Shown here: in pieces, positions 1 through 64,000 of the stretch
Layout: the number at the start of each line of letters is the position of its first letter
Numbering within the stretch: the first letter of the stretch is position 1
Assembly: GCF_009496005.1 (NCBI RefSeq)
Contig: NZ_WIBF01000001.1
Span: 806,001 to 870,000 of the forward strand
DNA: 64,000 nt
Source of the DNA: Tritonibacter litoralis
GTDB lineage: Bacteria; Pseudomonadota; Alphaproteobacteria; Rhodobacterales; Rhodobacteraceae
Direction: 5' to 3'
Notes under the pieces: generated by a model
What the model saw: the letters and a program-made list of their open reading frames with translations, nothing else
Databases searched by the model: none
What the model was told of the DNA's origin: nothing
Program-made: the position numbers and the translations under genes

Positions 1-1
1 A

Positions 2-463
2 CAGTGGTGGAGCGAGATTGGTGTTGAAAGCGAACTGCGCAACATCAACGCCTCTGTCTTCTTTGGCGGTGACGCAGGTTCGCCGGATACCTTCCAGAAG
101 TTCTATGCGGATGTGGAAATGTATGCCAACACCTTTGCTGGCACCGACCCGCAGTCCTATTTCGGCAACGGTCTGTGTGACCAGGCGCCTTCTCCGGCAT
201 CGCAGTGGCAGGGTGAGAACATCTCGCGCTTCTGTGACGAAGAGTATGACGCGCTGCATCTGGAGCTGACCAAAACCGCCGACCTGGAAAAACGGATTGA
301 GATCGGCCAACAGCTGAACACGCTGATCTTTGAAAAAGGCGGCATGATCCCGCTGGTCCACCGTGGTCGCCTGTCGGGCGCGGCGAACACTCTGGGTGGT
401 GTTGACCTGAACGTATGGGACAGCGAACTGTGGAACGTTGCGGATTGGTACCGCATCAAGTAA
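2..463 (+). CDS. ABC transporter periplasmic substrate-binding protein, peptide type (5' partial)
   Basis: This is the C-terminal 153 residues of a class C (SBP_bac_5, DppA/OppA-like) solute-binding protein; its start lies left of the window. The frame is open from base 2 and ends in TAA. Visible family features are a lobe segment with DPQSYF, a region of helices and the closing run ending DWYRIK, as in peptide or opine binders. It would capture its ligand in the periplasm and deliver it to the two permeases that follow on the same strand 146 bases downstream. The ligand cannot be read from this fragment. Family assignment is firm and substrate unknown. Confidence 0.85.
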   Translation, partial: QWWSEIGVESELRNINASVFFGGDAGSPDTFQKFYADVEMYANTFAGTDPQSYFGNGLCDQAPSPASQWQGENISRFCDEEYDALHLELTKTADLEKRIEIGQQLNTLIFEKGGMIPLVHRGRLSGAANTLGGVDLNVWDSELWNVADWYRIK

Positions 464-480
464 CCGTCTGACGGCGCAGA

Positions 481-507
481 CGGCCCCGGTAGTTTCTGCC
501 GGGGCCG
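481..507 (+). other. Intercistronic GC-rich hairpin
   Basis: A perfect 9-bp inverted repeat (481-489 with 499-507, 9-base loop) sits 17 bases after the binding-protein stop and about 100 bases before the first permease. It is followed by a weak T-rich run. Such hairpins often protect or partly terminate transcripts so that the binding protein is made in excess over the permeases. That role is inferred from position. Confidence 0.55.
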
Positions 508-609
508 CTTGTCGTTTCAGTTTTGCATTTGTCGAATAACCAGCGCGTGTAATACGCTGGTCTTTCAACAAACCCTTCAATCAAAACAAAAATAAAGGCG
601 TCCCTTCCG

Positions 610-1617
610 ATGCTGACGTTTACAATCCGCCGGCTGATCCTTGCAGTGCCCACGCTGCTGTTCATCAGCTTGGCGATTTTCTTGCTGTTGGAGCTCGCAC
701 CGGGTGACCCGATGGCGCAAGTTCCGCTGACGGTTCCCTCAGAAGTCAAAGAAAAGATGCGCCTGGCCCTGGGATTGGGCGAGCCGCTGCACATCCGGTT
801 CTGGAAATGGATTGTCCAGTTCTTCTGGATTGAACCGCAGGTCCTGATCGATTCCCTGTTTGGCACTAACCTGGCCGAGGGCAAGCTGCGCGTGATCTCG
901 TGGCAGACCCGTTCGCCGGTGATGGATATTGTTGTGCAGCGTCTGCCCCAAACCCTGTGGGTTGTTGGCACGGCTTATGTGGTTGCGATCCTGATCGCCA
1001 TTCCAATCGGCATTTATTCCGCCTATCGCCAATACAGCTGGTTCGACCAGATGGGCACCTTTGTGTCGATGATCGGCTTTTCGGTTCCACCCTTCTTCTC
1101 GGGCGTGTTGGTGATTGTGATTTTCTCGGTCCAGCTGGGCTGGTTCCCGTCAATCTATGACACCACGCACAAGGTCACTGATTGGGAAAGCTTTGTGTTC
1201 CAGATGAAGCAGATGGTGATGCCGGTGATGGTTCTGGCGCTGCAGATCACTGCGCAGCTCAGCCGGTTTATGCGGGCCTCCATGCTGGACAATCTGAACC
1301 AGGATTACGTGCGCACTGCACGGGCCAAAGGTCTGGGCGAATACGTCGTGGTCATGGTCCATGTGCTGCGCAATTCGATGATCCCAGTGGTCACCGTGAT
1401 TGCCCTAGGGATCCCGTCGATCTTTGGCGGTGCGATCATCACTGAACAAGTGTTCAAAGTGAACGGTATCGGCCAATTGCTGATTGGTGCGATCCAGGCC
1501 AATGACCTGCCGATGGTGCAAACCCTGACCTTTATCTTTGCCGTACTCATCGTGCTGTTCAATCTGATCGCCGATGTTCTGTATGGCATTCTGGACCCGA
1601 GGATCCGTTATGACTGA
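610..1617 (+). CDS. ABC transporter permease, DppB/OppB family
   Basis: A 335-residue inner-membrane permease with an N-terminal membrane segment (residues about 9-30), a periplasmic loop, then a BPD_transp_1 domain of about five helices. The cytoplasmic EAA loop (around ARAKGL near residue 240), which docks on the ATPase, is present. Length and layout fit the DppB class of peptide/nickel permeases. It forms a heterodimer with the next gene, which it overlaps by 8 bases, so the two are translationally coupled. The ATP-binding subunits are not found downstream and must lie to the left of the window or elsewhere. Confidence 0.93.
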   Translation: MLTFTIRRLILAVPTLLFISLAIFLLLELAPGDPMAQVPLTVPSEVKEKMRLALGLGEPLHIRFWKWIVQFFWIEPQVLIDSLFGTNLAEGKLRVISWQTRSPVMDIVVQRLPQTLWVVGTAYVVAILIAIPIGIYSAYRQYSWFDQMGTFVSMIGFSVPPFFSGVLVIVIFSVQLGWFPSIYDTTHKVTDWESFVFQMKQMVMPVMVLALQITAQLSRFMRASMLDNLNQDYVRTARAKGLGEYVVVMVHVLRNSMIPVVTVIALGIPSIFGGAIITEQVFKVNGIGQLLIGAIQANDLPMVQTLTFIFAVLIVLFNLIADVLYGILDPRIRYD

Positions 1618-2572
1618 GCTAAGCACCCCCGCCCCCGCCGCGCCGCCGCGCAGCCAATGGCTGGATGTCTGGGACCAGTTCAAATCCCACCGCGGCGCTT
1701 TGCTGGGTGGCATTCTGTTTACGACCATCCTGCTGGGCGTATTGGTCGGCCCGTTTGTCTATTGGAATGACGCCAAATTTGTGCCCACTGGTCGCGACTT
1801 TTTGCGCCTGCGGGACATGCGCCCGATCTATACGATCTTGTGGGACAGCGGCGCCAAAGTGGACTGGGCCTTTCCATTGGGCACAGACAATCTGGGGCGT
1901 GACACTCTGGCACGTCTGATGTTTGGCGGTCGCGTTTCCATCGCGGTTGGCATGGCAGCAATGCTGCTGGCCCTGGTGTTTGGCACCTTTGTCGGGGTCA
2001 CCGCCGGGTATTTCAAACGCCTGGACGGCGTTTTGATGCGGATCACCGATCTGTTTCTGGCGCTGCCCTTGCTGCCGATGATCCTGGTGGCGGCGGTCCT
2101 GTTTCGCGAAGCGCTGGCGCAGGCCATTGGCCCCGAAGGCGGCGTCTTTGTCTTGATCGTGACGCTGATCGGGGTCACCAGCTGGATGCCCACCGCCCGG
2201 ATCGTGCGCGGCGATGTTCTGGCCATCAAAGAACGTGAGTTTGTGCTGGCCGCCCGGTCTGTGGGAACCACCAGTTCCAAAATGGTCTTGCGGCACATTC
2301 TGCCAAACGTGCTGTCGCCCATCATGGTGTCCGCCACTTTGGGGATTGCCACCGCCATTATCGCCGAAAGCTCACTGTCGTTCCTGGGCTTTGGCTTTCC
2401 ACCAGACTTCCCGACCTGGGGCCGTCTGCTAAATGACTCGGTGGACCGGATGATCCTGTACCCTGAACGAGTGATCTTTCCGGGGCTGATGATCTCGCTC
2501 ACAGTGCTGAGCGTGAACTATTTGGGTGATGGTCTGCGGGATGCATTGGATCCCCGCATCCGCGGTCGCTGA
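1610..2572 (+). CDS. ABC transporter permease, DppC/OppC family
   Basis: A 320-residue partner permease. An OppC_N-type first helix (about residues 28-50) is followed by a periplasmic segment and a five-helix BPD_transp_1 domain, with the EAA loop near AARSVGTTSSKM. I chose the ATG at 1610, which overlaps the previous stop, over an upstream in-frame ATG lying inside the previous gene; the protein then starts MTELSTPAP. It ends at an intrinsic terminator 25 bases on, so it is the last gene of the unit. Confidence 0.93.
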   Translation: MTELSTPAPAAPPRSQWLDVWDQFKSHRGALLGGILFTTILLGVLVGPFVYWNDAKFVPTGRDFLRLRDMRPIYTILWDSGAKVDWAFPLGTDNLGRDTLARLMFGGRVSIAVGMAAMLLALVFGTFVGVTAGYFKRLDGVLMRITDLFLALPLLPMILVAAVLFREALAQAIGPEGGVFVLIVTLIGVTSWMPTARIVRGDVLAIKEREFVLAARSVGTTSSKMVLRHILPNVLSPIMVSATLGIATAIIAESSLSFLGFGFPPDFPTWGRLLNDSVDRMILYPERVIFPGLMISLTVLSVNYLGDGLRDALDPRIRGR

Positions 2573-2596
2573 GCCCAAAAGCGATACAGCAAACAG

Positions 2597-2632
2597 AAAG
2601 ACCCTCAGCCCGCGTGGACGAGGGTCTTTTTC
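2597..2632 (+). terminator. Intrinsic terminator of the peptide-ABC unit
   Basis: A 10-bp perfect stem (2597-2606 with 2620-2629, 13-base loop) is followed by Ts. It overlaps the last codons and stop of the convergent HTH gene, whose stop lies at 2605-2607, so one sequence both codes and terminates. Confidence 0.85.
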
Positions 2633-2907
2633 ACATCCGCTTTCACATCCGTCAGCCGGAGCGCCAGACTGTAGGGCAGCGTGTCAATCCGCCCAAGATA
2701 GATGAAATCAAGCGTCACCCCAAAGCGCGCACAAATGGCCAACGCCCCGTCCAGTGAAATGCGGAAATCTCCGGACTCCCATTGGGAATAGGATTTCGCC
2801 GAGACCTGCGCTTGTTCGGCGAAATTCTTGCTTGGTAAATTGTAATGCTCACGCAGCAGACGTAGCCGGTTGGCGATCTCGGCATACCGTCCTTCAACGG
2901 TTTTCAT
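2605..2907 (-). CDS. Small helix-turn-helix (XRE/Cro-like) regulator
   Basis: A 100-residue protein with an HTH_3-like fold over residues about 12-70: a helix with NRLRLLREHYNL, the HTH pair around NFAEQAQVSAKSYSQWESG, and a stabilising helix with ALAICARFGVTLDFIYLG. No effector domain follows, so it is probably a simple DNA-binding protein. I took the ATG at 2907; a TTG at 2928 would add seven residues, and neither has a clear ribosome-binding site. It converges with the ABC unit and is probably monocistronic. Its target is unknown. Confidence 0.8.
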   Translation of the reverse strand: MKTVEGRYAEIANRLRLLREHYNLPSKNFAEQAQVSAKSYSQWESGDFRISLDGALAICARFGVTLDFIYLGRIDTLPYSLALRLTDVKADVKKTLVHAG

Positions 2908-3001
2908 ACGCACAACTGATACCTTCAAATTGAATGTTCACTCAAAACATACTACGCCGCGTTGCAGCAATCAAAAGGAACTAGATCACATAACCGTGCG
3001 C

Positions 3002-4282
3002 TCAATGCAGACTTTTTTTGATCCGCTGGACCATCCACCACACCATCGCAATCACAGGAAGAGTAACGGCCGCTGTTAACGTTCCCTTGGAGATATCGAG
3101 CGCTTTGGTCAGCGGATACAGCGCATAGGATGCAAGCGACACCGCATAGTAGCTGATTGCCACAACCGACAGCCCTTCGACCGTATGTTGCAACCGCAGT
3201 GCCAGATCCGCGCGCCGGTCCATACTCTCAAGCAATGCCTGGTTCTGCGCGCTGCGTTCCACATCTACCCGTGTCCGCAACAATTCGCCCGCACGCCGCG
3301 CCCTGTCGGCCAAGGTCGCCAGCCGGCCTTCGGTGGATTTTACCGTGCGCATCGCAGGTTCATAGCGGCGCAGCATAAACTCTGCAAAGGTCTGATAGCC
3401 CTGAAACCGTTCTTCGCGAAGCAATTCGACCCGCTGTGAAACCAACGCCTGGTAGGCTCCGGTTGCGCCAAAGCGAAACGCAGATCGCGCGCCCATGGAC
3501 TCCAGCTCAGCCGCGACCGTCAACAGCTGTTTCAATGTGGCTTCAGCGTCGACGGTCTGCCCGGTCATCTGCTGCATCATCTCGCTCAGATGAGTGTCGA
3601 GCGCCCCAATCGTCGGAGACAGACCACGCGACCGCGAAAAACCCAGCATAGACATGGCGCGATATGTTTCGATTTCGCATAGACGCTGCACGACGCGGCC
3701 AACCCGCTTGGGCCCTGTGCCATCGCTCACATAGACCCCAAACCGCATATGGCCGGCTGAATCAATGCGGAAATCTCCCGCCAGCACTGCACTGTCGCCC
3801 AGGACTTTCGACACGGCAAGGCTTTCGGGGACAAACCAATCATCCAGACTCTTGTAGATCTGATCATCCGCCGGTCGCGCCATCACACGGATCAGCGCAG
3901 ATGAAATCACCTGCCCCGGTGCATCTGCAAGCCAATCCGCCGGAAAGGCGTTGAAATCCGCCGCATCAAAGGCACGATCTCCTACCCCGTCGCAATAGAG
4001 CATGTAACTGACAAACTCGGTATGTTGCTCCCATTTGAGATTGTAGCGACCGATTTTGGCAGAGTGATGCGTTGCTCCCAAGGCAGGGTGCGGCTCTCCG
4101 TGGCGATCCAACAAAGCGGTCAAATGGGCCAGGTCTTTGGAACGATCCCGCGCCACGGCTTCGGTTGGCTGTTTGACCGCAAAGTAAATCACAGTCGCAG
4201 GCGCGCTAATGTTTGGGAAAGGACGCGCGTGCAGCTCATTGGCCAGCTCATATCGCAGCGGATGGTCCTGAATAATCGTCAT
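3002..4282 (-). CDS. DUF3422 family membrane-anchored protein
   Basis: A 426-residue protein recognisable as DUF3422 by its start (HPLRYELANELHARPFP) and overall layout. The long soluble N-terminal part contains conserved aromatic and arginine positions. It is followed by a helical or coiled section (about residues 255-365) and two C-terminal membrane segments (about 372-395 and 402-420) with a basic tail. Family members occur in proteobacteria and have no established function. The topology suggests a large cytoplasmic domain anchored to the inner membrane. It is monocistronic with no obvious partner here. Confidence 0.85.
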   Translation of the reverse strand: MTIIQDHPLRYELANELHARPFPNISAPATVIYFAVKQPTEAVARDRSKDLAHLTALLDRHGEPHPALGATHHSAKIGRYNLKWEQHTEFVSYMLYCDGVGDRAFDAADFNAFPADWLADAPGQVISSALIRVMARPADDQIYKSLDDWFVPESLAVSKVLGDSAVLAGDFRIDSAGHMRFGVYVSDGTGPKRVGRVVQRLCEIETYRAMSMLGFSRSRGLSPTIGALDTHLSEMMQQMTGQTVDAEATLKQLLTVAAELESMGARSAFRFGATGAYQALVSQRVELLREERFQGYQTFAEFMLRRYEPAMRTVKSTEGRLATLADRARRAGELLRTRVDVERSAQNQALLESMDRRADLALRLQHTVEGLSVVAISYYAVSLASYALYPLTKALDISKGTLTAAVTLPVIAMVWWMVQRIKKSLH

Positions 4283-4447
4283 CTGGGGCTCCTTGGTCTT
4301 GGCCGGAGCCTAGCGAGACAATGAGGTAGTGTAAATAAATCTTTTGTTTCAATGAGTTGCAGGGATACAAAAGTATACATTTTGGTCCTCATTCACCGCC
4401 AACATGCCACAGAGCTGCGCCAAGTGCCCCGTTAAGCCCTTGCCGGA

Positions 4448-4479
4448 AAATAAAAAAGGAGCGCAAAAACGCTCCTTTT
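4448..4479 (-). terminator. Intrinsic terminator of the flavodoxin-like gene
   Basis: Read on the minus strand, a 10-bp perfect stem (4470-4479 with 4454-4463, 6-base loop) runs into a T-rich stretch. It lies 32 bases beyond the stop of the minus-strand flavodoxin-like gene. Confidence 0.88.
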
Positions 4480-4510
4480 CTTTGGTTTTGTTCTGAAAAC
4501 GTTGCCGGAA

Positions 4511-5071
4511 TTAGACGGCCACGAAACCTGCAACCCGCGCGCCATAGTCAAAGGCCGACTGCAGGTCGCCTGCCCGCGGGGCCTGCTCCGGCGAAGAATC
4601 CGCCGGAGAGGTGGCCGCAGCGCCCGCGCTGGCCCCAACCCAGTTGCGATCGTCGGGCGTGCTGGTCAGCAGATTTGCAGGCTTCTGGTTCAGCGGCACC
4701 CACAGCATCCCGTGCTGCCCGGCCAGAACCCGCAAGTAGTTCAAGGTCTCGCCCTTGTCGCCCAGATGGCTGCCTGAATTGGTAAAGCCGCCTGCAAATT
4801 TATCGGCCCAAGCTCCTTCGTACCAGCGTTTGGACGTTTCATCAGCAAAGCGCTTAAACTGCCAGGGAACCCCACCCATATAAGTTGGCGCGCCAAAGAT
4901 CAGCGCATCTGCTGTATCTGCGGCTTCCCAGAGCTCGGCTGAGACGACGCCGTCTTCGGGGATCGCCCACAGACGGGCCTCGCCTTTGGTTTTAGCGCCT
5001 TCCAGCACCGCTTCGGCCTGTTTTGCGGTGTGGCCGTAGCCCGAGAAATAAATGATTTCGATCCGTGCCAT
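4511..5071 (-). CDS. Flavodoxin-fold NAD(P)H:quinone oxidoreductase-like protein (WrbA-like)
   Basis: A 186-residue protein with a flavodoxin-like fold. The FMN phosphate loop is near the start (FSGYGHTAKQAEA), the middle FMN loop is APTYMGGVPWQFKRFAD, and a GGFTNSGSHLGDKGETL segment resembles WrbA and related quinone reductases. It would bind FMN in the cytosol and carry out two-electron reduction of quinones. The ATG at 5071 is favoured because AAGGAG lies 7 bases upstream; a GTG two codons earlier sits too close. It is divergent from an HxlR regulator, a common arrangement for quinone-stress genes. Substrate is inferred. Confidence 0.85.
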   Translation of the reverse strand: MARIEIIYFSGYGHTAKQAEAVLEGAKTKGEARLWAIPEDGVVSAELWEAADTADALIFGAPTYMGGVPWQFKRFADETSKRWYEGAWADKFAGGFTNSGSHLGDKGETLNYLRVLAGQHGMLWVPLNQKPANLLTSTPDDRNWVGASAGAAATSPADSSPEQAPRAGDLQSAFDYGARVAGFVAV

Positions 5072-5113
5072 ATGCACTCTCCTTCTTGGTTGAAAAGAAG
5101 AGATGGCAGCCCT

Positions 5114-5154
5114 ACTTTCAGAAAGTAAGTAATTACCAAAGAGTAACCGGTTAC
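5114..5154. promoter_or_regulatory. Candidate HxlR operators between divergent genes
   Basis: The 87-base gap between the flavodoxin-like and HxlR genes holds two perfect palindromes. One has 6-bp arms with a one-base centre (5114-5126). The other is an uninterrupted 12-mer (5143-5154) ending 4 bases before the HxlR ATG. An 8-base direct repeat TTACCAAA (5133-5140 and 5151-5158) overlaps the second. They are well placed for repression of both promoters; binding is inferred. Confidence 0.55.
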
Positions 5155-5158
5155 CAAA

Positions 5159-5539
5159 ATGAAAGTAAAAGGCGCATCCTGTATCTCTTGCCCGATGGAT
5201 CCGGTCTTGAAGGCCGTCACCGGGCGATGGACCACCACCATTCTGTGGAACCTGTCCAGCGAAGGCCCGTTGCGGTTTGGCGCACTGATGGGGCTGATGC
5301 CGGAAATTTCCGCCAAGGTTCTGACCGACCGGCTGAAAATGCTAGAGAGGAACGGCATCGTCCTGCGCACGCAAAAACCGACGATCCCTCCGGAAGTCAG
5401 CTATGAGATGACGGAACACGGGCGCGATCTGCATCAGGCCCTGCGGTCTTTGCATGAGGTGGCGCTGAAATGGGATGCGGAAGGCTGGAAACCCGGCGAA
5501 GGCTTCCCCGAAGACCCTCTGCCCCGCGCGGCGGAATAG
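5159..5539 (+). CDS. HxlR-family winged-helix transcription regulator
   Basis: A 126-residue regulator of the HxlR type. It has the family opening with a cysteine pair (Cys8 and Cys11), then KAVTGRWTTTILWNL, a winged-helix core with LTDRLKMLERNGIV, and the wing before YEMTEHGRDL. HxlR relatives such as YodB and QorR sense quinones or electrophiles through N-terminal cysteines and repress divergent reductase genes, and this arrangement matches. The start has no Shine-Dalgarno sequence and a palindrome almost touches it, so the message may be leaderless and autorepressed. The specific ligand is inferred. Confidence 0.9.
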   Translation: MKVKGASCISCPMDPVLKAVTGRWTTTILWNLSSEGPLRFGALMGLMPEISAKVLTDRLKMLERNGIVLRTQKPTIPPEVSYEMTEHGRDLHQALRSLHEVALKWDAEGWKPGEGFPEDPLPRAAE

Positions 5540-5554
5540 GCTGCAAAAACAAAA

Positions 5555-5580
5555 AACCCCGCCAGCCCGGCGGGGTTCTT
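5555..5580. terminator. Bidirectional terminator between hxlR-type gene and pntB
   Basis: A 9-bp perfect stem (5555-5563 with 5569-5577, 5-base loop) is flanked by A- and T-rich runs and lies between convergent genes ending at 5539 and 5600. It can terminate both strands. Confidence 0.85.
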
Positions 5581-5599
5581 TGTTTCGACTTTTGACCGC

Positions 5600-7033
5600 T
5601 TAGCTGATCAGCGTCAGCAGGCTGTCCAGCGAGGCCTTGGCATCGCCATAGAACATGCGGGTGTTCTCTTTGTAGAACAGCGGGTTCTCGATGCCGGAAT
5701 AGCCTGTGCCCTGCCCCCGTTTGGAGACAAACACCTGTTTCGCTTTCCAGCATTCCAGAACCGGCATGCCGGCGATAGGCGAGTTCGGATCTTCCTGCGC
5801 CGCCGGGTTCACGATGTCATTGGAGCCAATCACAATCGCCACGTCGGTTTCTGGGAAGTCGTCGTTGATCTCTTCCATCTCCAACACGATGTCATAGGGC
5901 ACCTTGGCCTCGGCCAAGAGAACATTCATATGGCCTGGCAGACGCCCCGCAACCGGGTGGATCGCAAAGCGCACGTTCTTGCCTTTGGCGCGCAGACGAC
6001 GGGTCAATTCCGCCACATTCTGCTGGGCCTGCGCAACCGCCATACCGTAGCCCGGAATGATGACAACGCTGTCGGCCTCTTCCAGAGCTGCGGCAACACC
6101 GTCTGCGTCAATGGCAATCTGCTCCCCTTCGACTTCCATCGCCGGACCAGTCGTGCCGCCAAAGCCGCCCAGGATCACGGACACAAACGACCGGTTCATC
6201 GCCTTACACATGATGTAGGACAGGATCGCACCTGACGAACCCACCAGCGCGCCGACCACAATCAGCAGGTCGTTGCCCAGCGAGAAACCAATCGCTGCAG
6301 CCGCCCAGCCCGAATAGGAGTTCAGCATGGAGACAACAACCGGCATATCCGCACCACCGATGCCCATGATCAGGTGATACCCGATGAACAACGCCGCCAG
6401 GGTCATGATGAACAGCGGGAAGAAGCCGCCGGTGCTCATGTACCAGATCAGCGCAATGACCGAGATTGCAGCCGCCGCGATGTTCAGCAGATGCCCACCC
6501 GGCAGTTTGGTCGCAGCCGAGGTCACCTTGCCCGACAGTTTGCCATAGGCGATCACGGACCCGGTAAAGGTCACCGCACCGATAAAGACGCCCAGGAACA
6601 GTTCAACCCGCAGGATGCCGATTTCCACGCCGTCTTTCTTGGCCAGAAGGGCTGCAAAGCCTTCCAGTGCCTTCTTGGCGCTGTCGTCCATCGCCAGAAC
6701 ACGGCCCAGCTCGATATGGGCGTTAAAGCCCACGAACACCGCCGCAAGACCAACCAGCGCGTGCATGCCGGCCACCAGTTCCGGCATCTGGGTCATTTCG
6801 ACCTTGGACGCCAGCATATAGCCGATCAGGCCGCCGCCTGCGATCAGCAGAACCGACAGAACCCACAGGCCCGATCCCGGACCGATGAGGGTTGCAAACA
6901 CCGCCAGCGCCATGCCGACAATGCCATACCATACAGCGCGCTTTGCGCTTTCCTGACCAGAGAGACCACCCAAGGACAGGATGAAGAGAACAGCAGCCAC
7001 AACATAGGCCGCAGTGGTAAATCCGAATTCCAT
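5600..7033 (-). CDS. pntB: NAD(P)(+) transhydrogenase beta subunit
   Basis: A 477-residue beta subunit of the proton-translocating transhydrogenase. The N-terminal two thirds form the membrane domain (about nine helices). The C-terminal domain from about residue 290 binds NADP(H), with [26 protein letters not shown] and [17 protein letters not shown]. The enzyme uses the proton-motive force to make NADPH from NADH. It follows pntA by 13 bases. Its AAGGAG ribosome-binding site overlaps the pntA stop, which suggests coupled translation. Full length. Confidence 0.97.
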
Positions 7034-7046
7034 CTACCCGTACTCC

Positions 7047-8618
7047 TTAGGATTTCTGGAACATGGCGAGCATGCGCCGTGTCACGAGGAAGCCGCCAAA
7101 GATATTGATCCCGGCCATAAAGACGGACAATGCGCCCAAGAGGATCACCAGGAAGGAGCCAGATCCGATCTGCATCAGCGCCCCCAGAATGATGATCGAA
7201 GAGATCGCATTGGTGACAGCCATCAGCGGCGTGTGCAACGAATGGCTGACGTTCCAGATCACCTGGAAGCCAATGAACACCGACAGAACAAACACAATGA
7301 AGTGCTGCATAAAGCTTGCCGGGGCAATCAGGCCCACACACAGCAGAAGCGCCGCACCAACCGCCAGCAGGGTCACCTGCTGTTTGGTCTGCGCTTTGAA
7401 CGCGGCGACTTCCTGCTCGCGCTTCTCTTCCGGGGTCAGCTCTTTGGGCTTTTCCTGAGACTTCGCGGCAATCGCAGCCACTTTTGGCGGCGGCGGCGGG
7501 AAGGTGATCGCGCCTTCATGGGTGACAGTTGCACCCCGGATCACATCGTCTTCCATGTTATGATTGACCTGGCCGTCTTTTTCCGGCGTCAGGTCGGTCA
7601 TCATGTGACGGATGTTTGTTGCGTAAAGGTTGGAGGACTGGGTCGCCATCCGGCTTGGGAAGTCGGTATAGCCGATGATGGTCACGCCATTGTCGGTCAC
7701 GACCTTCTCATCCTTGATGGTGCCTTCGACGTTGCCGCCGCGCTCGGCTGCAAGGTCAACAATCACCGAACCCGGCTTCATCGCCTGAACCATATCTTCC
7801 AGCCACAGTTTCGGAGCTGGACGGTTCGGGATCAGCGCTGTGGTGATGACGATGTCGATGTCCGGCGCAATCTCGCGGAATTTGGCAAGCTGTGCATTGC
7901 GGAACTCTTCCGACTGAACAGAAGCATAACCGCCGGTGGCTGCGCCATCCTGCTGCTCTTCTTCGAAATCCAGATAGACGAATTCAGCGCCCATGCTTTC
8001 GACCTGCTCCGCCACTTCGGGACGCACGTCAAACGCATAGGTGATCGCACCCAGCGAGGTGGAGGTGCCGATCGCCGCAAGACCGGCCACACCGGCGCCA
8101 ACGATCAGAACCTTGGCCGGGGGAACCTTACCCGCCGCGGTCACCTGACCGGTGAAGAAGCGACCAAAGTTGTTGCCCGCTTCGATCACCGCACGGTAGC
8201 CCGCGATATTGGCCATCGAGGACAGCGCGTCCATCTTCTGGGCGCGGGAAATACGCGGCACCATTTCCATGGCGATCACATTTGCGCCCGAGTCCTTGGC
8301 CGCTTCCATTCCAGCTTCGTTTCCAGCCGGGTTGAAGAAGGAGATCAGCGTCTTGCCCTTCTCCAGATAGGTCAGTTCGGTTGCATCGGGCTCACGCACT
8401 TTGGCGACAATATCGACGGCTTTCCACAGCGCTTCTGCGCCGTCGATCACCTCGACACCGGCCTCTTGATACAACGCGTCTGCAAAGCCGGCCGCAACAC
8501 CCGCTCCGCTTTCGATCGCGCAGTCATACCCCAGTTTCTGCAACTGGCGCGCCGAGTCCGGGGTCATCGCAACCCGTGCCTCCCCGGCAAATGTTTCCTT
8601 TGGCGTACCTAATTTCAC
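7047..8618 (-). CDS. pntA: NAD(P)(+) transhydrogenase alpha subunit
   Basis: A 523-residue alpha subunit. Domain I (about residues 1-370) binds NAD(H) with the Rossmann motif VLIVGAGVAGLAA and the following FDVRPEVAEQV. A linker rich in prolines and lysines leads to C-terminal membrane helices (about 425-515). This is the undivided alpha type rather than the split PntAa/PntAb type. The start is GTG at 8618, preceded by AAGGGG. It forms an operon with pntB; a promoter should lie in the 132 bases upstream, but no strong consensus is visible. Confidence 0.97.
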   Translation of the reverse strand: MKLGTPKETFAGEARVAMTPDSARQLQKLGYDCAIESGAGVAAGFADALYQEAGVEVIDGAEALWKAVDIVAKVREPDATELTYLEKGKTLISFFNPAGNEAGMEAAKDSGANVIAMEMVPRISRAQKMDALSSMANIAGYRAVIEAGNNFGRFFTGQVTAAGKVPPAKVLIVGAGVAGLAAIGTSTSLGAITYAFDVRPEVAEQVESMGAEFVYLDFEEEQQDGAATGGYASVQSEEFRNAQLAKFREIAPDIDIVITTALIPNRPAPKLWLEDMVQAMKPGSVIVDLAAERGGNVEGTIKDEKVVTDNGVTIIGYTDFPSRMATQSSNLYATNIRHMMTDLTPEKDGQVNHNMEDDVIRGATVTHEGAITFPPPPPKVAAIAAKSQEKPKELTPEEKREQEVAAFKAQTKQQVTLLAVGAALLLCVGLIAPASFMQHFIVFVLSVFIGFQVIWNVSHSLHTPLMAVTNAISSIIILGALMQIGSGSFLVILLGALSVFMAGINIFGGFLVTRRMLAMFQKS

Positions 8619-8750
8619 GTACGTTCCCCTTTATTTCTCACGTCCCCAGCCGGTTCGGCTTGGATCGTATTTTTGAAATCCAAACTCGGACGATCAACAC
8701 ATAAAGCGTGCTGCGACATCGGTCCAAGCCCAGCACCCCTCAAAAGTCCG

Positions 8751-9251
8751 CTACATCCAGCGCCGCGTCCTTTTACTATAGTCGGCCCATTCGTCAGGAA
8801 ACTGGGACATTAGCCGCAGTTCTTCCCCCCGAATAAACCGGTGTTGCAACACCCAAATGAACAGCGCCACGATGGCAAACGAGCCCCACGACCCGACCCA
8901 AGCCACAACTCCCAAAAGGAGCAGAACATCTGAGACATAGATCGGATTTCTGGATAGCCCAAAAACACCTTTGGTCACAAGATGTGTTGCGTTTTCATGG
9001 GGATGGACGGTTGTTCGAAACTTTCGCATCTGCAGAACCGCAGCCAGGGTCAGCCCCCCGGCACAGCCCCAAAGGATCCAGATCAGCCCCGGCGGAACAC
9101 GGCCACTGAACCCTGGGCCCAAAGGCAGAAACCGCCCCTGGATCCATACGCTGAACATTGCCAACAAGAGCCAGACCGGAGGGATATCCAGCCAGCGCTT
9201 TGCGAAATTTTTTATCACAATCGGACCAATCCTTTGCTGTCCACGCAACAT
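8751..9251 (-). CDS. Small isoprenylcysteine carboxyl methyltransferase (ICMT/PEMT)-like membrane protein
   Basis: A 166-residue integral membrane protein with about four helices. It has the ICMT-like signature: a GVFGLSRNPIYVSDVLLLLGV segment where RNP.Y contacts S-adenosylmethionine, and a C-terminal EE..L...F...W..Y....RW pattern. Bacterial members mostly have unknown substrates; small lipids or prenylated compounds are possible. It is probably a separate gene downstream of the pntA promoter region. A distinct paralogue occurs at 27190-27801. Confidence 0.82.
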   Translation of the reverse strand: MLRGQQRIGPIVIKNFAKRWLDIPPVWLLLAMFSVWIQGRFLPLGPGFSGRVPPGLIWILWGCAGGLTLAAVLQMRKFRTTVHPHENATHLVTKGVFGLSRNPIYVSDVLLLLGVVAWVGSWGSFAIVALFIWVLQHRFIRGEELRLMSQFPDEWADYSKRTRRWM

Positions 9252-9621
9252 AGTTTCGCGGACATTTCAGAAATGGTCTTGCGACAAGCTGTCACATATT
9301 AACGGAAAAGGAACATTTAGGGGCGATTTGCGACATCCGAAAGACAATTTCCGCAATGCAGCATGTATGGCGACCAATGTTCTGGTTCGCCGCCCGTTTA
9401 ACGTAGTTTTTGTATTTTCAAATATCAGCATACCGTTGTACACCGCAAAAAACCACCCTCAAAAGACCCAACGCCTGGTTATTAGGCACGCACAGGGGCA
9501 CAGACGCTTGGCAGCGTTTACAATCCTGTGTTCCAGAAGTTCTGTTTTCCACAAAATGCGACCGGCCACGCCGGGCCAAGCCCAAGCGGTGCGCAGTCCA
9601 GGTCTTACCGGCAGATGGAGA
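9252..9621. other. Non-coding gap, 370 bases
   Basis: The part next to the methyltransferase start should hold its promoter; the rest is AT-richer than the flanks. I see no convincing gene, strong terminator or RNA. Short open frames here lack ribosome-binding sites and family resemblance. Confidence 0.5.
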
Positions 9622-10371
9622 TCAGCGGCCAGACCAGCTGTGGGCGGCTTCGCCAAAGGCTTCAAACAGCGGGCGTGAAACCGGGTCTGTGGGCGCGTGG
9701 TATTCCGGATGCCATTGCACAGACAGGGTGAAACCCGGCGCGTCCTTGATGTAAATCGCCTCGGGCGTGCCATCTTCGGCCTGACCATCCACAACCACAC
9801 GGCTGCCAGGTTGCTTGATCCCTTGGCCATGCAGCGTATTGGTCATGACACGGGTGCTGCCAAAAAGGCGCGCAAAAGGGCCGCCTTCGGTGAAATCCAC
9901 ATGGTGGCGCAAGGCGAATTTCTCTTCCAGCGTGCCATTGGGCGGCATGCGGTGGTTCATTCGGCCCGGCAGATCGCGGATTTCAGGATAGAGCGTGCCG
10001 CCCATCGCCACGTTCACCTCTTGGAAACCGCGGCAGATGCCAAAAAACGGCTGTCCGCGCTCCACACAGGCGCGCACCAGCGGCAAGGTGATCGCATCGC
10101 GGGCCCGGTCAAAAGCGCCATGCGCCTCGGTCTCGGGCTCTCCATATTCATTGGGGTGCACATTGGGGCGGCCGCCAGTCAGAAGGAAGCCATCAAAGGC
10201 GTCCAGCAGTTCTTCGACCGAGACAAAACGCGGGTCAGATGGGATCATCAGCGGCAGACAGCCAGACACATCGGCAATCGCCTCAGAGTTCATGGTTCCA
10301 CCCGCATGCACCGGATAGCTTTCATCCAGCAAATACGAATTCCCGATAATTCCGACGCGCGGGCGCGACAT
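9622..10371 (-). CDS. Gamma-glutamyl-gamma-aminobutyrate hydrolase family (peptidase C26) protein
   Basis: A 249-residue class I glutamine-amidotransferase-fold hydrolase. The nucleophile elbow is FGICRGFQE with Cys113, and the His/Glu pair is in QWHPEY (His221, Glu223), completing the catalytic triad. The early LLTGGRPNVHPNEY resembles PuuD, which hydrolyses gamma-glutamyl-GABA in putrescine breakdown. No other put or puu genes are in this window, so the substrate is inferred from family. The start is preceded by GAGGT. It appears monocistronic. Confidence 0.88.
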   Translation of the reverse strand: MSRPRVGIIGNSYLLDESYPVHAGGTMNSEAIADVSGCLPLMIPSDPRFVSVEELLDAFDGFLLTGGRPNVHPNEYGEPETEAHGAFDRARDAITLPLVRACVERGQPFFGICRGFQEVNVAMGGTLYPEIRDLPGRMNHRMPPNGTLEEKFALRHHVDFTEGGPFARLFGSTRVMTNTLHGQGIKQPGSRVVVDGQAEDGTPEAIYIKDAPGFTLSVQWHPEYHAPTDPVSRPLFEAFGEAAHSWSGR

Positions 10372-10497
10372 GGGTCACCTCTTCCTTTTGAACACTGCAC
10401 TGTGCACGCACCATATGCACCCAGCATTGGTACCGTTTCGGTGCGTGTTTTGACAACTCCGCACATCAGCGCAAGGCGTTGTGGAACCACGCACAAA

Positions 10498-10540
10498 ACA
10501 TCCCAGGCGCTGCCGCTCAAAAAAACGGCACCACCTGGGA
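10498..10540 (-). terminator. Likely terminator region upstream of the C26 gene
   Basis: A two-part hairpin (7-bp outer arms 10501-10507 with 10534-10540 and a 5-bp inner stem 10511-10515 with 10526-10530) is followed on the minus strand by TGTTTTGTG. It lies 55 bases past the glcG stop and most likely ends the glcB-glcG transcript. The outer and inner stems are separated by unpaired bases, so it is imperfect. Confidence 0.6.
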
Positions 10541-10594
10541 TTAAGATATAGCGTTCTGCCCTTAAAACGAAGCTAAGGGCAAAACCTACTGGCC

Positions 10595-11020
10595 TTAGAT
10601 TTCAGCCTGCAGGCCTGCGGCTTCCACGCCGGCTTTGCCTGCAATGGCATCATTGTCAGATGTATCGCCGGTGACGCCCAGCGCGCCAATCACGGCACCT
10701 GTTGCATCGCGCACCAGAACACCGCCGGGCACCGGCACAACCTGCCCCCCATAGACCCCGTTGACCGCGGCCATGAAAAAGGCCTGCTGTTCTGCACGCG
10801 CCATTTGGGCAGAGCCGGACATGCCCAGCATCACCGCGCCATAGGCTTTGCCCTGCGCAATGCCAAATCGGCCCGGTGCTGCGCCGTCTTCGCGTTCAAA
10901 CGCCAGCACATGGCCGCCCGCGTCCAGAACCACCACCGACAAAGGCTTCAGCCCCATCTCGCGCCCTTTGGCACGCGTTACGTTGATCATCGTTTTGGCT
11001 TGATCCAATGAAATCGCCAT
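10595..11020 (-). CDS. glcG: GlcG/HbpS family protein
   Basis: A 141-residue GlcG/HbpS-type protein. It begins SLDQAKTMI, includes VVVLDAGGHVLAFEREDGA and GRFGIAQGKAYGAV, and ends with the glycine-rich PVPGGVLVRDATGAVIGALGVTGDTSDNDE-like motif of the family. GlcG is commonly encoded with glycolate and malate synthase genes; related proteins bind haem or act as sensors, but the role in glycolate use is not settled. It follows glcB by 63 bases on the same strand and shares its terminator. Confidence 0.9.
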   Translation of the reverse strand: MAISLDQAKTMINVTRAKGREMGLKPLSVVVLDAGGHVLAFEREDGAAPGRFGIAQGKAYGAVMLGMSGSAQMARAEQQAFFMAAVNGVYGGQVVPVPGGVLVRDATGAVIGALGVTGDTSDNDAIAGKAGVEAAGLQAEI

Positions 11021-11083
11021 TGGTTTCTCCCTTGTTTCTGTGACGCGCAGGATGGTCCCTGCCCCGCCTGATCCCTCAATCCC

Positions 11084-13186
11084 TTAGCCTTCGGCCTTCA
11101 ACTGCAGACGACGGGCATGCAGGACCGGCTCGGTGTAGCCTGATGGCTGGATACGCCCCTTGAAAACCAGATCGCAAGCGGCCTGAAAGGCGATGCCATC
11201 AAACCCCGGCGCCATCGGGCGATAGGCCGGGTCACCTGCGTTTTGGCCATCCACAACAGCGGCCATTTTCTGCATCGCCGCCATCACCTGCGCTTCGCTC
11301 ACCACACCGTGGTGCAGCCAGTTGGCCAGCGCCTGCGACGAGATGCGACAGGTCGCGCGGTCTTCCATCAGCCCCACATCGTTGATGTCCGGCACTTTGG
11401 AGCAGCCCACGCCCTGATCGACCCAGCGCACCACATAGCCCAGGATGCCTTGGGCATTGTTTTCGATCTCATTTGTAATGGCCTCATCGCTGAGGTTTTC
11501 GCCCTGCATAACCGGAATGGTCAGCAGATCCGCCAAGGAGCCCCGCGCGCCGCCGGATTTGATCTCATCCTGAACGGCAGAGACGTCAACACTGTGGTAG
11601 TGCATGGCGTGCAATGTCGCGGCGGTCGGAGACGGCACCCAGGCACAGGACGCGCCCGCCTTGGGGTGGCCAACCTTGGCCTCCAGCATATCTGCCATCC
11701 GGTCCGGCATCGCCCACATGCCCTTTCCGATCTGGGCGCGCCCTTTCAAGCCGCAGGCTAGGCCGATATCCACATTGCGATCCTCATACGAGGTGATCCA
11801 GGGCGTGGACTTCATCTCTCCTTTGGGCAGCATCGCGCCCGCTTCCATCGATGTGTGGATCTCATCCCCGGTGCGATCCAGAAATCCGGTATTGATAAAG
11901 GCCACGCGGGATTTTGCAGCACGGATACACTCCATAAGGTTCGCGCTGGTCCGGCGTTCCTCATCCATGATCCCCAGTTTGACGGTATTGCGCGGCAGAC
12001 CCAGAACGTCTTCGACGTGATCAAAGATCCGCACCGCAAAGTCAACTTCTTCCGGGCCGTGCATCTTGGGCTTGACCACATAGACCGAGCCGGATCGCGA
12101 ATTGCCACCGTCCGTTTTCAGATCGTGCATCGAAATCAAGACGGTAACCATGGCATCCAGCAGCCCTTCGCCCGCCTCGCGGCCCTCTGCGTTCAGCACC
12201 GCCGGAGTGGTCATCAAGTGGCCCACATTGCGCACCAGCAACAGCGAACGCCCTTTGACGTCAAACGCGGCGCCATCCGGCGCGGTGTAGCTGCGGTCGC
12301 CGTTCAGAATACGGGTGACAGTCTTGCCGCCTTTTTCAAACGACTCGCTCAGATCCTGTTTCATCAGGCCCAGCCAGTTGGAATAGGCTTGAACCTTGTC
12401 CGCCGCATCGACGCAGGCCACGGAATCTTCGCAATCCATGATGGTGGACAAGGCCGCCTCAAGGTTCACGGCCGCAATATGAGCCGGGTCGGTTGCGCCG
12501 ATGGCGTTGTTGGCGTCAACCAGAACTTCGATACGCAGCCCGTTGTTTTGAAACAGGTAACGCGCGGCATCGCCGTCTTGCATCTGGCCGAGGTATTGCG
12601 TCGCATCCGCCAGAGGGGCCGCGGCAACATCGGTCACCTCGGCCCAGGTTGCGCCGGTCAACGGGAGCGCCTGATCCAGAAATGCCTTGGCGTAGGCAAT
12701 CACTTTTGCGCCGCGATCCAGATCATAGCCTTTGCCTGTAGGTAGACCGCCCAGCGCGTCGGTGCCATACAGCGCGTCATACAAATTTCCCCACCGCGCA
12801 TTGGCCGCGTTCAAGGCAAAACGCGCATTGGTGATCGGCACCACCAGCTGCGGGCCGGACATCAGCGCGATTTCAGCATCCACATCAGTGGTGTCGATTT
12901 CAAACGCTTCACCTTCGGGCAACAAGTAACCGATGTCACGCAGAAACGCTTGGTAAGCATCCGCATCATGGGGCTGGCCTTTGCGGGTCACATGCCAGGC
13001 ATCAATCTGGCTTTGCAGATCTTTGCGCTTTGCCAAGAGATCGCGATTTTCTCCGCCTTTGCCGTTCACCAAATCGGAAAGCCCCGTCCAAAAGGCATCC
13101 GCGGTGATACCAGTGCCGGGCAAGGCTTTAGCTTCAATGAACTCAACCAGCTCTTCGGCCACTTTGATACTTTGGATCGCGCGCAT
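11084..13186 (-). CDS. glcB: Malate synthase G
   Basis: A 700-residue malate synthase G, near the family's usual 720. It condenses glyoxylate with acetyl-CoA to give malate in the cytosol. Active-site elements are visible: the arginine in [10 protein letters not shown], the Mg-binding acid in [12 protein letters not shown], and the C-terminal [19 protein letters not shown] segment with the acidic catalytic residue. The start ATG is preceded by GAGGAAG. Upstream (13255-13273) is an operator-like inverted repeat. With glcG it forms a glyoxylate-use unit. Confidence 0.97.
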
Positions 13187-13254
13187 TTTTCTTCCTCACC
13201 TTCTCATCGTTTCCCCAAGACATACCGGGCAACAGACCATGTCTACACCCCGAC

Positions 13255-13273
13255 TGGTAAACTAATTTTACCA
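13255..13273. promoter_or_regulatory. Inverted repeat in the glcB-pepN divergent region
   Basis: Perfect 7-bp arms TGGTAAA and TTTACCA are separated by 5 bases, 69 bases upstream of the glcB start in an AT-rich patch. The form resembles operators of GntR- or IclR-type metabolite regulators that control glyoxylate genes. The regulator itself is not in the window. Confidence 0.45.
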
Positions 13274-13448
13274 ATTTTTAAATAGGCGTTTCAAAAAAAC
13301 CAAGGGACTCGTTGGAAATAAGATCACCTGACGCCTTATCAAACGGCAAATTCCAGCCATCCTCTTGCTGCCCTTCCCGATCACTCCTACTGATAAAGAA
13401 ATGGCCAAGCGCCACAATGGATACGTCCAAACAACAGGATCATATGCG

Positions 13449-16013
13449 ATGAAAGACGCCGCTCCCGCCTCCGCGCCCGAGACGTTTTATCTGAAAGATT
13501 ACACGCCCTTTGGGTTTGAGGTGGAAGCGGTTGCGCTGACCTTCAAACTGGCCGCCACCACCACCCGCGTGATCAGCAAAATCCGCTTTGCCCCCAAGCC
13601 CGACGCGGCGGATCCCCGTTTCTTTCTGCATGGGGAGGCGCTCAACCTGATCTGGGCCAAGATCGACGGCCAGGAGGTCACGCCGCAAATGGTCAATGGC
13701 GGGCTGGAATGCACAGTACCGGGCCAGCCGTTCACCTGGGAAGCGGAGGTAGAGATCGACCCCCAAGGCAATACCGCGCTGGAGGGGCTTTATATGTCAA
13801 ACGGCATGTATTGCACCCAATGTGAGGCGGAAGGGTTTCGCAAGATCACATATTACCCCGACCGTCCCGATGTGATGTCGACCTTTACCGTGCGCATCGA
13901 AGGGTCGGAAAAGGTGATGTTGTCCAACGGCAATCCCGGCACCACGGGGGATGGCTTTGCGGAGTGGCATGACCCCTGGCCCAAACCCGCCTATCTGTTT
14001 GCGCTGGTGGCCGGGGATCTGATCAACCACCCGGACCGGTTCACCACCAAATCTGGCAAGGATGTGGAACTGAATATCTGGGTGCGCCCCGGAGATGAGG
14101 GCAAATGCGCCTTTGGCATGGAGGCGCTCAAGAAATCCATGACCTGGGATGAAGAGGTCTATGGGCGCGAATATGATCTGGACATCTTCAACATTGTGGC
14201 CGTGGATGACTTCAATATGGGCGCGATGGAGAACAAAGGATTGAACATTTTCAACTCATCCTGCGTTTTAGCCTCACCCGAGACATCAACGGATGCGAAT
14301 TTCGAACGGATCGAGGCGATTATCGCCCATGAGTATTTTCACAATTGGACCGGTAACCGGATCACCTGTCGCGACTGGTTCCAGCTGTGTTTGAAAGAGG
14401 GGCTGACCGTGTTCCGCGATGCGCAGTTTACGTCCGACATGCGGTCCGCTCCGGTGAAGCGGATTGACGATGTGATCACCCTGCGCGCGCGACAATTTCC
14501 TGAAGATGGCGGCCCGCTGGCCCACCCACCGCGCCCGGAAGAGTTTCAGGAGATCAACAACTTTTACACGGCCACCGTTTATGAAAAAGGCGCCGAGGTC
14601 ATCGGCATGTTGAAACGGCTGGTGGGCGATGACGCTTATTACAAAGCGCTCGACCTTTATTTTGACCGTCACGACGGGCAGGCCTGCACCATCGAAGATT
14701 GGTTGAAAGTGTTCGAGGATGCGACCGGCCGCGACATGACCCAGTTCAAGCTGTGGTACAGTCAAGCCGGCACACCACGGGTGAAGGTTTCTGAAAGCTT
14801 CGTGGGCGACACACTGACCTTGACCTTTGAACAAGAAACCGCACCGACGCCGGGGCAACCCACCAAAGACCCGCGTGTCATTCCCATTGCTGTCGGGCTC
14901 TTAGGGGCAAATGGTGACGAGATCCAGCCCACCACCGTGCTGGAGATGACAGAAGCCAAGCAGAGCTTTACCTTCACCGGGCTCGCCGCAAAACCTGTGG
15001 CATCAATCCTGCGCGAATTTTCCGCTCCTGTGGTCCTGGACCGCCAAATGGGCAACGCTGAGCGGGCGTTTTTGCTGGCCCATGACACCGATCCCTTCAA
15101 CCGTTGGGAAGCAGGCAACGCTCTGGCCACCGACACCCGGTTGCGGATGGTTCTGAATGGCGCGGCGCCAGATGCCAACTATTTGGATGCGCTGACCAAA
15201 CTGGTGCGTGATGACAGCCAGGACCCGGCGTTCCGGGCCTTGGTTCTGCAACCGCCAAGTCAGGCGCAGATCGCGCAGGTTCTGTTCGAACAGGGCCACA
15301 CGCCAGACCCGGAAAAGATCCATGACGCGGCAGAGACCTTTGCCCAAAGCCTGGCGCAGGCCCTGTCGGACAGCCTGCCCCGCCTTTATGCGGCGACCAC
15401 GGTGGATGGACCTTATGTCCCGGATGCAGAAGGCGCGGGCAAACGCGCGCTCAACGGGGCGGTTCTGTCGCTGCTGTCGCGATTGGATGGCGGCGCGGCT
15501 GCTGCGAAACAGTTTGAAGCGGCGGACAATATGACCCTGCAATATGCGGCTTTGGCCTGTTTGCTGCGGGCTGAAAAAGGCGCGGATCAATCGCAGGCCT
15601 TTTTCGATCAATGGAAAGAAGACCGTCTGGTCATGGACAAATGGTTTGCGCTGCAGGTGGCCACGGCCAAGCCTGAAAACGCAGCACAAACAGCCCGCGC
15701 CCTGACCAAGCACGCCCTGTTCACGATCAAAAACCCCAACCGGTTCCGCGCTGTAATGGGCGCGCTTGCAGGGCATCATGCAGGGTTCCACCACATCAGT
15801 GGGGCGGGCTACAGCTTGCTGGCTGAAAACTTAATGGCTTTGGATTCCCTTAATCCGCAGACCACAGCCCGCATGTGCGCAGGCTTCCAGACCTGGAAGC
15901 GTTATGATGAGACACGCCAGCGGTTGATCCAAACCGAGCTTGAGAAAATTGCAGGGCTAAACGGGCTCAGCCGCGACACTTCGGATATGGTCACCCGCAT
16001 CCTGGAAGCGTAA
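13449..16013 (+). CDS. pepN: Aminopeptidase N (M1 zinc metallopeptidase)
   Basis: An 854-residue M1 aminopeptidase of the bacterial PepN type. The exopeptidase motif GAMENKGLN and the zinc site HEYFH (residues 294-298) with the distal Glu317 are intact. C-terminal Ig-like and helical domains (DUF3458-like) follow. It removes N-terminal residues from peptides in the cytosol. I chose ATG 13449 (AGGA 9 bases upstream; sequence MKDAAPASAPETFYL) over an in-frame ATG at 13365, which would add 28 atypical residues. It is divergent from glcB and ends in a strong terminator. Confidence 0.97.
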   Translation: MKDAAPASAPETFYLKDYTPFGFEVEAVALTFKLAATTTRVISKIRFAPKPDAADPRFFLHGEALNLIWAKIDGQEVTPQMVNGGLECTVPGQPFTWEAEVEIDPQGNTALEGLYMSNGMYCTQCEAEGFRKITYYPDRPDVMSTFTVRIEGSEKVMLSNGNPGTTGDGFAEWHDPWPKPAYLFALVAGDLINHPDRFTTKSGKDVELNIWVRPGDEGKCAFGMEALKKSMTWDEEVYGREYDLDIFNIVAVDDFNMGAMENKGLNIFNSSCVLASPETSTDANFERIEAIIAHEYFHNWTGNRITCRDWFQLCLKEGLTVFRDAQFTSDMRSAPVKRIDDVITLRARQFPEDGGPLAHPPRPEEFQEINNFYTATVYEKGAEVIGMLKRLVGDDAYYKALDLYFDRHDGQACTIEDWLKVFEDATGRDMTQFKLWYSQAGTPRVKVSESFVGDTLTLTFEQETAPTPGQPTKDPRVIPIAVGLLGANGDEIQPTTVLEMTEAKQSFTFTGLAAKPVASILREFSAPVVLDRQMGNAERAFLLAHDTDPFNRWEAGNALATDTRLRMVLNGAAPDANYLDALTKLVRDDSQDPAFRALVLQPPSQAQIAQVLFEQGHTPDPEKIHDAAETFAQSLAQALSDSLPRLYAATTVDGPYVPDAEGAGKRALNGAVLSLLSRLDGGAAAAKQFEAADNMTLQYAALACLLRAEKGADQSQAFFDQWKEDRLVMDKWFALQVATAKPENAAQTARALTKHALFTIKNPNRFRAVMGALAGHHAGFHHISGAGYSLLAENLMALDSLNPQTTARMCAGFQTWKRYDETRQRLIQTELEKIAGLNGLSRDTSDMVTRILEA

Positions 16014-16020
16014 TACATTG

Positions 16021-16049
16021 AACCGGGGCGGTTTTTCCCGCCCCGGTTT
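16021..16049 (+). terminator. Terminator of pepN
   Basis: An 11-bp perfect GC-rich stem (16021-16031 with 16038-16048) with a 6-base T-rich loop lies 8 bases after the pepN stop. The trailing T run is short. Confidence 0.8.
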
Positions 16050-16210
16050 CCACAGCGTGAACAATCCACCCAGATCCCCCATGATCAGTAGAAGCGCACG
16101 TTAACTTTTTTCTGCAGGCACATCTAAATCCCCACAAAGGCCATTTTTGCGCCCCAAAGTCACGGGATCTTGAGTTAACCCAAGATGCTGCCAATCTGCG
16201 GAAAAACTGA

Positions 16211-17515
16211 ATGCTTACGTCTCATCGCCCTGCGGCCCGCGCGCTGCTGCGCTCCCTTGCCCCGCTGCACAAAGCAACGGCATCCCTGCGCGCACGCCTG
16301 CCGTTGCCCCCTGCTTTGACTGTGACCCGACAGGTCCATATGGTTGAGCCTGGCCGAAAGGTCTCTCCTTTATTGTCGATCCCGGTTCAACACGACAGCG
16401 AGGATGAGCAGCAATGCCAGGATGCGCGCGCCCGCGGTTTGTTTTTGGCACGCCAGGAACGGTGGGGCGATCTGATCCAACACTTGCAAGAGGCGGATAC
16501 CGCACGGGCCGCCACAGGTGTGGGCCTGCCGATTGCCGACCTTATGGCCTTTGGCGCGCGATCTGATGTGGTGAACGGTGTGGAACAGGCGCTGGATCAC
16601 TGCCCGACGCCGGATGACGCGCCGTTGTTGGCCGGGATCATGGCATTGGAAGAAGCACGCGCCAATATGGGCTGTCAGCCTTTTATGTCCGCACTCGTGG
16701 CCTCGGCCCATGTGGACATTGGTTGGGCCTGGCGCAGCGACGCCGCGCAAAACCTAGCCAGCCGCACATTTGAGGCCCGCGCCCAGGCCCATTTCAAACG
16801 AGCCTGGACCTTGATGGAACCGTTGGAACGTTCCGCGGCTGACAGCCCGTTTCTGCAAGAGGCCGTTTGCGCGGCCATGTCCACACAGGGGGTGGCAGCC
16901 GTGAAGCTGGCCGACGCCTATGCGCAGTTGATCGAACTGGATCCGCTGAACTATCGCAATATGCGTGCGCTGGGGGTCGCCATGTCGCCCAGCCGATACG
17001 GCGGTGGCGAAGCGTTGGAGCTGGAAGCCCGCCGCGTTGCATCCCAGACCCAAAACATCTGGGGCGCGGGCGGGTACACCTGGACCTATTTTGACGCGCT
17101 GACAAGTGAGGACGCGGCCTGCCAATCGCTGGACGTTCCGTTGTTTTTAGAAGGCCTGCGTGACATTGTTGAAAACCGCCCCTCGCAGGAAACCGTAAAC
17201 CTGTTGATTGCGTTTTGTGCCATTGGCATCAATCTGCGCGAGACCGCCACCCCCGAGGTCACAGCCGTGCGCGCCAAAATTGCTGAGGCGTCAAATTGGC
17301 TGACACGCGATCATTTGCAGGAAATCCACCCTTTCCACTGGGCGCATGCAGCCACCGGTTTTGCCAATAACGCCAAGGTCCCCTCCCCCCGTCGTTTTGC
17401 CGCGCGCGGCCGCGACGACGCACATCGATTTCTGGAGAAATGCTTCCACGAAGAGCTGGCCCAAGGCTGCCAGGTGCAGTTCACCGAAGCCGGGCTGGAG
17501 GTTCAGCCCAGCTGA
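16211..17515 (+). CDS. Uncharacterised helical protein, 434 residues
   Basis: I do not recognise a named family. The protein begins with a basic, proline-containing stretch (residues 1-60) without a signal peptide. The rest is alanine-rich helices resembling tetratricopeptide or HEAT-like repeats, for example EARAQAHFKRAWTLMEPLERS and KLADAYAQLIELDPLNYRNMRALG. The ELDPLNYRNMRALG unit looks TPR-like. The exact start is uncertain because only a weak GGAAA precedes the ATG; Met44 is an alternative. It stands alone between pepN and tex, with a hairpin after the stop. Base composition matches its neighbours, so it is probably a long-standing lineage gene. Confidence 0.8.
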   Translation: MLTSHRPAARALLRSLAPLHKATASLRARLPLPPALTVTRQVHMVEPGRKVSPLLSIPVQHDSEDEQQCQDARARGLFLARQERWGDLIQHLQEADTARAATGVGLPIADLMAFGARSDVVNGVEQALDHCPTPDDAPLLAGIMALEEARANMGCQPFMSALVASAHVDIGWAWRSDAAQNLASRTFEARAQAHFKRAWTLMEPLERSAADSPFLQEAVCAAMSTQGVAAVKLADAYAQLIELDPLNYRNMRALGVAMSPSRYGGGEALELEARRVASQTQNIWGAGGYTWTYFDALTSEDAACQSLDVPLFLEGLRDIVENRPSQETVNLLIAFCAIGINLRETATPEVTAVRAKIAEASNWLTRDHLQEIHPFHWAHAATGFANNAKVPSPRRFAARGRDDAHRFLEKCFHEELAQGCQVQFTEAGLEVQPS

Positions 17516-17521
17516 TCAAAT

Positions 17522-17547
17522 GAGGCGCGCCTGGTTTCGCGCGCCTC
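17522..17547. terminator. GC hairpin between convergent genes
   Basis: A 9-bp perfect stem (17522-17530 with 17539-17547, 8-base loop) lies between the uncharacterised gene and the convergent tex. There is no proper T tract on either side, so its terminator role is tentative. Confidence 0.5.
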
Positions 17548-17560
17548 CAGCCCGACGGGG

Positions 17561-19900
17561 TTACTTTTTCTTGAACGCATCCATCAGGGCCGCCCCCAGC
17601 GCGCCGGTGTCCTGTGTCTTGCCTTTGGCACCCCCTTTGGGCGGGCGCGCCGACATCTGCCCCTTGCGCGCAGGCCCACCCGCTTTGCGCCCGCCGCGAT
17701 CAGAGCGCCCATCGCGGTCCTGTTTGGCCGAAGCTCCCCCGTCCTTGCGCATGGTCAAACCAATGCGTTTGCGCGGCACGTCAACCTCGGTCACCGTGAC
17801 CTTGACCACCTGCCCAGTTTTCACCACCTCATGCGGGTCTTTGACAAATTTGTCGGCCAATTGACTTACATGGACCAGCCCATCCTGATGGACGCCGATG
17901 TCCACAAAGGCCCCAAAGGCCGCCACATTGGTCACGGTCCCTTCCAGCACCATGCCCGGTTTCAGATCCGAGATCTCCTCGACCCCATCCGCAAAGTTTG
18001 CGGTTTTGAAGGACGGGCGCGGATCGCGGCCGGGCTTGTCCAATTCAGCCATGATATCGCGCACCGTAGGCAGGCCAAAACTGTCGTCCACAAAATCCTC
18101 AGCTCTGAGCCGGGTCAACGCAGCGCTATCCCCCATCAGATCGCGAATGTCGCGCCTACAGGCCGATACGATCTTGCGCGCCACCGCATAGGCCTCTGGG
18201 TGCACAGCAGAGGCATCCAAAGGTTCCTTGCCATCCCGGATGCGCAGGAAGCCTGCGCATTGTTCAAAGGCTTTGGGCCCCAGACGCGCCACTTTCAACA
18301 AGTCGCGCCGGGATTGAAACGCGCCGTTCATATCGCGATGCGCCACAACCGCCTCAGCCAATCCAGGCCCCAGACCGGAGACCCGTGCCAACAAGGGGGC
18401 TGAGGCCATGTTCAGATCGACTCCAACCGCGTTCACCACATCCTCAATAACCGCATCCAGTGACTTGGATAGTTTATGCTGGTCCACATCATGCTGGTAC
18501 TGGCCGACGCCGATGGATTTGGGTTCGATCTTGACCAGTTCCGCCAGCGGGTCCTGAAGGCGGCGCGCAATCGATACCGCACCGCGCAAGGACACATCCA
18601 GATCCGGAAACTCGCGCGCCGCCAGTTCCGACGCAGAATAGACCGAGGCCCCGGCCTCTGACACCACAACTTTGGTTGGCGCTTTCACCTTGGCAGGCAG
18701 GTTTTGCAAAACTTCACCCACCATCCGCTCGGTTTCCCGGCTGGCGGTGCCATTGCCGATGGCGACCAGTTCGACCCCGTGATTGGCAATCAGCTTCAAA
18801 ATCTCCACCTGCGCGCCCCGCAGGTCATTCTTGGGCTGAAACGGGTATAGGGTCGCGGTGGCCACCAGTTTCCCGGTTGCATCAACCACCGCCGCTTTGA
18901 CGCCGGTGCGTATGCCCGGGTCCAACCCAAGGGTCGGTCGCGCACCGGCTGGCGCGGCAAACAGCAGGTCCTTGAGGTTGCGCGCAAAGACATCAATCGC
19001 CTCATCCTGTGCCCGCCCACGCAGATCGCCCATCAGTTCAAGCATCAAGGACAAGGACAGTTTCACCCGCCAGGTCCAGCCCGCGACTTTGCGCAACCAC
19101 TGGTCTCCCTTGCCCTGCCCGCTCGCGCCCAGTTCGGCCGCAATCATCCCCACGGCCCGTGCAACACCCTCTTCATCCGCGGGGGCCACATCCACCGTCA
19201 ACACGCCTTCATTGGCACCGCGCAACATCGCCAGCGCCCGATGGGAGGGCGCTTTGGCCCAAGCCTCGCGATGGTCAAAATAATCCGAGAATTTCGCGCC
19301 CTTCTGCTCCTGCCCTTCCACAACCCGCGCGCTCAAAACGGCGTCTCGCTGCATGAAGTCCCGCAAACGACCAATCAGGGTTGCATTCTCGGTCAACCGC
19401 TCCGTCAGGATATCGCGCGCTCCGTTCAGGGCGTCTTTGACGGTCTCCACCTTTTCCCCCAGATATCCCGCCGCCAGCGCTTCCGGATCCGCCGCGCGAT
19501 CCGCAAGGATCGCCTCAGCCAAAGGCTCCAACCCGTTCTCGCGCGCGATCATCGCCTTGGTGCGGCGTTTGGGTTTATACGGCAGGTAAATATCTTCCAA
19601 TTGCGCCTTGGTCTCAGCCCCTGCAATGGCCTTGGCCAGATCCGGCGTCAGCTTGTCCTGGCCCTTGATCGAGTCCAAAATCGTGCTGCGCCGCGCTTCC
19701 AACTCGCGCAAGTACCCCAAACGCTCATCCAGCTTGCGCAGCTGACTGTCATCCAGCCCACCCGTCACCTCTTTGCGATACCGCGCCACAAAGGGCACGG
19801 TAGCGCCCCCATCCAACAAGGCCACGGCGGCTGTGACCTGCTTGGCGGCCGCGCCGATTTCTGTTGCGATCATCTGGGCGATACGAGGTTGGGTATCCAC
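17561..19900 (-). CDS. tex: Tex-family RNA-binding transcription accessory protein
   Basis: A 779-residue Tex/YhgF protein. It contains the N-terminal Tex helical region, a YqgF-like RNase-H fold domain ([17 protein letters not shown] near residue 325), helix-hairpin-helix modules ([24 protein letters not shown]) and a C-terminal S1 domain ([21 protein letters not shown]). After S1 there is a basic, low-complexity tail rich in K, R and G. Tex proteins bind nucleic acid and associate with transcribing RNA polymerase; the precise role is unsettled. The start is GTG at 19900 with GAGG 6 bases upstream. Confidence 0.95.
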
Positions 19901-20209
19901 GGTGAGCCTCTCCTCTTCTGGGGCTGTGGGCGATCAGTAGTAGCCTCAGCCGTGATCCGGGCCAAGGGAGAATATTCCACAGATCTTGACCAACCCCGAC
20001 ATCAGCGAACGCCCGCCGCGCAAGACATACGCGGACGCCCAACAACAGATGCGGGCGCATTGAGCCCGGTGCGGCAAGCGCTACCCGGGCATTAAGTCAA
20101 TCTAAATTAAGGACAGCTAACGAGGAGTAGCCCGGTCAGGGCCTCCGTCGCGTGCCTTCTCCCAAAACATGGTACGCGCACATAGAAATCGTAGCCAAGG
20201 TATGAGTTC
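19901..20209. other. Non-coding gap, 309 bases, with a REP-like palindrome
   Basis: The stretch carries the divergent start regions of tex and the binding-protein gene. Around 20063-20090 there is a palindrome with arms GCCCGG and CCGGGC around a GC-rich centre, recalling REP elements. A further GTAGCCCGG lies near 20127-20135. No gene is evident. Confidence 0.45.
20063..20090. repeat. REP-like palindromic element
   Basis: Arms of 6-7 bases (GCCCGG, CCGGGC) enclose GTGCGGCAAGCGCTAC, a layout close to enterobacterial REP hairpins. Only one full copy is in the window, so its repeat status is inferred. Confidence 0.35.
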
Positions 20210-20935
20210 ATGAAAACCAAACTGCTTCAAATCATGGCCGCCGCCGCCATCACCCTGTCTGGTGCCGTCGCCCAAGCTGAAACATATATCGCATATACCG
20301 CCAGCCTGCCGCCTTACACAATTGCCGCGGACGCGGATATGCCCGGCATTTCGCATGAGCTGCTGACGGAAATGGCAAACCGCGCCGGAGTTGAAATCGA
20401 CATCCAATACCTTCCCTGGAAGCGAGCTCAAGCCACGGTCCAAAAAACTCCCAATAGCCTCCTGTTCACCGCCAGCCGATCGGCCGCGCGCGAGGATATC
20501 TATGGCTGGGTGGTCGAGATGGTCAGCCCGCGCGAAGCATTTGTGACGACTAGTGCCCCGGTCAACTCCCTTGAAGAAGGAGCAGCACTGTCACGTATCG
20601 CAATCCTCGCCGGGACACCGCGCGAACGGCGCCTGAACGAAGCAGGTTTCACCAATTTACAGGCCTCCAAAGATACACAAACGGCTGCGCGTCTTCTCGA
20701 AGGTGGGCGGGTAGAAGCATGGTACACATTGGACCAGCGCGCTGCGTTCGTTTTCAAGTCCGAAGGCTTTGATCCCAGCCAGCTGACATTTGGCGAACCG
20801 ACCAGAGTGAACAGCAACTGGCTCGCCTCCAACAAGGAATTCCCAGCAGACGTTTCGGCGGCCCTCGCTGCCGCCTTGGACGAGATGCGTGCCGACGGCA
20901 CCTATGACGCGATCCTCGCAAAATATCTGAACTGA
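20210..20935 (+). CDS. Periplasmic substrate-binding protein, family 3 (SBP_bac_3-like)
   Basis: A 241-residue secreted protein. A signal peptide with a basic start and a hydrophobic core cleaves after AVAQA (residue 23). The mature part has the family 3 solute-binding layout, with a first lobe opening YIAYTASLPPYTI, a hinge and a second lobe. No permease or ATPase is next to it, so it is an orphan: it may serve a distant transporter or act as a free sensor-like binder. A terminator follows 25 bases after the stop. The ligand is unknown; polar amino acids are usual for the family. Confidence 0.85.
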   Translation: MKTKLLQIMAAAAITLSGAVAQAETYIAYTASLPPYTIAADADMPGISHELLTEMANRAGVEIDIQYLPWKRAQATVQKTPNSLLFTASRSAAREDIYGWVVEMVSPREAFVTTSAPVNSLEEGAALSRIAILAGTPRERRLNEAGFTNLQASKDTQTAARLLEGGRVEAWYTLDQRAAFVFKSEGFDPSQLTFGEPTRVNSNWLASNKEFPADVSAALAAALDEMRADGTYDAILAKYLN

Positions 20936-20960
20936 TCGCCCTCACCAGGCCGGACAGTTG

Positions 20961-20998
20961 AAAGCGGCGGGCCTCTGTGCTCGCCGCTTTTAGGTTTT
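20961..20998 (+). terminator. Terminator after the family 3 binding protein
   Basis: A 9-bp perfect stem (20961-20969 with 20982-20990) with a 12-base loop is followed by TAGGTTTT. Confidence 0.8.
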
Positions 20999-21216
20999 CG
21001 AGATATGCACAGCCGACAAAATCAGGATGATGAACCGCACAGGCCTGCGCGCATTCCAAGTGCGGGATTTGGGCAAACAAGTCTCTGCCTCGGGCCCAAA
21101 AGCATTGCGCAATTTGGGCAAGTCCAGCCCCAAGATCTGAATGCCCCCTTGCTCCTTGCTTCACTCGGGCCTAGAACCGCAGAGATACCGATGGACCACA
21201 GCAAAAAGGGCCAAAG

Positions 21217-22731
21217 ATGCTCGACCTGACATATGAACTCCCCAAGCCCAAGGTTATCGCGGGTGCCAAGCATGACTGGGAATTGGTCATCGGCATGGAA
21301 GTGCACGCGCAGGTGAGTTCGAACGCCAAACTTTTCTCTGGCGCATCCACCAAATTCGGAGCTGAACCGAACTCCAACGTGGCTTTTGTTGATGCGGCCA
21401 TGCCGGGCATGTTGCCGGTGATCAATGAATTCTGTGTGGAACAAACCGTGCGCACAGGTCTGGGCCTCAAGGCGGATATCAACCTCTGGTCCGCGTTTGA
21501 TCGCAAGAACTACTTCTACCCGGATCTGCCGCAGGGCTATCAGATCTCCCAGCTTTATCATCCGATTGTGGGCGAAGGCGAAGTGCTGGTGGAACTGGGG
21601 GATGGAACCGCGCGCAATGTACGCGTGGAGCGCATCCATATGGAACAGGACGCGGGCAAGTCGGTCCATGACATGGATCCGAACATGTCCTTTGTTGACC
21701 TGAACCGGACCGGCGTCTGCCTGATGGAGATCGTCTCCCGCCCTGACATTCGCGGCCCCGAAGAGGCCGCCGCCTATATCGCCAAGCTGCGCCAGATCAT
21801 GCAGTATCTGGGCACCTGCGACGGCAATATGCAAAACGGCAACCTGCGCGCAGACGTCAACGTCTCGATCTGTCTGCCAGGCCAGTATGAGAAATTCCAG
21901 GAAACCGGCGACTTCTCCCACCTCGGCACCCGCTGTGAGATCAAGAACATGAACTCCATGCGCTTTATCCAGCAAGCGATCGAGGTTGAAGCCCGCCGCC
22001 AGATCCAGATCGTGGAAGCGGGTGGCGAGATCGAGCAGGAAACGCGCCTTTATGATCCGGACAAGGGCGAAACCCGCTCCATGCGCTCCAAGGAAGAGGC
22101 GCATGACTACCGCTATTTCCCTGATCCCGACCTTCTGCCGCTGGAGATCGAACAGGCCTGGGTTGACGATATCGCCGCCAAACTGCCGGAACTGCCGGAT
22201 GATAAGAAGGCGCGTTTTATCGCGGATTTTGGTCTGACAGATTATGACGCCTCGGTTCTGACCGCCGAAGTGGAAGCGGCACAGTATTTTGAAGCTGTGG
22301 CCAAGGGACGTTCCGGCAAGCTGGCTGCCAACTGGGTGATCAATGAACTCTTTGGTCGCCTGAAAAAGGACGAAGACAAGTCCATCACCGAAAGCCCCGT
22401 CTCACCCGAACAGCTTGGCAGCATCATCGACCTGATCGCGTCCGACGCGATTTCCGGCAAGATCGCCAAAGACCTGTTTGAAATCGTCTATACCGAAGGT
22501 GGCGACCCGGCGCAGATTGTCGAAGAACGCGGCATGAAGCAGGTGACAGATACGGGCGCGATTGAAGCCGCTCTGGACGAAATCATTGCCGCCAACCCGG
22601 CACAGGTGGAAAAAGCCAAAGAGAACCCAAAGCTGGCAGGCTGGTTTGTCGGCCAGGTGATGAAGGCCACCGGCGGCAAGGCCAATCCCAAGGCCGTGAA
22701 CCAGCTGGTGGCGCAAAAACTGGGCAGCTGA
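21217..22731 (+). CDS. gatB: Asp-tRNA(Asn)/Glu-tRNA(Gln) amidotransferase subunit B
   Basis: A 504-residue GatB. It has the signature region [20 protein letters not shown], the cradle-domain [15 protein letters not shown], the conserved [19 protein letters not shown] and a C-terminal YqeY/tail domain (about residues 350-504) that binds tRNA. Together with GatA and GatC it converts misacylated Glu-tRNA(Gln) and/or Asp-tRNA(Asn) to the correct amide. GatA and GatC are not adjacent, as is common in this group. Only a weak AGGG precedes the ATG. The gene ends in a strong terminator. Confidence 0.97.
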
Positions 22732-22750
22732 CCCGAACGACATAAAAGTA

Positions 22751-22780
22751 AAAAAGGTGCCCAGCGAGGCACCTTTTTTA
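22751..22780. terminator. Bidirectional terminator between gatB and the chemoreceptor gene
   Basis: An 11-bp perfect stem (22751-22761 with 22768-22778, 6-base loop) has A-rich and T-rich flanks and can stop transcription from both convergent genes. Confidence 0.92.
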
Positions 22781-22829
22781 CTTATTCACTTATGGTTGCG
22801 CGCAACACTTGGCCTTTTTCATATGCGCG

Positions 22830-25166
22830 TTAGAAGGACGTCCATTTGTCGTCATTTGCTGCGACAGCGACAGTCTCGTCTTGGTGCTCCACGAGTGTAT
22901 CCAGCTCGGCTTCCATGCTCGATTTGGGCGCAGCTTGTTCCAGTGTGTTGCTTGCAGCTGCTGAAGGTTCGGCGGTTTTAAACTTGTCGACAAAGCTGTT
23001 CAGCTTGTTCACATCAGCGCGCAGTAGATGTGAGGCCGCGGTGCTCTCTTCGACCATGGCAGCGTTTTGCTGTGTGACTTGGTCCAGTTGGGACATACCC
23101 ACATTTATTTCCGAAAGCGCTGTGGTTTGTTCGCGTGCGGATTCTGCAATTTGTCCAACAAGCGTTGAGATGTTTTTGACCTGATCAACAATCACAGTGA
23201 GCGCCTCACCGGTGAGTGCTACCATTTTGACCCCTTTGCCAACCTGTTGCCCACTTGTTTCGATCAAGGTTTTGATCTCACGCGCCGCATCTGCGGACCG
23301 CTGGGCCAGGCCGCGCACTTCGGAGGCAACAACCGCAAATCCGCGCCCTGCTTCGCCTGCGCGTGCAGCTTCCACACCGGCATTCAGCGCAAGCAGGTTG
23401 GTTTGGAAGGCGATATCGTCGATAACACCAATGATCTGTTCGATCTGATTGGAGGATGCCTCAATCTCGGTCATCGCCCGAATTGTGTCACGCACAACCT
23501 CACCGCTTTCCTCGGCCTTGCGGCGCGCGTCTTCTACGGTAACTTCCACATTCTCCACATGTTCAGTGGCAGAGCGCACGCTTGTTGTGACTTCCTCCAG
23601 CGCCGCAACGGTCTGCTCCAAAGTCGCCGCTTGTGATTCCGTGCGCTGTGACAGGTCATCCGCCGAGCTGGCCACCTCTCGTGCGCCTTTTTCGATATTG
23701 CCTGCCGTGTCACGTACCATCACAATCACATCGTTGAGCCCAGACAAGGCGTCATTGATGCTGTATCTGAGCTTTTTGTGTTCTTCAGGGAAGTACTCGA
23801 GGACCTTGTTGCGGAAGTCGCCTTCAGACAGCTTCATCAACGCGGTGCTCAGCAGCTGCACAACCTTGGCGTTATTCTTTTGAACGTCCGCTTCGCGCGC
23901 CTGGGCATCCGCACCTTTTTTCAAGCTAATTTGCAGATCTGCGATAGTTTTCGAGATAAAGCCAATTTCATCTGTCCGATCCTGACCCACAATCTCTTGA
24001 TCGTAAACGTCCTGTCCGATGAGCTCCAATTCACGCGTCAACTGTGTGATGCGCTTGATGACCTGGCGCACCACGAACCAGACCAGAACGCAGAGCAATA
24101 CGCCGGTAACCGCCAGTTCGATAGCCCCAAACAGAGTTGCGCGATTGATGAACTTGTTCGCTTCGGCCCGATCGATTTCAAACACCAGCCCCCAACTTTG
24201 ACCGTTTGGAGATTTCACATGGTAGCTTTCGGACACAACCGTCGTGCCGCGTAAACCTGTGGTTTTGGGATTGTATACATCCTGACCAGCAAGCGCGACG
24301 TCAATCTGCTCAAGCTCGGGCAGGACCTCTAGCGCGGCATGCCCGTCGGAATGGCGTGAAGGCGAAAGCGCACGACGGGATTTGTCGACAAGATAGACCT
24401 CTCCGGTTTCGCCCAGCACCTCAGAATCGGACAGGATATGCGCCATCGCATCCATCGAGAGCTGGACCGCGACAACGCCCAGACGACGGCCATCCTGGAA
24501 AACAGGCGTTGACACGAACATCGCAGGCGCGTCAGCGCTGGGGGCATAGCTGTTGATTTCGGTCATATGAAATTCGCCAGCTTGAAGCGTATTTCCCGAT
24601 TGGAAGGCTTCTCCAAGGTCGCTGCCCGCATATTGGCCGCTCACGAAATTGAGGGCAAAGTCGTCTTCTTTGAAGACGGAGTAGACAAGGTTGCCTGCGG
24701 TATCAAACAAGAACAGATCGTAATACCCTTGTGCCCGGGTATAGGACCGCAGCCCGATGTGATGCCGTTCATGGGCAACGGACCACAGGGAGCCATCCCC
24801 GGCCTGCTCCAATTCGTCCTTTTTCCCAACGGGATGGGTGTTTTCCGAAATGTAAAGGCGGCGCAGTTCGTCATCGACCCCGGTGCCAAAGGCCCGCCAA
24901 CCGGCTGTAAAATCAATGAGTGATGATGTGACGGCATAACTGTCCGCAAGCGCGACAACCTCGTCGCGGGACTGGGTCAGCCAGTCTTCCACCGCGGCCC
25001 CTTTTTCATGGACATAGCTCGTATAGGCTGCCCTGTGGTCCGCCTCGATCGCGTCAGAGGATTGTTTCAGCTGCGTTATCCCCAAAGCCGAAACCATCAT
25101 CAATGACGGGATGGCGATTGTAAGGGGCAGCTTCCAGGCAAGCTTCCAATCCGGCACTTTAAACAC
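22830..25166 (-). CDS. Methyl-accepting chemotaxis protein with Cache-type sensor and CheR tether
   Basis: A 778-residue chemoreceptor. The first membrane helix is residues about 13-33. A large periplasmic region (about 34-345) of dCache type contains [23 protein letters not shown] and [14 protein letters not shown] second helix (about 347-368), a HAMP segment and a long coiled-coil signalling domain follow, whose hairpin tip reads [23 protein letters not shown]. The last five residues KWTSF fit the xWxxF pentapeptide that tethers CheR/CheB in some receptors. The start is GTG at 25166 with GGAGGA 7 bases before it. No che genes are nearby. The ligand is unknown. Confidence 0.95.
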
Positions 25167-25404
25167 GTCACAATCCTCCAGGGAAATAACAACAACGACT
25201 CCTCCTTAGGTTGCTTTGCTTAAATTCTTGAGTATTGAGCTCGCCAGACCGTAAATATTTCAAAAATAATACACCATTCTTCTCCTGCAACCGGCTCTTT
25301 ATCGGCTCTCTGTCCGCGTCAGGTTGGGCTTCAAACCATGCACTCGGGAGTTGACGACCCCAACGCAATCGCTAAACCTCAATGGGCAAGTCCAGGAGAT
25401 TTCG

Positions 25405-25959
25405 ATGCCCGCATTTGAATACAAGGTCGTCCCCGCCCCCGCCAAAGGCACCAAGGCCAAAGGCGTGAAGACACCAGAGGCGCGGTTTGCCAATTCTGTA
25501 GAGATCACCCTGAATGAAATGGCAGCCGAGGGTTGGGAATACCTGCGAGCTGAGCTGTTGCCGTCCGAAGAACGCTCGGGCCTGACCTCATCGACCACCA
25601 ATTGGCGCAACGTTTTGATCTTCCGCCGTGCGCTTGCGGAAGAAGACGCGCAGGTGGAAGAACCGCAGGTGCAAGCCCCCATGGTTGAACCCGTCTCCGA
25701 AGGGATGGAGCCGCCAGTAGATCCAGAACCAGAACGTCTGCCAGAGCGCCCCGCGCTTCGGGCCGAACCTCTGTTGACCGTGGAAGAGGATGAGATCGCC
25801 TTTGCGGGTGATCCGTCGGCCGAGCCTTCTGTGTCGCCAGTTCCAGGGCCAGGTGCGGTCCGGATGCTCAAAGACGACGGTGTGGAAGAGGTGAGCCCGG
25901 TTGCCGGCCTCACCGCTGCGTTGCGCAATCGGGCGAACCAAAAATCAGACGACAGCTGA
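25405..25959 (+). CDS. DUF4177 domain protein with acidic, proline-rich tail
   Basis: A 184-residue protein. Residues 1-72 form a DUF4177-like small domain (FEYKVVPAPAKG ... LNEMAAEGWEYLRAELLPSE ... NVLIFRRAL). The rest is a low-complexity tail rich in E, P and V, probably disordered. ATG 25405 is chosen because AGGAGA lies 5 bases upstream; the open frame extends left without family support. The domain has no known function. It converges with bolA 12 bases away, and no terminator is visible between them. Confidence 0.8.
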   Translation: MPAFEYKVVPAPAKGTKAKGVKTPEARFANSVEITLNEMAAEGWEYLRAELLPSEERSGLTSSTTNWRNVLIFRRALAEEDAQVEEPQVQAPMVEPVSEGMEPPVDPEPERLPERPALRAEPLLTVEEDEIAFAGDPSAEPSVSPVPGPGAVRMLKDDGVEEVSPVAGLTAALRNRANQKSDDS

Positions 25960-25971
25960 CCCGGAGGCGTG

Positions 25972-26226
25972 TCAAACGCCGACGTCCAATGCCAGCGCGT
26001 GGATTTTCTGCATCACATCGCCCAGGGCTGCATGAATGGCGCGGTGCTGGGCCACCCGGGATTTCCCCGCAAAGGATGCGGACCGGATCCGCACGTTAAA
26101 GTGACTTTCGCCGCGACCGTCGTGGCCTGCATGTCCGCGATGACTGTCGCTGTCGTCGATAACCTCAATCTCAGTTGGTTCAAAGGCTGCGCGCAGCCGG
26201 GATTCGATTGTAGCTTTCATGCTCAT
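25972..26226 (-). CDS. bolA: BolA family protein
   Basis: An 84-residue BolA-like protein with the class fold: an N-terminal helix (MKATIESRLRAAFEPTEIEVID), a histidine-containing loop (SHRGHAGHDGRGESHFNV) and the signature FAGKSRVAQHRAIHAALGD. BolA proteins bind monothiol glutaredoxins through a shared 2Fe-2S cluster and influence iron handling and morphology. The H-rich loop and late His are candidate ligands. It is divergent from the J-domain gene. Confidence 0.93.
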   Translation of the reverse strand: MSMKATIESRLRAAFEPTEIEVIDDSDSHRGHAGHDGRGESHFNVRIRSASFAGKSRVAQHRAIHAALGDVMQKIHALALDVGV

Positions 26227-26333
26227 TTTCCGCTCATCTCCATATATTTTTCTTCTCCCCCCTTCTATCTCCTGACCCTTGGATTAAACTGCTGTTCCCG
26301 AGTCGAATAGATGCGTCGAGAAGGTGACACCCC

Positions 26334-26960
26334 ATGAGCAAGTCAGATCCTTTCGGTTTTGATATGTCCGTAAGCTCTGCCAAGAAGAAGAATCCGCGGG
26401 GGCGGCGTAGCACGTCTGGTGCCTCGGAGACCTCGCAGCGCAAATGTGACCATCCAGGCTGCAACAAGCCCGGCCAGTTCCGCGCGCCCAAAGCGCCGGA
26501 TGTGCTGGATGATTTCTACTGGTTCTGCCAGGAACACATTCGCGAGTACAATCAGAAATGGAACTTCTTTGAAGGCACCACAGAGGCGGAGTTGAATGCG
26601 CAGCGTTCCAAAGACAAAGTCTGGGAGCGCGAGACCAAGCCGTTGGGCGATCCAGAGGCCCGCGCCTGGGCACGTCTGGGCATCGAAGACCCCCATCAGG
26701 TGCTGGGCGGCAATGCCACCCGCAATCCGGGCCGCAGCGGTGGGTCGGTGGGTCGTCGCCTGCCCCCAACCGAGCGCAAGGCGCTGGAGATCCTGGAGGC
26801 CAAAGACGATTGGTCCAAGGCGGAGATCCGCAAAGCCTATAAGAAGCTGATCAAAGTGCTGCACCCCGACATGAACGGCGGCGACCGCAGTCAGGAAGAA
26901 CAGCTGCAAGAAGTCATGTGGGCCTGGGATCAGGTCAAAGACAGCCGATCCTTCAAATAG
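26334..26960 (+). CDS. J-domain (DnaJ-like) protein
   Basis: A 208-residue protein with a C-terminal J domain. The HPD tripeptide lies in KLIKVLHPDMNGGDR, preceded by the helix II motif WSKAEIRKAYKKL. The N-terminal half has a possible metal-binding pattern CDHPGCNKPG with a later FCQEH, suggesting a small zinc site. It lacks the G/F and cysteine-rich modules of true DnaJ, so it is a specialised Hsp70 co-chaperone. GAAGGTG lies just upstream of the ATG. It ends in a terminator and stands 1 kb ahead of cobS. Confidence 0.92.
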   Translation: MSKSDPFGFDMSVSSAKKKNPRGRRSTSGASETSQRKCDHPGCNKPGQFRAPKAPDVLDDFYWFCQEHIREYNQKWNFFEGTTEAELNAQRSKDKVWERETKPLGDPEARAWARLGIEDPHQVLGGNATRNPGRSGGSVGRRLPPTERKALEILEAKDDWSKAEIRKAYKKLIKVLHPDMNGGDRSQEEQLQEVMWAWDQVKDSRSFK

Positions 26961-26988
26961 GCGCGTTGAAGCTTCCGAAACACCTTTG

Positions 26989-27013
26989 AACTGGCCCATA
27001 TGGGCCAGTTTTT
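26989..27013 (+). terminator. Terminator of the J-domain gene
   Basis: A 22-base perfect palindrome (26989-27010) folds to a stem with a small loop and runs into five Ts, 28 bases after the stop. Confidence 0.88.
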
Positions 27014-27189
27014 GCGCAGAGAGGCAATTCCAGCGGATGTGAGCCGTTGTGAAAGCCTCCAGTCTCGAATCCTCAGAATTTTTGTTACAATGGGTTGGTA
27101 CCAGCAAGGGATCAGCGCCCGGTGGGCGCCGTTGCCGTGTGGCGTAGCGTTACAGTTGAACAGCTCCAAAAGGACTGAAGACCAAACCG

Positions 27190-27801
27190 ATGACCGATCT
27201 ATTTTACAGCCTTCACCAAATCTTTCTTTGGGCCGCCATTATCTCTGCGGTTGCGCTTGGTGCGCATCTGACTTTGAGCCTTCGACGCCCCGATCTGGGC
27301 CTGTGGCCTGCGTCAGACGGTTGGCGACACCATCTGGCCTTTGGCATTTTTCGCGTCTTCTGTGGTACAACCGTTGTGTTTGCGCTCTGCGAGATCCTCG
27401 TCCACGGGTTTGGCCACTGGGCCCGGTATCTGGTGGGTGTGCCGATCATGGTTGTGGCCTTCGGCATCACCCTGTGGGGCTATAAATTCCTGGGCCTCGA
27501 CAATACATATTGCGAGAGCGAAGGGCTGGTCACCGGCGGCATGTATGCCTATTCCCGCAACCCGCAATATGTCACATCGGTACTGGCGACCGTGGGATTG
27601 GGGATCACTGCCGGGTCCTGGATCACCATCGGCTTTGCCGCAGCACTCTTTGCGCTTTATTTTCTGTTTGTCCTGAACGAAGAGCGCTGGCTGCTCAAAG
27701 GCTATGGCCGTGCTTTTGTCGAATATATGAAATCCACCCCGCGCTTTGTTGATGAGCGCAGCCTGGCTCTGGCGACCCGCAATATCAAATCGGCCCTCTG
27801 A
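27190..27801 (+). CDS. ICMT/PEMT-type membrane methyltransferase-like protein
   Basis: A 203-residue integral membrane protein with about five helices. The C-terminal half shows the ICMT/PEMT pattern: [21 protein letters not shown] (S-adenosylmethionine contact region) and [25 protein letters not shown]. The N-terminal half adds helices not present in the shorter paralogue at 8751-9251. The substrate is unknown; phospholipid or prenyl-cysteine methylation is only inferred. AAGGA lies about 15 bases upstream of the ATG, so the start may be imprecise. Confidence 0.8.
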
Positions 27802-27827
27802 TCGCCCCGACCCCTCAATTCGACCTG

Positions 27828-27857
27828 ACGCCCGGCCCGCACGCGCCGGGCGTTTTT
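27828..27857 (+). terminator. Terminator of the membrane methyltransferase gene
   Basis: A 9-bp perfect stem (27828-27836 with 27845-27853) with an 8-base loop is followed by a run of five Ts. Confidence 0.9.
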
Positions 27858-28012
27858 GCTTAGAACGCAGTCTTGGCGGGATCCAAGGGCACAGAAATCA
27901 AAAATGGATTGTACCAGCCCCTATGTCCCCCTTGCCCTTGCCTGCCAGATCGGGCACCAATCGGCGGGAACAAAACCGCCCAGCGGGTGGCACGAGGACA
28001 AGGACGACGGGA

Positions 28013-28999
28013 ATGAGCGAAGGCTTTCTGGACAGCACTGCAAAACCGACCGAAGTGATTTCGGTCCGTGACACCTTTGGCATCGATACGGATATGACCG
28101 TCAAGGGCTTTGCCGAAAGCTCAAGCCGCGTGCCCGAACTGGACCCGACGTATAAATTTGACCCGGACACCACGCTGGCGATTTTGGCAGGCTTCAGCCA
28201 CAACCGCCGTGTGATGATCCAAGGCTATCACGGAACCGGTAAATCCACCCATATCGAACAGGTCGCTGCACGCCTGAACTGGCCCTCTGTTCGCGTGAAC
28301 CTCGACAGCCATATCTCTCGGATCGACCTGATTGGTAAGGACGCGATCAAGCTGCGTGACGGCAAGCAGGTCACTGAGTTCCACGAAGGTATTCTGCCCT
28401 GGGCGCTGCGCAACCCGGTTGCAATTGTCTTTGATGAATATGACGCGGGCCGCGCGGACGTGATGTTTGTGATCCAGCGGGTTCTGGAACATGACGGCAA
28501 GCTGACGCTTCTGGACCAGAACGAGATCATCACCCCGAACCCGAACTTCCGCCTGTTTGCCACGGCAAACACCGTCGGTCTGGGCGATACCACGGGTCTT
28601 TATCACGGGACCCAGCAGATCAACCAAGCCCAGATGGACCGCTGGTCGCTGGTTGCTACGCTCAACTATCTGAGCCATGACGCCGAAGCCGCGATCATCC
28701 TGTCCAAGGCGCCCCATTACAACACCGCCGAAGGCCGTAAGAAGATCAGCCAGATGGTGACCGTTGCGGATCTGACCCGGACCGCATTTATGAACGGCGA
28801 CCTGTCGACCGTGATGTCGCCCCGGACGGTTATCAACTGGGCCCAGAACTCAGAGATCTTCCGCGACGTGGGCTATGCCTTCCGCCTGTCGTTCCTCAAC
28901 AAATGTGACGAACTGGAACGCCAGACCGTGGCCGAATTCTACCAGCGCTGCTTTGACGAGGAACTGCCCGAAAGCGCGGCAAGCGTCTCTCTCGGCTAA
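28013..28999 (+). CDS. cobS: Cobaltochelatase subunit CobS (AAA+ ATPase)
   Basis: A 328-residue AAA+ protein. Walker A is GYHGTGKST at residues 71-79, Walker B is IVFDEYDAG, and sensor and arginine elements follow in a MoxR-like layout. With CobT it forms the ATP-driven motor that helps CobN insert cobalt into hydrogenobyrinate diamide in the aerobic B12 pathway. I chose ATG 28013 ([18 protein letters not shown]), which gives the family length; the frame is open further left but unlike CobS. It is followed by cobT after 162 bases that contain a hairpin. Confidence 0.96.
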
Positions 29000-29009
29000 T
29001 GGCCGCCCT

Positions 29010-29031
29010 GGTCTGGCGGCACCGCCAGACC
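29010..29031 (+). other. Hairpin between cobS and cobT
   Basis: Ten-base perfect arms (29010-29019 with 29022-29031) lie 10 bases after cobS and lack a T tract. It could stabilise the cobS message or attenuate cobT. Confidence 0.55.
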
Positions 29032-29161
29032 GCGCCCAATTGGCCCTCGATGGGCCATGCGGGCGCCCTCTCCCCCGTGGAAACTGGCCCGATCTTTGGC
29101 AAAAGACTGGACAGCCAAACGCAAAGGACCAATGCTCCTTTATGAAGGATCAGGTGCAGAC

Positions 29162-31042
29162 ATGAGCAAACCAAACGACAACCCGGCGGATCCGTTTAAA
29201 AAGGCCCTGGCAGAGGCCACCAAAGTCATGGCCGATGATGCAGAGCTGTCGGTCAACTATACCGTTGATCCTTCCGGCATGTCCGGGGACACCATGCGCC
29301 TGCCGCAGGTCTCGCGCCGCATGACCCGGGATGAGGTTCTGCTGGCGCGCGGCACGGCGGATGCGCTCGCAATGAAACGTCGCTTTCACAATGCGGAACT
29401 TCACGCCAAATACGCCCCGCCCGGCGATATGGCGCTGGAGCTCTATGAGGCGATGGAGACCGCCCGCTGTGAGGCCATGGGCGCGCGTTATATGCCCGGC
29501 ACCGCCTCCAATATTGACGTCAAAATCACCCACGAAGCGCTACGCCGGGGCTATGATCAGGTTAAAACCTCAGCCGAAGCGCCGCTGGCGGTTTCGGCAG
29601 GATACCTGATCCGCCATTTGGCCACCGGCCGCCCCCTGCCTGCGGCCGCCGGCAACATCATGGAGCTGTGGCGCGGGTTTATTGAATCCCAGGCTGGTGA
29701 GACGCTGGAGAACCTCGACGAAACGCTGGCGGATCAAACCGCTTTTGCTAAATTTGCCCGGCAGATGATCAATGACCTTGGCTACGGTGATCAGTTGGGC
29801 GATGACCCGGACGACCTGGCTGACGAAGATGAAGCAGAGGCCGACGAAGACAGCACCGAGGATCAGGAAGACCAGGACTCTGCCGGTCAGGACGACGACG
29901 AACAAGACGACGTCGACGCCTCGCCTGAGCAAGCGCAGGAACAGCAGCAGGACGAAAGTCAGGCTCAGGTCTCGATGGATGAGATGGCCGATGAAGAGCT
30001 GGCCGATGAGACCGAAATGCCCGAAGGGGAAGCGCCGCTGGAGCCCCCCGCCCCGCCGCCCGTCTCGGAAGCCGATCCCGATTACAAGGTCTTTCTGGAC
30101 GCCCATGACGAAGAGATCGCCGCCGAGGATCTGGCGGAGCCACAGGAATTGGAGCGCCTGCGCGCCTATCTCGACCAGCAGCTGGAACCGCTGAAAGGGG
30201 CCGTAAGCCGTCTGGCCAACAAGCTGCAACGCCGCCTACAAGCCCAGCAAAACCGCTCCTGGGAGTTTGACCTGGAGGAAGGCATTCTGGATGCAGGCCG
30301 TCTGGCGCGGGTTGTGGCCAACCCGACAACGCCGCTGTCATTCAAGATGGAGCGCGACACGGAATTCCGGGACACAGTGGTTACGCTGCTCTTGGATAAC
30401 TCCGGCTCCATGCGCGGGCGTCCCATTTCGATCGCTGCGATCTGCGCAGATGTTCTGGCCCGCACCCTGGAACGCTGCAATGTGAAGGTGGAGATCCTCG
30501 GCTTTACCACCCGCGCCTGGAAAGGTGGGCTGGCACGGGAAGCCTGGCTGAACGACGGACGCCCCCAGCAACCCGGGCGTCTGAATGACCTGCGTCACAT
30601 CATCTATAAATCCGCCGATGCACCCATGCGCCGGACCCGGACCAATTTGGGCCTGATGATGAAAGAAGGCCTGTTGAAAGAGAACATCGACGGCGAAGCC
30701 CTGGAATGGGCACATCGCCGCATGGTGGGACGCCCAGAAGCGCGCAAAATCCTGATGGTGATCTCGGATGGCGCTCCGGTGGATGATTCCACGCTTTCCG
30801 TGAACCCGGCCAACTATCTGGAAAAGCACCTGCGCGATGTGATTGCCATGGTTGAAAAACGCCGTCAGGTGGAGCTCTTGGCGATTGGCATTGGCCATGA
30901 CGTGACCCGGTATTATGATCGTGCCGTCACGATCACAGATGTGGAGCAGCTGGCCGGCGCGATGACGGAACAACTGGCCGCCCTGTTTGACAGCGATCCG
31001 CGCGCCCGCGCCCGGGTGATGGGCATTCGCAAGGCGAGCTAG
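29162..31042 (+). CDS. cobT: Cobaltochelatase subunit CobT
   Basis: A 626-residue CobT. The N-terminal domain (about 1-210) is followed by a strongly acidic D/E/Q-rich region (about 214-300), then a helical linker and a C-terminal von Willebrand A domain with the MIDAS motif LLLDNSGSM (about residue 410). It pairs with CobS to form the chelatase ATPase complex. ATG 29162 ([14 protein letters not shown]) gives the expected N-terminus. The acidic stretch is a normal feature of the family. Confidence 0.96.
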
Positions 31043-31394
31043 CTGCCAAAGGACCGGGCGCACCAAACGAAGCACTCCCGCCCCTTGGACCCGCATCAAA
31101 GATGCCGTCCCAAGCGTTGGGCGTAGCCGTGCACCAAACGGTGCACGGCGGCATCGATTACACGGACAGGTCTTGTAATCCGTCCCACGCCGCGCGGCTG
31201 CGCGGCGCCTGGCCCAACTGTTTTTGAACATTCTCTGAATGTTGGATAACAGGCGGGAGCCTCTGGTTTTTCGTAGCTCCCTCACAGCGCGACTTGCTCT
31301 GGCAATTGCAGCGTGGGAGAAGGTTGGAACACGTTTCTTTGGGCGCCTTACCCACCCAAAGAAACATCCGCCAACCGTTTTGCAGGAGCTTCAC
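31043..31394. other. Non-coding gap, 352 bases, highly structured
   Basis: The gap between cobT and the aminopeptidase holds a run of inverted repeats over 31101-31180 (listed separately) and a GC-rich imperfect palindrome near 31187-31208. No open frame with a ribosome-binding site is evident. Confidence 0.6.
31101..31180. repeat. Cluster of nested inverted repeats (possible structured RNA or intergenic repeat)
   Basis: Four exact inverted repeats are seen. Outer arms GATGCCG and CGGCATC (31101-31107, 31149-31155) enclose a short CCCAA/TTGGG hairpin (31109-31113, 31117-31121) and a 10-bp stem with a 4-base loop (31126-31135, 31140-31149). A further 7-bp arm pair GATTACA/TGTAATC (31156-31162, 31174-31180) follows at once. 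The arrangement resembles a three-way junction. Whether it is transcribed, or a dispersed repeat, cannot be told here. Confidence 0.5.
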
Positions 31395-33185
31395 ATGTAC
31401 CAAAGCTTTGACGTTACCGCGCGTCCCGAACAAGGTCCGCCCCGCTTGGCGCTGTTGCGGCAGGCAATGGTACAGGCCCAGCTGGATGGCTTCCTTGTTC
31501 CACGTGCAGATGCGCATCAAGGTGAATATGTGGCACCGCGGGACGAACGTTTGGCCTGGTTGACGGGCTTCACGGGCTCGGCAGGCTTTTGTGCCATTCT
31601 CCACCAATCGGCAGGCGTGTTCATCGACGGGCGCTATCGCACGCAGGTGAAACAGCAGGTTGCTGAGGCGTTCACCCCCGTCCCCTGGCCTGAAGTCTCT
31701 CTGACCGATTGGCTCAAAGAGCAGCTACCCCAGGGCGGCAAAGTCGGGTTTGATCCCTGGCTTCACGCCGCAGGTGAAATTGCCCGGGCCGAAACCGCAT
31801 TAAAAGGCAGCGGGATCGAGCTGGTGCAATGTGACAATCTGGTGGACCAGATCTGGACAGACCAACCCGCCGCCCCGGTGCAGCCGCTGACCTCTCACCC
31901 CGAAAGCCTGGCCGGTGAAAGCGCAGGTGCAAAAATCGAGCGGCTTGCTCAGACACTCAGCACATCAGGCCAGTCTGCCGCCGTGATCACCCTACCCGAC
32001 AGCATTATGTGGCTTTTGAACCTTCGCGGTTCCGATGTGGCCCATAACCCGGTTGGCCTGTGTTTTGCGATTCTACATGCCAGCGCACGGGTGGACCTGT
32101 TCGTCGCGCCGGAAAAGCTGTTGCACCTTGACACTCCGCTGGACCCGGCCGTCTCCCCCCATGCGCCTGACCGCTTCCTTGAAGCCATTGGCCAGCTGAA
32201 CGGCACAGTCCTGGTGGATCAGGCAACGGTTCCGCAGATCGTCGTGGATCGCCTTGGCGACAGAGTGCAAAGCGGCAGCGATCCCTGTCTGCTGCCCAAG
32301 GCAAAGAAAAACCAGGCCGAGATTGCCGGCAGCGCCGCCGCCCATATTCGCGATGGTGCCGCAGTGGTTGAGGTTCTGGCCTGGCTGGACAATCAGCCCG
32401 CTGGCAGCCTGACCGAGATTGATGTGGTCAAAAAACTCGAAGCCTTTCGCCGCCAAGATGACCAGCTGCGCGAAATCAGTTTTGACACCATCGCAGGCAC
32501 CGGTCCTAATGGCGCGATCATGCATTACCGGGTGACCGAAGAAACAAACGCCACGCTCCAAGATGGGCATCTTCTGGTGTTGGACAGTGGTGGGCAATAT
32601 CTGGACGGAACCACCGATATCACCCGCACGGTTGCGATCGGCACGCCGGGGGATGAAGAACGCGCAGCCTTTACCCGCGTGTTGCAAGGCATGATCGCCA
32701 TGTCTCGCCTGCGCTGGCCGCGCGGTCTGGCGGGGCGCGATATTGAATGCGTAGGCCGCATGCCGCTGTGGCTGGCGGAACAGGATTTCAACCACGGTCT
32801 GGGCCACGGGGTCGGTGCCTATCTTAGCGTTCACGAAGGCCCACAACGGTTGAGCCGCACCAGCGCCATCCCGCTGGAGGAAGGGATGATCCTGTCCAAC
32901 GAGCCCGGCTATTACCGCGAAGGGGCTTTTGGCATCCGGATCGAGAATTTGGTTGTTGTGGACAAGGCCCCTGCCTTGCCCAGTGGGGATGCAGACAGGG
33001 ACTTCTTGTCCTGGCGGACCCTGACCCTAGCCCCAATCGACCAGCGGTTGATTGTCGCGGATATGCTCAGTAAGGATGAAAAAGATTGGTTAAACCTATA
33101 CCATTCCACGGTCGCTGAACTGCTGACCCCGCTGTTGACCCCCAGTGCCAAAGCCTGGCTGGTCAAAGCGACACAGGAGATTTGA
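31395..33185 (+). CDS. Xaa-Pro aminopeptidase (M24B, APP1-like)
   Basis: A 596-residue creatinase/prolidase-like enzyme. Two creatinase N-domains precede an M24 pita-bread catalytic domain whose metal ligands are visible: DSGGQYLDGTTDITR (two Asp), the His in HGLGHGVGAYLSVHE, the Glu in LSNEPGYY and the Glu in GIRIENLVV. It removes N-terminal residues before proline. Start ATG 31395 follows AGGAG by 6 bases; the frame is open further left but lies in the repeat region. The length fits the long, eukaryote-like APP1 form common in alphaproteobacteria. Confidence 0.93.
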   Translation: MYQSFDVTARPEQGPPRLALLRQAMVQAQLDGFLVPRADAHQGEYVAPRDERLAWLTGFTGSAGFCAILHQSAGVFIDGRYRTQVKQQVAEAFTPVPWPEVSLTDWLKEQLPQGGKVGFDPWLHAAGEIARAETALKGSGIELVQCDNLVDQIWTDQPAAPVQPLTSHPESLAGESAGAKIERLAQTLSTSGQSAAVITLPDSIMWLLNLRGSDVAHNPVGLCFAILHASARVDLFVAPEKLLHLDTPLDPAVSPHAPDRFLEAIGQLNGTVLVDQATVPQIVVDRLGDRVQSGSDPCLLPKAKKNQAEIAGSAAAHIRDGAAVVEVLAWLDNQPAGSLTEIDVVKKLEAFRRQDDQLREISFDTIAGTGPNGAIMHYRVTEETNATLQDGHLLVLDSGGQYLDGTTDITRTVAIGTPGDEERAAFTRVLQGMIAMSRLRWPRGLAGRDIECVGRMPLWLAEQDFNHGLGHGVGAYLSVHEGPQRLSRTSAIPLEEGMILSNEPGYYREGAFGIRIENLVVVDKAPALPSGDADRDFLSWRTLTLAPIDQRLIVADMLSKDEKDWLNLYHSTVAELLTPLLTPSAKAWLVKATQEI

Positions 33186-33249
33186 AATCCTCCTGTTACA
33201 AATGACAGGCACAAGCCTGTGACACTCTGAACGATTGAGGGAACACAAC

Positions 33250-33591
33250 ATGAGCGATATCCGCATTCGCAAAATCGAGGGCACCTGGGTGGTGCGTTCC
33301 GGTGGCGCTGTTCTGGGCGAAAGCACAAAAGTCCTGGAACTGTCTGAAGGCGATTCAGCCCCTGTGCAGTTCTTCCCCCGTGAAGACATTGCCATGGCGA
33401 TGCTCGACGAAAGCGGCAAGTCCGTCGAAGAAGTAGGCAAAGGCACCGCGACCTTCTTCAATATCGTCAACCTTTCGTCGACAACAGAAAACGCAGCCTG
33501 GTCTTATGAAGCTCCCAGCGATGCGCTAAGTGAGATCAAGGATTACCTTGCGTTTGAGAAGCTTGAGAGCCTGAAAGTCGAGCAAGTCTGA
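33250..33591 (+). CDS. DUF427 family protein
   Basis: A 113-residue beta-rich protein of the DUF427 type, with IEGTWVVRSGGAVLGES, VQFFPREDIAMAM and ENAAWSYEAPSDALSEIKDYLAFE matching the family core. Function is unknown. It follows the aminopeptidase by 64 bases on the same strand, with GAGG upstream of the ATG, and ends in a terminator, so the two may be cotranscribed. Confidence 0.9.
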   Translation: MSDIRIRKIEGTWVVRSGGAVLGESTKVLELSEGDSAPVQFFPREDIAMAMLDESGKSVEEVGKGTATFFNIVNLSSTTENAAWSYEAPSDALSEIKDYLAFEKLESLKVEQV

Positions 33592-33619
33592 CGCAAAACG
33601 TTACAAAGCTGCAAAACGG

Positions 33620-33656
33620 AAGCGCAAGCGAGCAGCTCGCGCTTTTGTTATTTTGA
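33620..33656 (+). terminator. Terminator of the DUF427 gene
   Basis: Arms AAGCGC and GCGCTT (33620-33625, 33639-33644) with an additional GAGC/GCTC inner pair precede TTTTGTTATTTT. Confidence 0.75.
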
Positions 33657-34014
33657 AAGTCACCTTTTAACATTCTCCGGAAATTCAGGTCGCGGCGGAC
33701 CATTAATTTCGGGGTAAATGTTACAATTTTGGTGTCAGACTTTACCGCACAGATCTCGTTTTGCTGAAGAATTGCGACCATGGGCACCGGGCTCATGGAA
33801 TTCCATCACACATTCAATCGCAAAATCTATCAATGAATCCAATGCTATACGGGCATGGTCACTGTCTGTATTTGCGTTGTTTTTCTCCACCCTTGATGGG
33901 CTTCTTTCATAAGGACACATTTCGCTGTTTCCGCAAAATTGTGAATGACTGCTCGTTCACGTTTACTTTTGTTGGTTAACGCCTGCAGATCAAATGAAAG
34001 AAATAATTAACCAA

Positions 34015-34055
34015 ATCACGATGCAAAAAGATCACAGTTTGTGATCCATCGTGAT
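34015..34055 (-). terminator. Nested terminator hairpin of the clc gene
   Basis: On the minus strand, a 7-bp stem with a 3-base loop (34040-34046 with 34030-34036) runs directly into five Ts. An outer 9-bp pair (34047-34055 with 34015-34023) encloses hairpin and T tract together. It lies 45 bases past the clc stop. Confidence 0.82.
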
Positions 34056-34099
34056 CTGAGAGTTTTTCCGCCGAACGGGTTTAGCAAAACGAGCGCAAT

Positions 34100-35779
34100 T
34101 CAGCTGTGTTCTTCTGCGGCTGCGGCTGAAAGGGCGGCATTATAGGCTTTGAGCACATCAATTTGATAGAGAGCCCCCAAAAGATGCGGCTCGCCCTCTC
34201 CGGTTGCCTCGACAATTGGAATGAACTCCAAATCAGGCGTGCGCTCATAGATTAACATGGCGCGATCCAGCGTAGCGGACACGGGCAGCACAACGCCATC
34301 TGCGATCAATGTGCGGCACAGCACTTCGGACGGGCCTTTTTCCCCACCCAAAAGCCGCATCACTCCACCACATCGCTGCAAGGTCAGAACATAATCCTGT
34401 GGTCCTGCAGCCAGATGGATATCCCGGTTTTCCAATTGGGTCAGGAAGAAGGAGCGATCCACAACCTGCGAGGCAAACGCGGTAGAGACCGAAATTGCCA
34501 CCATCACCGCCAGGCCGATCTGCCAATCACCTGTCAGTTCAAAGACAATCAGCGTTGTTGAGATCGGCGCGCCCAAGACCGCAGCAGCAACCGCCCCCAT
34601 GCCTGCAAACGCATACAGTGTGTGGACACCAGACACTTCGGGCAACACGCTGGTGGCGATCCAGCCAAAGGCCAGCCCGGTCAATGCACCAATCATCAAC
34701 GAGGGCGAAAACACACCGCCCCCCATCCGGCCGCCCATGGTGATGGAGACAGCCGCCGTCTTGATGATGACAAACAGGATGCACTGCTGGACCGTCAGTT
34801 GCCCCATCAGGGCCAGCGCCGTCGTCTCATACCCCACACCAATGATGTGCGGATACCAGATCGCGATGAACCCCAGCAGCGCACCAGACACAGCCGGGCG
34901 CAGCCAGCGCGGCAGACCTGTTACGTCTTGCACGGAATTCATGATCTTTTCCGTGAAGAACACCGAGCGCATCAAGATCACTGCAACCACGCCGCAAACG
35001 GCGCCCAGCAACAGAAAGGCCGGCAATTCCACATAAAATTGCAGCTCGCCGGGGGTCACTAGATCAAACTCCGCCACATTGCCGAATTCCAACCGGTTGA
35101 TCACCGTACCGGCCACAGAGGCGATGACAATGGGTGCAAAAGCGTGAACCGCGAAGTGGCGCAACACCACCTCAAGCGCGAACAAAGCTCCGGCGATCGG
35201 CGCGTTAAAGCTGGCAGACACAGCGCCGGCTACAGCACAGCCCAACAGATCGCGCCCGGTGATTCCATCCGCGCGGATCCAATTGCTGACCCAGGTCGAA
35301 ATGACGCCTGCCAGATGCACCACTGGCCCTTCTCGCCCCGAAGAGCCCCCAGTGCTGAGCGTGATCAGCGACGCCGCCGCCGAGGCCAGGCCCGCGCGCC
35401 GTTCGACCCGGCCATTGTTCAGCGCCGCGCCCTCAATGACATCCGCCACCGAACGCACCCGCGCATCCGGCGTAAACCGGTGCAGGATCACCCCCACAAC
35501 CAGCCCACCCACCGTTGGAATCAACAGCAGCATGTACCACGGCAGGCCTTGGGCAAAGGAATGGATAAAATCGACGTTTTCGGCGCCATAGGCCCAGGAT
35601 TGCAGAGCATTGATTGCTTTGCGAAAAAACAACGCTGCAAACCCCGCCGAGATGCCGATGACCAGGGCGATCAGCCAGAATTGAAACTGGCTTGGCCCCT
35701 GCTGTCGCAAGGCGCGCCAGGATCGCACCATAGAGGCACGCCAGTCCAAATAGAGGGTATGAAGAGTTGAGTTTGTCAT
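34100..35779 (-). CDS. CLC-family chloride channel/transporter with CBS domains
   Basis: A 559-residue CLC protein with about ten or more membrane helices and C-terminal CBS-like segments (about residues 455-550). The external gating glutamate is present in GREGPVVH (Glu150). The position aligned with the internal proton glutamate of E. coli ClcA is Val204 (context FALEVVLRHFAV), as in animal CLC channels. The usual GxGxP anion-filter motif is replaced by RVRSVADV. It may therefore conduct by a different mechanism or ion preference. It is monocistronic. Confidence 0.92.
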   Translation of the reverse strand: MTNSTLHTLYLDWRASMVRSWRALRQQGPSQFQFWLIALVIGISAGFAALFFRKAINALQSWAYGAENVDFIHSFAQGLPWYMLLLIPTVGGLVVGVILHRFTPDARVRSVADVIEGAALNNGRVERRAGLASAAASLITLSTGGSSGREGPVVHLAGVISTWVSNWIRADGITGRDLLGCAVAGAVSASFNAPIAGALFALEVVLRHFAVHAFAPIVIASVAGTVINRLEFGNVAEFDLVTPGELQFYVELPAFLLLGAVCGVVAVILMRSVFFTEKIMNSVQDVTGLPRWLRPAVSGALLGFIAIWYPHIIGVGYETTALALMGQLTVQQCILFVIIKTAAVSITMGGRMGGGVFSPSLMIGALTGLAFGWIATSVLPEVSGVHTLYAFAGMGAVAAAVLGAPISTTLIVFELTGDWQIGLAVMVAISVSTAFASQVVDRSFFLTQLENRDIHLAAGPQDYVLTLQRCGGVMRLLGGEKGPSEVLCRTLIADGVVLPVSATLDRAMLIYERTPDLEFIPIVEATGEGEPHLLGALYQIDVLKAYNAALSAAAAEEHS

Positions 35780-35842
35780 AAGGGGCCAAATTTCGTCCGC
35801 TGCCGCTCTGTTTCAACCAGAGCAGTTCTAACACATCGTAAA

Positions 35843-35882
35843 AAACACATTAGACGCGCGGAACTTACGTTGTGTTCCGCGC
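35843..35882 (-). terminator. Hairpin after recN
   Basis: A 9-bp perfect stem (35856-35864 with 35874-35882, 9-base loop) starts 7 bases past the recN stop on the minus strand. A run of six Ts follows after a short gap, so termination is likely but not ideal. Confidence 0.65.
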
Positions 35883-35888
35883 CAAGGA

Positions 35889-37541
35889 TCAATTTTCCAG
35901 AACCAACAGCGCTTTGGCCGCGCCGCGGGCCTCTTCGGTGATGACATCGCCAGACACCATCCGGGCGATTTCATCAACACGTTCGTCGGGCGGCAAAGGC
36001 ACCACCTGCGACAGGGTCACACCGTCCTGGACCTGCTTCTGTACACGCCAATGATGGGCACCTTGAGCCGCGACCTGCGGCGAATGGGTGACAACCAGAA
36101 CCTGGCTGCCATCGGCCAGCGCCCGCAGGCGACGCCCCACCGCATCCGCAGTTGCGCCCCCCACACCGCGATCAATCTCGTCAAAGATCAGCGTCTTGCT
36201 GGCGTCTTCACCGCGCAAGCAGACCTTCAACGCCAACAAAAACCGGCTGAGCTCACCGCCGGATGCAATTTTGTTTAGGGCACCAGCAGGCGCGCCCGGA
36301 TTGGTTGCCACAGTAAAGGAGACCGCATCGATGCCTTCGGGTCCAGGGTCCGTTGGGCTGATGTCGGTTTTAAACACCGCCCGCTCCATCTTGAGCGGGG
36401 CAAGCTCGGCCATGACGGCCGTGTCCAGTTCAGCCGCGTGGCTTTGACGCGCGGCGCTGAGCGCTGCTGCCGCCGCATCATAGGCCGACTGCGCCTGCGT
36501 CAGCGCCGCTTCCTGGGCTGCGAGATCCTGATCGCCCGCATCCAATGCCGCCAGCTTTTGCCGCAGATCTTCGCCATAGGTGGCAAGTTCGTCCGGCAGC
36601 ACATCATGTTTGCGCGCAAGGGCCCGGATCGCGAACAACCGCTCTTCACAGTTTTCCAGCTCGCTTGGATCAAAATCCAGACCGCTAAGGATCCGGCCAA
36701 TCGCGCTTTCGGCGTCGCCCAATTCGGCCATCGCACGATCCAAGGCCGCAAGCGGCTCATCCAGCCCTTCCGTCCCCTCTCCGTTGACGCTTTCGAGCCA
36801 GCGATACGCCTCGGCCGCAGTCAGCTCGGCGCCTTCGGTCAGCAACGTATGGGCACGCGCAATGTCGCCCCGCACACGTTCAGCGTTTTGCATCTGGCGG
36901 CGACGGGTGTCCAATGTGGCTTCTTCGCCCACTTCCGGCGACAGTTTGTCGAGTTCTGCCACCGCGTGGCGCAGGAATTCCTCTTCGGCGCGGGCAGATT
37001 CGAGCGCGCTGCGCGTCGCCTCCACCGCTTTGCGGGCCGTTGCCACTGCGGACCAGGTTTGGCGCGTCGTGGCCAAATGTCCGTCAACCTTGGCAAAATG
37101 GTCAAGCATGGCGCGATGGCCGCGCGGGTTCAACAGGCCCCGGTCATCATGTTGCCCATGCAGCTCCAGCAACGTGGCCGACAAGGCACGCAGCACCTCT
37201 CCCGAACAGCGCCGGTCATTCACCCAGGCCGTCTTGCGCCCGTCGGCGGTGTTGATCCGCCGCAACAAGAGGCTGTCGCCCTGCGGCAGACCCGCCTCTT
37301 CGAGGATTGCGTGGGCCGGGTGATCATCGGTCAGATCGAACTCAGCCGTGACCTCGCCCTGCTTGGCCCCCTGGCGCACCAGTTCTGACCGGCCCCGCCA
37401 GCCCAGCACAAACCCAAGCGAGTCCAGCAAGATCGATTTGCCCGCGCCAGTTTCACCCGTCAACACGTTCAGACCCGACTGGAATTGCAGCTCCAGATGG
37501 TCAATGATCAATAAGTCACGAATTTCAAGCGCGCGCAGCAT
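35889..37541 (-). CDS. recN: DNA repair protein RecN
   Basis: A 550-residue SMC-like ATPase. Walker A is in GETGAGKSILLDS near residue 30, long coiled-coil arms occupy the centre, and the signature SGGELSRFLLALK and Walker B LIFDEIDRGVGG lie near the C-terminus. RecN acts in recombinational repair of double-strand breaks by holding DNA ends together. It follows bamD by 27 bases, forming a bamD-recN unit common in this group. No LexA box is evident just upstream, consistent with dependence on the bamD promoter. Confidence 0.97.
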   Translation of the reverse strand: MLRALEIRDLLIIDHLELQFQSGLNVLTGETGAGKSILLDSLGFVLGWRGRSELVRQGAKQGEVTAEFDLTDDHPAHAILEEAGLPQGDSLLLRRINTADGRKTAWVNDRRCSGEVLRALSATLLELHGQHDDRGLLNPRGHRAMLDHFAKVDGHLATTRQTWSAVATARKAVEATRSALESARAEEEFLRHAVAELDKLSPEVGEEATLDTRRRQMQNAERVRGDIARAHTLLTEGAELTAAEAYRWLESVNGEGTEGLDEPLAALDRAMAELGDAESAIGRILSGLDFDPSELENCEERLFAIRALARKHDVLPDELATYGEDLRQKLAALDAGDQDLAAQEAALTQAQSAYDAAAAALSAARQSHAAELDTAVMAELAPLKMERAVFKTDISPTDPGPEGIDAVSFTVATNPGAPAGALNKIASGGELSRFLLALKVCLRGEDASKTLIFDEIDRGVGGATADAVGRRLRALADGSQVLVVTHSPQVAAQGAHHWRVQKQVQDGVTLSQVVPLPPDERVDEIARMVSGDVITEEARGAAKALLVLEN

Positions 37542-37568
37542 GGTCCCGCTCGGCCCCCCGTAAAGCGG

Positions 37569-38420
37569 TTACAACCATTCCCCTTTGACCGACTGGCGAT
37601 AGATCTGGCTGAGCCAGTTGCCGCCACGATCCTTGAGCTTGAGCCCATTGGATGTGAGGAGCTTAAAGCTGTCCTCATACCACTCGGTGGATTGGTAGTT
37701 GTGTCCCAGAATCGCACCTGCGGTCTGTGCCTCATCCACCAGACCAAGCGACAGATAGGCTTCGACCAGCCGATGCAGCGCCTCAGCCGTATGCGACGTC
37801 GTCTGGAAGTCTTCGACCACCACACGGAACCGGTTGATGGCCGAGGTGAAATGTCCCTGACGCAAGTAATAGCGTCCGATTTCCATTTCCTTGCCCGCCA
37901 GATGGTCAAAGGCCAGATCGAATTTCAAGATGGCTGAGCTTGCGTATTCGCTGTCGGGATAGACCTCGATCACGGTGCGCAGGGCCTGCAAGGCCTGGAA
38001 GGTCAACCCCTGGTCCCGACCGATCTCATCAATCTGGTCATAATAGCTGAGCGCCAGAAGATACTGCGCATAGGCCGCGTCTTCGTCGGTTGGATAGAAA
38101 TCGATATAGCGCTGCGCCGCGCCGCGGCTGCTTTCGTAATCCTTACCGCTGTGGAAGGTAAACGCCTGCATGATCAGCGCCTGTTTGGCGAGTTCAGAAT
38201 ACGGGTAAAGCCGTTCAACTTCAGAAAAGAAGTAGGCCGCGTCCTTGTTGCGCTTGCGCGCCAGTTCAAACTCACCCCGTTCAAAGATCTGTTGTGGCGT
38301 AAAGATCTCAAGGTTTTCCTGTCGTGCCGCCGCATCGCCATCCGCGCCACCGCAGTTTGCGAGCATAGCCATCAGAAGAACTGAACCCGCGAATTTTGTG
38401 GCCGTTCTGATGCCGAACAT
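37569..38420 (-). CDS. bamD: Outer-membrane assembly lipoprotein BamD
   Basis: A 283-residue lipoprotein. The signal peptide ends in the lipobox LANC with Cys23 as the acylated residue. TPR-like repeats follow (for example FERGEFELARKRNKDAAYFFSEVERLYPYSELAKQA). BamD is an essential part of the BAM complex that inserts beta-barrel proteins in the outer membrane. Its place between lpxC and recN joins it with other envelope genes. Confidence 0.96.
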   Translation of the reverse strand: MFGIRTATKFAGSVLLMAMLANCGGADGDAAARQENLEIFTPQQIFERGEFELARKRNKDAAYFFSEVERLYPYSELAKQALIMQAFTFHSGKDYESSRGAAQRYIDFYPTDEDAAYAQYLLALSYYDQIDEIGRDQGLTFQALQALRTVIEVYPDSEYASSAILKFDLAFDHLAGKEMEIGRYYLRQGHFTSAINRFRVVVEDFQTTSHTAEALHRLVEAYLSLGLVDEAQTAGAILGHNYQSTEWYEDSFKLLTSNGLKLKDRGGNWLSQIYRQSVKGEWL

Positions 38421-38602
38421 ATGTCTAACCTCGTCGTCATTCCAACCGGGACAAGCCCGCTGTGCAGCCCTGCCTCGCCGGGTCTAGCACATTCGTTTAT
38501 GGGACAAAATCACTTTTGCCCCCATCCGGTTCACTTGGCCCGGAATATGCCGCTCGGTCAAGGGTATGACGGTCAACAGAACGCGAACCCGATGCTCTTT
38601 GG

Positions 38603-38634
38603 ACAACAAAAAAGGTCCGCTCGGGCGGACCTTT
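38603..38634 (-). terminator. Terminator of lpxC
   Basis: A 10-bp perfect stem (38611-38620 with 38625-38634, 4-base loop) is followed on the minus strand by TTTGTTG. It lies 25 bases past the lpxC stop. Confidence 0.9.
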
Positions 38635-38658
38635 GATACTTACACCAACATTCGCGAC

Positions 38659-39594
38659 TTAGGCGACGCGACGCTGTTGTGGGATCTCCCCCCAAACAAG
38701 CCCCTGCCCCGGCAGGCGAGAGATCATGATCGGGTCACACAAGACACGTTCCACTGCACCCGGCGTGCCAAACAGGGCCCGCAAAAGTGTGTTGGTCAGT
38801 GAGTGGCCTGCGCGTTCACCGATGTAGTGACCAAACAACGGACCACCGGCAAGCGCCAGATCCCCCAACGCGTCCAACATCTTGTGGCGCACAGGCTCAT
38901 CCGAGTGACGCAGCCCTTCGCCGCTTTGGACCACATGGCCATCAAACACAACCGCGTTTTCACCGGGGATGCCGCCCAAGGCCAGACCGGCCGCCTGCAT
39001 CGCATCCACATCCGCGCGACGGCAGAACGTGCGGCAATCACACAGCTCACGGGCAAAGGCACCGTTGCGCATGTCCAGCGACCGGGTTTGGCGACCAATG
39101 GCGGCCTCTGCAAAATCGATATGAAATTCGATCTTCAGACGATCCGAAGGTTTCAGCGTTGCACGCGCGCCTTCGTCATTGGTAACGGTGACTTCTTTCT
39201 TCACGCGATAGGCCACAATCGGCTGCGACTGACGCGCGACGCCGTGTTTCATGATGCCGCGTACAAAATGCGCTGAGGAACCATCCATGATCGGCACCTC
39301 GGGTCCGTCCAGTTCGATCAGCGCATTATGAACGCCGCAGCCTGCCAGCGCGGCCATGATATGTTCAACGGTTGAAACAGAGACTTTGGCGTCATTGACA
39401 AGACGGGTGCACAAGGGCGAGCGTTCGACTAGGCTCCAGTTCGCAGGAACCAGAGTGTCGCCCAATGCGATATCCGTGCGGCGAAATACGATCCCATGCC
39501 CCGCTGGTGCGGGAAAAAGCTTCATGCGGACGGGTTTGCCGGAATGGAGACCGACGCCATCAAACGTCACAGATGCTTTGAGCGTATTTTGCAC
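38659..39594 (-). CDS. lpxC: UDP-3-O-acyl-N-acetylglucosamine deacetylase
   Basis: A 311-residue LpxC, the committed step of lipid A synthesis. Zinc and catalytic elements are intact: GVGLHSG near the start, VEHIMAALAG, ELDGPEVPIMDGSS, the RHKMLDALGDLAL zinc site and the ERAGHSLTN histidine. I chose the GTG at 39594 (protein starts with MQNTLKASVTFDG), which has AGAGG 6-7 bases upstream and gives the family length; the frame is open further left without similarity. It has its own terminator and lies after ftsZ, as in many proteobacteria. Confidence 0.96.
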   Translation of the reverse strand: MQNTLKASVTFDGVGLHSGKPVRMKLFPAPAGHGIVFRRTDIALGDTLVPANWSLVERSPLCTRLVNDAKVSVSTVEHIMAALAGCGVHNALIELDGPEVPIMDGSSAHFVRGIMKHGVARQSQPIVAYRVKKEVTVTNDEGARATLKPSDRLKIEFHIDFAEAAIGRQTRSLDMRNGAFARELCDCRTFCRRADVDAMQAAGLALGGIPGENAVVFDGHVVQSGEGLRHSDEPVRHKMLDALGDLALAGGPLFGHYIGERAGHSLTNTLLRALFGTPGAVERVLCDPIMISRLPGQGLVWGEIPQQRRVA

Positions 39595-39749
39595 AATGTG
39601 CCTCTTTCGTTGCCACAATCTTAACGATTGCCTTGCAAACAGAGGTAAGGCCTTCGCAGAAAAGTCACAATTCAATCTTTGTAACGGAATGAAACACGCC
39701 CGAAACAAATAGGCAAAACCCCGCTCACGAACCATTAATGCGTTGTTTT

Positions 39750-39778
39750 GAAACGAAAAAGCCGCCTCTCGGCGGCTT
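39750..39778 (-). terminator. Terminator of ftsZ
   Basis: An 8-bp perfect stem (39759-39766 with 39771-39778, 4-base loop) is followed on the minus strand by TTTCGTTT, 24 bases past the ftsZ stop. Confidence 0.9.
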
Positions 39779-39802
39779 CTCTAACTGTAAAAAACGAGCT
39801 AT

Positions 39803-41467
39803 TTAATTCGCCTGGCGTCGCAGGAAGGCTGGAATTTCGATCCGTTCCTGATCGGGATCCGCCTGACGCTGCGTTTGCGGCGTGCCTGCAGGCTGCTGCA
39901 CCATCGGCTGTTGGCGCATCGGCGCGTTCTGCCCGTGATCCGGTTGATTGTTGTTGGTCATCCGGTGGATCAGAGAGTTCAACCCAAAACGGCGCTGCTC
40001 TGCGGCGTCAGGTTGCGGAGCTGGTTCCGGCTGCGGCGCAGGAGCGGATTGTTGCACCGGAGGTGCCATCCGCTGCTGCGGTTGCGCTGCTGCAGCCGCG
40101 GCCTGCAGGCGTTGCAGCGCTTCTTGTGACGGGGTGCCTGGTGCCGGCGCTTTGGGTGCGACAAAGCCAGGGGTGCCTTCGGTCATTGCATCCGCTTGCG
40201 GCTGGAATTCGGCCACAGCCGGGCGATAGGCTGGCGGCGGCAAGCCGTCGTCACCCATTTCCTCGGCGGTTTCGATCACTTCGGGCTCGGGCTCAGCACC
40301 GGCGGCTGGCTCCATTCCTTCAAACAGCGACGGCTCTTGGGGCTGTGCGACTTGTGCAACCGGCTCTGGCGCGGCGGCTTGCGCAACAGTGTCCAGTGTC
40401 AGCGGCGCAGGGGCCGCCTCTGCTTTGACTTCGGCTGTTACGGTCTTGGTCAGGGGCGCAGACATCGGACGACGCGGCACCGGCATTTCAGTGTTCACAT
40501 CGGTTGCGTCGATACCGGTTGCCACGACAGAGACGCGCATCTTGCCGTCCATTTCGGTGTCCAAGGTCGAACCAACGATGATGTTCGCTTCTGGGTCCAC
40601 TTCCTCGCGGATGCGGTTGGCGGCTTCGTCCAGTTCAAACAGGGTCAAGTCATGGCTGCCGGTGATGTTGATCAGAACACCTTTGGCACCGCGCAGCGAA
40701 ATCTCGTCCAACAGCGGGTTAGCAATGGCCTTCTCGGCGGCCTGAACCGCGCGATCTTCGCCTTCGCCCTCACCGGTGCCCATCATCGCCTTGCCCATCT
40801 CGTCCATCACGGCGCGCACGTCCGCAAAGTCGAGGTTGATCAGGCCGGGGCGCACCATCAGGTCGGTAACGCCTTTGACACCTTGGTACAGAACGTCATC
40901 CGCCATCGAGAAGGCTTCGGTGAACGTGGTCTTCTCATTGGCAAGGCGGAACAGGTTCTGGTTTGGAATAATGATCAGCGTATCGACAACGCGCTGCAGG
41001 GCTTCCACACCGTCTTCGGCCTGGCGCATCCGTTTGGCGCCTTCGAATTGGAACGGCTTGGTGACAACACCCACCGTTAGAACACCCAATTCCCGCGCCG
41101 CCTGCGCGATGATCGGCGCCGCACCGGTGCCGGTGCCGCCCCCCATACCAGCGGTGATAAAGCACATATGCGCCCCCGCCAGATGGTCCACAATTTGTTC
41201 AATGCTTTCTTCGGCTGCGGCCGAGCCAACCGAGGGGCGCGCACCCGCGCCCAGACCTTCGGTGACTTTGACGCCCAGCTGAACACGGCTTTTGGCCGAG
41301 CTCTGTTGCAGCGCCTGCGCGTCTGTGTTGGCGACGACAAACTCGACACCGTCCAGCTCTTTGGCAATCATATTGTTGACAGCGTTTCCGCCGGCCCCGC
41401 CGACACCAAACACCGTGATCCGCGGCCGCAGTTCTTCTTGTCCGGGCATCGAAAGGTTCAAAGCCAT
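39803..41467 (-). CDS. ftsZ: Cell division protein FtsZ
   Basis: A 554-residue tubulin-like GTPase that forms the Z ring. The globular domain (about 1-320) has the signature GGGTGTG at residues 109-115. It is followed by an unusually long linker of about 210 residues rich in A, P, Q and E, then the conserved C-terminal tail [10 protein letters not shown] that binds FtsA and other anchors. The long linker is typical of alphaproteobacteria. It lies after ftsA across a 335-base gap that should hold its own promoters. Confidence 0.98.
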
Positions 41468-41802
41468 GATCTATCCGCCTGTGTTTTTTCGCCCTCCCGC
41501 AAAGGGCATTTTCCTGTCCTAATATTGAAACAAGTCTACCCAAGGCAAAGAGTCGCGTCATCCCCAAAAGCTAAGGCCACCACAAAATATGGCAGTTTTA
41601 TGGTGAAAAAACGCGGCATTTCGCCGATCCAAGCAGATCTTGCGTTAACGATCAGAGCAAACACAACAAGCAGCAACACCGCAGAGAATCCCTGCGTTGC
41701 AGCATCTATCAATGTTGGTGGCCTGCTCGACCGTTTGGATGCCGACATTCTGCGGCAATTAATGAAGTCTTAGCGGTTTCAAAAGGCGCTGTCACGCCCG
41801 GA
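41468..41802. other. Non-coding gap of 335 bases between ftsA and ftsZ
   Basis: This is the expected ftsZ promoter region. A TTAA-N7-TTAG sequence at 41759-41773 differs by one base from the CtrA box. A short minus-strand frame (41536-41748) with one hydrophobic stretch has no ribosome-binding site and I do not call it. No hairpin terminator is visible after ftsA, so read-through is possible. Confidence 0.55.
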
Positions 41803-43137
41803 TTACCAATTCTCTTTGAACCACCGCACTGCGCGACGAAAGCCACCACGGGTGTGTTTGTCTACCGGCACCTCGAAATCCCACCATTCATCTTGGGGGT
41901 GGGCGGCCAAGAGGCACAGCCCTACGGCCGAGGCAAAACTGGGCCCGGTTGCCGATTGCGGCAGGCCATGGACCCGCAGGGGTCGTCCCAGGCGGACCTG
42001 ATGGCCCAGGATCCGCGCTGCCAATCCATCCAGCCCCATGATCTGGCTTGACCCGCCCGTCAGAACGATCTGCTGGCTGGGCAGATGTTCAAACCCGGCG
42101 GCATCCAGACGGGCGCGCACCTCTTCCAGGATCTCTTCGACACGGGGGCGCATGACCCCAATGAGCTCGGCTCGGCTGACGGTGCGGCGGTCATGTTCCC
42201 AATCGCCGGTGTCACCGCCGATGTCGATCATGTCCCGGTCATCTGCACCCGTCGCCTGCACCCCGCCGCAAAACGTCTTGATCCGTTCGGCATTGGCCGT
42301 GGGCACGCTGAGCCCCATAGAAATGTCGCTGGTGATATGATCCCCCCCCATGCGCACCGCATCGGCATAGATCATGTGTTTCTTCATAAAGACCGAGATC
42401 GAGGTCGACCCGCCGCCCATATCGATACAGGCCGAACCCAGCTCTTGTTCGTCTTCCACCAGGGCCGAGAAACCCGATGCATAGGCCGAGGACGCAATCC
42501 CCGCCAGTTCCAGATCACAGCGTTTGATACATTGCACCAGATTCTGCACGATCGGCGCGTCCACCGTCAGCATGTGCATATCAACCTCAAGGGAATGCCC
42601 CATCTGCCCGCGCGGGTCGCTGAGGCCCGAGCGATGGTCCAGCGCGAAATTGATCGGCTGCGCATGTAGCACTTCGCGGCCGCCGCCATATTCCGGGATC
42701 TCACAAGCGGCCAGCACGCGGGCCACTTCATTTTCTGTGACCTCTTGGCCTTCCAGTTCCACCTGCGCGTTGAGCCCATAAGAACGGGGATGCGCGCCCG
42801 AAAAACAGGCGATCACGTGGTCGACCCGGACAGCGGCCATTTTCTGCGCCCCTTGCACGGCGGTGCGAATGGCGCGTTCGGTCTCTTGCATGGCGAAGAT
42901 TTCGCCAAATTGCACCCCGCGCGACCGGGTTGTATTGGCTCCGATCACCCGGAACCCGGATTGCCCCGCCAGCGAGCCCACAGATCCATCTTGGTCAAGC
43001 CGACCCGGACCATCAAACCGCAGGATCAAACAGGCGATTTTGGAGCTTCCCACGTCCAAAATGGCCACCACGCCGCGCTGCATCGCCTGGCGGCGCATCT
43101 GCCGCATTGCCCGTTGTGTTTGATAAAGATCTGTCAT
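41803..43137 (-). CDS. ftsA: Cell division protein FtsA
   Basis: A 444-residue actin-like protein with the ATPase-fold phosphate loops (VVAILDVGSSKIACL near the start; ACIDMGGGSTSISVF mid-protein) and a C-terminal amphipathic helix (GGFRRAVRWFKENW) that anchors it to the membrane. It links FtsZ filaments to the inner membrane and recruits later proteins. I favour ATG 43137 (MTDLYQTQRAMRQM), one base after the ftsQ stop. An in-frame ATG at 43155 overlaps ftsQ; neither has a strong ribosome-binding site. Confidence 0.96.
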   Translation of the reverse strand: MTDLYQTQRAMRQMRRQAMQRGVVAILDVGSSKIACLILRFDGPGRLDQDGSVGSLAGQSGFRVIGANTTRSRGVQFGEIFAMQETERAIRTAVQGAQKMAAVRVDHVIACFSGAHPRSYGLNAQVELEGQEVTENEVARVLAACEIPEYGGGREVLHAQPINFALDHRSGLSDPRGQMGHSLEVDMHMLTVDAPIVQNLVQCIKRCDLELAGIASSAYASGFSALVEDEQELGSACIDMGGGSTSISVFMKKHMIYADAVRMGGDHITSDISMGLSVPTANAERIKTFCGGVQATGADDRDMIDIGGDTGDWEHDRRTVSRAELIGVMRPRVEEILEEVRARLDAAGFEHLPSQQIVLTGGSSQIMGLDGLAARILGHQVRLGRPLRVHGLPQSATGPSFASAVGLCLLAAHPQDEWWDFEVPVDKHTRGGFRRAVRWFKENW

Positions 43138-43138
43138 G

Positions 43139-44032
43139 TCACCGGTTGCCCGCATTCAGTTCTTTGATTTGCCACCAATTCTCGACAGCGTTCTCAGTCA
43201 TCCGCACGGTGGGGCGCTGCGACAAGCGCATGTCTACAATGGCCACGTCGCGCTCCAAAAGCTCTTGCACCTCGCTGACGGCGATAACGCGTTCAAAGGC
43301 AGTCACCGGTTCAAGCGTCGGCAACAAAATGCGTTGATCGCGATCCAAAACCACATCCCAGCGGCGCTCGCCAATGCGGACCAGACCACGCACCCGCCCA
43401 TCAAGCGGACGTGATGCGGCCAACAGCTGCAAGGCTTCGGGCACATGGGCATCCGCGCCAGTCCCAACAATCAGCGGCAACAACGGATGCAGATCGCGAC
43501 TGCCAAGCTCGGCGACAAAGGCGCCCGTTTCATCCAACAGCGCCAAACCGTCACGTGTGCGCCAGACAACCGCAGGGGTCCGCTCCACCACATCAACTTG
43601 CAAAATACCGCCGGGGCGAATGCGAACCTTGGCTGATTTCACAGGGTCCAACCCTTCGATCAGATCCCGCAGCATCGGCAGTTCCAGATCAAACGAGCTG
43701 ACAGGGAAGTCGATCGACATCACCTCGCGGATGTCGTCAGATAATTCCGCTCCTGCACCATCGATTGCCATGACCTCAACCAGAAACTCGGGCCGGTTCT
43801 CAAACTCGGTCCGCAGCTCGTTAAAGCTCGTCACAATCACATCGCGGCGCTCTTCGCTGGCCAGAAAAATCGCAAGCGCCGCGCCCAGACAGCAGATCGG
43901 CAAGCCGACGCGCAGACCAAGGCGGATGCCAGGCGTCAGCATCCAGCGCTGGATGCGGTACTTTAACCGTGACGGTGCCGGGTCGCTTTTGGGCAGCTTG
44001 TGGCGGCGGAGGGATTGGATCAGCGATCGCAA
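43139..44032 (-). CDS. ftsQ: Cell division protein FtsQ
   Basis: A 297-residue bitopic protein. It has a basic cytoplasmic N-terminus, one membrane helix (about residues 42-62, LGLRVGLPICCLGAALAIFLA), a POTRA domain (VMAIDGAGAELSDDIREVMSI) and a beta domain with the DVVERTPAVVWR segment. FtsQ bridges early and late divisome parts. The TTG at 44032 is chosen since GGAGGA sits exactly 6 bases upstream; a GTG at 44059 would overlap ddl more and has no good ribosome-binding site. The start overlaps the ddl stop by 13 bases. Confidence 0.93.
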   Translation of the reverse strand: MRSLIQSLRRHKLPKSDPAPSRLKYRIQRWMLTPGIRLGLRVGLPICCLGAALAIFLASEERRDVIVTSFNELRTEFENRPEFLVEVMAIDGAGAELSDDIREVMSIDFPVSSFDLELPMLRDLIEGLDPVKSAKVRIRPGGILQVDVVERTPAVVWRTRDGLALLDETGAFVAELGSRDLHPLLPLIVGTGADAHVPEALQLLAASRPLDGRVRGLVRIGERRWDVVLDRDQRILLPTLEPVTAFERVIAVSEVQELLERDVAIVDMRLSQRPTVRMTENAVENWWQIKELNAGNR

Positions 44033-44943
44033 CTTGCGTCCTCCACCAATGCGGCACACAGCTGACCAAAGGTCAGCCCTGCGTGTTCGCCTTGTTCGGG
44101 TGCCAGCGAGGTCGGCGTCATACCGGGTTGGGTATTGACCTCAAGGATGATCAACCCGTCCTTGCCTTTGCTCTCATCCCAGCGGAAGTCCGCACGGCTC
44201 AGGCCCCGGCATCCCAAAACCCGATGCGCCTTGAGCGCGTAATCAAGACATAAGCCATAGATCTCATCCGGCAGATCCGCCGGGATTACATGAGACGAGC
44301 CGCCGGGCTTGTATTTGGCATCGTAATCATACCAGCCATCGGTGTGGATCTCGGTTACCGTCAGGGCCTGATCCTTGAGCACCGCAACCGTCAGCTCGCG
44401 TCCGGGTACAAACGCCTCAACCAGAACCTCATCCGGCATCGCATCATCCAGCGCAGGCGGGCCATTGCTATCCTCATGCACCAGATAGATCCCGACGCTC
44501 GATCCTTCGTTGTTGGGTTTCACCACATAAGGCGGCTGCATCACATGGCGACGGCGCACCGCTTCCTTGGCAAACAAGCCGCTGGTCGCGACGGGAATAC
44601 CCAGGCTGTGAAACGCTGCTTTGGACCGCTCCTTGTCCATTGCCACGGCCGAGGCCCGCACACCGGAATGTGTATAAGGAATACGCAACCACTCCAGCAG
44701 GCCCTGCACGCAGCCGTCTTCGCCCCAGCGACCGTGCAGCGCGTTAAAGACCACATCTGGTTTCACCTTGGCCAATTGGTCAACCAGATCCGCGCCTGCG
44801 TCAATCTCTGTGACCTCAAACCCTTCCCCACGCAGAGCGGCCGCGCATTCACGACCCGATGACAGGGACACTTCGCGTTCCGCAGAAGGTCCACCCATCA
44901 ATACTGCGACTGTCGGGAGTGCTGTGCTCGTCCCACTCACCAT
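44020..44943 (-). CDS. ddl: D-alanine--D-alanine ligase
   Basis: A 307-residue ATP-grasp ligase that makes D-Ala-D-Ala for the peptidoglycan pentapeptide. Landmarks are VLMGGPSAEREVSLSSG, the FNALHGRWGEDG motif, PYTHSGVRASAVAMDKE, the ATP-binding PYVVKPNNEGSSVGI and the Mg site ILEVNTQPGMTPTSLAP. Start ATG 44943 has GAGG 6 bases upstream. It lies between murB and ftsQ in the usual dcw order. Confidence 0.97.
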   Translation of the reverse strand: MVSGTSTALPTVAVLMGGPSAEREVSLSSGRECAAALRGEGFEVTEIDAGADLVDQLAKVKPDVVFNALHGRWGEDGCVQGLLEWLRIPYTHSGVRASAVAMDKERSKAAFHSLGIPVATSGLFAKEAVRRRHVMQPPYVVKPNNEGSSVGIYLVHEDSNGPPALDDAMPDEVLVEAFVPGRELTVAVLKDQALTVTEIHTDGWYDYDAKYKPGGSSHVIPADLPDEIYGLCLDYALKAHRVLGCRGLSRADFRWDESKGKDGLIILEVNTQPGMTPTSLAPEQGEHAGLTFGQLCAALVEDASCDR

Positions 44944-45082
44944 ACCGCGCCTCAAAAGCTCATGGGGCGTTTGTGCCCCTTATTGTTTAATGCCCAAATT
45001 CGGGCGAATCCTTCGGGGTCTCCCCCGCCAAGTCACTGTGGCCGCGCCGCCCCTCACCCGGGGACGTCAAAGGACCATAATG

Positions 45083-45128
45083 ACTCGTTAACCATTAAGC
45101 CACGAAAGTTAGCAAATGCCTAACGAGT
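45083..45128. promoter_or_regulatory. Inverted repeats upstream of ddl
   Basis: Eight-base perfect arms ACTCGTTA and TAACGAGT (45083-45090, 45121-45128) enclose TTAACCATTAAG and a second pair GTTAG/CTAAC (45108-45112, 45120-45124). A GANTC site (the CcrM methylation sequence) overlaps the left arm. They sit in the 232-base gap between murB and ddl, where a ddl-ftsQA promoter could lie. Confidence 0.4.
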
Positions 45129-45175
45129 AAATCACCCAGACACCGCCATCGGCAAGTTCCGGTCACCCTATCCGG

Positions 45176-46096
45176 TCACTTCGGCTCACCAACCCTCATG
45201 ATCTCCCATTCTAGCGCGATGCCAGAATCCGCGTAAACCGTTTTTCGAACGTGTTCCCCCAAAGCTTCCAGATCTGCGGCAGTTGCGCCACCGGTGTTGA
45301 TCATGAAATTCGAGTGTTTCTCGCTCATCTGAGCACCACCGATGCTGGCGCCCCGAAGACCTGCGTTGTCGATCACCTTCCAGGCCTTCAGATCATGCAC
45401 ATCATCAGCCTGCCCCGTCGACGAAAAGCCAGCCGGATTGCGAAAGGTCGATCCCGCGCTGCGGTCCTTGGTGGGCTGGGTCTCATCGCGCTTTTGCAGC
45501 TGCGCCTCCATGCGTGCGTGCAGCTCTGCCGCGTCGCCAGCCGGGCCTTGGAAGGTGGCCGAAACCAGCACCGCGCCCTCGGGCACATCGGACTGGCGGT
45601 ATTGGAAATTCAGCTCTGCGGCGTTGACCTCGCGGATCTCGCCCCGGCGGGTGACGAGGGTGGCCGACTGGAACACATCCGCCACGTAAGAACCATAACA
45701 GCCCGCGTTCATCCGCACCGCACCGCCGATGGATCCCGGAATGGTGCGCAGGAAGGTCAGATCCACGCCCGCATCCGCCGCTTTTTTGGCCACATGGGCG
45801 TCCAGAGCGGCGGCCCCGGCGGTAACGGTCTGGCCATCCACGTCGATCTGGTTAAACCCGCGCCCCAACCGGATCACCACGGCGCGCAAGCCCCCGTCGC
45901 GCACGATGAGGTTCGACCCCACCCCCATGGGAAAGACCGTCACGCCGGGGTCCAGATCCCGCAGGAACTGCGCCAGATCGTCCACATCCGCCGGCTGAAA
46001 CACCACATCCGCAGGGCCGCCCACACGCAACCACGTGAGGGTCGAGAGGTCGCGCCCCTCTGTCAACTTACCGCGCACTGTTGGAAGATCAGCCAT
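45176..46096 (-). CDS. murB: UDP-N-acetylmuramate dehydrogenase
   Basis: A 306-residue FAD enzyme that reduces UDP-GlcNAc-enolpyruvate to UDP-MurNAc with NADPH. FAD-binding segments are [30 protein letters not shown] and [19 protein letters not shown]. The catalytic serine is in [10 protein letters not shown], and [12 protein letters not shown] closes the active site. The start ATG 46096 (MADLPTVRG) follows GGAG; an in-frame ATG at 46126 is less likely. It is separated from the rest of the mur genes by the 390-residue unknown gene. Confidence 0.97.
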
Positions 46097-46187
46097 ACCC
46101 GCTCCATGCCCCAAAGGGGTCTTCAAAAACTGCGGATGGGTTTAGGGCATGTGGGAAAGGGAGGAAAGAGCATAGTCACAGCAAACC

Positions 46188-46209
46188 GCCTGTCGCGTCA
46201 GCGACAGGC
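46188..46209. repeat. Hairpin in the murB upstream gap
   Basis: Nine-base perfect arms GCCTGTCGC and GCGACAGGC with a 4-base loop lie 91 bases upstream of the murB start. There is no T tract. Confidence 0.5.
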
Positions 46210-46255
46210 ACGCGTCCGCCCGACAAAAACCTATTGCCAGGCTGCAAGGCCGGGC

Positions 46256-46313
46256 AGCGCCCGCCCCGCCCCCATTTTGCCGGAGGCAAACCTTTGGTTT
46301 GATGGCGGGCGCT
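46256..46313. repeat. Composite palindromic element beside the unknown gene
   Basis: Ten-base perfect arms AGCGCCCGCC and GGCGGGCGCT (46256-46265, 46304-46313) enclose two adjoining exact hairpins, TTTGCC-GGA-GGCAAA (46276-46290) and AAACC-TTT-GGTTT (46288-46300), that share three bases. It starts 49 bases past the stop of the unknown gene. The layout recalls intergenic BIME-type repeats; copy number cannot be judged from one window. Confidence 0.5.
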
Positions 46314-46361
46314 TCGCACCCACCCCGGGACGGGCTCTGCCCTTAACTCACATGCGAAACG

Positions 46362-47534
46362 TCAACCTCCGACGACACCGTTGATGAGCTTGGTTGCATA
46401 TTCGACCAAGCGACCATCATTGAAAGCACTATCCAGAACAAGCCCCGCGCCACCGGTTCCTAACGTTTTAGCGCCTGCGCGGATCACATCATTCGCAATT
46501 GAGCCGCAGTATTTAATGATGGCAAGCGCGGCATCTCTGATTACTTCGCCGCATCGACGCAAGAGGTGCTTTTCAGGTTCGGGCTTTTCTAACTCTTCCG
46601 CAACAACGGCGAGGTTTTGTGTTAGATCTAAAACCGGCGCTTCTAGCGCCTCGATATCCTCCACCAATTCCGGCGGCTGGTTGTGCGAGCGCATTTTAAG
46701 CGCTGCTATTTCCGCCTCAAGCGCTTCGGCGCGCTGCTGCCATGCTTTGGTTTCTCCCAGCAATGCAAAGCGGTTCTCAATCTCGGCAATCGCCTCGCTC
46801 ACGTCCTTTGGCCCCGCATCCCAAACCTCAGGCTCGAGCAAGGCGACCTGCTTCAGCAGCTCCCAGTTTGGCGGGTTGGTGATGGGGTCGAGCATCTGTT
46901 CGTACCACTCCACCCAGAATCGCCAATCACCGGGCTGCCAGTTTTCTGCGCTCAGGATTTTAGGGCGCAGATCTGCCCACAGGTCGGCAAGCGGATTTTC
47001 ATCACGCCAAAGCGGTGAAGACAACAAATCAATTCCGCGCTTTAGGTCTGAGCAATCGGAGCGAACGTTGCCCCAAATGGATGCGTCTGCCATACTTCGT
47101 GCCTCAGCAAAACCTGAGCCTGGTTCTCCGGTAAAGAACTTTTGTACGAAAACATCCGTAACAGCGTCATAGGCCGCGTTTGCAGCATGACCGGCTTGCA
47201 ACCTAACCGCAGAATCCACTGCATAGCCGGCGTCCCATGCAGCCGAACTTATTCCCTTTGCACGAGCATTCAATATTTCTGACACATCGACACCGATTTG
47301 TTTCATCGATACCTTCGGGTAGCGGCTGGAAACCGCAGCAGTAAAGCTGCACTTCAAGAGCGGCAACGCCATAAAACCAGATTTGCGTGCGCGTTCTGAC
47401 AGACTCCAGTCCCAGAACAGTGGCAAGGTTCGCAACGCGCTGCGGGCTGCCATGACGGTCGCATATTCCCGAAAACGACCTCCCAACCAAGCTTCAAGAC
47501 TGCTTGTGTCTTTAATCTCTGAAATCTCAACCAC
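46362..47534 (-). CDS. Unknown 390-residue protein inserted in the mur cluster
   Basis: No named family is recognised with confidence. The N-terminal half (about 1-180) is helical, with several alanine- and tryptophan-containing repeats. A middle motif, LADLWADLRPKIL...WRFWVEWYEQMLDP, is followed by GPKDVSEAIAEIENRF and a coiled coil (about 255-285). A C-terminal hydrophobic or amphipathic part (about 320-380) follows. I recall the W..FW..WY pattern from uncharacterised alphaproteobacterial proteins. Start is GTG without a clear ribosome-binding site. Hand counts of three 60-base lines gave 43-52 percent GC, below the neighbouring genes, which suggests transfer. Confidence 0.75.
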   Translation of the reverse strand: MVEISEIKDTSSLEAWLGGRFREYATVMAARSALRTLPLFWDWSLSERARKSGFMALPLLKCSFTAAVSSRYPKVSMKQIGVDVSEILNARAKGISSAAWDAGYAVDSAVRLQAGHAANAAYDAVTDVFVQKFFTGEPGSGFAEARSMADASIWGNVRSDCSDLKRGIDLLSSPLWRDENPLADLWADLRPKILSAENWQPGDWRFWVEWYEQMLDPITNPPNWELLKQVALLEPEVWDAGPKDVSEAIAEIENRFALLGETKAWQQRAEALEAEIAALKMRSHNQPPELVEDIEALEAPVLDLTQNLAVVAEELEKPEPEKHLLRRCGEVIRDAALAIIKYCGSIANDVIRAGAKTLGTGGAGLVLDSAFNDGRLVEYATKLINGVVGG

Positions 47535-47620
47535 TGGCCGTTTTAATCCGTTGTGCTTAAATCACCTTGCAGCATACACAACCGTGGCCTGTGGGCAATG
47601 AAAGGCGGTCTTGCGCTTGG

Positions 47621-47866
47621 TCAGCGCCGGGTGATCCAACGCCACAGGTAGATCACCGGCCAGCGCAGGATGGACATGCCCGCCAAGAGCAGCGCCAGCC
47701 CCCACCAGGGGCCGTTTTCATAGGTGACATAGCCCAAAAGCGGGATGCCGATGGCGATCAGCACATAGGCGCGGCGCCAGTGGTCGTCGCGGCTGGGGAT
47801 CATCGCCAGCACATTGGCCAGGATCACCCACAGGCAGGCCAGAAGGAGGGAGAGGTTCAACGCCAC
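47621..47866 (-). CDS. DUF2484 family small membrane protein
   Basis: An 81-residue protein with three predicted membrane segments (about 4-24, 33-52 and 54-72) and a basic end. It is recognisable as DUF2484, a short family that sits beside murC/murB in Rhodobacterales. It starts with GTG 6 bases past the murC stop, so it is coupled to murC. Function is unknown; constant linkage suggests a link to cell-wall precursor synthesis. Confidence 0.88.
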   Translation of the reverse strand: MALNLSLLLACLWVILANVLAMIPSRDDHWRRAYVLIAIGIPLLGYVTYENGPWWGLALLLAGMSILRWPVIYLWRWITRR

Positions 47867-47872
47867 CGCCCG

Positions 47873-49270
<1,398 letters not shown>

Positions 49271-49272
49271 AT

Positions 49273-50364
49273 TTATCCTTCCTCTGCCAGTCGCTCGACC
49301 TCGGCCACCAAACGTTCGGTTGCGTCGGGGATACCCGTGGACAGCGCCGCGCGCGACATTTGCAACGCGGCATCGGGGTTACTCAGAATTGCGGTGATGT
49401 GCTCTGTCAGAACGGAAACGTCAAGAGCGCTTTCGGGCATAAGCACCGCGGCCCCAGCGTCAACCAGGCTGCGGGCGTTGGCCGATTGGTGATCCCCAGC
49501 CGCCGCAGCAAAGGGCACCAGGATCGACGGGCGGCCGATGACCGAGATATCCGCAACCGAGGATGCGCCCGAGCGCGAGATCACCAACTGCGCTTCGGAC
49601 AAGCGTTTGGGCACGTCTTGAAAGAAGGGCTGCACATCGGCGTTGATTGCGTGGTCTGCATAATAAGTTGCGACACGTTCGTGATCCTCGGCCCGCGCCT
49701 GATGTGACACGCGCAGATGTTTCAGGATCTCCATCGGCAGGCCCGCAATGGCAGGCGGCACCACATCTGACAGGATCCGCGCGCCCTGGCTGCCGCCCAT
49801 GATCAGGATCTCCATCGGGTAGTCACCCGGCGTGATATAGCCTGCACCGGCCCGGTCCAGAACCGCTGCGCGTACCGGGTTGCCCACATGGACGCCCGTG
49901 GCCCCCTCGGGCAGATCTGTTGGCCAGACGCCACAGGCCACCTGGGCGACCCGTTTGGCAAAGATCTGGTTCACACGCCCCAGAACGCCGTTTTGCTCAT
50001 GGATCATCCGCGGCCGCTTCAGCAGGGTTGCCGCGCCCAATGCGGGGATCGACGGATAGCCGCCAAAGCCCACAACAACATCGGGGCGATCGCGCAGCAT
50101 CTGAACGGCCATCGCGGCGGTGCCTGCCACAATCTTGGGCCCCACCAACGCCTTGGCCAGCAGACCTCCACGCGCAAAGGTCGAAGAGGCGGCTTGGACA
50201 ATCTCGCAAGTATGAGGGAAGCCCCCCGTGTAACGCGCGCCGCGCGCGTCAGTGGAAAGCTTGACCCGCCAGCCTTTCTTTAACATCGCCTCAGCCAGGG
50301 CCTGGGCCGGGAACATATGTCCCCCCGTGCCCCCCGCTGCCATCAAAAGCATCTTTTGCGTCAT
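49273..50364 (-). CDS. murG: UDP-GlcNAc--lipid I GlcNAc transferase
   Basis: A 363-residue GT28 glycosyltransferase acting at the inner membrane to make lipid II from lipid I. The N-terminal glycine-rich loop [17 protein letters not shown], the [13 protein letters not shown] segment and the donor-binding [10 protein letters not shown] and [16 protein letters not shown] motifs are present. It lies 21 bases downstream of ftsW on the same strand. Confidence 0.98.
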
Positions 50365-50385
50365 GACGTTGTCTTTCGTATCTCG

Positions 50386-51555
50386 TTAGCCGCGCCCCGA
50401 GCTGCGCAGGAAGTCTGCGATCTCGCCCTGGGGACGGGTTCGGGTAAAGGCCAAAAGCATGCCAACCGCAATACCCCCAGCGATCAAAGAGGACCCGCCG
50501 TAGCTCACAAAGGGGAGGGTCATGCCTTTGGCAGGCAACAGACGCACGGCCACGCCCATATTGATCATGGCTTGCACGCCAAACATGCAGACAAGGCCGG
50601 TGCCCGCCAAGCGGATGAATGTGTCGCGCTCTTTCATCAGACGAAACAGCGAACGCACCACTACCAGCGCATAAAGCGCGATGATAATCACCACCAAGAC
50701 CAGCCCGTATTCTTCGGCTGCAACCGCAATAATGAAATCAGTGTGCGCATCCGGCAGGGACCATTTCACCTGTCCCTCACCGACACCAACGCCAAACAAT
50801 CCACCCTCGCGGATCGCATTGGTGGCATAGCCAAGCTGCGTGGTGGGATCCACATCCGGGCTGAGGAAGCCATCAATACGGCGGGCAAAGTGTTCGGAGG
50901 AGGAATAGGCGACGATGCCCCCCAGGATCACAACACTGGCCATCACTACCAGCAACAGCATGGGCGCGCCGCCCACAAAATACATCACACCCCAACCAAA
51001 CAGGACCAGGCAGGATTGGCCAAAGTCCGGCTGCATCACCAGAAACATCACCACGGTGATACAAAGACCAAAGGAAATCAGCGTGCCGGGCGGGCCATTG
51101 ATCTGCTGGCTTGCCGCAATCAGCCAGGCGGCCACAACAACAAATGTGGGCTTCAAAAACTCGGACGGCTGCACGGATGCAAAGCCAAGACTGTACCAAC
51201 GTACGGCCCCTTTGCCAAAATCCGTGCCCAAAACCGGCAACAGCATGAGGGCCACAAAAGCCCCGGCAAATCCCAGCACCGCTGCACGGCGCACCATCGT
51301 CGGCGACATCATCGATGTGACAACCATCGCCCCCAAAGCCATCATGCCAAAGGCCGCTTGACGCTGCACATAGTGGAGATTGTCAAACCCGTTGCGAGCC
51401 GCCAACGGGACCGAGGCCGCCAGCCCCAACAAAAGCCCGACGACAAACAGCAACAAAATGCAGGTCATCGTCCACTTGTCCAGTGTGCGCCACCATTTGG
51501 GAAGAATAGGTTCACCGGTTTGTACCGGAACCGCGCCATAGACCATCTCAGTCAT
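50386..51555 (-). CDS. ftsW: Septal peptidoglycan glycosyltransferase FtsW
   Basis: A 389-residue SEDS protein with about ten membrane helices. Characteristic elements are QPSEFLKPTFVVVAAW, QPDFGQSCLVLFGWG and the C-terminal GMTLPFVSYGGSSLIAGGIAVG. FtsW polymerises lipid II with its partner FtsI. The start ATG 51555 (MTEMVYGAVPVQTGEP) was chosen; ATG 51588 would add an atypical stretch. It is the first gene of the ftsW-murGC unit, divergent from the flavoprotein gene, so a promoter must lie in 51556-51736. Confidence 0.97.
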   Translation of the reverse strand: MTEMVYGAVPVQTGEPILPKWWRTLDKWTMTCILLLFVVGLLLGLAASVPLAARNGFDNLHYVQRQAAFGMMALGAMVVTSMMSPTMVRRAAVLGFAGAFVALMLLPVLGTDFGKGAVRWYSLGFASVQPSEFLKPTFVVVAAWLIAASQQINGPPGTLISFGLCITVVMFLVMQPDFGQSCLVLFGWGVMYFVGGAPMLLLVVMASVVILGGIVAYSSSEHFARRIDGFLSPDVDPTTQLGYATNAIREGGLFGVGVGEGQVKWSLPDAHTDFIIAVAAEEYGLVLVVIIIALYALVVVRSLFRLMKERDTFIRLAGTGLVCMFGVQAMINMGVAVRLLPAKGMTLPFVSYGGSSLIAGGIAVGMLLAFTRTRPQGEIADFLRSSGRG

Positions 51556-51736
51556 GGGTTCACCGCCGCCGTTTCTGTCCTTCAGCACCGGGTGGTCTCC
51601 ACACCGGATCAGGATCTGTTATCTGCCTCAAATACGCCCTCTTATGAGGGTCATTAAGGGGACTGTAACCACAAACTTTGCCTCAATCCAGCCTCTTCCT
51701 CTTGCCTTTGGCGACAATCCGCGCCAATGCCCGATT

Positions 51737-52915
51737 ATGCAGTATGAAACAGTCATTCTTGGCGCTGGCGCAGCTGGCATGATGTGTGCCGCCCATGCGG
51801 GACAGGACGTCTTGGTGGTGGATCACGCCAAGAACCCAGGCGAAAAAATCCGCATTTCAGGCGGCGGGCGCTGCAATTTCACCAATATGTATGCCAGTGC
51901 CGAAAACTACCTGTCGCAAAACCCACATTTCTGCAAATCAGCGCTGGCGCGATACACGCAATGGGACTTTATCGAACTGGTCGACCGCCATGGCATCGCC
52001 TGGCATGAAAAGACGCTTGGCCAGCTGTTCTGTGATGGCTCCGCCAAACAAATCGTCGCCATGCTGGTGGCTGAGCTGAAACAGGCGGGCGCGGGCCTGT
52101 GGCTGGAAACCCGCGTTGGTCGGATCAGCCGCGGCGCTGATGACTTTACTGTGGAGCTGGAGCGCAACGGCAAGACCCAAACCCTATCCTGCCGCAATCT
52201 GGTGCTGGCGACAGGGGGAAAATCGATCCCCAAAATGGGCGCAACCGGCCTGGCCTATGACATCGCGCGCCAGTTTGGCCTGCCCCTGATCGACACCCGC
52301 GCGGGGCTTGTCCCCTTCACTTTCCCTGGAGAGCGGTTCAAACCCCTGGCCGGTGTCGCCTTGCCCGCCCGCTTGTCCAACACGCGCGCCAGCTTTGACG
52401 AGGCGCTTTTGTTCACCCATCGCGGCCTGTCAGGTCCTGCCGTGCTGCAACTGTCCTCCTATTGGCACGAAGGCGAAGAGATCAGGGCCAATCTGATCCC
52501 GGATGGCAGCCTGTATGAAACGCTGCGCAGCCAGCGTCAGACCTCTGGTCGCAAGGAGATCACAACCGAACTGGCCAAACATCTCCCCGCACGTTTGGTT
52601 GAGTTCCTCGCCCCCCAGCTGCACCTGGCTGGAAGGCTTGCAGACTATTCCGACGGCGCGCTCAGCACCCTATGTGAAGCACTGGCCAATTGGCCGCTGA
52701 AACCCTCTGGCACTGAAGGCTACCGCACGGCCGAGGTCACATTGGGCGGGATCTCAACCGACGCGCTCTCCTCCAAAACCCTGGAGGCCAAAACACACCC
52801 CGGCCTTTACGCCATAGGCGAGGCCGTGGATGTCACCGGCTGGCTTGGCGGCTATAACTTCCAATGGGCCTGGGCCTCAGGCGTCGCTGCAGGTGCGGCC
52901 ATCGCCAGGGGGTAA
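51737..52915 (+). CDS. BaiN/HI0933-type NAD(P)/FAD-dependent oxidoreductase
   Basis: A 392-residue flavoprotein of the HI0933/BaiN (RdsA) family. It has the N-terminal dinucleotide fold VILGAGAAGMMCAAHAG, the signature GEKIRISGGGRCNFTN, LVLATGGKSIPKMGATG and the C-terminal FAD contact YAIGEAVDVTGWLGGYNFQWAWASG. The family includes flavin-dependent reductases whose native substrates are mostly unknown. It lies on the plus strand, opposite to all neighbouring dcw genes. No ribosome-binding site precedes the ATG, so it may be leaderless. Confidence 0.93.
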   Translation: MQYETVILGAGAAGMMCAAHAGQDVLVVDHAKNPGEKIRISGGGRCNFTNMYASAENYLSQNPHFCKSALARYTQWDFIELVDRHGIAWHEKTLGQLFCDGSAKQIVAMLVAELKQAGAGLWLETRVGRISRGADDFTVELERNGKTQTLSCRNLVLATGGKSIPKMGATGLAYDIARQFGLPLIDTRAGLVPFTFPGERFKPLAGVALPARLSNTRASFDEALLFTHRGLSGPAVLQLSSYWHEGEEIRANLIPDGSLYETLRSQRQTSGRKEITTELAKHLPARLVEFLAPQLHLAGRLADYSDGALSTLCEALANWPLKPSGTEGYRTAEVTLGGISTDALSSKTLEAKTHPGLYAIGEAVDVTGWLGGYNFQWAWASGVAAGAAIARG

Positions 52916-53141
52916 GTTCCGCTTCGGAGCCGCCTTCGCTGGCTCCCAAAGGTCAGGAATGGCGCAGGCCTGCCAGAAAAATTGCCGAGGCTCCGCGCCC
53001 CAAGGGGGCGGGGATACGGTCATTTTACTTGCAGGGCCAGACGGTTCTGACATGCAGGGATCCTGCGCAAGGTGGCACTTGCGGAACAGTTCCGCTTTGG
53101 TGAGCCCTGAAGCGTCTTCTTTACGCCCTCACCTTTTCCCT

Positions 53142-54539
53142 TTACTCCAAACGGCGCGCCACTTCCGCCATAAAGTCATCACCACGTTTCTCAAAACTGT
53201 CGTATTGATCAAAACTTGCCGCAGCCGGGGCCAGCAGGATGGTTTCCCCTTCGCCAGCATCCGCCATCGCCTGCTCAACAGCCTGTGCCATCGTCGTGCA
53301 AACCTCTGACGCCACATCCAGTTGCATGGCAAAGCCCGCCGCCTCGCGCCCGATGACATAGGCTTTGACCACATTGCTGGTCTGCCCCTTCAAAGCCTCC
53401 AAACCACCTTCTTTCTCCAACCCGCCGCAGATCCAGCGGATGTTTTTGAAGGCGCTCAGCGCCTTGATCGCGCTGTCCACATTGGTGGCCTTGCTGTCAT
53501 TCACAAAGCGCACGCCACCAGATGTGGCAAAGGTCTGGCTGCGATGCGGCAGGCCTGGATATGTCTTGAGCCCGGCCTCGATCTGACGCGGAGCCAGCCC
53601 CAGCGCGCGCGCCGCCCCATAGGCGGCGCAGGCGTTCTGGTGGTTATGTGCACCCGGCAACCCCGTCATCTCTCGCAAATCGACAGAGGCCGCCTGTCGC
53701 CCTTTGCGGTATTCACTCAGAAACCCTTTGCGCACAAAGACGTTCCAGCCCGGCCCCATCAGTTTCTGCCCAGAGGACACCCGCATCACCCGATCATCGC
53801 CGGGCCCTTCCGCCAACTGACCGGCCAGAAACAGGCCCTCATCCTCGTCCACGCCAATGATGGCCCGGTCCGGTCCCCCTTCGGCAAACAGCCGCCGCTT
53901 GGCCGCAAAATAGCCGCCCATGCCGTGATGGCGATCCAGATGATCCGGGCTGAGGTTGGTAAACACCGCCACATCCGGTGTCAGCGCGCGGGCCAGGTCG
54001 GTCTGGTAACTCGACAATTCCAGCACCACCACACCGCCATCCCCGGGGGGATCAATGTCCAGAACACCGCGGCCGATATTGCCCGCCAGCTGGCTTTCAC
54101 GACCGGCCTCTTCCAGAATATGCTGAAGCAGCGCCGCCGTGGTGGATTTCCCGTTGGAGCCCGTCACCGCCACCACTTTGGGCAGCTGCTCAAACCGGTC
54201 CCATTCCCGCGTCGCCAGCGAGCGAAAGAACAAGCCGATGTCATTGTCCACCGGCACCCCGGCTTTGAGCGCCTGTTTCACCACCGGGTTCGGGTTTGGA
54301 TAAAGATGCGGAATACCCGGCGACACAATCAGGCTTGCAATATCGTCAAAGGCATCCTCACGCGTCAGCTTGCGGCAGGTAAAGCCTTCGCTTTCAGCCC
54401 GCTCACGCGCGGCGGCATTGTCATCCCAACACACCGGCTCAGCCCCGCCCGCACGCAGCGCCCGCGCGGTGGCAAGCCCAGACCGCCCCAGCCCCAATAC
54501 CGCAAGTTTTTCACCAGCAAAGCCTACTACGGGGATCAT
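53142..54539 (-). CDS. murD: UDP-N-acetylmuramoyl-L-alanine--D-glutamate ligase
   Basis: A 465-residue Mur ligase that adds D-Glu. Motifs are [14 protein letters not shown] near the start, [14 protein letters not shown] for ATP binding and the C-terminal [17 protein letters not shown]. Start ATG 54539 ([12 protein letters not shown]) is favoured because GGAGG lies 8 bases upstream; an ATG two codons earlier is too close. It is separated from mraY by 272 bases with a terminator, and a 24-base near-palindrome lies just upstream, so it appears to have its own promoter. Confidence 0.97.
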
Positions 54540-54565
54540 CGCCATCGCCTCCAACTTATTTGTTT

Positions 54566-54589
54566 CGCTTACCCTGTACAGTGTAAGCG
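54566..54589. promoter_or_regulatory. Near-perfect 24-bp palindrome upstream of murD
   Basis: Arms CGCTTAC and GTAAGCG flank CTGTACAG, itself palindromic; one symmetric position pair (54573/54582) does not match. It ends 26 bases before the murD ATG, where a repressor would cover the promoter or the start of the message. Confidence 0.5.
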
Positions 54590-54752
54590 GCGAAAAGCAA
54601 GCCAAGGCTCCGCTTTGCCAAATGCACCTTCCCAGTCATAAATCACGCGACACAATCGCCTCAGCCCCGACCGCGCGCTAAGCGCGCTTGGCCCAAGAGG
54701 GAGAGACAGGGCTTGCCCTGGCGCTCAGCCGCGGGAGGACCCCGCCATTGCT

Positions 54753-54790
54753 GGGGAAACGCAAAACGCCTGCGACTGGCGCAGGCGTTT
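54753..54790 (-). terminator. Terminator of the mraZ-mraY unit
   Basis: A 10-bp perfect stem (54764-54773 with 54781-54790, 7-base loop) is followed on the minus strand by TGCGTTT, 21 bases past the mraY stop. Confidence 0.85.
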
Positions 54791-54811
54791 CGAACAACTT
54801 CTGGATCTTGA

Positions 54812-55894
54812 TCAGCGCACTTTCAGCGTGGCCAGACCGATCATCGCAAGGATCACTGCGATGATCCAAAACCGGATGACGATGGTCGGCTCGGCCCAGC
54901 CCTTCTTCTCATAATGGTGGTGTATCGGGGCCATCAGGAACACGCGTTTGCCGGTGCGTTTGAAATACAGCACCTGAATGATCACCGACAGTGCTTCAAC
55001 CACAAACAACCCTCCGACGATGGCCAGAACCAGCTCGTGTTTGGTGGCCACCGCAATGGCACCCAAAGCACCGCCCAGCGCAAGCGATCCGGTGTCGCCC
55101 ATGAACACAGCCGCAGGCGGTGCGTTGTACCACAAGAACCCAAGGCCCGCGCCAAACAGCGCCATGGTAAAGATAAAGATTTCGCCCGTGTTTTCCACGT
55201 AATGCACATCCAGATACTGGGTGAAATCCGCACGTCCAACGACATAGGCGATCACCCCTAGGGTCAGCCCCGCAATCATCGCCGGCATAATCGCCAGGCC
55301 ATCCAGACCATCGGTCAGGTTCACCGCATTGGCAGAGCCCACGATCACACAGATGCCAAAGGGCAGATAGAAAAGACCCAAGTTTATCAGCGTATCCTTG
55401 AACACCGGCAGCGCCAGTTGGTTTTGCAGGTCGCCGGGGTGGAAATAGGTCGCCCAGGCCGTGGCCAACAGCGCGATCAGCATGCCCAGGGCCAGGCGAA
55501 CCTTGCCCGACACGCCTTTGGTGTTCTGTTTGGAGACTTTGGCGTAATCATCGGCAAAGCCGATTAGGCCAAAGCCAAGCGTGACCAGAAGCACCATCCA
55601 GATAAACGGATTGTCCCAACGCCCCCACAGCAGGGTGCTGGTGACCAGCGCGCCCACGATCAATAGACCGCCCATGGTTGGTGTTCCCGCTTTGGACAGG
55701 TGGCTTTCGGGGCCGTCATCGCGGATCGGCTGACCTTTGCCCTGTTTTTTGCGCAGCACATTGATCAGCGGCTTGCCAAACAAAAACCCAAAGATCAGCG
55801 CCGTCAGAAACGCGCCGCCTGCGCGAAAGGTGATATAGCGGAACAGATTGAAAAAGTCGCCGCCATCTGACAGGGCTGTCAGCCAATATAACAT
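54812..55894 (-). CDS. mraY: Phospho-N-acetylmuramoyl-pentapeptide transferase
   Basis: A 360-residue membrane enzyme with about ten helices that makes lipid I from UDP-MurNAc-pentapeptide and undecaprenyl phosphate. The catalytic aspartates are visible in [13 protein letters not shown] and [11 protein letters not shown], and the C-terminal [13 protein letters not shown] is intact. It is the last gene before the terminator of the mraZ-rsmH-ftsLI-murEF-mraY run. Confidence 0.98.
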
Positions 55895-55910
55895 GCCTAG
55901 GTGTTCCTAT

Positions 55911-57314
55911 TCACGGATGGTTGTTTTTGAAAGTTGCGGGGGCATCGCTCATATCACGCAGCGCGTCAACAAGCTTTCCCAATCCGACACTCAAAGAGCC
56001 TTTGATCAGCAGCGTATCGCCGGGTTCCAGCTGAGCCGGAAGAGCAGAGATCGCGTCAGAGGCGTTCTGCCACGACGTTCCACGCTTGCCATCCGCCAAA
56101 GCGTCATCCAGCGCGCGCATCAACGGGCCAACGCCAAAGATCTGATCGATGTGCGGCACCGCCTCATGCCGTGCGAGCGCTTGGTGCATGGCGACCTCAT
56201 CGGGGCCCAGCTCTTTCATATCGCCTAGAACCGCAATCTTGCGCCCCCGCGTCGGGGCTGCCGCCAGAACAGAGAGTGCCGCGCCGACCGAGGTGGGGTT
56301 TGCGTTATAGCTGTCATCCAGAACAGTCAGCACGCCGCCCTTCCAAGGCAGCTCCAATCGTGCGCCACGGCCTTTGACCGGCGACCAAAGCGCCAGGCTC
56401 GCCACCGCGCGGTCCAAATCTGCGCCCAAAGCCGCGACACAGGCAAGCGCACCCAAAGCGTTCATTGCAAAATGTGCGCCGAGGGATTGAATGGTCAGCT
56501 CATGGGCTTGGCCGTCAATCAGAACCTCGGCACGAGTGCTGTCCCCTTGAGCTTCCACCGACAACAATTTATGAGTTTCCGAGCAGGTGCCGAACCAGTG
56601 TGTGGAGACACCACCATCTTTGGCCACTGCGGCCAGCGTGGGGGCTGTTTCAATGTCTGCGTTCAAAACAGCCACGCCACCGGGTTCCAGACCAGACAGG
56701 ATGGCGGCCTTCTCGCGGGCGATGCCATCAATATCGTCAAACGCTTCAAGGTGGACGGCGGCAACCGTGGTCACCATGGCCACATGCGGACGGGCCTGTT
56801 GCGCCAAGGGGGCGATTTCGCCGGGGTGGTTCATGCCCACTTCGATCACGGCAAATTCTGTGTCGCGCGGCATTCGGGCCAGTGTCAGAGGCACGCCCCA
56901 ATGATTGTTATAGCTCGCCACCGCCGCGTGGGTCTTGCCCTGATCCTGCAGCATTGTGGCCAGCATTTCCTTGGTCGAGGTTTTGCCAACCGAACCTGTG
57001 ACCGCCACAACCCTGGCATTTGTCCGCGCCCGCGCGGCGCGGCCCAGGGCTTCCAACCCGGCCTGCACGTCGGGCACAATCAACAGAGGCGCATCTGCAG
57101 CCACCCCATCCGGCACGCGCGAGACCAAAGCGGCCCCTGCTCCGTTTTTAAGGGCTTGCACCACAAAATCATGCCCATCCCGCGCCGCTTTGAGCGCAAC
57201 AAAGAGATCTCCGGGCGCCAGCGTGCGGGTGTCAATCGAGACACCATTGACGCTCCAATCACCGCGCAGCGCGCCACCGGTTGCCTGTTGTGCCTCTTGT
57301 GCGGTCCAGAGCAT
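55911..57314 (-). CDS. murF: UDP-MurNAc-tripeptide--D-Ala-D-Ala ligase
   Basis: A 467-residue Mur ligase that adds D-Ala-D-Ala to the tripeptide. The ATP-binding motif is TGSVGKTSTKEMLA, and the central domain has VIEVGMNHPGEIAPL. The C-terminal domain includes LDDSYNANPTSVGAAL. The start ATG at 57314 shares one base with the murE stop (TGATG); a GTG one codon earlier is also possible. Translation is coupled to murE. Confidence 0.97.
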   Translation of the reverse strand: MLWTAQEAQQATGGALRGDWSVNGVSIDTRTLAPGDLFVALKAARDGHDFVVQALKNGAGAALVSRVPDGVAADAPLLIVPDVQAGLEALGRAARARTNARVVAVTGSVGKTSTKEMLATMLQDQGKTHAAVASYNNHWGVPLTLARMPRDTEFAVIEVGMNHPGEIAPLAQQARPHVAMVTTVAAVHLEAFDDIDGIAREKAAILSGLEPGGVAVLNADIETAPTLAAVAKDGGVSTHWFGTCSETHKLLSVEAQGDSTRAEVLIDGQAHELTIQSLGAHFAMNALGALACVAALGADLDRAVASLALWSPVKGRGARLELPWKGGVLTVLDDSYNANPTSVGAALSVLAAAPTRGRKIAVLGDMKELGPDEVAMHQALARHEAVPHIDQIFGVGPLMRALDDALADGKRGTSWQNASDAISALPAQLEPGDTLLIKGSLSVGLGKLVDALRDMSDAPATFKNNHP

Positions 57315-58792
57315 CACGCAATCCCCCCGTCCAAGGCCGCAACAGCGATGCTGGCCTGTTCCACATCATCAAACGGCAACACGGTGTCGCCCACCACCTG
57401 ACCGCTTTCATGACCCTTGCCGCAGATAATCAACGCATCACCCGGAGCCAGCATATCCACCCCGCGCAGGATGGCCTCGGCCCGGTCGCCAACGTTATAG
57501 GCATCCGGCGCGCCGGTCATGACGGCCGCACGAATGGCGGCAGGATCTTCGCTGCGGGGGTTGTCGTCGGTCACGATCACCACATCCGCCTTGGCCTGTG
57601 CGGCCTCTCCCATCAAGGCGCGTTTAGAGGCATCGCGATCCCCGCCTGCCCCCACAATGGCGATCAGCCGCCCCAAGACATGCGGCCTGAGCGCTTGAAT
57701 GGCCGTCGAAACCGCATCCGGCGTATGGGCATAATCAACAAAGACGGTGGCCCCATTGCTGCGCGTCGCCGCCAGCTGCATGCGCCCGCGCACGGTGGTG
57801 AGATGCGGCAGGGTTTCAAAAACCTTCAACGGGTCTTCGCCACTGGCAATGACCAGCCCGGCGGCCAACAGCACGTTTTCCGCCTGAAACCCACCAATGA
57901 GATTCAACCGCACCACTTGCGCCTTGTCATGCCAGGAGAACCGAATGTCCTGACCCGTTGCATCATACCGAGTTCCCACCAGAGCCAGATCCCCAAGGCC
58001 AAGGCCCACGGTCATGATCTCTTGTCCCTTTGCGGCGGCAAGCGCGCGCATCTCGACCCCGCGCGGGTCGTTCATGTTCAAAACGGCCACGCCATCTTCG
58101 GGCAGGACACTGCGGAACAGGCTGGCTTTGGCGGCAAAATAGGCTTCGAAACTGTGGTGATAATCCAGGTGATCCTGGGTGAAATTGGTGAAACCCGCAG
58201 CCACCAGATGCACGCCATGCAAGCGGCGCTGGTCCAGCCCATGCGAAGAGGCTTCCATGGCCGCATGGGTCACGCCGGCCTCAGCCGCATCTGCCAACGC
58301 CTTGTGCAGGGTGATCGGATCTGGCGTTGTATGCTGCAACGCGCGGCTCCAGGCGCCCTCGACCCCGGTGGTGCCCACATTGATCGCGCTGTATCCCAAT
58401 TCGCTCCAGATCTGGCGCACAAAGGTCGCAACCGAGGTTTTGCCATTGGTGCCTGTCACAGCCACCATCGTTTGCGGCTGAGCCCCAAACCACAGGGCCG
58501 CAGCCCCTGCCAAGGACTGTCGCGGGTCTTCAACAACCGACAGGGCAACGCCATTATCTTCGACAAACTCGCCCACCAGCGCGGCCCCTTCGACATCTGT
58601 CAAAATCGCAACCGCGCCTTGTTCCAGCGCCATTTCCACAAAACGCGCACCATGGACCTGGCTGCCGGGCAAGGCCGCAAACAGAAAACCTTCGCCCACT
58701 TGGCGGCTGTCGGTGGCCAGGCCCCGGATCATCGGATCCGCGCCGCCACGCGCTGTCAGCCCCAATTGGCTCAGCGGTTGTTCACAGGCCAT
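57314..58792 (-). CDS. murE: UDP-MurNAc-L-Ala-D-Glu--meso-DAP ligase
   Basis: A 492-residue Mur ligase. ATP binding is at TGTNGKTSVATFV, and the DNPRSEDP motif indicates specificity for meso-diaminopimelate rather than lysine, so the wall is Gram-negative type. I favour ATG 58792, since the AAGGGG ribosome-binding site is 8 bases away; an in-frame ATG at 58798 leaves only 2. It overlaps murF by one base and follows ftsI closely. Confidence 0.97.
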   Translation of the reverse strand: MACEQPLSQLGLTARGGADPMIRGLATDSRQVGEGFLFAALPGSQVHGARFVEMALEQGAVAILTDVEGAALVGEFVEDNGVALSVVEDPRQSLAGAAALWFGAQPQTMVAVTGTNGKTSVATFVRQIWSELGYSAINVGTTGVEGAWSRALQHTTPDPITLHKALADAAEAGVTHAAMEASSHGLDQRRLHGVHLVAAGFTNFTQDHLDYHHSFEAYFAAKASLFRSVLPEDGVAVLNMNDPRGVEMRALAAAKGQEIMTVGLGLGDLALVGTRYDATGQDIRFSWHDKAQVVRLNLIGGFQAENVLLAAGLVIASGEDPLKVFETLPHLTTVRGRMQLAATRSNGATVFVDYAHTPDAVSTAIQALRPHVLGRLIAIVGAGGDRDASKRALMGEAAQAKADVVIVTDDNPRSEDPAAIRAAVMTGAPDAYNVGDRAEAILRGVDMLAPGDALIICGKGHESGQVVGDTVLPFDDVEQASIAVAALDGGIA

Positions 58793-58811
58793 GGTCATTG
58801 CCCCTTACTGG

Positions 58812-60596
58812 TCAGTTTGAGGTCAGCGTTATACTGGTTGGTGCTGCAGGTTCAACGCGTGGTCGCACCCCCAACAGCGGCGCAAGGCGCGAAATCATCT
58901 CTGCTGCGACAGGAACGGCGGTCCAACCGGCGGTTCTCCGCTCTTCGCCATGGGCGATGATCTCAGGCTCATCCAAGGTCACCACCAGCACATATTGCGG
59001 CTCGTCAGCCGGGAACAGAGTGGCAAAAGTGGCGATCACCTTGTTGTCGTAATATCCCCCTTGTGGGCGCGGCTTGTCCGCGGTGCCGGTTTTTCCCGCC
59101 ACCTGATACCCCGGCACTTCGGCAAAGGATGCAGTGCCTTCGGTGACCACTTTGCGCAGCATGGTGCGCGCGGCCTTCGCAGCCTCTGGTGACATCACGC
59201 GGTGGCCGTATTGCGGGCCGGTTTGCTTCAGCACGGTGGGCGACACATAGTGGCCGCCATTGGCAATCGCCGCATATCCCGCCGCCAGATGCATCGGGCT
59301 GGTCGAAATCCCGTGTCCATAAGAAATGGTCATTGCCGAAAGCTCGGACCAATTGGGCGGCAGCAAAGGCTTGCCGCCCTGGGCCTCAACAATCTCAAAC
59401 GGGGTGGGCTCCAAAAGGCCCAACCGCCCGAGGAAGGACTTCTGCTGCGCAACGCCAATTTGCTGCGCCAGACGCGCGGTGCCGATATTGGACGATTTGA
59501 CGATGATCTTGGTCACCGACAGTTCCTTGCCATAGTAATGGAAGTCACGGATCGCGTGTTTCCCCCAGCGCAAGGGGCCGCGAATGTCGATAACGGTCTC
59601 AGGATTCACCAGCCCCAGATCAACAGCCTGTGCCGCGGCAAAGATTTTGAATGTCGACCCCAGCTCATAAACCCCCTGCACCGCGCGATTAAACAGCGGA
59701 CTGACAGAAGGGTCGAACCCTTCGGTAGGGGGCGTGGGGCGGTCATTGGGGTCAAAATCCGGCAGCGAAACAACCGAGACGACCTCGCCCGTGTGCACAT
59801 CCATCAGGATCGAGGTGGCGCCTTTGGCGTTCATCAAAGCCATACCGCCTGCCAGAACTTGTTCGGCGGCGGATTGCACCGTCAGATCCAGCGACAACTC
59901 TAGCGGCGTGTTGCCATTGGCCGGATCACGCAAATAGTCATCGAATTGCTTTTCCACGCCCGCAACGCCGATCACCTCGGCTGCGTTGACGCCTTCCTTG
60001 CCGAACCCGGCCCCGCCCAGCACATGGGACGCCAGCCGCCCATTGGGATAAAGTCGCATTTCGCGCGGGCCAAACATCAGACCGGGATCGCCGATGTCAT
60101 GCACGGCCTGCTTTTGCTCGGGGCTGATCTTTTTCTTGATCCACAGAAACTTACGCTTGCCGGTAAAATCTTCCAGCAGCTCATCTCGGTCCAGATCCGG
60201 GAAAATCTTGGCCAGCTCATCCGCGGCATAGGCCGGATCGATCATCTGTGGCGTTTGCGCATAAAGCGAATGGGTCTCGAAGTTTGTTGCCAGAATGCGA
60301 CCCTGACGATCCACAATATCGGCCCGCTGCATGGCAATTGCCCCGCCTGCCACATTGGCCAGAGGCTCCTGTGGCTCGGCCGAGGCCATCATTCCCATCC
60401 GCCCGGCAATGGCGGCATAGGCACAAATAAAGAAGACGCCCAAAACCAGCAGGCGTCCTTCGGCCCGTTGTCGGGACTTGACCGCCATTTCCGCGTGGCG
60501 TTCGCGCAGGTTTTCCCGCTCGATTACGTCCGGGTTTTCGCCCTTCTCACGCGCGGCCAGAACCCGTGCCAAAGGGCGAAGCGGTTTGCGGATCAT
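58812..60596 (-). CDS. ftsI: Septal peptidoglycan transpeptidase FtsI (PBP3)
   Basis: A 594-residue class B penicillin-binding protein. It has a basic cytoplasmic tail, one membrane helix (about 50-66), a dimerisation domain and a transpeptidase domain. The catalytic serine Ser314 is in STFK, SSN is at 368-370 and KTG is near residue 520. It crosslinks septal peptidoglycan with FtsW. The start overlaps the ftsL stop in ATGA. Confidence 0.98.
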   Translation of the reverse strand: MIRKPLRPLARVLAAREKGENPDVIERENLRERHAEMAVKSRQRAEGRLLVLGVFFICAYAAIAGRMGMMASAEPQEPLANVAGGAIAMQRADIVDRQGRILATNFETHSLYAQTPQMIDPAYAADELAKIFPDLDRDELLEDFTGKRKFLWIKKKISPEQKQAVHDIGDPGLMFGPREMRLYPNGRLASHVLGGAGFGKEGVNAAEVIGVAGVEKQFDDYLRDPANGNTPLELSLDLTVQSAAEQVLAGGMALMNAKGATSILMDVHTGEVVSVVSLPDFDPNDRPTPPTEGFDPSVSPLFNRAVQGVYELGSTFKIFAAAQAVDLGLVNPETVIDIRGPLRWGKHAIRDFHYYGKELSVTKIIVKSSNIGTARLAQQIGVAQQKSFLGRLGLLEPTPFEIVEAQGGKPLLPPNWSELSAMTISYGHGISTSPMHLAAGYAAIANGGHYVSPTVLKQTGPQYGHRVMSPEAAKAARTMLRKVVTEGTASFAEVPGYQVAGKTGTADKPRPQGGYYDNKVIATFATLFPADEPQYVLVVTLDEPEIIAHGEERRTAGWTAVPVAAEMISRLAPLLGVRPRVEPAAPTSITLTSN

Positions 60597-60940
60597 GGCT
60601 CTCTTCCTGCGTTCAAAGTGGAAACAACAACGCCGTTTTCAAATTCCAGCTCGCTGGGCGGATAGGCGATTTCATCCACACGGCCAAATTGATCCGGGCG
60701 CAAAGGCAGCAATCCCAGCCGGTCGAAATTCAGCTCAGCCAGCTCTCGCAGCCGGTTGGGACGATTGAGGTACGCCCACTCTGCCCGCAACACGGTCAAC
60801 CGCGCCTGTGCAGCGCCGATCTGGCGTTGCAGGCTGCGGGTATCTTTCAGCGCCTGCTGCGTGGCATAGTTTTCCTGATAGGCCCAAAACGCCAGCCCCA
60901 GAACCGACAAGGCCGTTGCCATATAAAGAAGAGTTCTCAT
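60593..60940 (-). CDS. ftsL: Cell division protein FtsL
   Basis: A 115-residue bitopic protein with one membrane helix (about residues 4-24) and a periplasmic coiled coil (about 25-70) whose heptads start [22 protein letters not shown]. FtsL joins FtsQ and FtsB and activates FtsWI. Position and overlaps of four bases with both neighbours confirm identity despite low sequence conservation. Confidence 0.92.
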
Positions 60941-61923
60941 GTCCGACCCTCTCTCAATTGCGGCATGCCCAGCTCTTTTGGGGAAATCCCTTCGGGGTCT
61001 GCATCCGTGCGACGCCCCACCCGCAACCGCGCCGAACGCGCGCGGGGGTTTTCCGCCAGTTCCTGATCGTCGGGGCCCACGGCCTTGCGGGTGACCAACT
61101 CAAATTGGTTGGGCGTTTCAATGGTTTCCGGCGCATAACGGTTGGCGCGCCCGGTGCGCCCTGCCCGATGCTGAAAGAATCGTTTGACCATCCGATCCTC
61201 GACCGAATGGAAGGTCACAACCGCCAACAATCCACCGGGTTTCAACGCACGTTCCGCAGCCAAAAGCCCCGCAAACAGCTCTTCATACTCGCCGTTCACC
61301 GCAATGCGCAGCGCCTGAAAGCTGCGCGTCGCAGGATGTGACTGGCCGGGCTTTGGACGCGGCAGGCAGCTTTCGATGATCTTGGCAAGCCGCAGAGTGG
61401 TTGTGATCGGCTCGATTGCACGCTCTTTTACAATGGCTTTGGCAATGCGGCGGCTCGCGCGTTCTTCCCCAAAGGTAAAGAGGATATCCGCCAGCTGAAC
61501 CTCTTCCAGCTCTGCCACCAGATCTGCCGCACTTGGACCATCCTGTGACATGCGCATGTCCAGGGGCCCATCCTTCATAAAGGAAAACCCACGCTCGGCC
61601 AGATCCAGTTGCATGGATGAGACCCCAAGATCCAGCACCACCCCATCCAGATCCGAAGCGTATTCATCCATCTTGGAAAACACACCCGGCTGCAGGGTCA
61701 GGCGGTCGCCATATTGATCGATCCAACCCGCGGCCAACTCAAACGCCAGGGGATCCCGGTCAACCCCGGTTACGTGATCCGCCCCTGCGTCCAACAAACC
61801 TCGGCTGTAACCACCCGCACCAAAGGTGCCATCCAGCCAAGCGCCCGACACAGGCGCTACTGCCGCCAACAATGGGCGCAACAGAACTGGAATATGTGGT
61901 GCATTCCCCCCGGTCTGCGTCAT
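60937..61923 (-). CDS. rsmH: 16S rRNA (cytosine-N4) methyltransferase RsmH
   Basis: A 328-residue methyltransferase that modifies C1402 of 16S rRNA. The S-adenosylmethionine motif is [18 protein letters not shown], with [19 protein letters not shown] and [16 protein letters not shown] also present. It is the second gene of the dcw run, 12 bases after mraZ. Confidence 0.97.
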
Positions 61924-61935
61924 CGCACCGTCACC

Positions 61936-62427
61936 TTAGCCATCGAGGAACTCCATCGGGTCGAAATCTTCGGGCAGATCTTCCATCCACTTTTCTTCTT
62001 GTGCCAGCTCTTCCGCCTCATAGGTTTCGGGCTTCCAGATCTGGAACGTATCGCCCGCAGCGATAAAGAAGGCCTCTTTGTCGAGCTCGATTTTGCTGCG
62101 CAACTTGGCAGGCAGCACCAGGCGACCGGTCTCATCCACATTTGTCGGGAAGGATTGCCCGTGAAACATGCGTTGCAGCATCTTGCGCTGCATCGAGCCA
62201 CGCGGCAAGGCGTCGATCTTGTCGTCCACCTCATTGATCGCTTCGATTGTGTAAACTTCCAGGAACTTGCGGCGCTGGTCGCCATAGACAATCACCAGTT
62301 CAGGATTGCCACCGGGTTCACAGTTCGGGTCGGATGCCTCCAGCACACGGCGAAAGGAGGCCGGAATAGATACCCGCCCCTTGGTGTCCACCTTGTGGTG
62401 GCCCTCGCCTCTGAACCTGCGACCCAA
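61936..62427 (-). CDS. mraZ: Transcriptional regulator MraZ
   Basis: A 163-residue protein with two SpoVT-AbrB-like MraZ repeats. The first is KVDTKGRVSIPASFR, the second VDETGRLVLPAKLRSK. It binds TGGGA repeats and represses its own cluster in E. coli. The start is TTG at 62427 with AGGAG exactly 7 bases upstream. The rare start would lower its synthesis. It is preceded by a long leader with a terminator (see upsM). Confidence 0.95.
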   Translation of the reverse strand: MGRRFRGEGHHKVDTKGRVSIPASFRRVLEASDPNCEPGGNPELVIVYGDQRRKFLEVYTIEAINEVDDKIDALPRGSMQRKMLQRMFHGQSFPTNVDETGRLVLPAKLRSKIELDKEAFFIAAGDTFQIWKPETYEAEELAQEEKWMEDLPEDFDPMEFLDG

Positions 62428-62473
62428 ACGACCGCTCCTTTACTGCGCCTTTTGGCGCTGTCCCTTCCCCCAA

Positions 62474-62517
62474 AATGAAAAGGGGCGGGTTGATCTGCTG
62501 CCACTGATCAACCCGCC
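62474..62517 (-). terminator. Leader terminator/attenuator of the dcw operon
   Basis: A perfect 12-bp stem (62506-62517 with 62484-62495) with a 10-base loop is followed on the minus strand by CCTTTTCATTTT. Its last arm ends 57 bases before the mraZ start. Since it precedes the first gene, some transcripts must read through. Confidence 0.85.
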
Positions 62518-62686
62518 TCCACAGCCCGCTGAGCGGGTGTCCGACTGCGCGCGCCACCTGGGGGGATGTCTGCTCGCCCGCGCGCCGGATCTCTCTTTTT
62601 TCGAAAAAGCGAAGGCCTGTATGAAACCTGCTATTTTTAGTTTTGGTCGGGGTCGTTTGCTGCCCCAGCTCTCCGTCTTTCGATGA
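62480..62686 (-). ncRNA. upsM: Candidate UpsM small RNA from the dcw leader
   Basis: In Rhodobacter sphaeroides the mraZ 5' leader is about 268 nt. An intrinsic terminator within it releases the roughly 200-nt small RNA UpsM, a feature reported as specific to Rhodobacteraceae. Here the predicted leader is about 258 nt, and a 12-bp terminator hairpin would give an RNA of about 200 nt. Internal hairpins are visible, for example CCCGC/GCGGG at 62525-62537. Identity rests on position, size and structure, not on a sequence search. Confidence 0.75.
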
Positions 62687-62691
62687 GATTA

Positions 62692-62721
62692 GGGATATCA
62701 TGGGAATTAATGGGCTGGCAA
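62692..62721 (-). promoter_or_regulatory. Predicted dcw/upsM promoter
   Basis: On the minus strand TTGCCA (62721-62716) and TATCCC (62697-62692) are 18 bases apart, a moderate sigma70-type match. It places the start near 62685, which agrees with the leader length known from R. sphaeroides. The spacer is filled by the TGGGA-N5-TGGGC box pair on the plus strand. Confidence 0.5.
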
Positions 62722-62873
62722 CTACTAATATCTATAGCTGAGCGTCAGAAAGCTGCTGCAAGCGCGTGCCAGCGACTCACCTCAGGTCAAAATTATGTCA
62801 AAATCCGCTCAATGTGGTGGCGCAATGACATTAACCACCTACATTTAGTGGCGACTTGCACCCATCAAAAAAC

Positions 62874-63088
62874 TCCCATAATTTCCCGAGATTCTTTGGC
62901 GAAGAACAACCGCATCCGCATGCGTTCCCCGTACGTTCTCAAAAAGACGTGGATTCAGCCCAACTAAAGTGATTCGTTCCTGGTTCTCGCAGGCAAATCC
63001 CACGACTTCCCAGACCTCCCATGATTTCCCACACGCAGATGCTGCGCAGACACCTCAGGCGCGCGCCAGGCGTTCCCAAGGTTTCCCA
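62874..63088 (-). promoter_or_regulatory. Three clusters of TGGGA (MraZ-type) boxes
   Basis: On the minus strand TGGGA occurs as a pair with a 5-base spacer (63088-63074), then four times with spacers of 5, 4 and 5 bases (63031-62998), and a pair CGGGA-N5-TGGGA (62888-62874). E. coli MraZ binds TGGGA repeats separated by 5 bases, so these fit its operator. They lie 153-396 bases upstream of the predicted -35 element. Confidence 0.6.
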
Positions 63089-63145
63089 TTTCGCCAAACG
63101 GGCCAATGGCGACCCGCTCAACGCCAGATCTTGCGTTATTGGGAT

Positions 63146-64000
63146 TTAGGCCATGCCGCCCCGGATCAGCCCCGCCGCCATTTGCTCGTAAGCTTCAGCC
63201 ATTGCGCCGCTGCCCAAAGCAACAGGCGCGCCAGCATCGCCCGCCAAACGGGTTTCCAGATCAATCGGCAAGGACCCGATCAAAGGAACCCCCAACCGCT
63301 CCGCCTCAGCTGCGACCCCGCCATGGCCAAAGATATGATGGACCCCACCGCAATCAGGGCAGGCAAAGAACGACATATTCTCTACCAGACCCAGAACCGG
63401 CGTCTTGAGCTTGGCGAACATGTCCAGCGCCTTGCGCGCATCTAACAGCGCAACATCCTGCGGGGTGCTGACCACAATAGCCCCGGTCGGCTGGGACTTG
63501 GTACACAACGTCAGCTGCACATCCCCGGTGCCTGGTGGCAGATCAACCAGCAGCACATCCAGCTCACCCCAGTTGACCTGCGTCATCATCTGCTGCAGCG
63601 CCCCCATCAGCATTGGACCCCGCCAAATGATCGCCTCTTGCTCGGCAACCATCAATCCGAGCGACATAACAGTCACCCCATGCGCCTTGAGCGGTTCGAT
63701 CATCTGCCCGTCAGGGCTGCTGGGGCGCTGTGTGAGGCCCATCATGCGGGGCTGGCTGGGACCATAGATATCCGCGTCCAACAGACCAACACGCCGCCCC
63801 TGCCGCGCCAATGCCACCGCAAGATTTGAACTGACGGTGGATTTACCAACCCCCCCCTTGCCGGAACCGATGGCAAGGATCCGCTTTACGCTTGATGGCC
63901 GCATCGCACCGGATTGAGGTTTCATATGACCGCCCAGTTTGAGACCCTGAGCACTGGTCCTGAGACCTTGAGCACTGGTCGCAGGCGCGCCCTGATGCGC
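63146..64000 (-). CDS. mrp: Mrp/NBP35-type iron-sulfur cluster carrier ATPase (5' partial)
   Basis: The C-terminal 284 residues of an Mrp protein; the frame stays open to the window edge, so the N-terminal MIP18/DUF59 domain is outside. The deviant Walker A is [10 protein letters not shown]. The switch region [30 protein letters not shown] and the cluster-binding CPDCGG motif are visible. It carries and transfers Fe-S clusters in the cytosol. The linker ahead of the ATPase carries a 21-base tandem duplication. It is followed on the same strand by the dcw promoter region. Confidence 0.94.
63940..63981. repeat. 21-base tandem duplication within mrp
   Basis: Two adjacent 21-base units (63940-63960 and 63961-63981) match at 19 positions and encode two heptapeptides of the type TSAQGLR/K in the Mrp linker. 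The frame is maintained. Confidence 0.8.

Follow-up and report, generated by a model that had tools for sequence, protein, structure and literature searches.

The mraZ leader of Tritonibacter litoralis

We analyzed a 64,000-nucleotide stretch of the Tritonibacter litoralis genome, referred to below as the window. Here mraZ, the first gene of the division/cell-wall (dcw) cluster, lies on the reverse strand (61936–62427; Pfam MraZ, E = 8e-18), as do the features described below. The gene opens with a TTG codon at 62427 that is preceded by a ribosome-binding-like AAGGAG (62440–62435). According to Pfam, rsmH and ftsI follow mraZ and a NUBPL/ParA-type ATPase gene lies before it. The best-scoring MraZ relatives came from Epibacterium ulvae (94%), an uncultured member of the Rhodobacteraceae (90%) and Leisingera (90%), together with Roseobacter, Tritonibacter and Ruegeria, which places the genome in the roseobacter group of the family.

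The 5' leader of mraZ in the window contains an element resembling UpsM of Rhodobacter sphaeroides. There, the terminator in a 268-nt mraZ leader yields a 206-nt small RNA (sRNA), UpsM, which is abundant, bound to Hfq and cleaved by RNase E to about 130 nt in a stress-dependent manner (Weber et al. 2016, PMC5089854). Transcription starts about 268 nt before mraZ, with no start closer to the gene, and read-through into dcw was estimated at about 1 in 100 (Weber et al., PMC5089854). We identified the R. sphaeroides genome (G051) via its reaction-centre L protein (100%) and used its mraZ region (L113) for comparison. Counting back the published length of the R. sphaeroides leader gives a start at L113:1137 (PMC5089854), which aligns with ~62684 of the window. 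With this start, the full mraZ/dcw leader, i.e., the read-through form, would span 62428–62684 (~257 nt), and the terminated leader, the predicted UpsM RNA, 62474–62684 (~210 nt). An earlier sequence-only reading had placed the 5' end near 62685 and had estimated about 258 nt for the leader and about 200 nt for the terminated RNA. Its 5' end was right because the published R. sphaeroides start maps to ~62684. RNA production, the efficiency of termination, RNase E cleavage and the effect on dcw would be as in R. sphaeroides, by analogy with which we infer them.

From the alignment we assign a predicted promoter to 62691–62721, with a −35-like TTGCCA (62721–62716), a spacer and −10 region overlapping the MraZ-like boxes described below, and the start at ~62684. 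The TTG is present at 90% or more in the leader alignment. A scan with the sigma-70 consensus reported no promoter in 61900–63400.

The intrinsic terminator hairpin, corresponding to region R4 of UpsM, occupies 62484–62517, i.e., about 200 nt past the inferred start. Its strands GGCGGGTTGATC and GATCAACCCGCC are fully paired over 12 bp and enclose a 10-nt loop, AGTGGCAGCA (62505–62496), that is conserved in sequence. It is followed by the T-rich tail CCTTTTCATTTT (62472–62483), in which the UpsM 3' end is expected near 62474 if termination is as for the 206-nt RNA of R. sphaeroides (PMC5089854). The perfect 12-bp hairpin and the T-rich tail upstream of mraZ had been described in the sequence-only reading and are present as described, at 62517–62484 and 62483–62472. 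A scan for terminators that allowed loops of 3–8 nt did not report this hairpin, the loop of which has 10 nt. Perfect Watson–Crick stems of at least 12 bp with loops of 3–12 nt occur at only two places in the 64-kb window, 62517–62484 and 22746–22783. At the latter place, up to 16 bp pair without mismatch in a hairpin that has a T run at its end and an A run on the other side; it sits between the convergent open reading frames 21217–22731 (+) and 22830–25166 (−) and is probably a two-way terminator.

Conservation of the leader within Rhodobacteraceae

Of 198 family genomes, 194 yielded an mraZ gene. Our leader set comprised 111 of these 194 upstream regions, i.e., 30 from the search, 80 that were fetched and the one from R. 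sphaeroides; the 110 leaders other than R. sphaeroides were the best-ranked of a list sorted by MraZ similarity. After removal of 14 leaders without the core motif, and then of 8 without the loop at the expected distance or too short, 89 of the 111 were aligned; a smaller alignment held 29 of those 89.

Window and R. sphaeroides leaders have the same base at 148 of 212 aligned positions and, within the core, at 113 of 152. They have a common place before mraZ and a common order of elements, i.e., R1 stem, R2 hairpin, R3 and terminator. The fold of the window's leader RNA was better than that of 200 out of 200 shuffled sequences (z = −4.34); that of R. sphaeroides UpsM was less exceptional (z = −2.34, with 2 of 200 shuffles equally good). 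The R1 stem is formed by the 5' strand TCGAAAGACGG (62673–62683) and the 3' strand CTTCGCTTTTTCGA (62601–62614), as assigned from the fold and from a strand-swap test: in 92 of 105 leaders the helix with its own 3' strand was more stable than the mean of 20 strands swapped in from other genomes. The 3' strand adjoins the counterpart of the R. sphaeroides RNase E site, which was published at 694,720 (PMC6238624), corresponds to L113:1221 and falls at ~62598 of the window when counted along the alignment. The R2 hairpin, ATCCGGCGCGCG ... CGCGCGCAGTCGG with the near-invariant loop GAGCAGACATCCCCCCAGGTGG, spans 62541–62590. R3 is a small hairpin, CACCCGCTCAGCGGG (62525–62539), that was found by folding and has an aligned counterpart in R. 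sphaeroides.

The R1, R2 and terminator stems covary among the aligned leaders. Changes on both sides were seen in 11 of 14 pairs of R2 and in 11 of 14 pairs of the terminator stem across the 89 leaders. For both hairpins together, 98.1% of the cells of this alignment are paired, and 22 of 28 pairs change on both sides. Covariation this strong did not occur in any of 500 shuffles, and sliding the partners destroyed the signal, the structure having been derived from the same alignment. Some segments are conserved beyond the needs of pairing within the RNA, namely GGTTTCATACAGGC, AGATCCGG, GCGAGCAGACATCCCCCCAGGTGG and the terminator loop TGGCAGCA. In the terminator, the stem varies by compensation and the loop barely changes; a recognizable loop motif was present in 104 of 110 leaders (R. 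sphaeroides joined the set later), and TGGCAGCA itself in 74 of the 80 named loci introduced below. No partner of this loop (62505–62496) was found.

Two additional hairpins had been proposed as antiterminator or ribosome-access elements at 62525–62537 and 62445–62458. Both exist, i.e., CCCGCTCAGCGGG inside 62539–62525, which corresponds in place to R3, and GCGCCAAAAGGCGC inside 62459–62445; the antiterminator role is not supported. On this evidence the latter is no antiterminator candidate; it is located past the terminator, in a part of the alignment that mostly lacks conservation. No fold competing with the terminator appeared in the limited set of folds that we made.

We built a covariance model from 29 family leaders, including those of the window and of R. 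sphaeroides; these two match the model by construction, because both are in the training set. The match in the window's own genome (G000:C1:868479-868632) is likewise one to a training sequence. A covariance search had been proposed as a check in the sequence-only reading. Run with this model, it recovered the element from 146 of the 149 genomes in the order sample, which turned out to hold one family only, with one match per genome except for one genome with two pieces. It also matched all 80 best loci of the named collection, i.e., those of the named MraZ neighbours. In the class sample, 3 of 190 genomes matched, all three from the same family; the other 187 gave no match, and the 20 of them that were listed belong to other families. 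The mraZ region of Escherichia coli was not matched by the model either. All covariance searches used strict filters, with which weak matches may be lost. In a record titled Nocardioides marinus (L255), MraZ is roseobacter-like (88%) and UpsM is matched as well; the record is probably mislabelled.

Rfam reported no family in the window at gathering scores. Five Rfam matches on the regions L113, L115 and L119 (Leu_leader, HCV_SL588, sraL, Trp_leader and SorX, E up to 1) were rejected as chance matches, because all were well below gathering scores.

The UpsM-like identity claimed from the letters of the window was thus borne out by the 148 of 212 identical positions, the order of R1 to R4 and the covariance model. 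We regard it as confirmed by sequence comparison that the element is the UpsM-type leader of mraZ and dcw in a roseobacter-group member of the Rhodobacteraceae, and that the hairpin at 62517–62484 is the terminator of this leader.

A conserved sRNA complementary to the leader

Five genomes were searched for GCCTGTATGAA, the complement of part of the conserved segment GGTTTCATACAGGC. This pattern occurred at 23 places, compared with 2 for the pattern read backwards. Besides UpsM, all five genomes carry one common second intergenic locus that matches it and looks like an sRNA gene. This locus has an RpoH-like promoter (CTTG...TATA), its start is invariant, and the stem of its terminator varies by compensation. 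In the window's genome the locus lies at G000:C1:370136-370290, about 0.5 Mb from UpsM on the same contig. A match to the sRNA was obtained in 193 of 198 family genomes. Of the 190 genomes in the class sample, just the three family members mentioned above gave a match, and none of the other 187 did. We read the sequences of 72 of the 193 genomes with a match. ACUGCUCGAUAGGUUUCUUGCCUGUAUGAAACCUGCCUCAA lies at the predicted 5' end. None of the first 41 nt, ACTGCTCGATAGGTTTCTTGCCTGTATGAAACCTGCCTCAA, differs among the 72 copies, and the next base varies. A CTTG-N-TAT pattern lies upstream of the invariant predicted start in 68 of 72 copies, and by count the RNA would be about 72–76 nt long.

The sRNA could pair with UpsM in blocks. 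Block 1, GCAGGTTTCATACAGGC (62615–62631), is a perfect 17-nt complement of sRNA nt 20–36. A complement of 16–17 nt is found here in 69 of 108 leaders, with shuffled seeds reaching at most 10 nt; the 17-nt site itself is exact in only 36 of 109 leaders. A second block in the R2 loop, CGAGCAG (62570–62576), is perfectly complementary to sRNA nt 2–8. It was present in 96 of 105 leaders and in none of 200 shuffled segments, and it is also part of the best R. sphaeroides duplex. Between the two lies a weaker middle block, GAGAGATC (62588–62595), that would form 8 bp with sRNA nt 12–19, some of them G–U. Here a run of at least 7 pairs was seen in 56 of 105 leaders compared with 210 of 1050 shuffled segments, and the block is absent from the R. 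sphaeroides duplex. We hence rejected a description as three equal blocks, the middle one being weak and missing in R. sphaeroides.

The energy of the sRNA–UpsM duplex was below that of all 50 mononucleotide shuffles of the sRNA in every one of 105 leaders. Co-folding with the sRNA gained 13.5 kcal/mol for the window and 9.3 kcal/mol for R. sphaeroides, and both predicted complexes had an open R1 stem. Removal of the 5' part of UpsM raised the unpaired probability of the RNase E region from 0.28 to 0.44 in the window and from 0.16 to 0.43 in R. sphaeroides. Blocking of the pairing site alone left it unchanged (0.28 to 0.29 and 0.16 to 0.16, respectively), and some of the RNase E region is itself paired with the sRNA in the complex predicted for the window. 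The folding models weakly support an exposure of the RNase E region by sRNA pairing. We saw no co-variation between sRNA seed and UpsM site; none could become visible because the sRNA is invariant in the 72 copies.

In R. sphaeroides, the sRNA StsR (72 nt, dependent on RpoHI/RpoHII) pairs with UpsM and with the dcw leader; the pairing alters the UpsM structure and exposes an RNase E site, and it also affects dcw read-through and mRNA (PMC8307010, PMC8625941). Very probably, the conserved partner found here is StsR, judging from its counted length, RpoH-like promoter and complementarity. It is improbable that the partner is instead a second, unnamed UpsM-binding sRNA and that StsR proper is an RNA at 0.858 Mb of the R. 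sphaeroides genome or still another one. This would fit the numbering of R. sphaeroides sRNAs, which looks like a position: RSs0682 lies at UpsM, 694.7 kb, and RSs1624 at 1724.5 kb (PMC6238624). The old name of StsR, RSs0827, would then point to about 0.85 Mb if the numbers follow the map, and the sRNA described here lies at 1.444 Mb in R. sphaeroides. Moreover, 11 nt (plus 4) of the 0.858-Mb RNA are complementary to R. sphaeroides UpsM. However, the 72 nt and the RpoHI/RpoHII dependence of StsR fit the 1.444-Mb RNA better, with its RpoH-like promoter and its counted length of about 72–76 nt. The 0.858-Mb RNA is about 86–90 nt long by count, has a different promoter, and its complementarity to UpsM is not conserved. 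We rejected the 0.858-Mb locus as the conserved partner because the UpsM complement is only about 7 nt long in most other genomes. Single 11-mers mean little in the k-mer scan around 0.858 Mb, since it gave 57 matches where about 15 were expected.

The 0.858-Mb locus (G051:C4:858030-858150; L220:18030-18150, L235–L244) is itself a conserved sRNA-like locus, which was matched in all 10 genomes searched with E up to 0.01. It consists of a 5' hairpin with the loop CGGAAC, the conserved segment CACTGTCCCTCGTTCC, which could pair with this loop, and a terminator. Rfam gave no match in the two loci of this type that were scanned.

The chrR gene is known in R. sphaeroides. In our searches of this genome (G051) with Pfam and NCBIfam, neither ChrR (PF12973, TIGR02451) nor RpoE was recognized, and the search may have missed them. 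rpoE, a published StsR target, was therefore not located in the genome searched.

Operator-like MraZ repeats and a proposed control of the leader

Published MraZ sites consist of seven-base repeats that recur every 10 nt, three bases apart, and they are placed at the dcw promoter or across it (PMC7761207, PMC5282649). Repeats of this type, TGGGA with a 10-nt period, fill the UpsM promoter of the window and recur 190–405 bp upstream of the start. In the promoter, a repeat scan found an operator-like triple box, reverse strand GGGATATCAT GGGAATTAAT GGG (62691–62714), which runs from just past the near-invariant TTG up to the start. Further upstream it found the distal box pair CGGGAAATTATGGGA (62874–62888), four TGGGA units (62998–63031) and another distal pair, TGGGAAACCTTGGGA (63074–63088). 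The stretch between the ATPase gene and the UpsM promoter that carries these distal clusters (62730–63146, about 400 bp) is apparently non-coding. All five box pairs of the 64-kb window lie within 62692–63087.

We counted GGGA-N6-GGGA pairs in 105 upstream regions of 800 bp, with a first-order Markov model giving the expectation. All 105 regions together contained 131 sense and 88 antisense pairs, where 4.8 and 1.5, respectively, were expected. Antisense pairs (TCCC-N6-TCCC) cluster at the promoter (−350 to −260; 83 pairs, 72 of 105 genomes). Sense pairs cluster at −520 to −410 (63 pairs, 62 of 105 genomes) and at −700 to −560 (59 pairs, 47 of 105 genomes). Outside these three main places only 14 pairs were found, and 33 of 105 genomes lack strict promoter boxes. 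Among the named loci, 76 of 80 have a promoter pair and 73 of 80 a distal pair, with one locus having only 273 bp upstream. Because box pairs are enriched and clustered at the promoter and upstream of it, it is likely that MraZ autoregulates the UpsM promoter via these predicted operators. Other regulators have been reported in this region of R. sphaeroides, where ChIP-seq peaks upstream of mraZ were assigned to NtrX and, less certainly, to CenR (PMC7240162, PMC9275681).

As UpsM homology and a matching stress-type sRNA coincide in one genome, the sequence-only reading of the locus was correct, and we propose a likely control circuit. Transcription would start near 62684, and the majority of transcripts would end at the 62517–62484 hairpin to give UpsM of about 210 nt, with a minority reading through into mraZ and the division and cell-wall genes. 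MraZ may bind the TGGGA repeats over the promoter and in the upstream clusters and thereby repress its own operon together with UpsM. Under stress or in stationary phase, the sRNA with the RpoH-type promoter, very probably StsR, would pair with UpsM and, over the segment they share, with the dcw leader, using two conserved blocks to which the window adds a weaker third between them. Pairing could open the R1 stem, so that RNase E might cut the adjacent AU-rich site and both UpsM and dcw mRNA would fall. We consider this overall account, i.e., an UpsM leader with MraZ repression and StsR pairing followed by RNase E cleavage, probable from the sequence data and by analogy with R. sphaeroides. 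Regulated read-through is inferred in it, and the sRNA with the RpoH-like promoter and MraZ itself are candidate signals for control of the leader. More tentatively, and with slightly greater doubt than confidence, we suggest that the division cluster of Rhodobacteraceae is under one fixed RNA–protein circuit. Pairing with the stress sRNA, the first 41 nt of which stay the same across 72 genera, would keep the separate leader blocks conserved, and MraZ would cover promoter and upstream operators, perhaps by looping, to set the level of UpsM and of the division genes; the terminator loop would be a further recognition element.

Other readings have to be weighed against this account. The leader could be an UpsM ortholog with the terminator as a fixed bottleneck, passing a constant small read-through, and with pairing that serves only sRNA turnover and not dcw control. 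We regard this as unlikely. It agrees with the absence of terminator-competing structures from the limited set of folds made here, and with the report of Weber et al. that R2–R4 refolding is not conserved and that about 1 in 100 transcripts reads through in R. sphaeroides (PMC5089854). However, StsR pairing was reported to affect dcw read-through and mRNA in R. sphaeroides (PMC8625941, PMC8307010), and the pairing blocks of the window fall in the part common to UpsM and the long dcw mRNA.

In a riboswitch or other ligand sensor, an idea raised by Weber et al. (PMC5089854), the terminator would be switched when the near-invariant R2 loop GAGCAGACATCCCCCCAGGTGG takes up a metabolite or protein. 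The R2 and terminator loops are indeed conserved in sequence beyond pairing needs, but sRNA pairing explains about 7 nt in the R2 loop region, R2–R4 refolding was reported as not conserved (PMC5089854) and no Rfam family reached gathering scores in the window; we judge this reading quite improbable. That the hairpin simply terminates the upstream gene, and that no small RNA is made, is hardly credible. A same-strand gene does end at 63146, but the hairpin lies about 630 bp past it with a conserved promoter-like region between them, and structure and sequence are conserved over about 200 nt in the family.

UpsM itself is already published and was described as a feature of Rhodobacteraceae from a smaller set (PMC5089854), so that the window element adds one more member. 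The UpsM arrangement, previously worked out in a single phototroph, recurs in nearly all genera sampled from an abundant family of marine bacteria. For this arrangement, the sequences document homology, structure, operator-like repeats and complementarity. We did not find the pairing blocks, the invariance of the partner or the operator clusters in the literature searched, the scope of which did not extend to the main StsR paper (Gruetzner et al. 2021), and we claim no priority for them. The exact pairing blocks and operator sites are supplied here as targets for mutation. If the proposed circuit is true, the stress response, MraZ feedback and cell division would be linked through one leader, and what sets dcw read-through would become directly testable in a non-pathogenic roseobacter or in R. 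sphaeroides.

The closest relative of the window element is UpsM of R. sphaeroides, with which it shares position, predicted lengths of leader and RNA, R1–R4 order, terminator and RNase E region. The two differ in the mraZ start codon, which is GTG in R. sphaeroides and TTG in the window, and in the sequences of the stems, which have diverged through compensatory change. A small open reading frame was reported in R. sphaeroides. SreA and SreB of Listeria are likewise prematurely terminated leaders turned sRNA (as described in PMC5089854); in contrast to UpsM, for the leader of which no ligand is known, they are SAM riboswitches. The MraZ operators of E. coli, Burkholderia cenocepacia and mollicutes resemble the boxes found here in their TGGG/GTG-core repeats, their 10-nt period and their place at the dcw promoter, as seen in the MraZ-type repeats of the E. 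coli mraZ promoter, GTGGGAAATTGTGGGGCAAAGTGGGA. In the window, however, the promoter boxes occupy the other strand, overlying the spacer and −10 region, and extra clusters occur on the sense strand about 190–405 bp upstream of the start. With StsR, the sRNA described here would share a length of about 72 nt, a promoter of RpoH-like appearance and base pairing with UpsM. To this comparison the present analysis adds conservation throughout the family and pairing in blocks.
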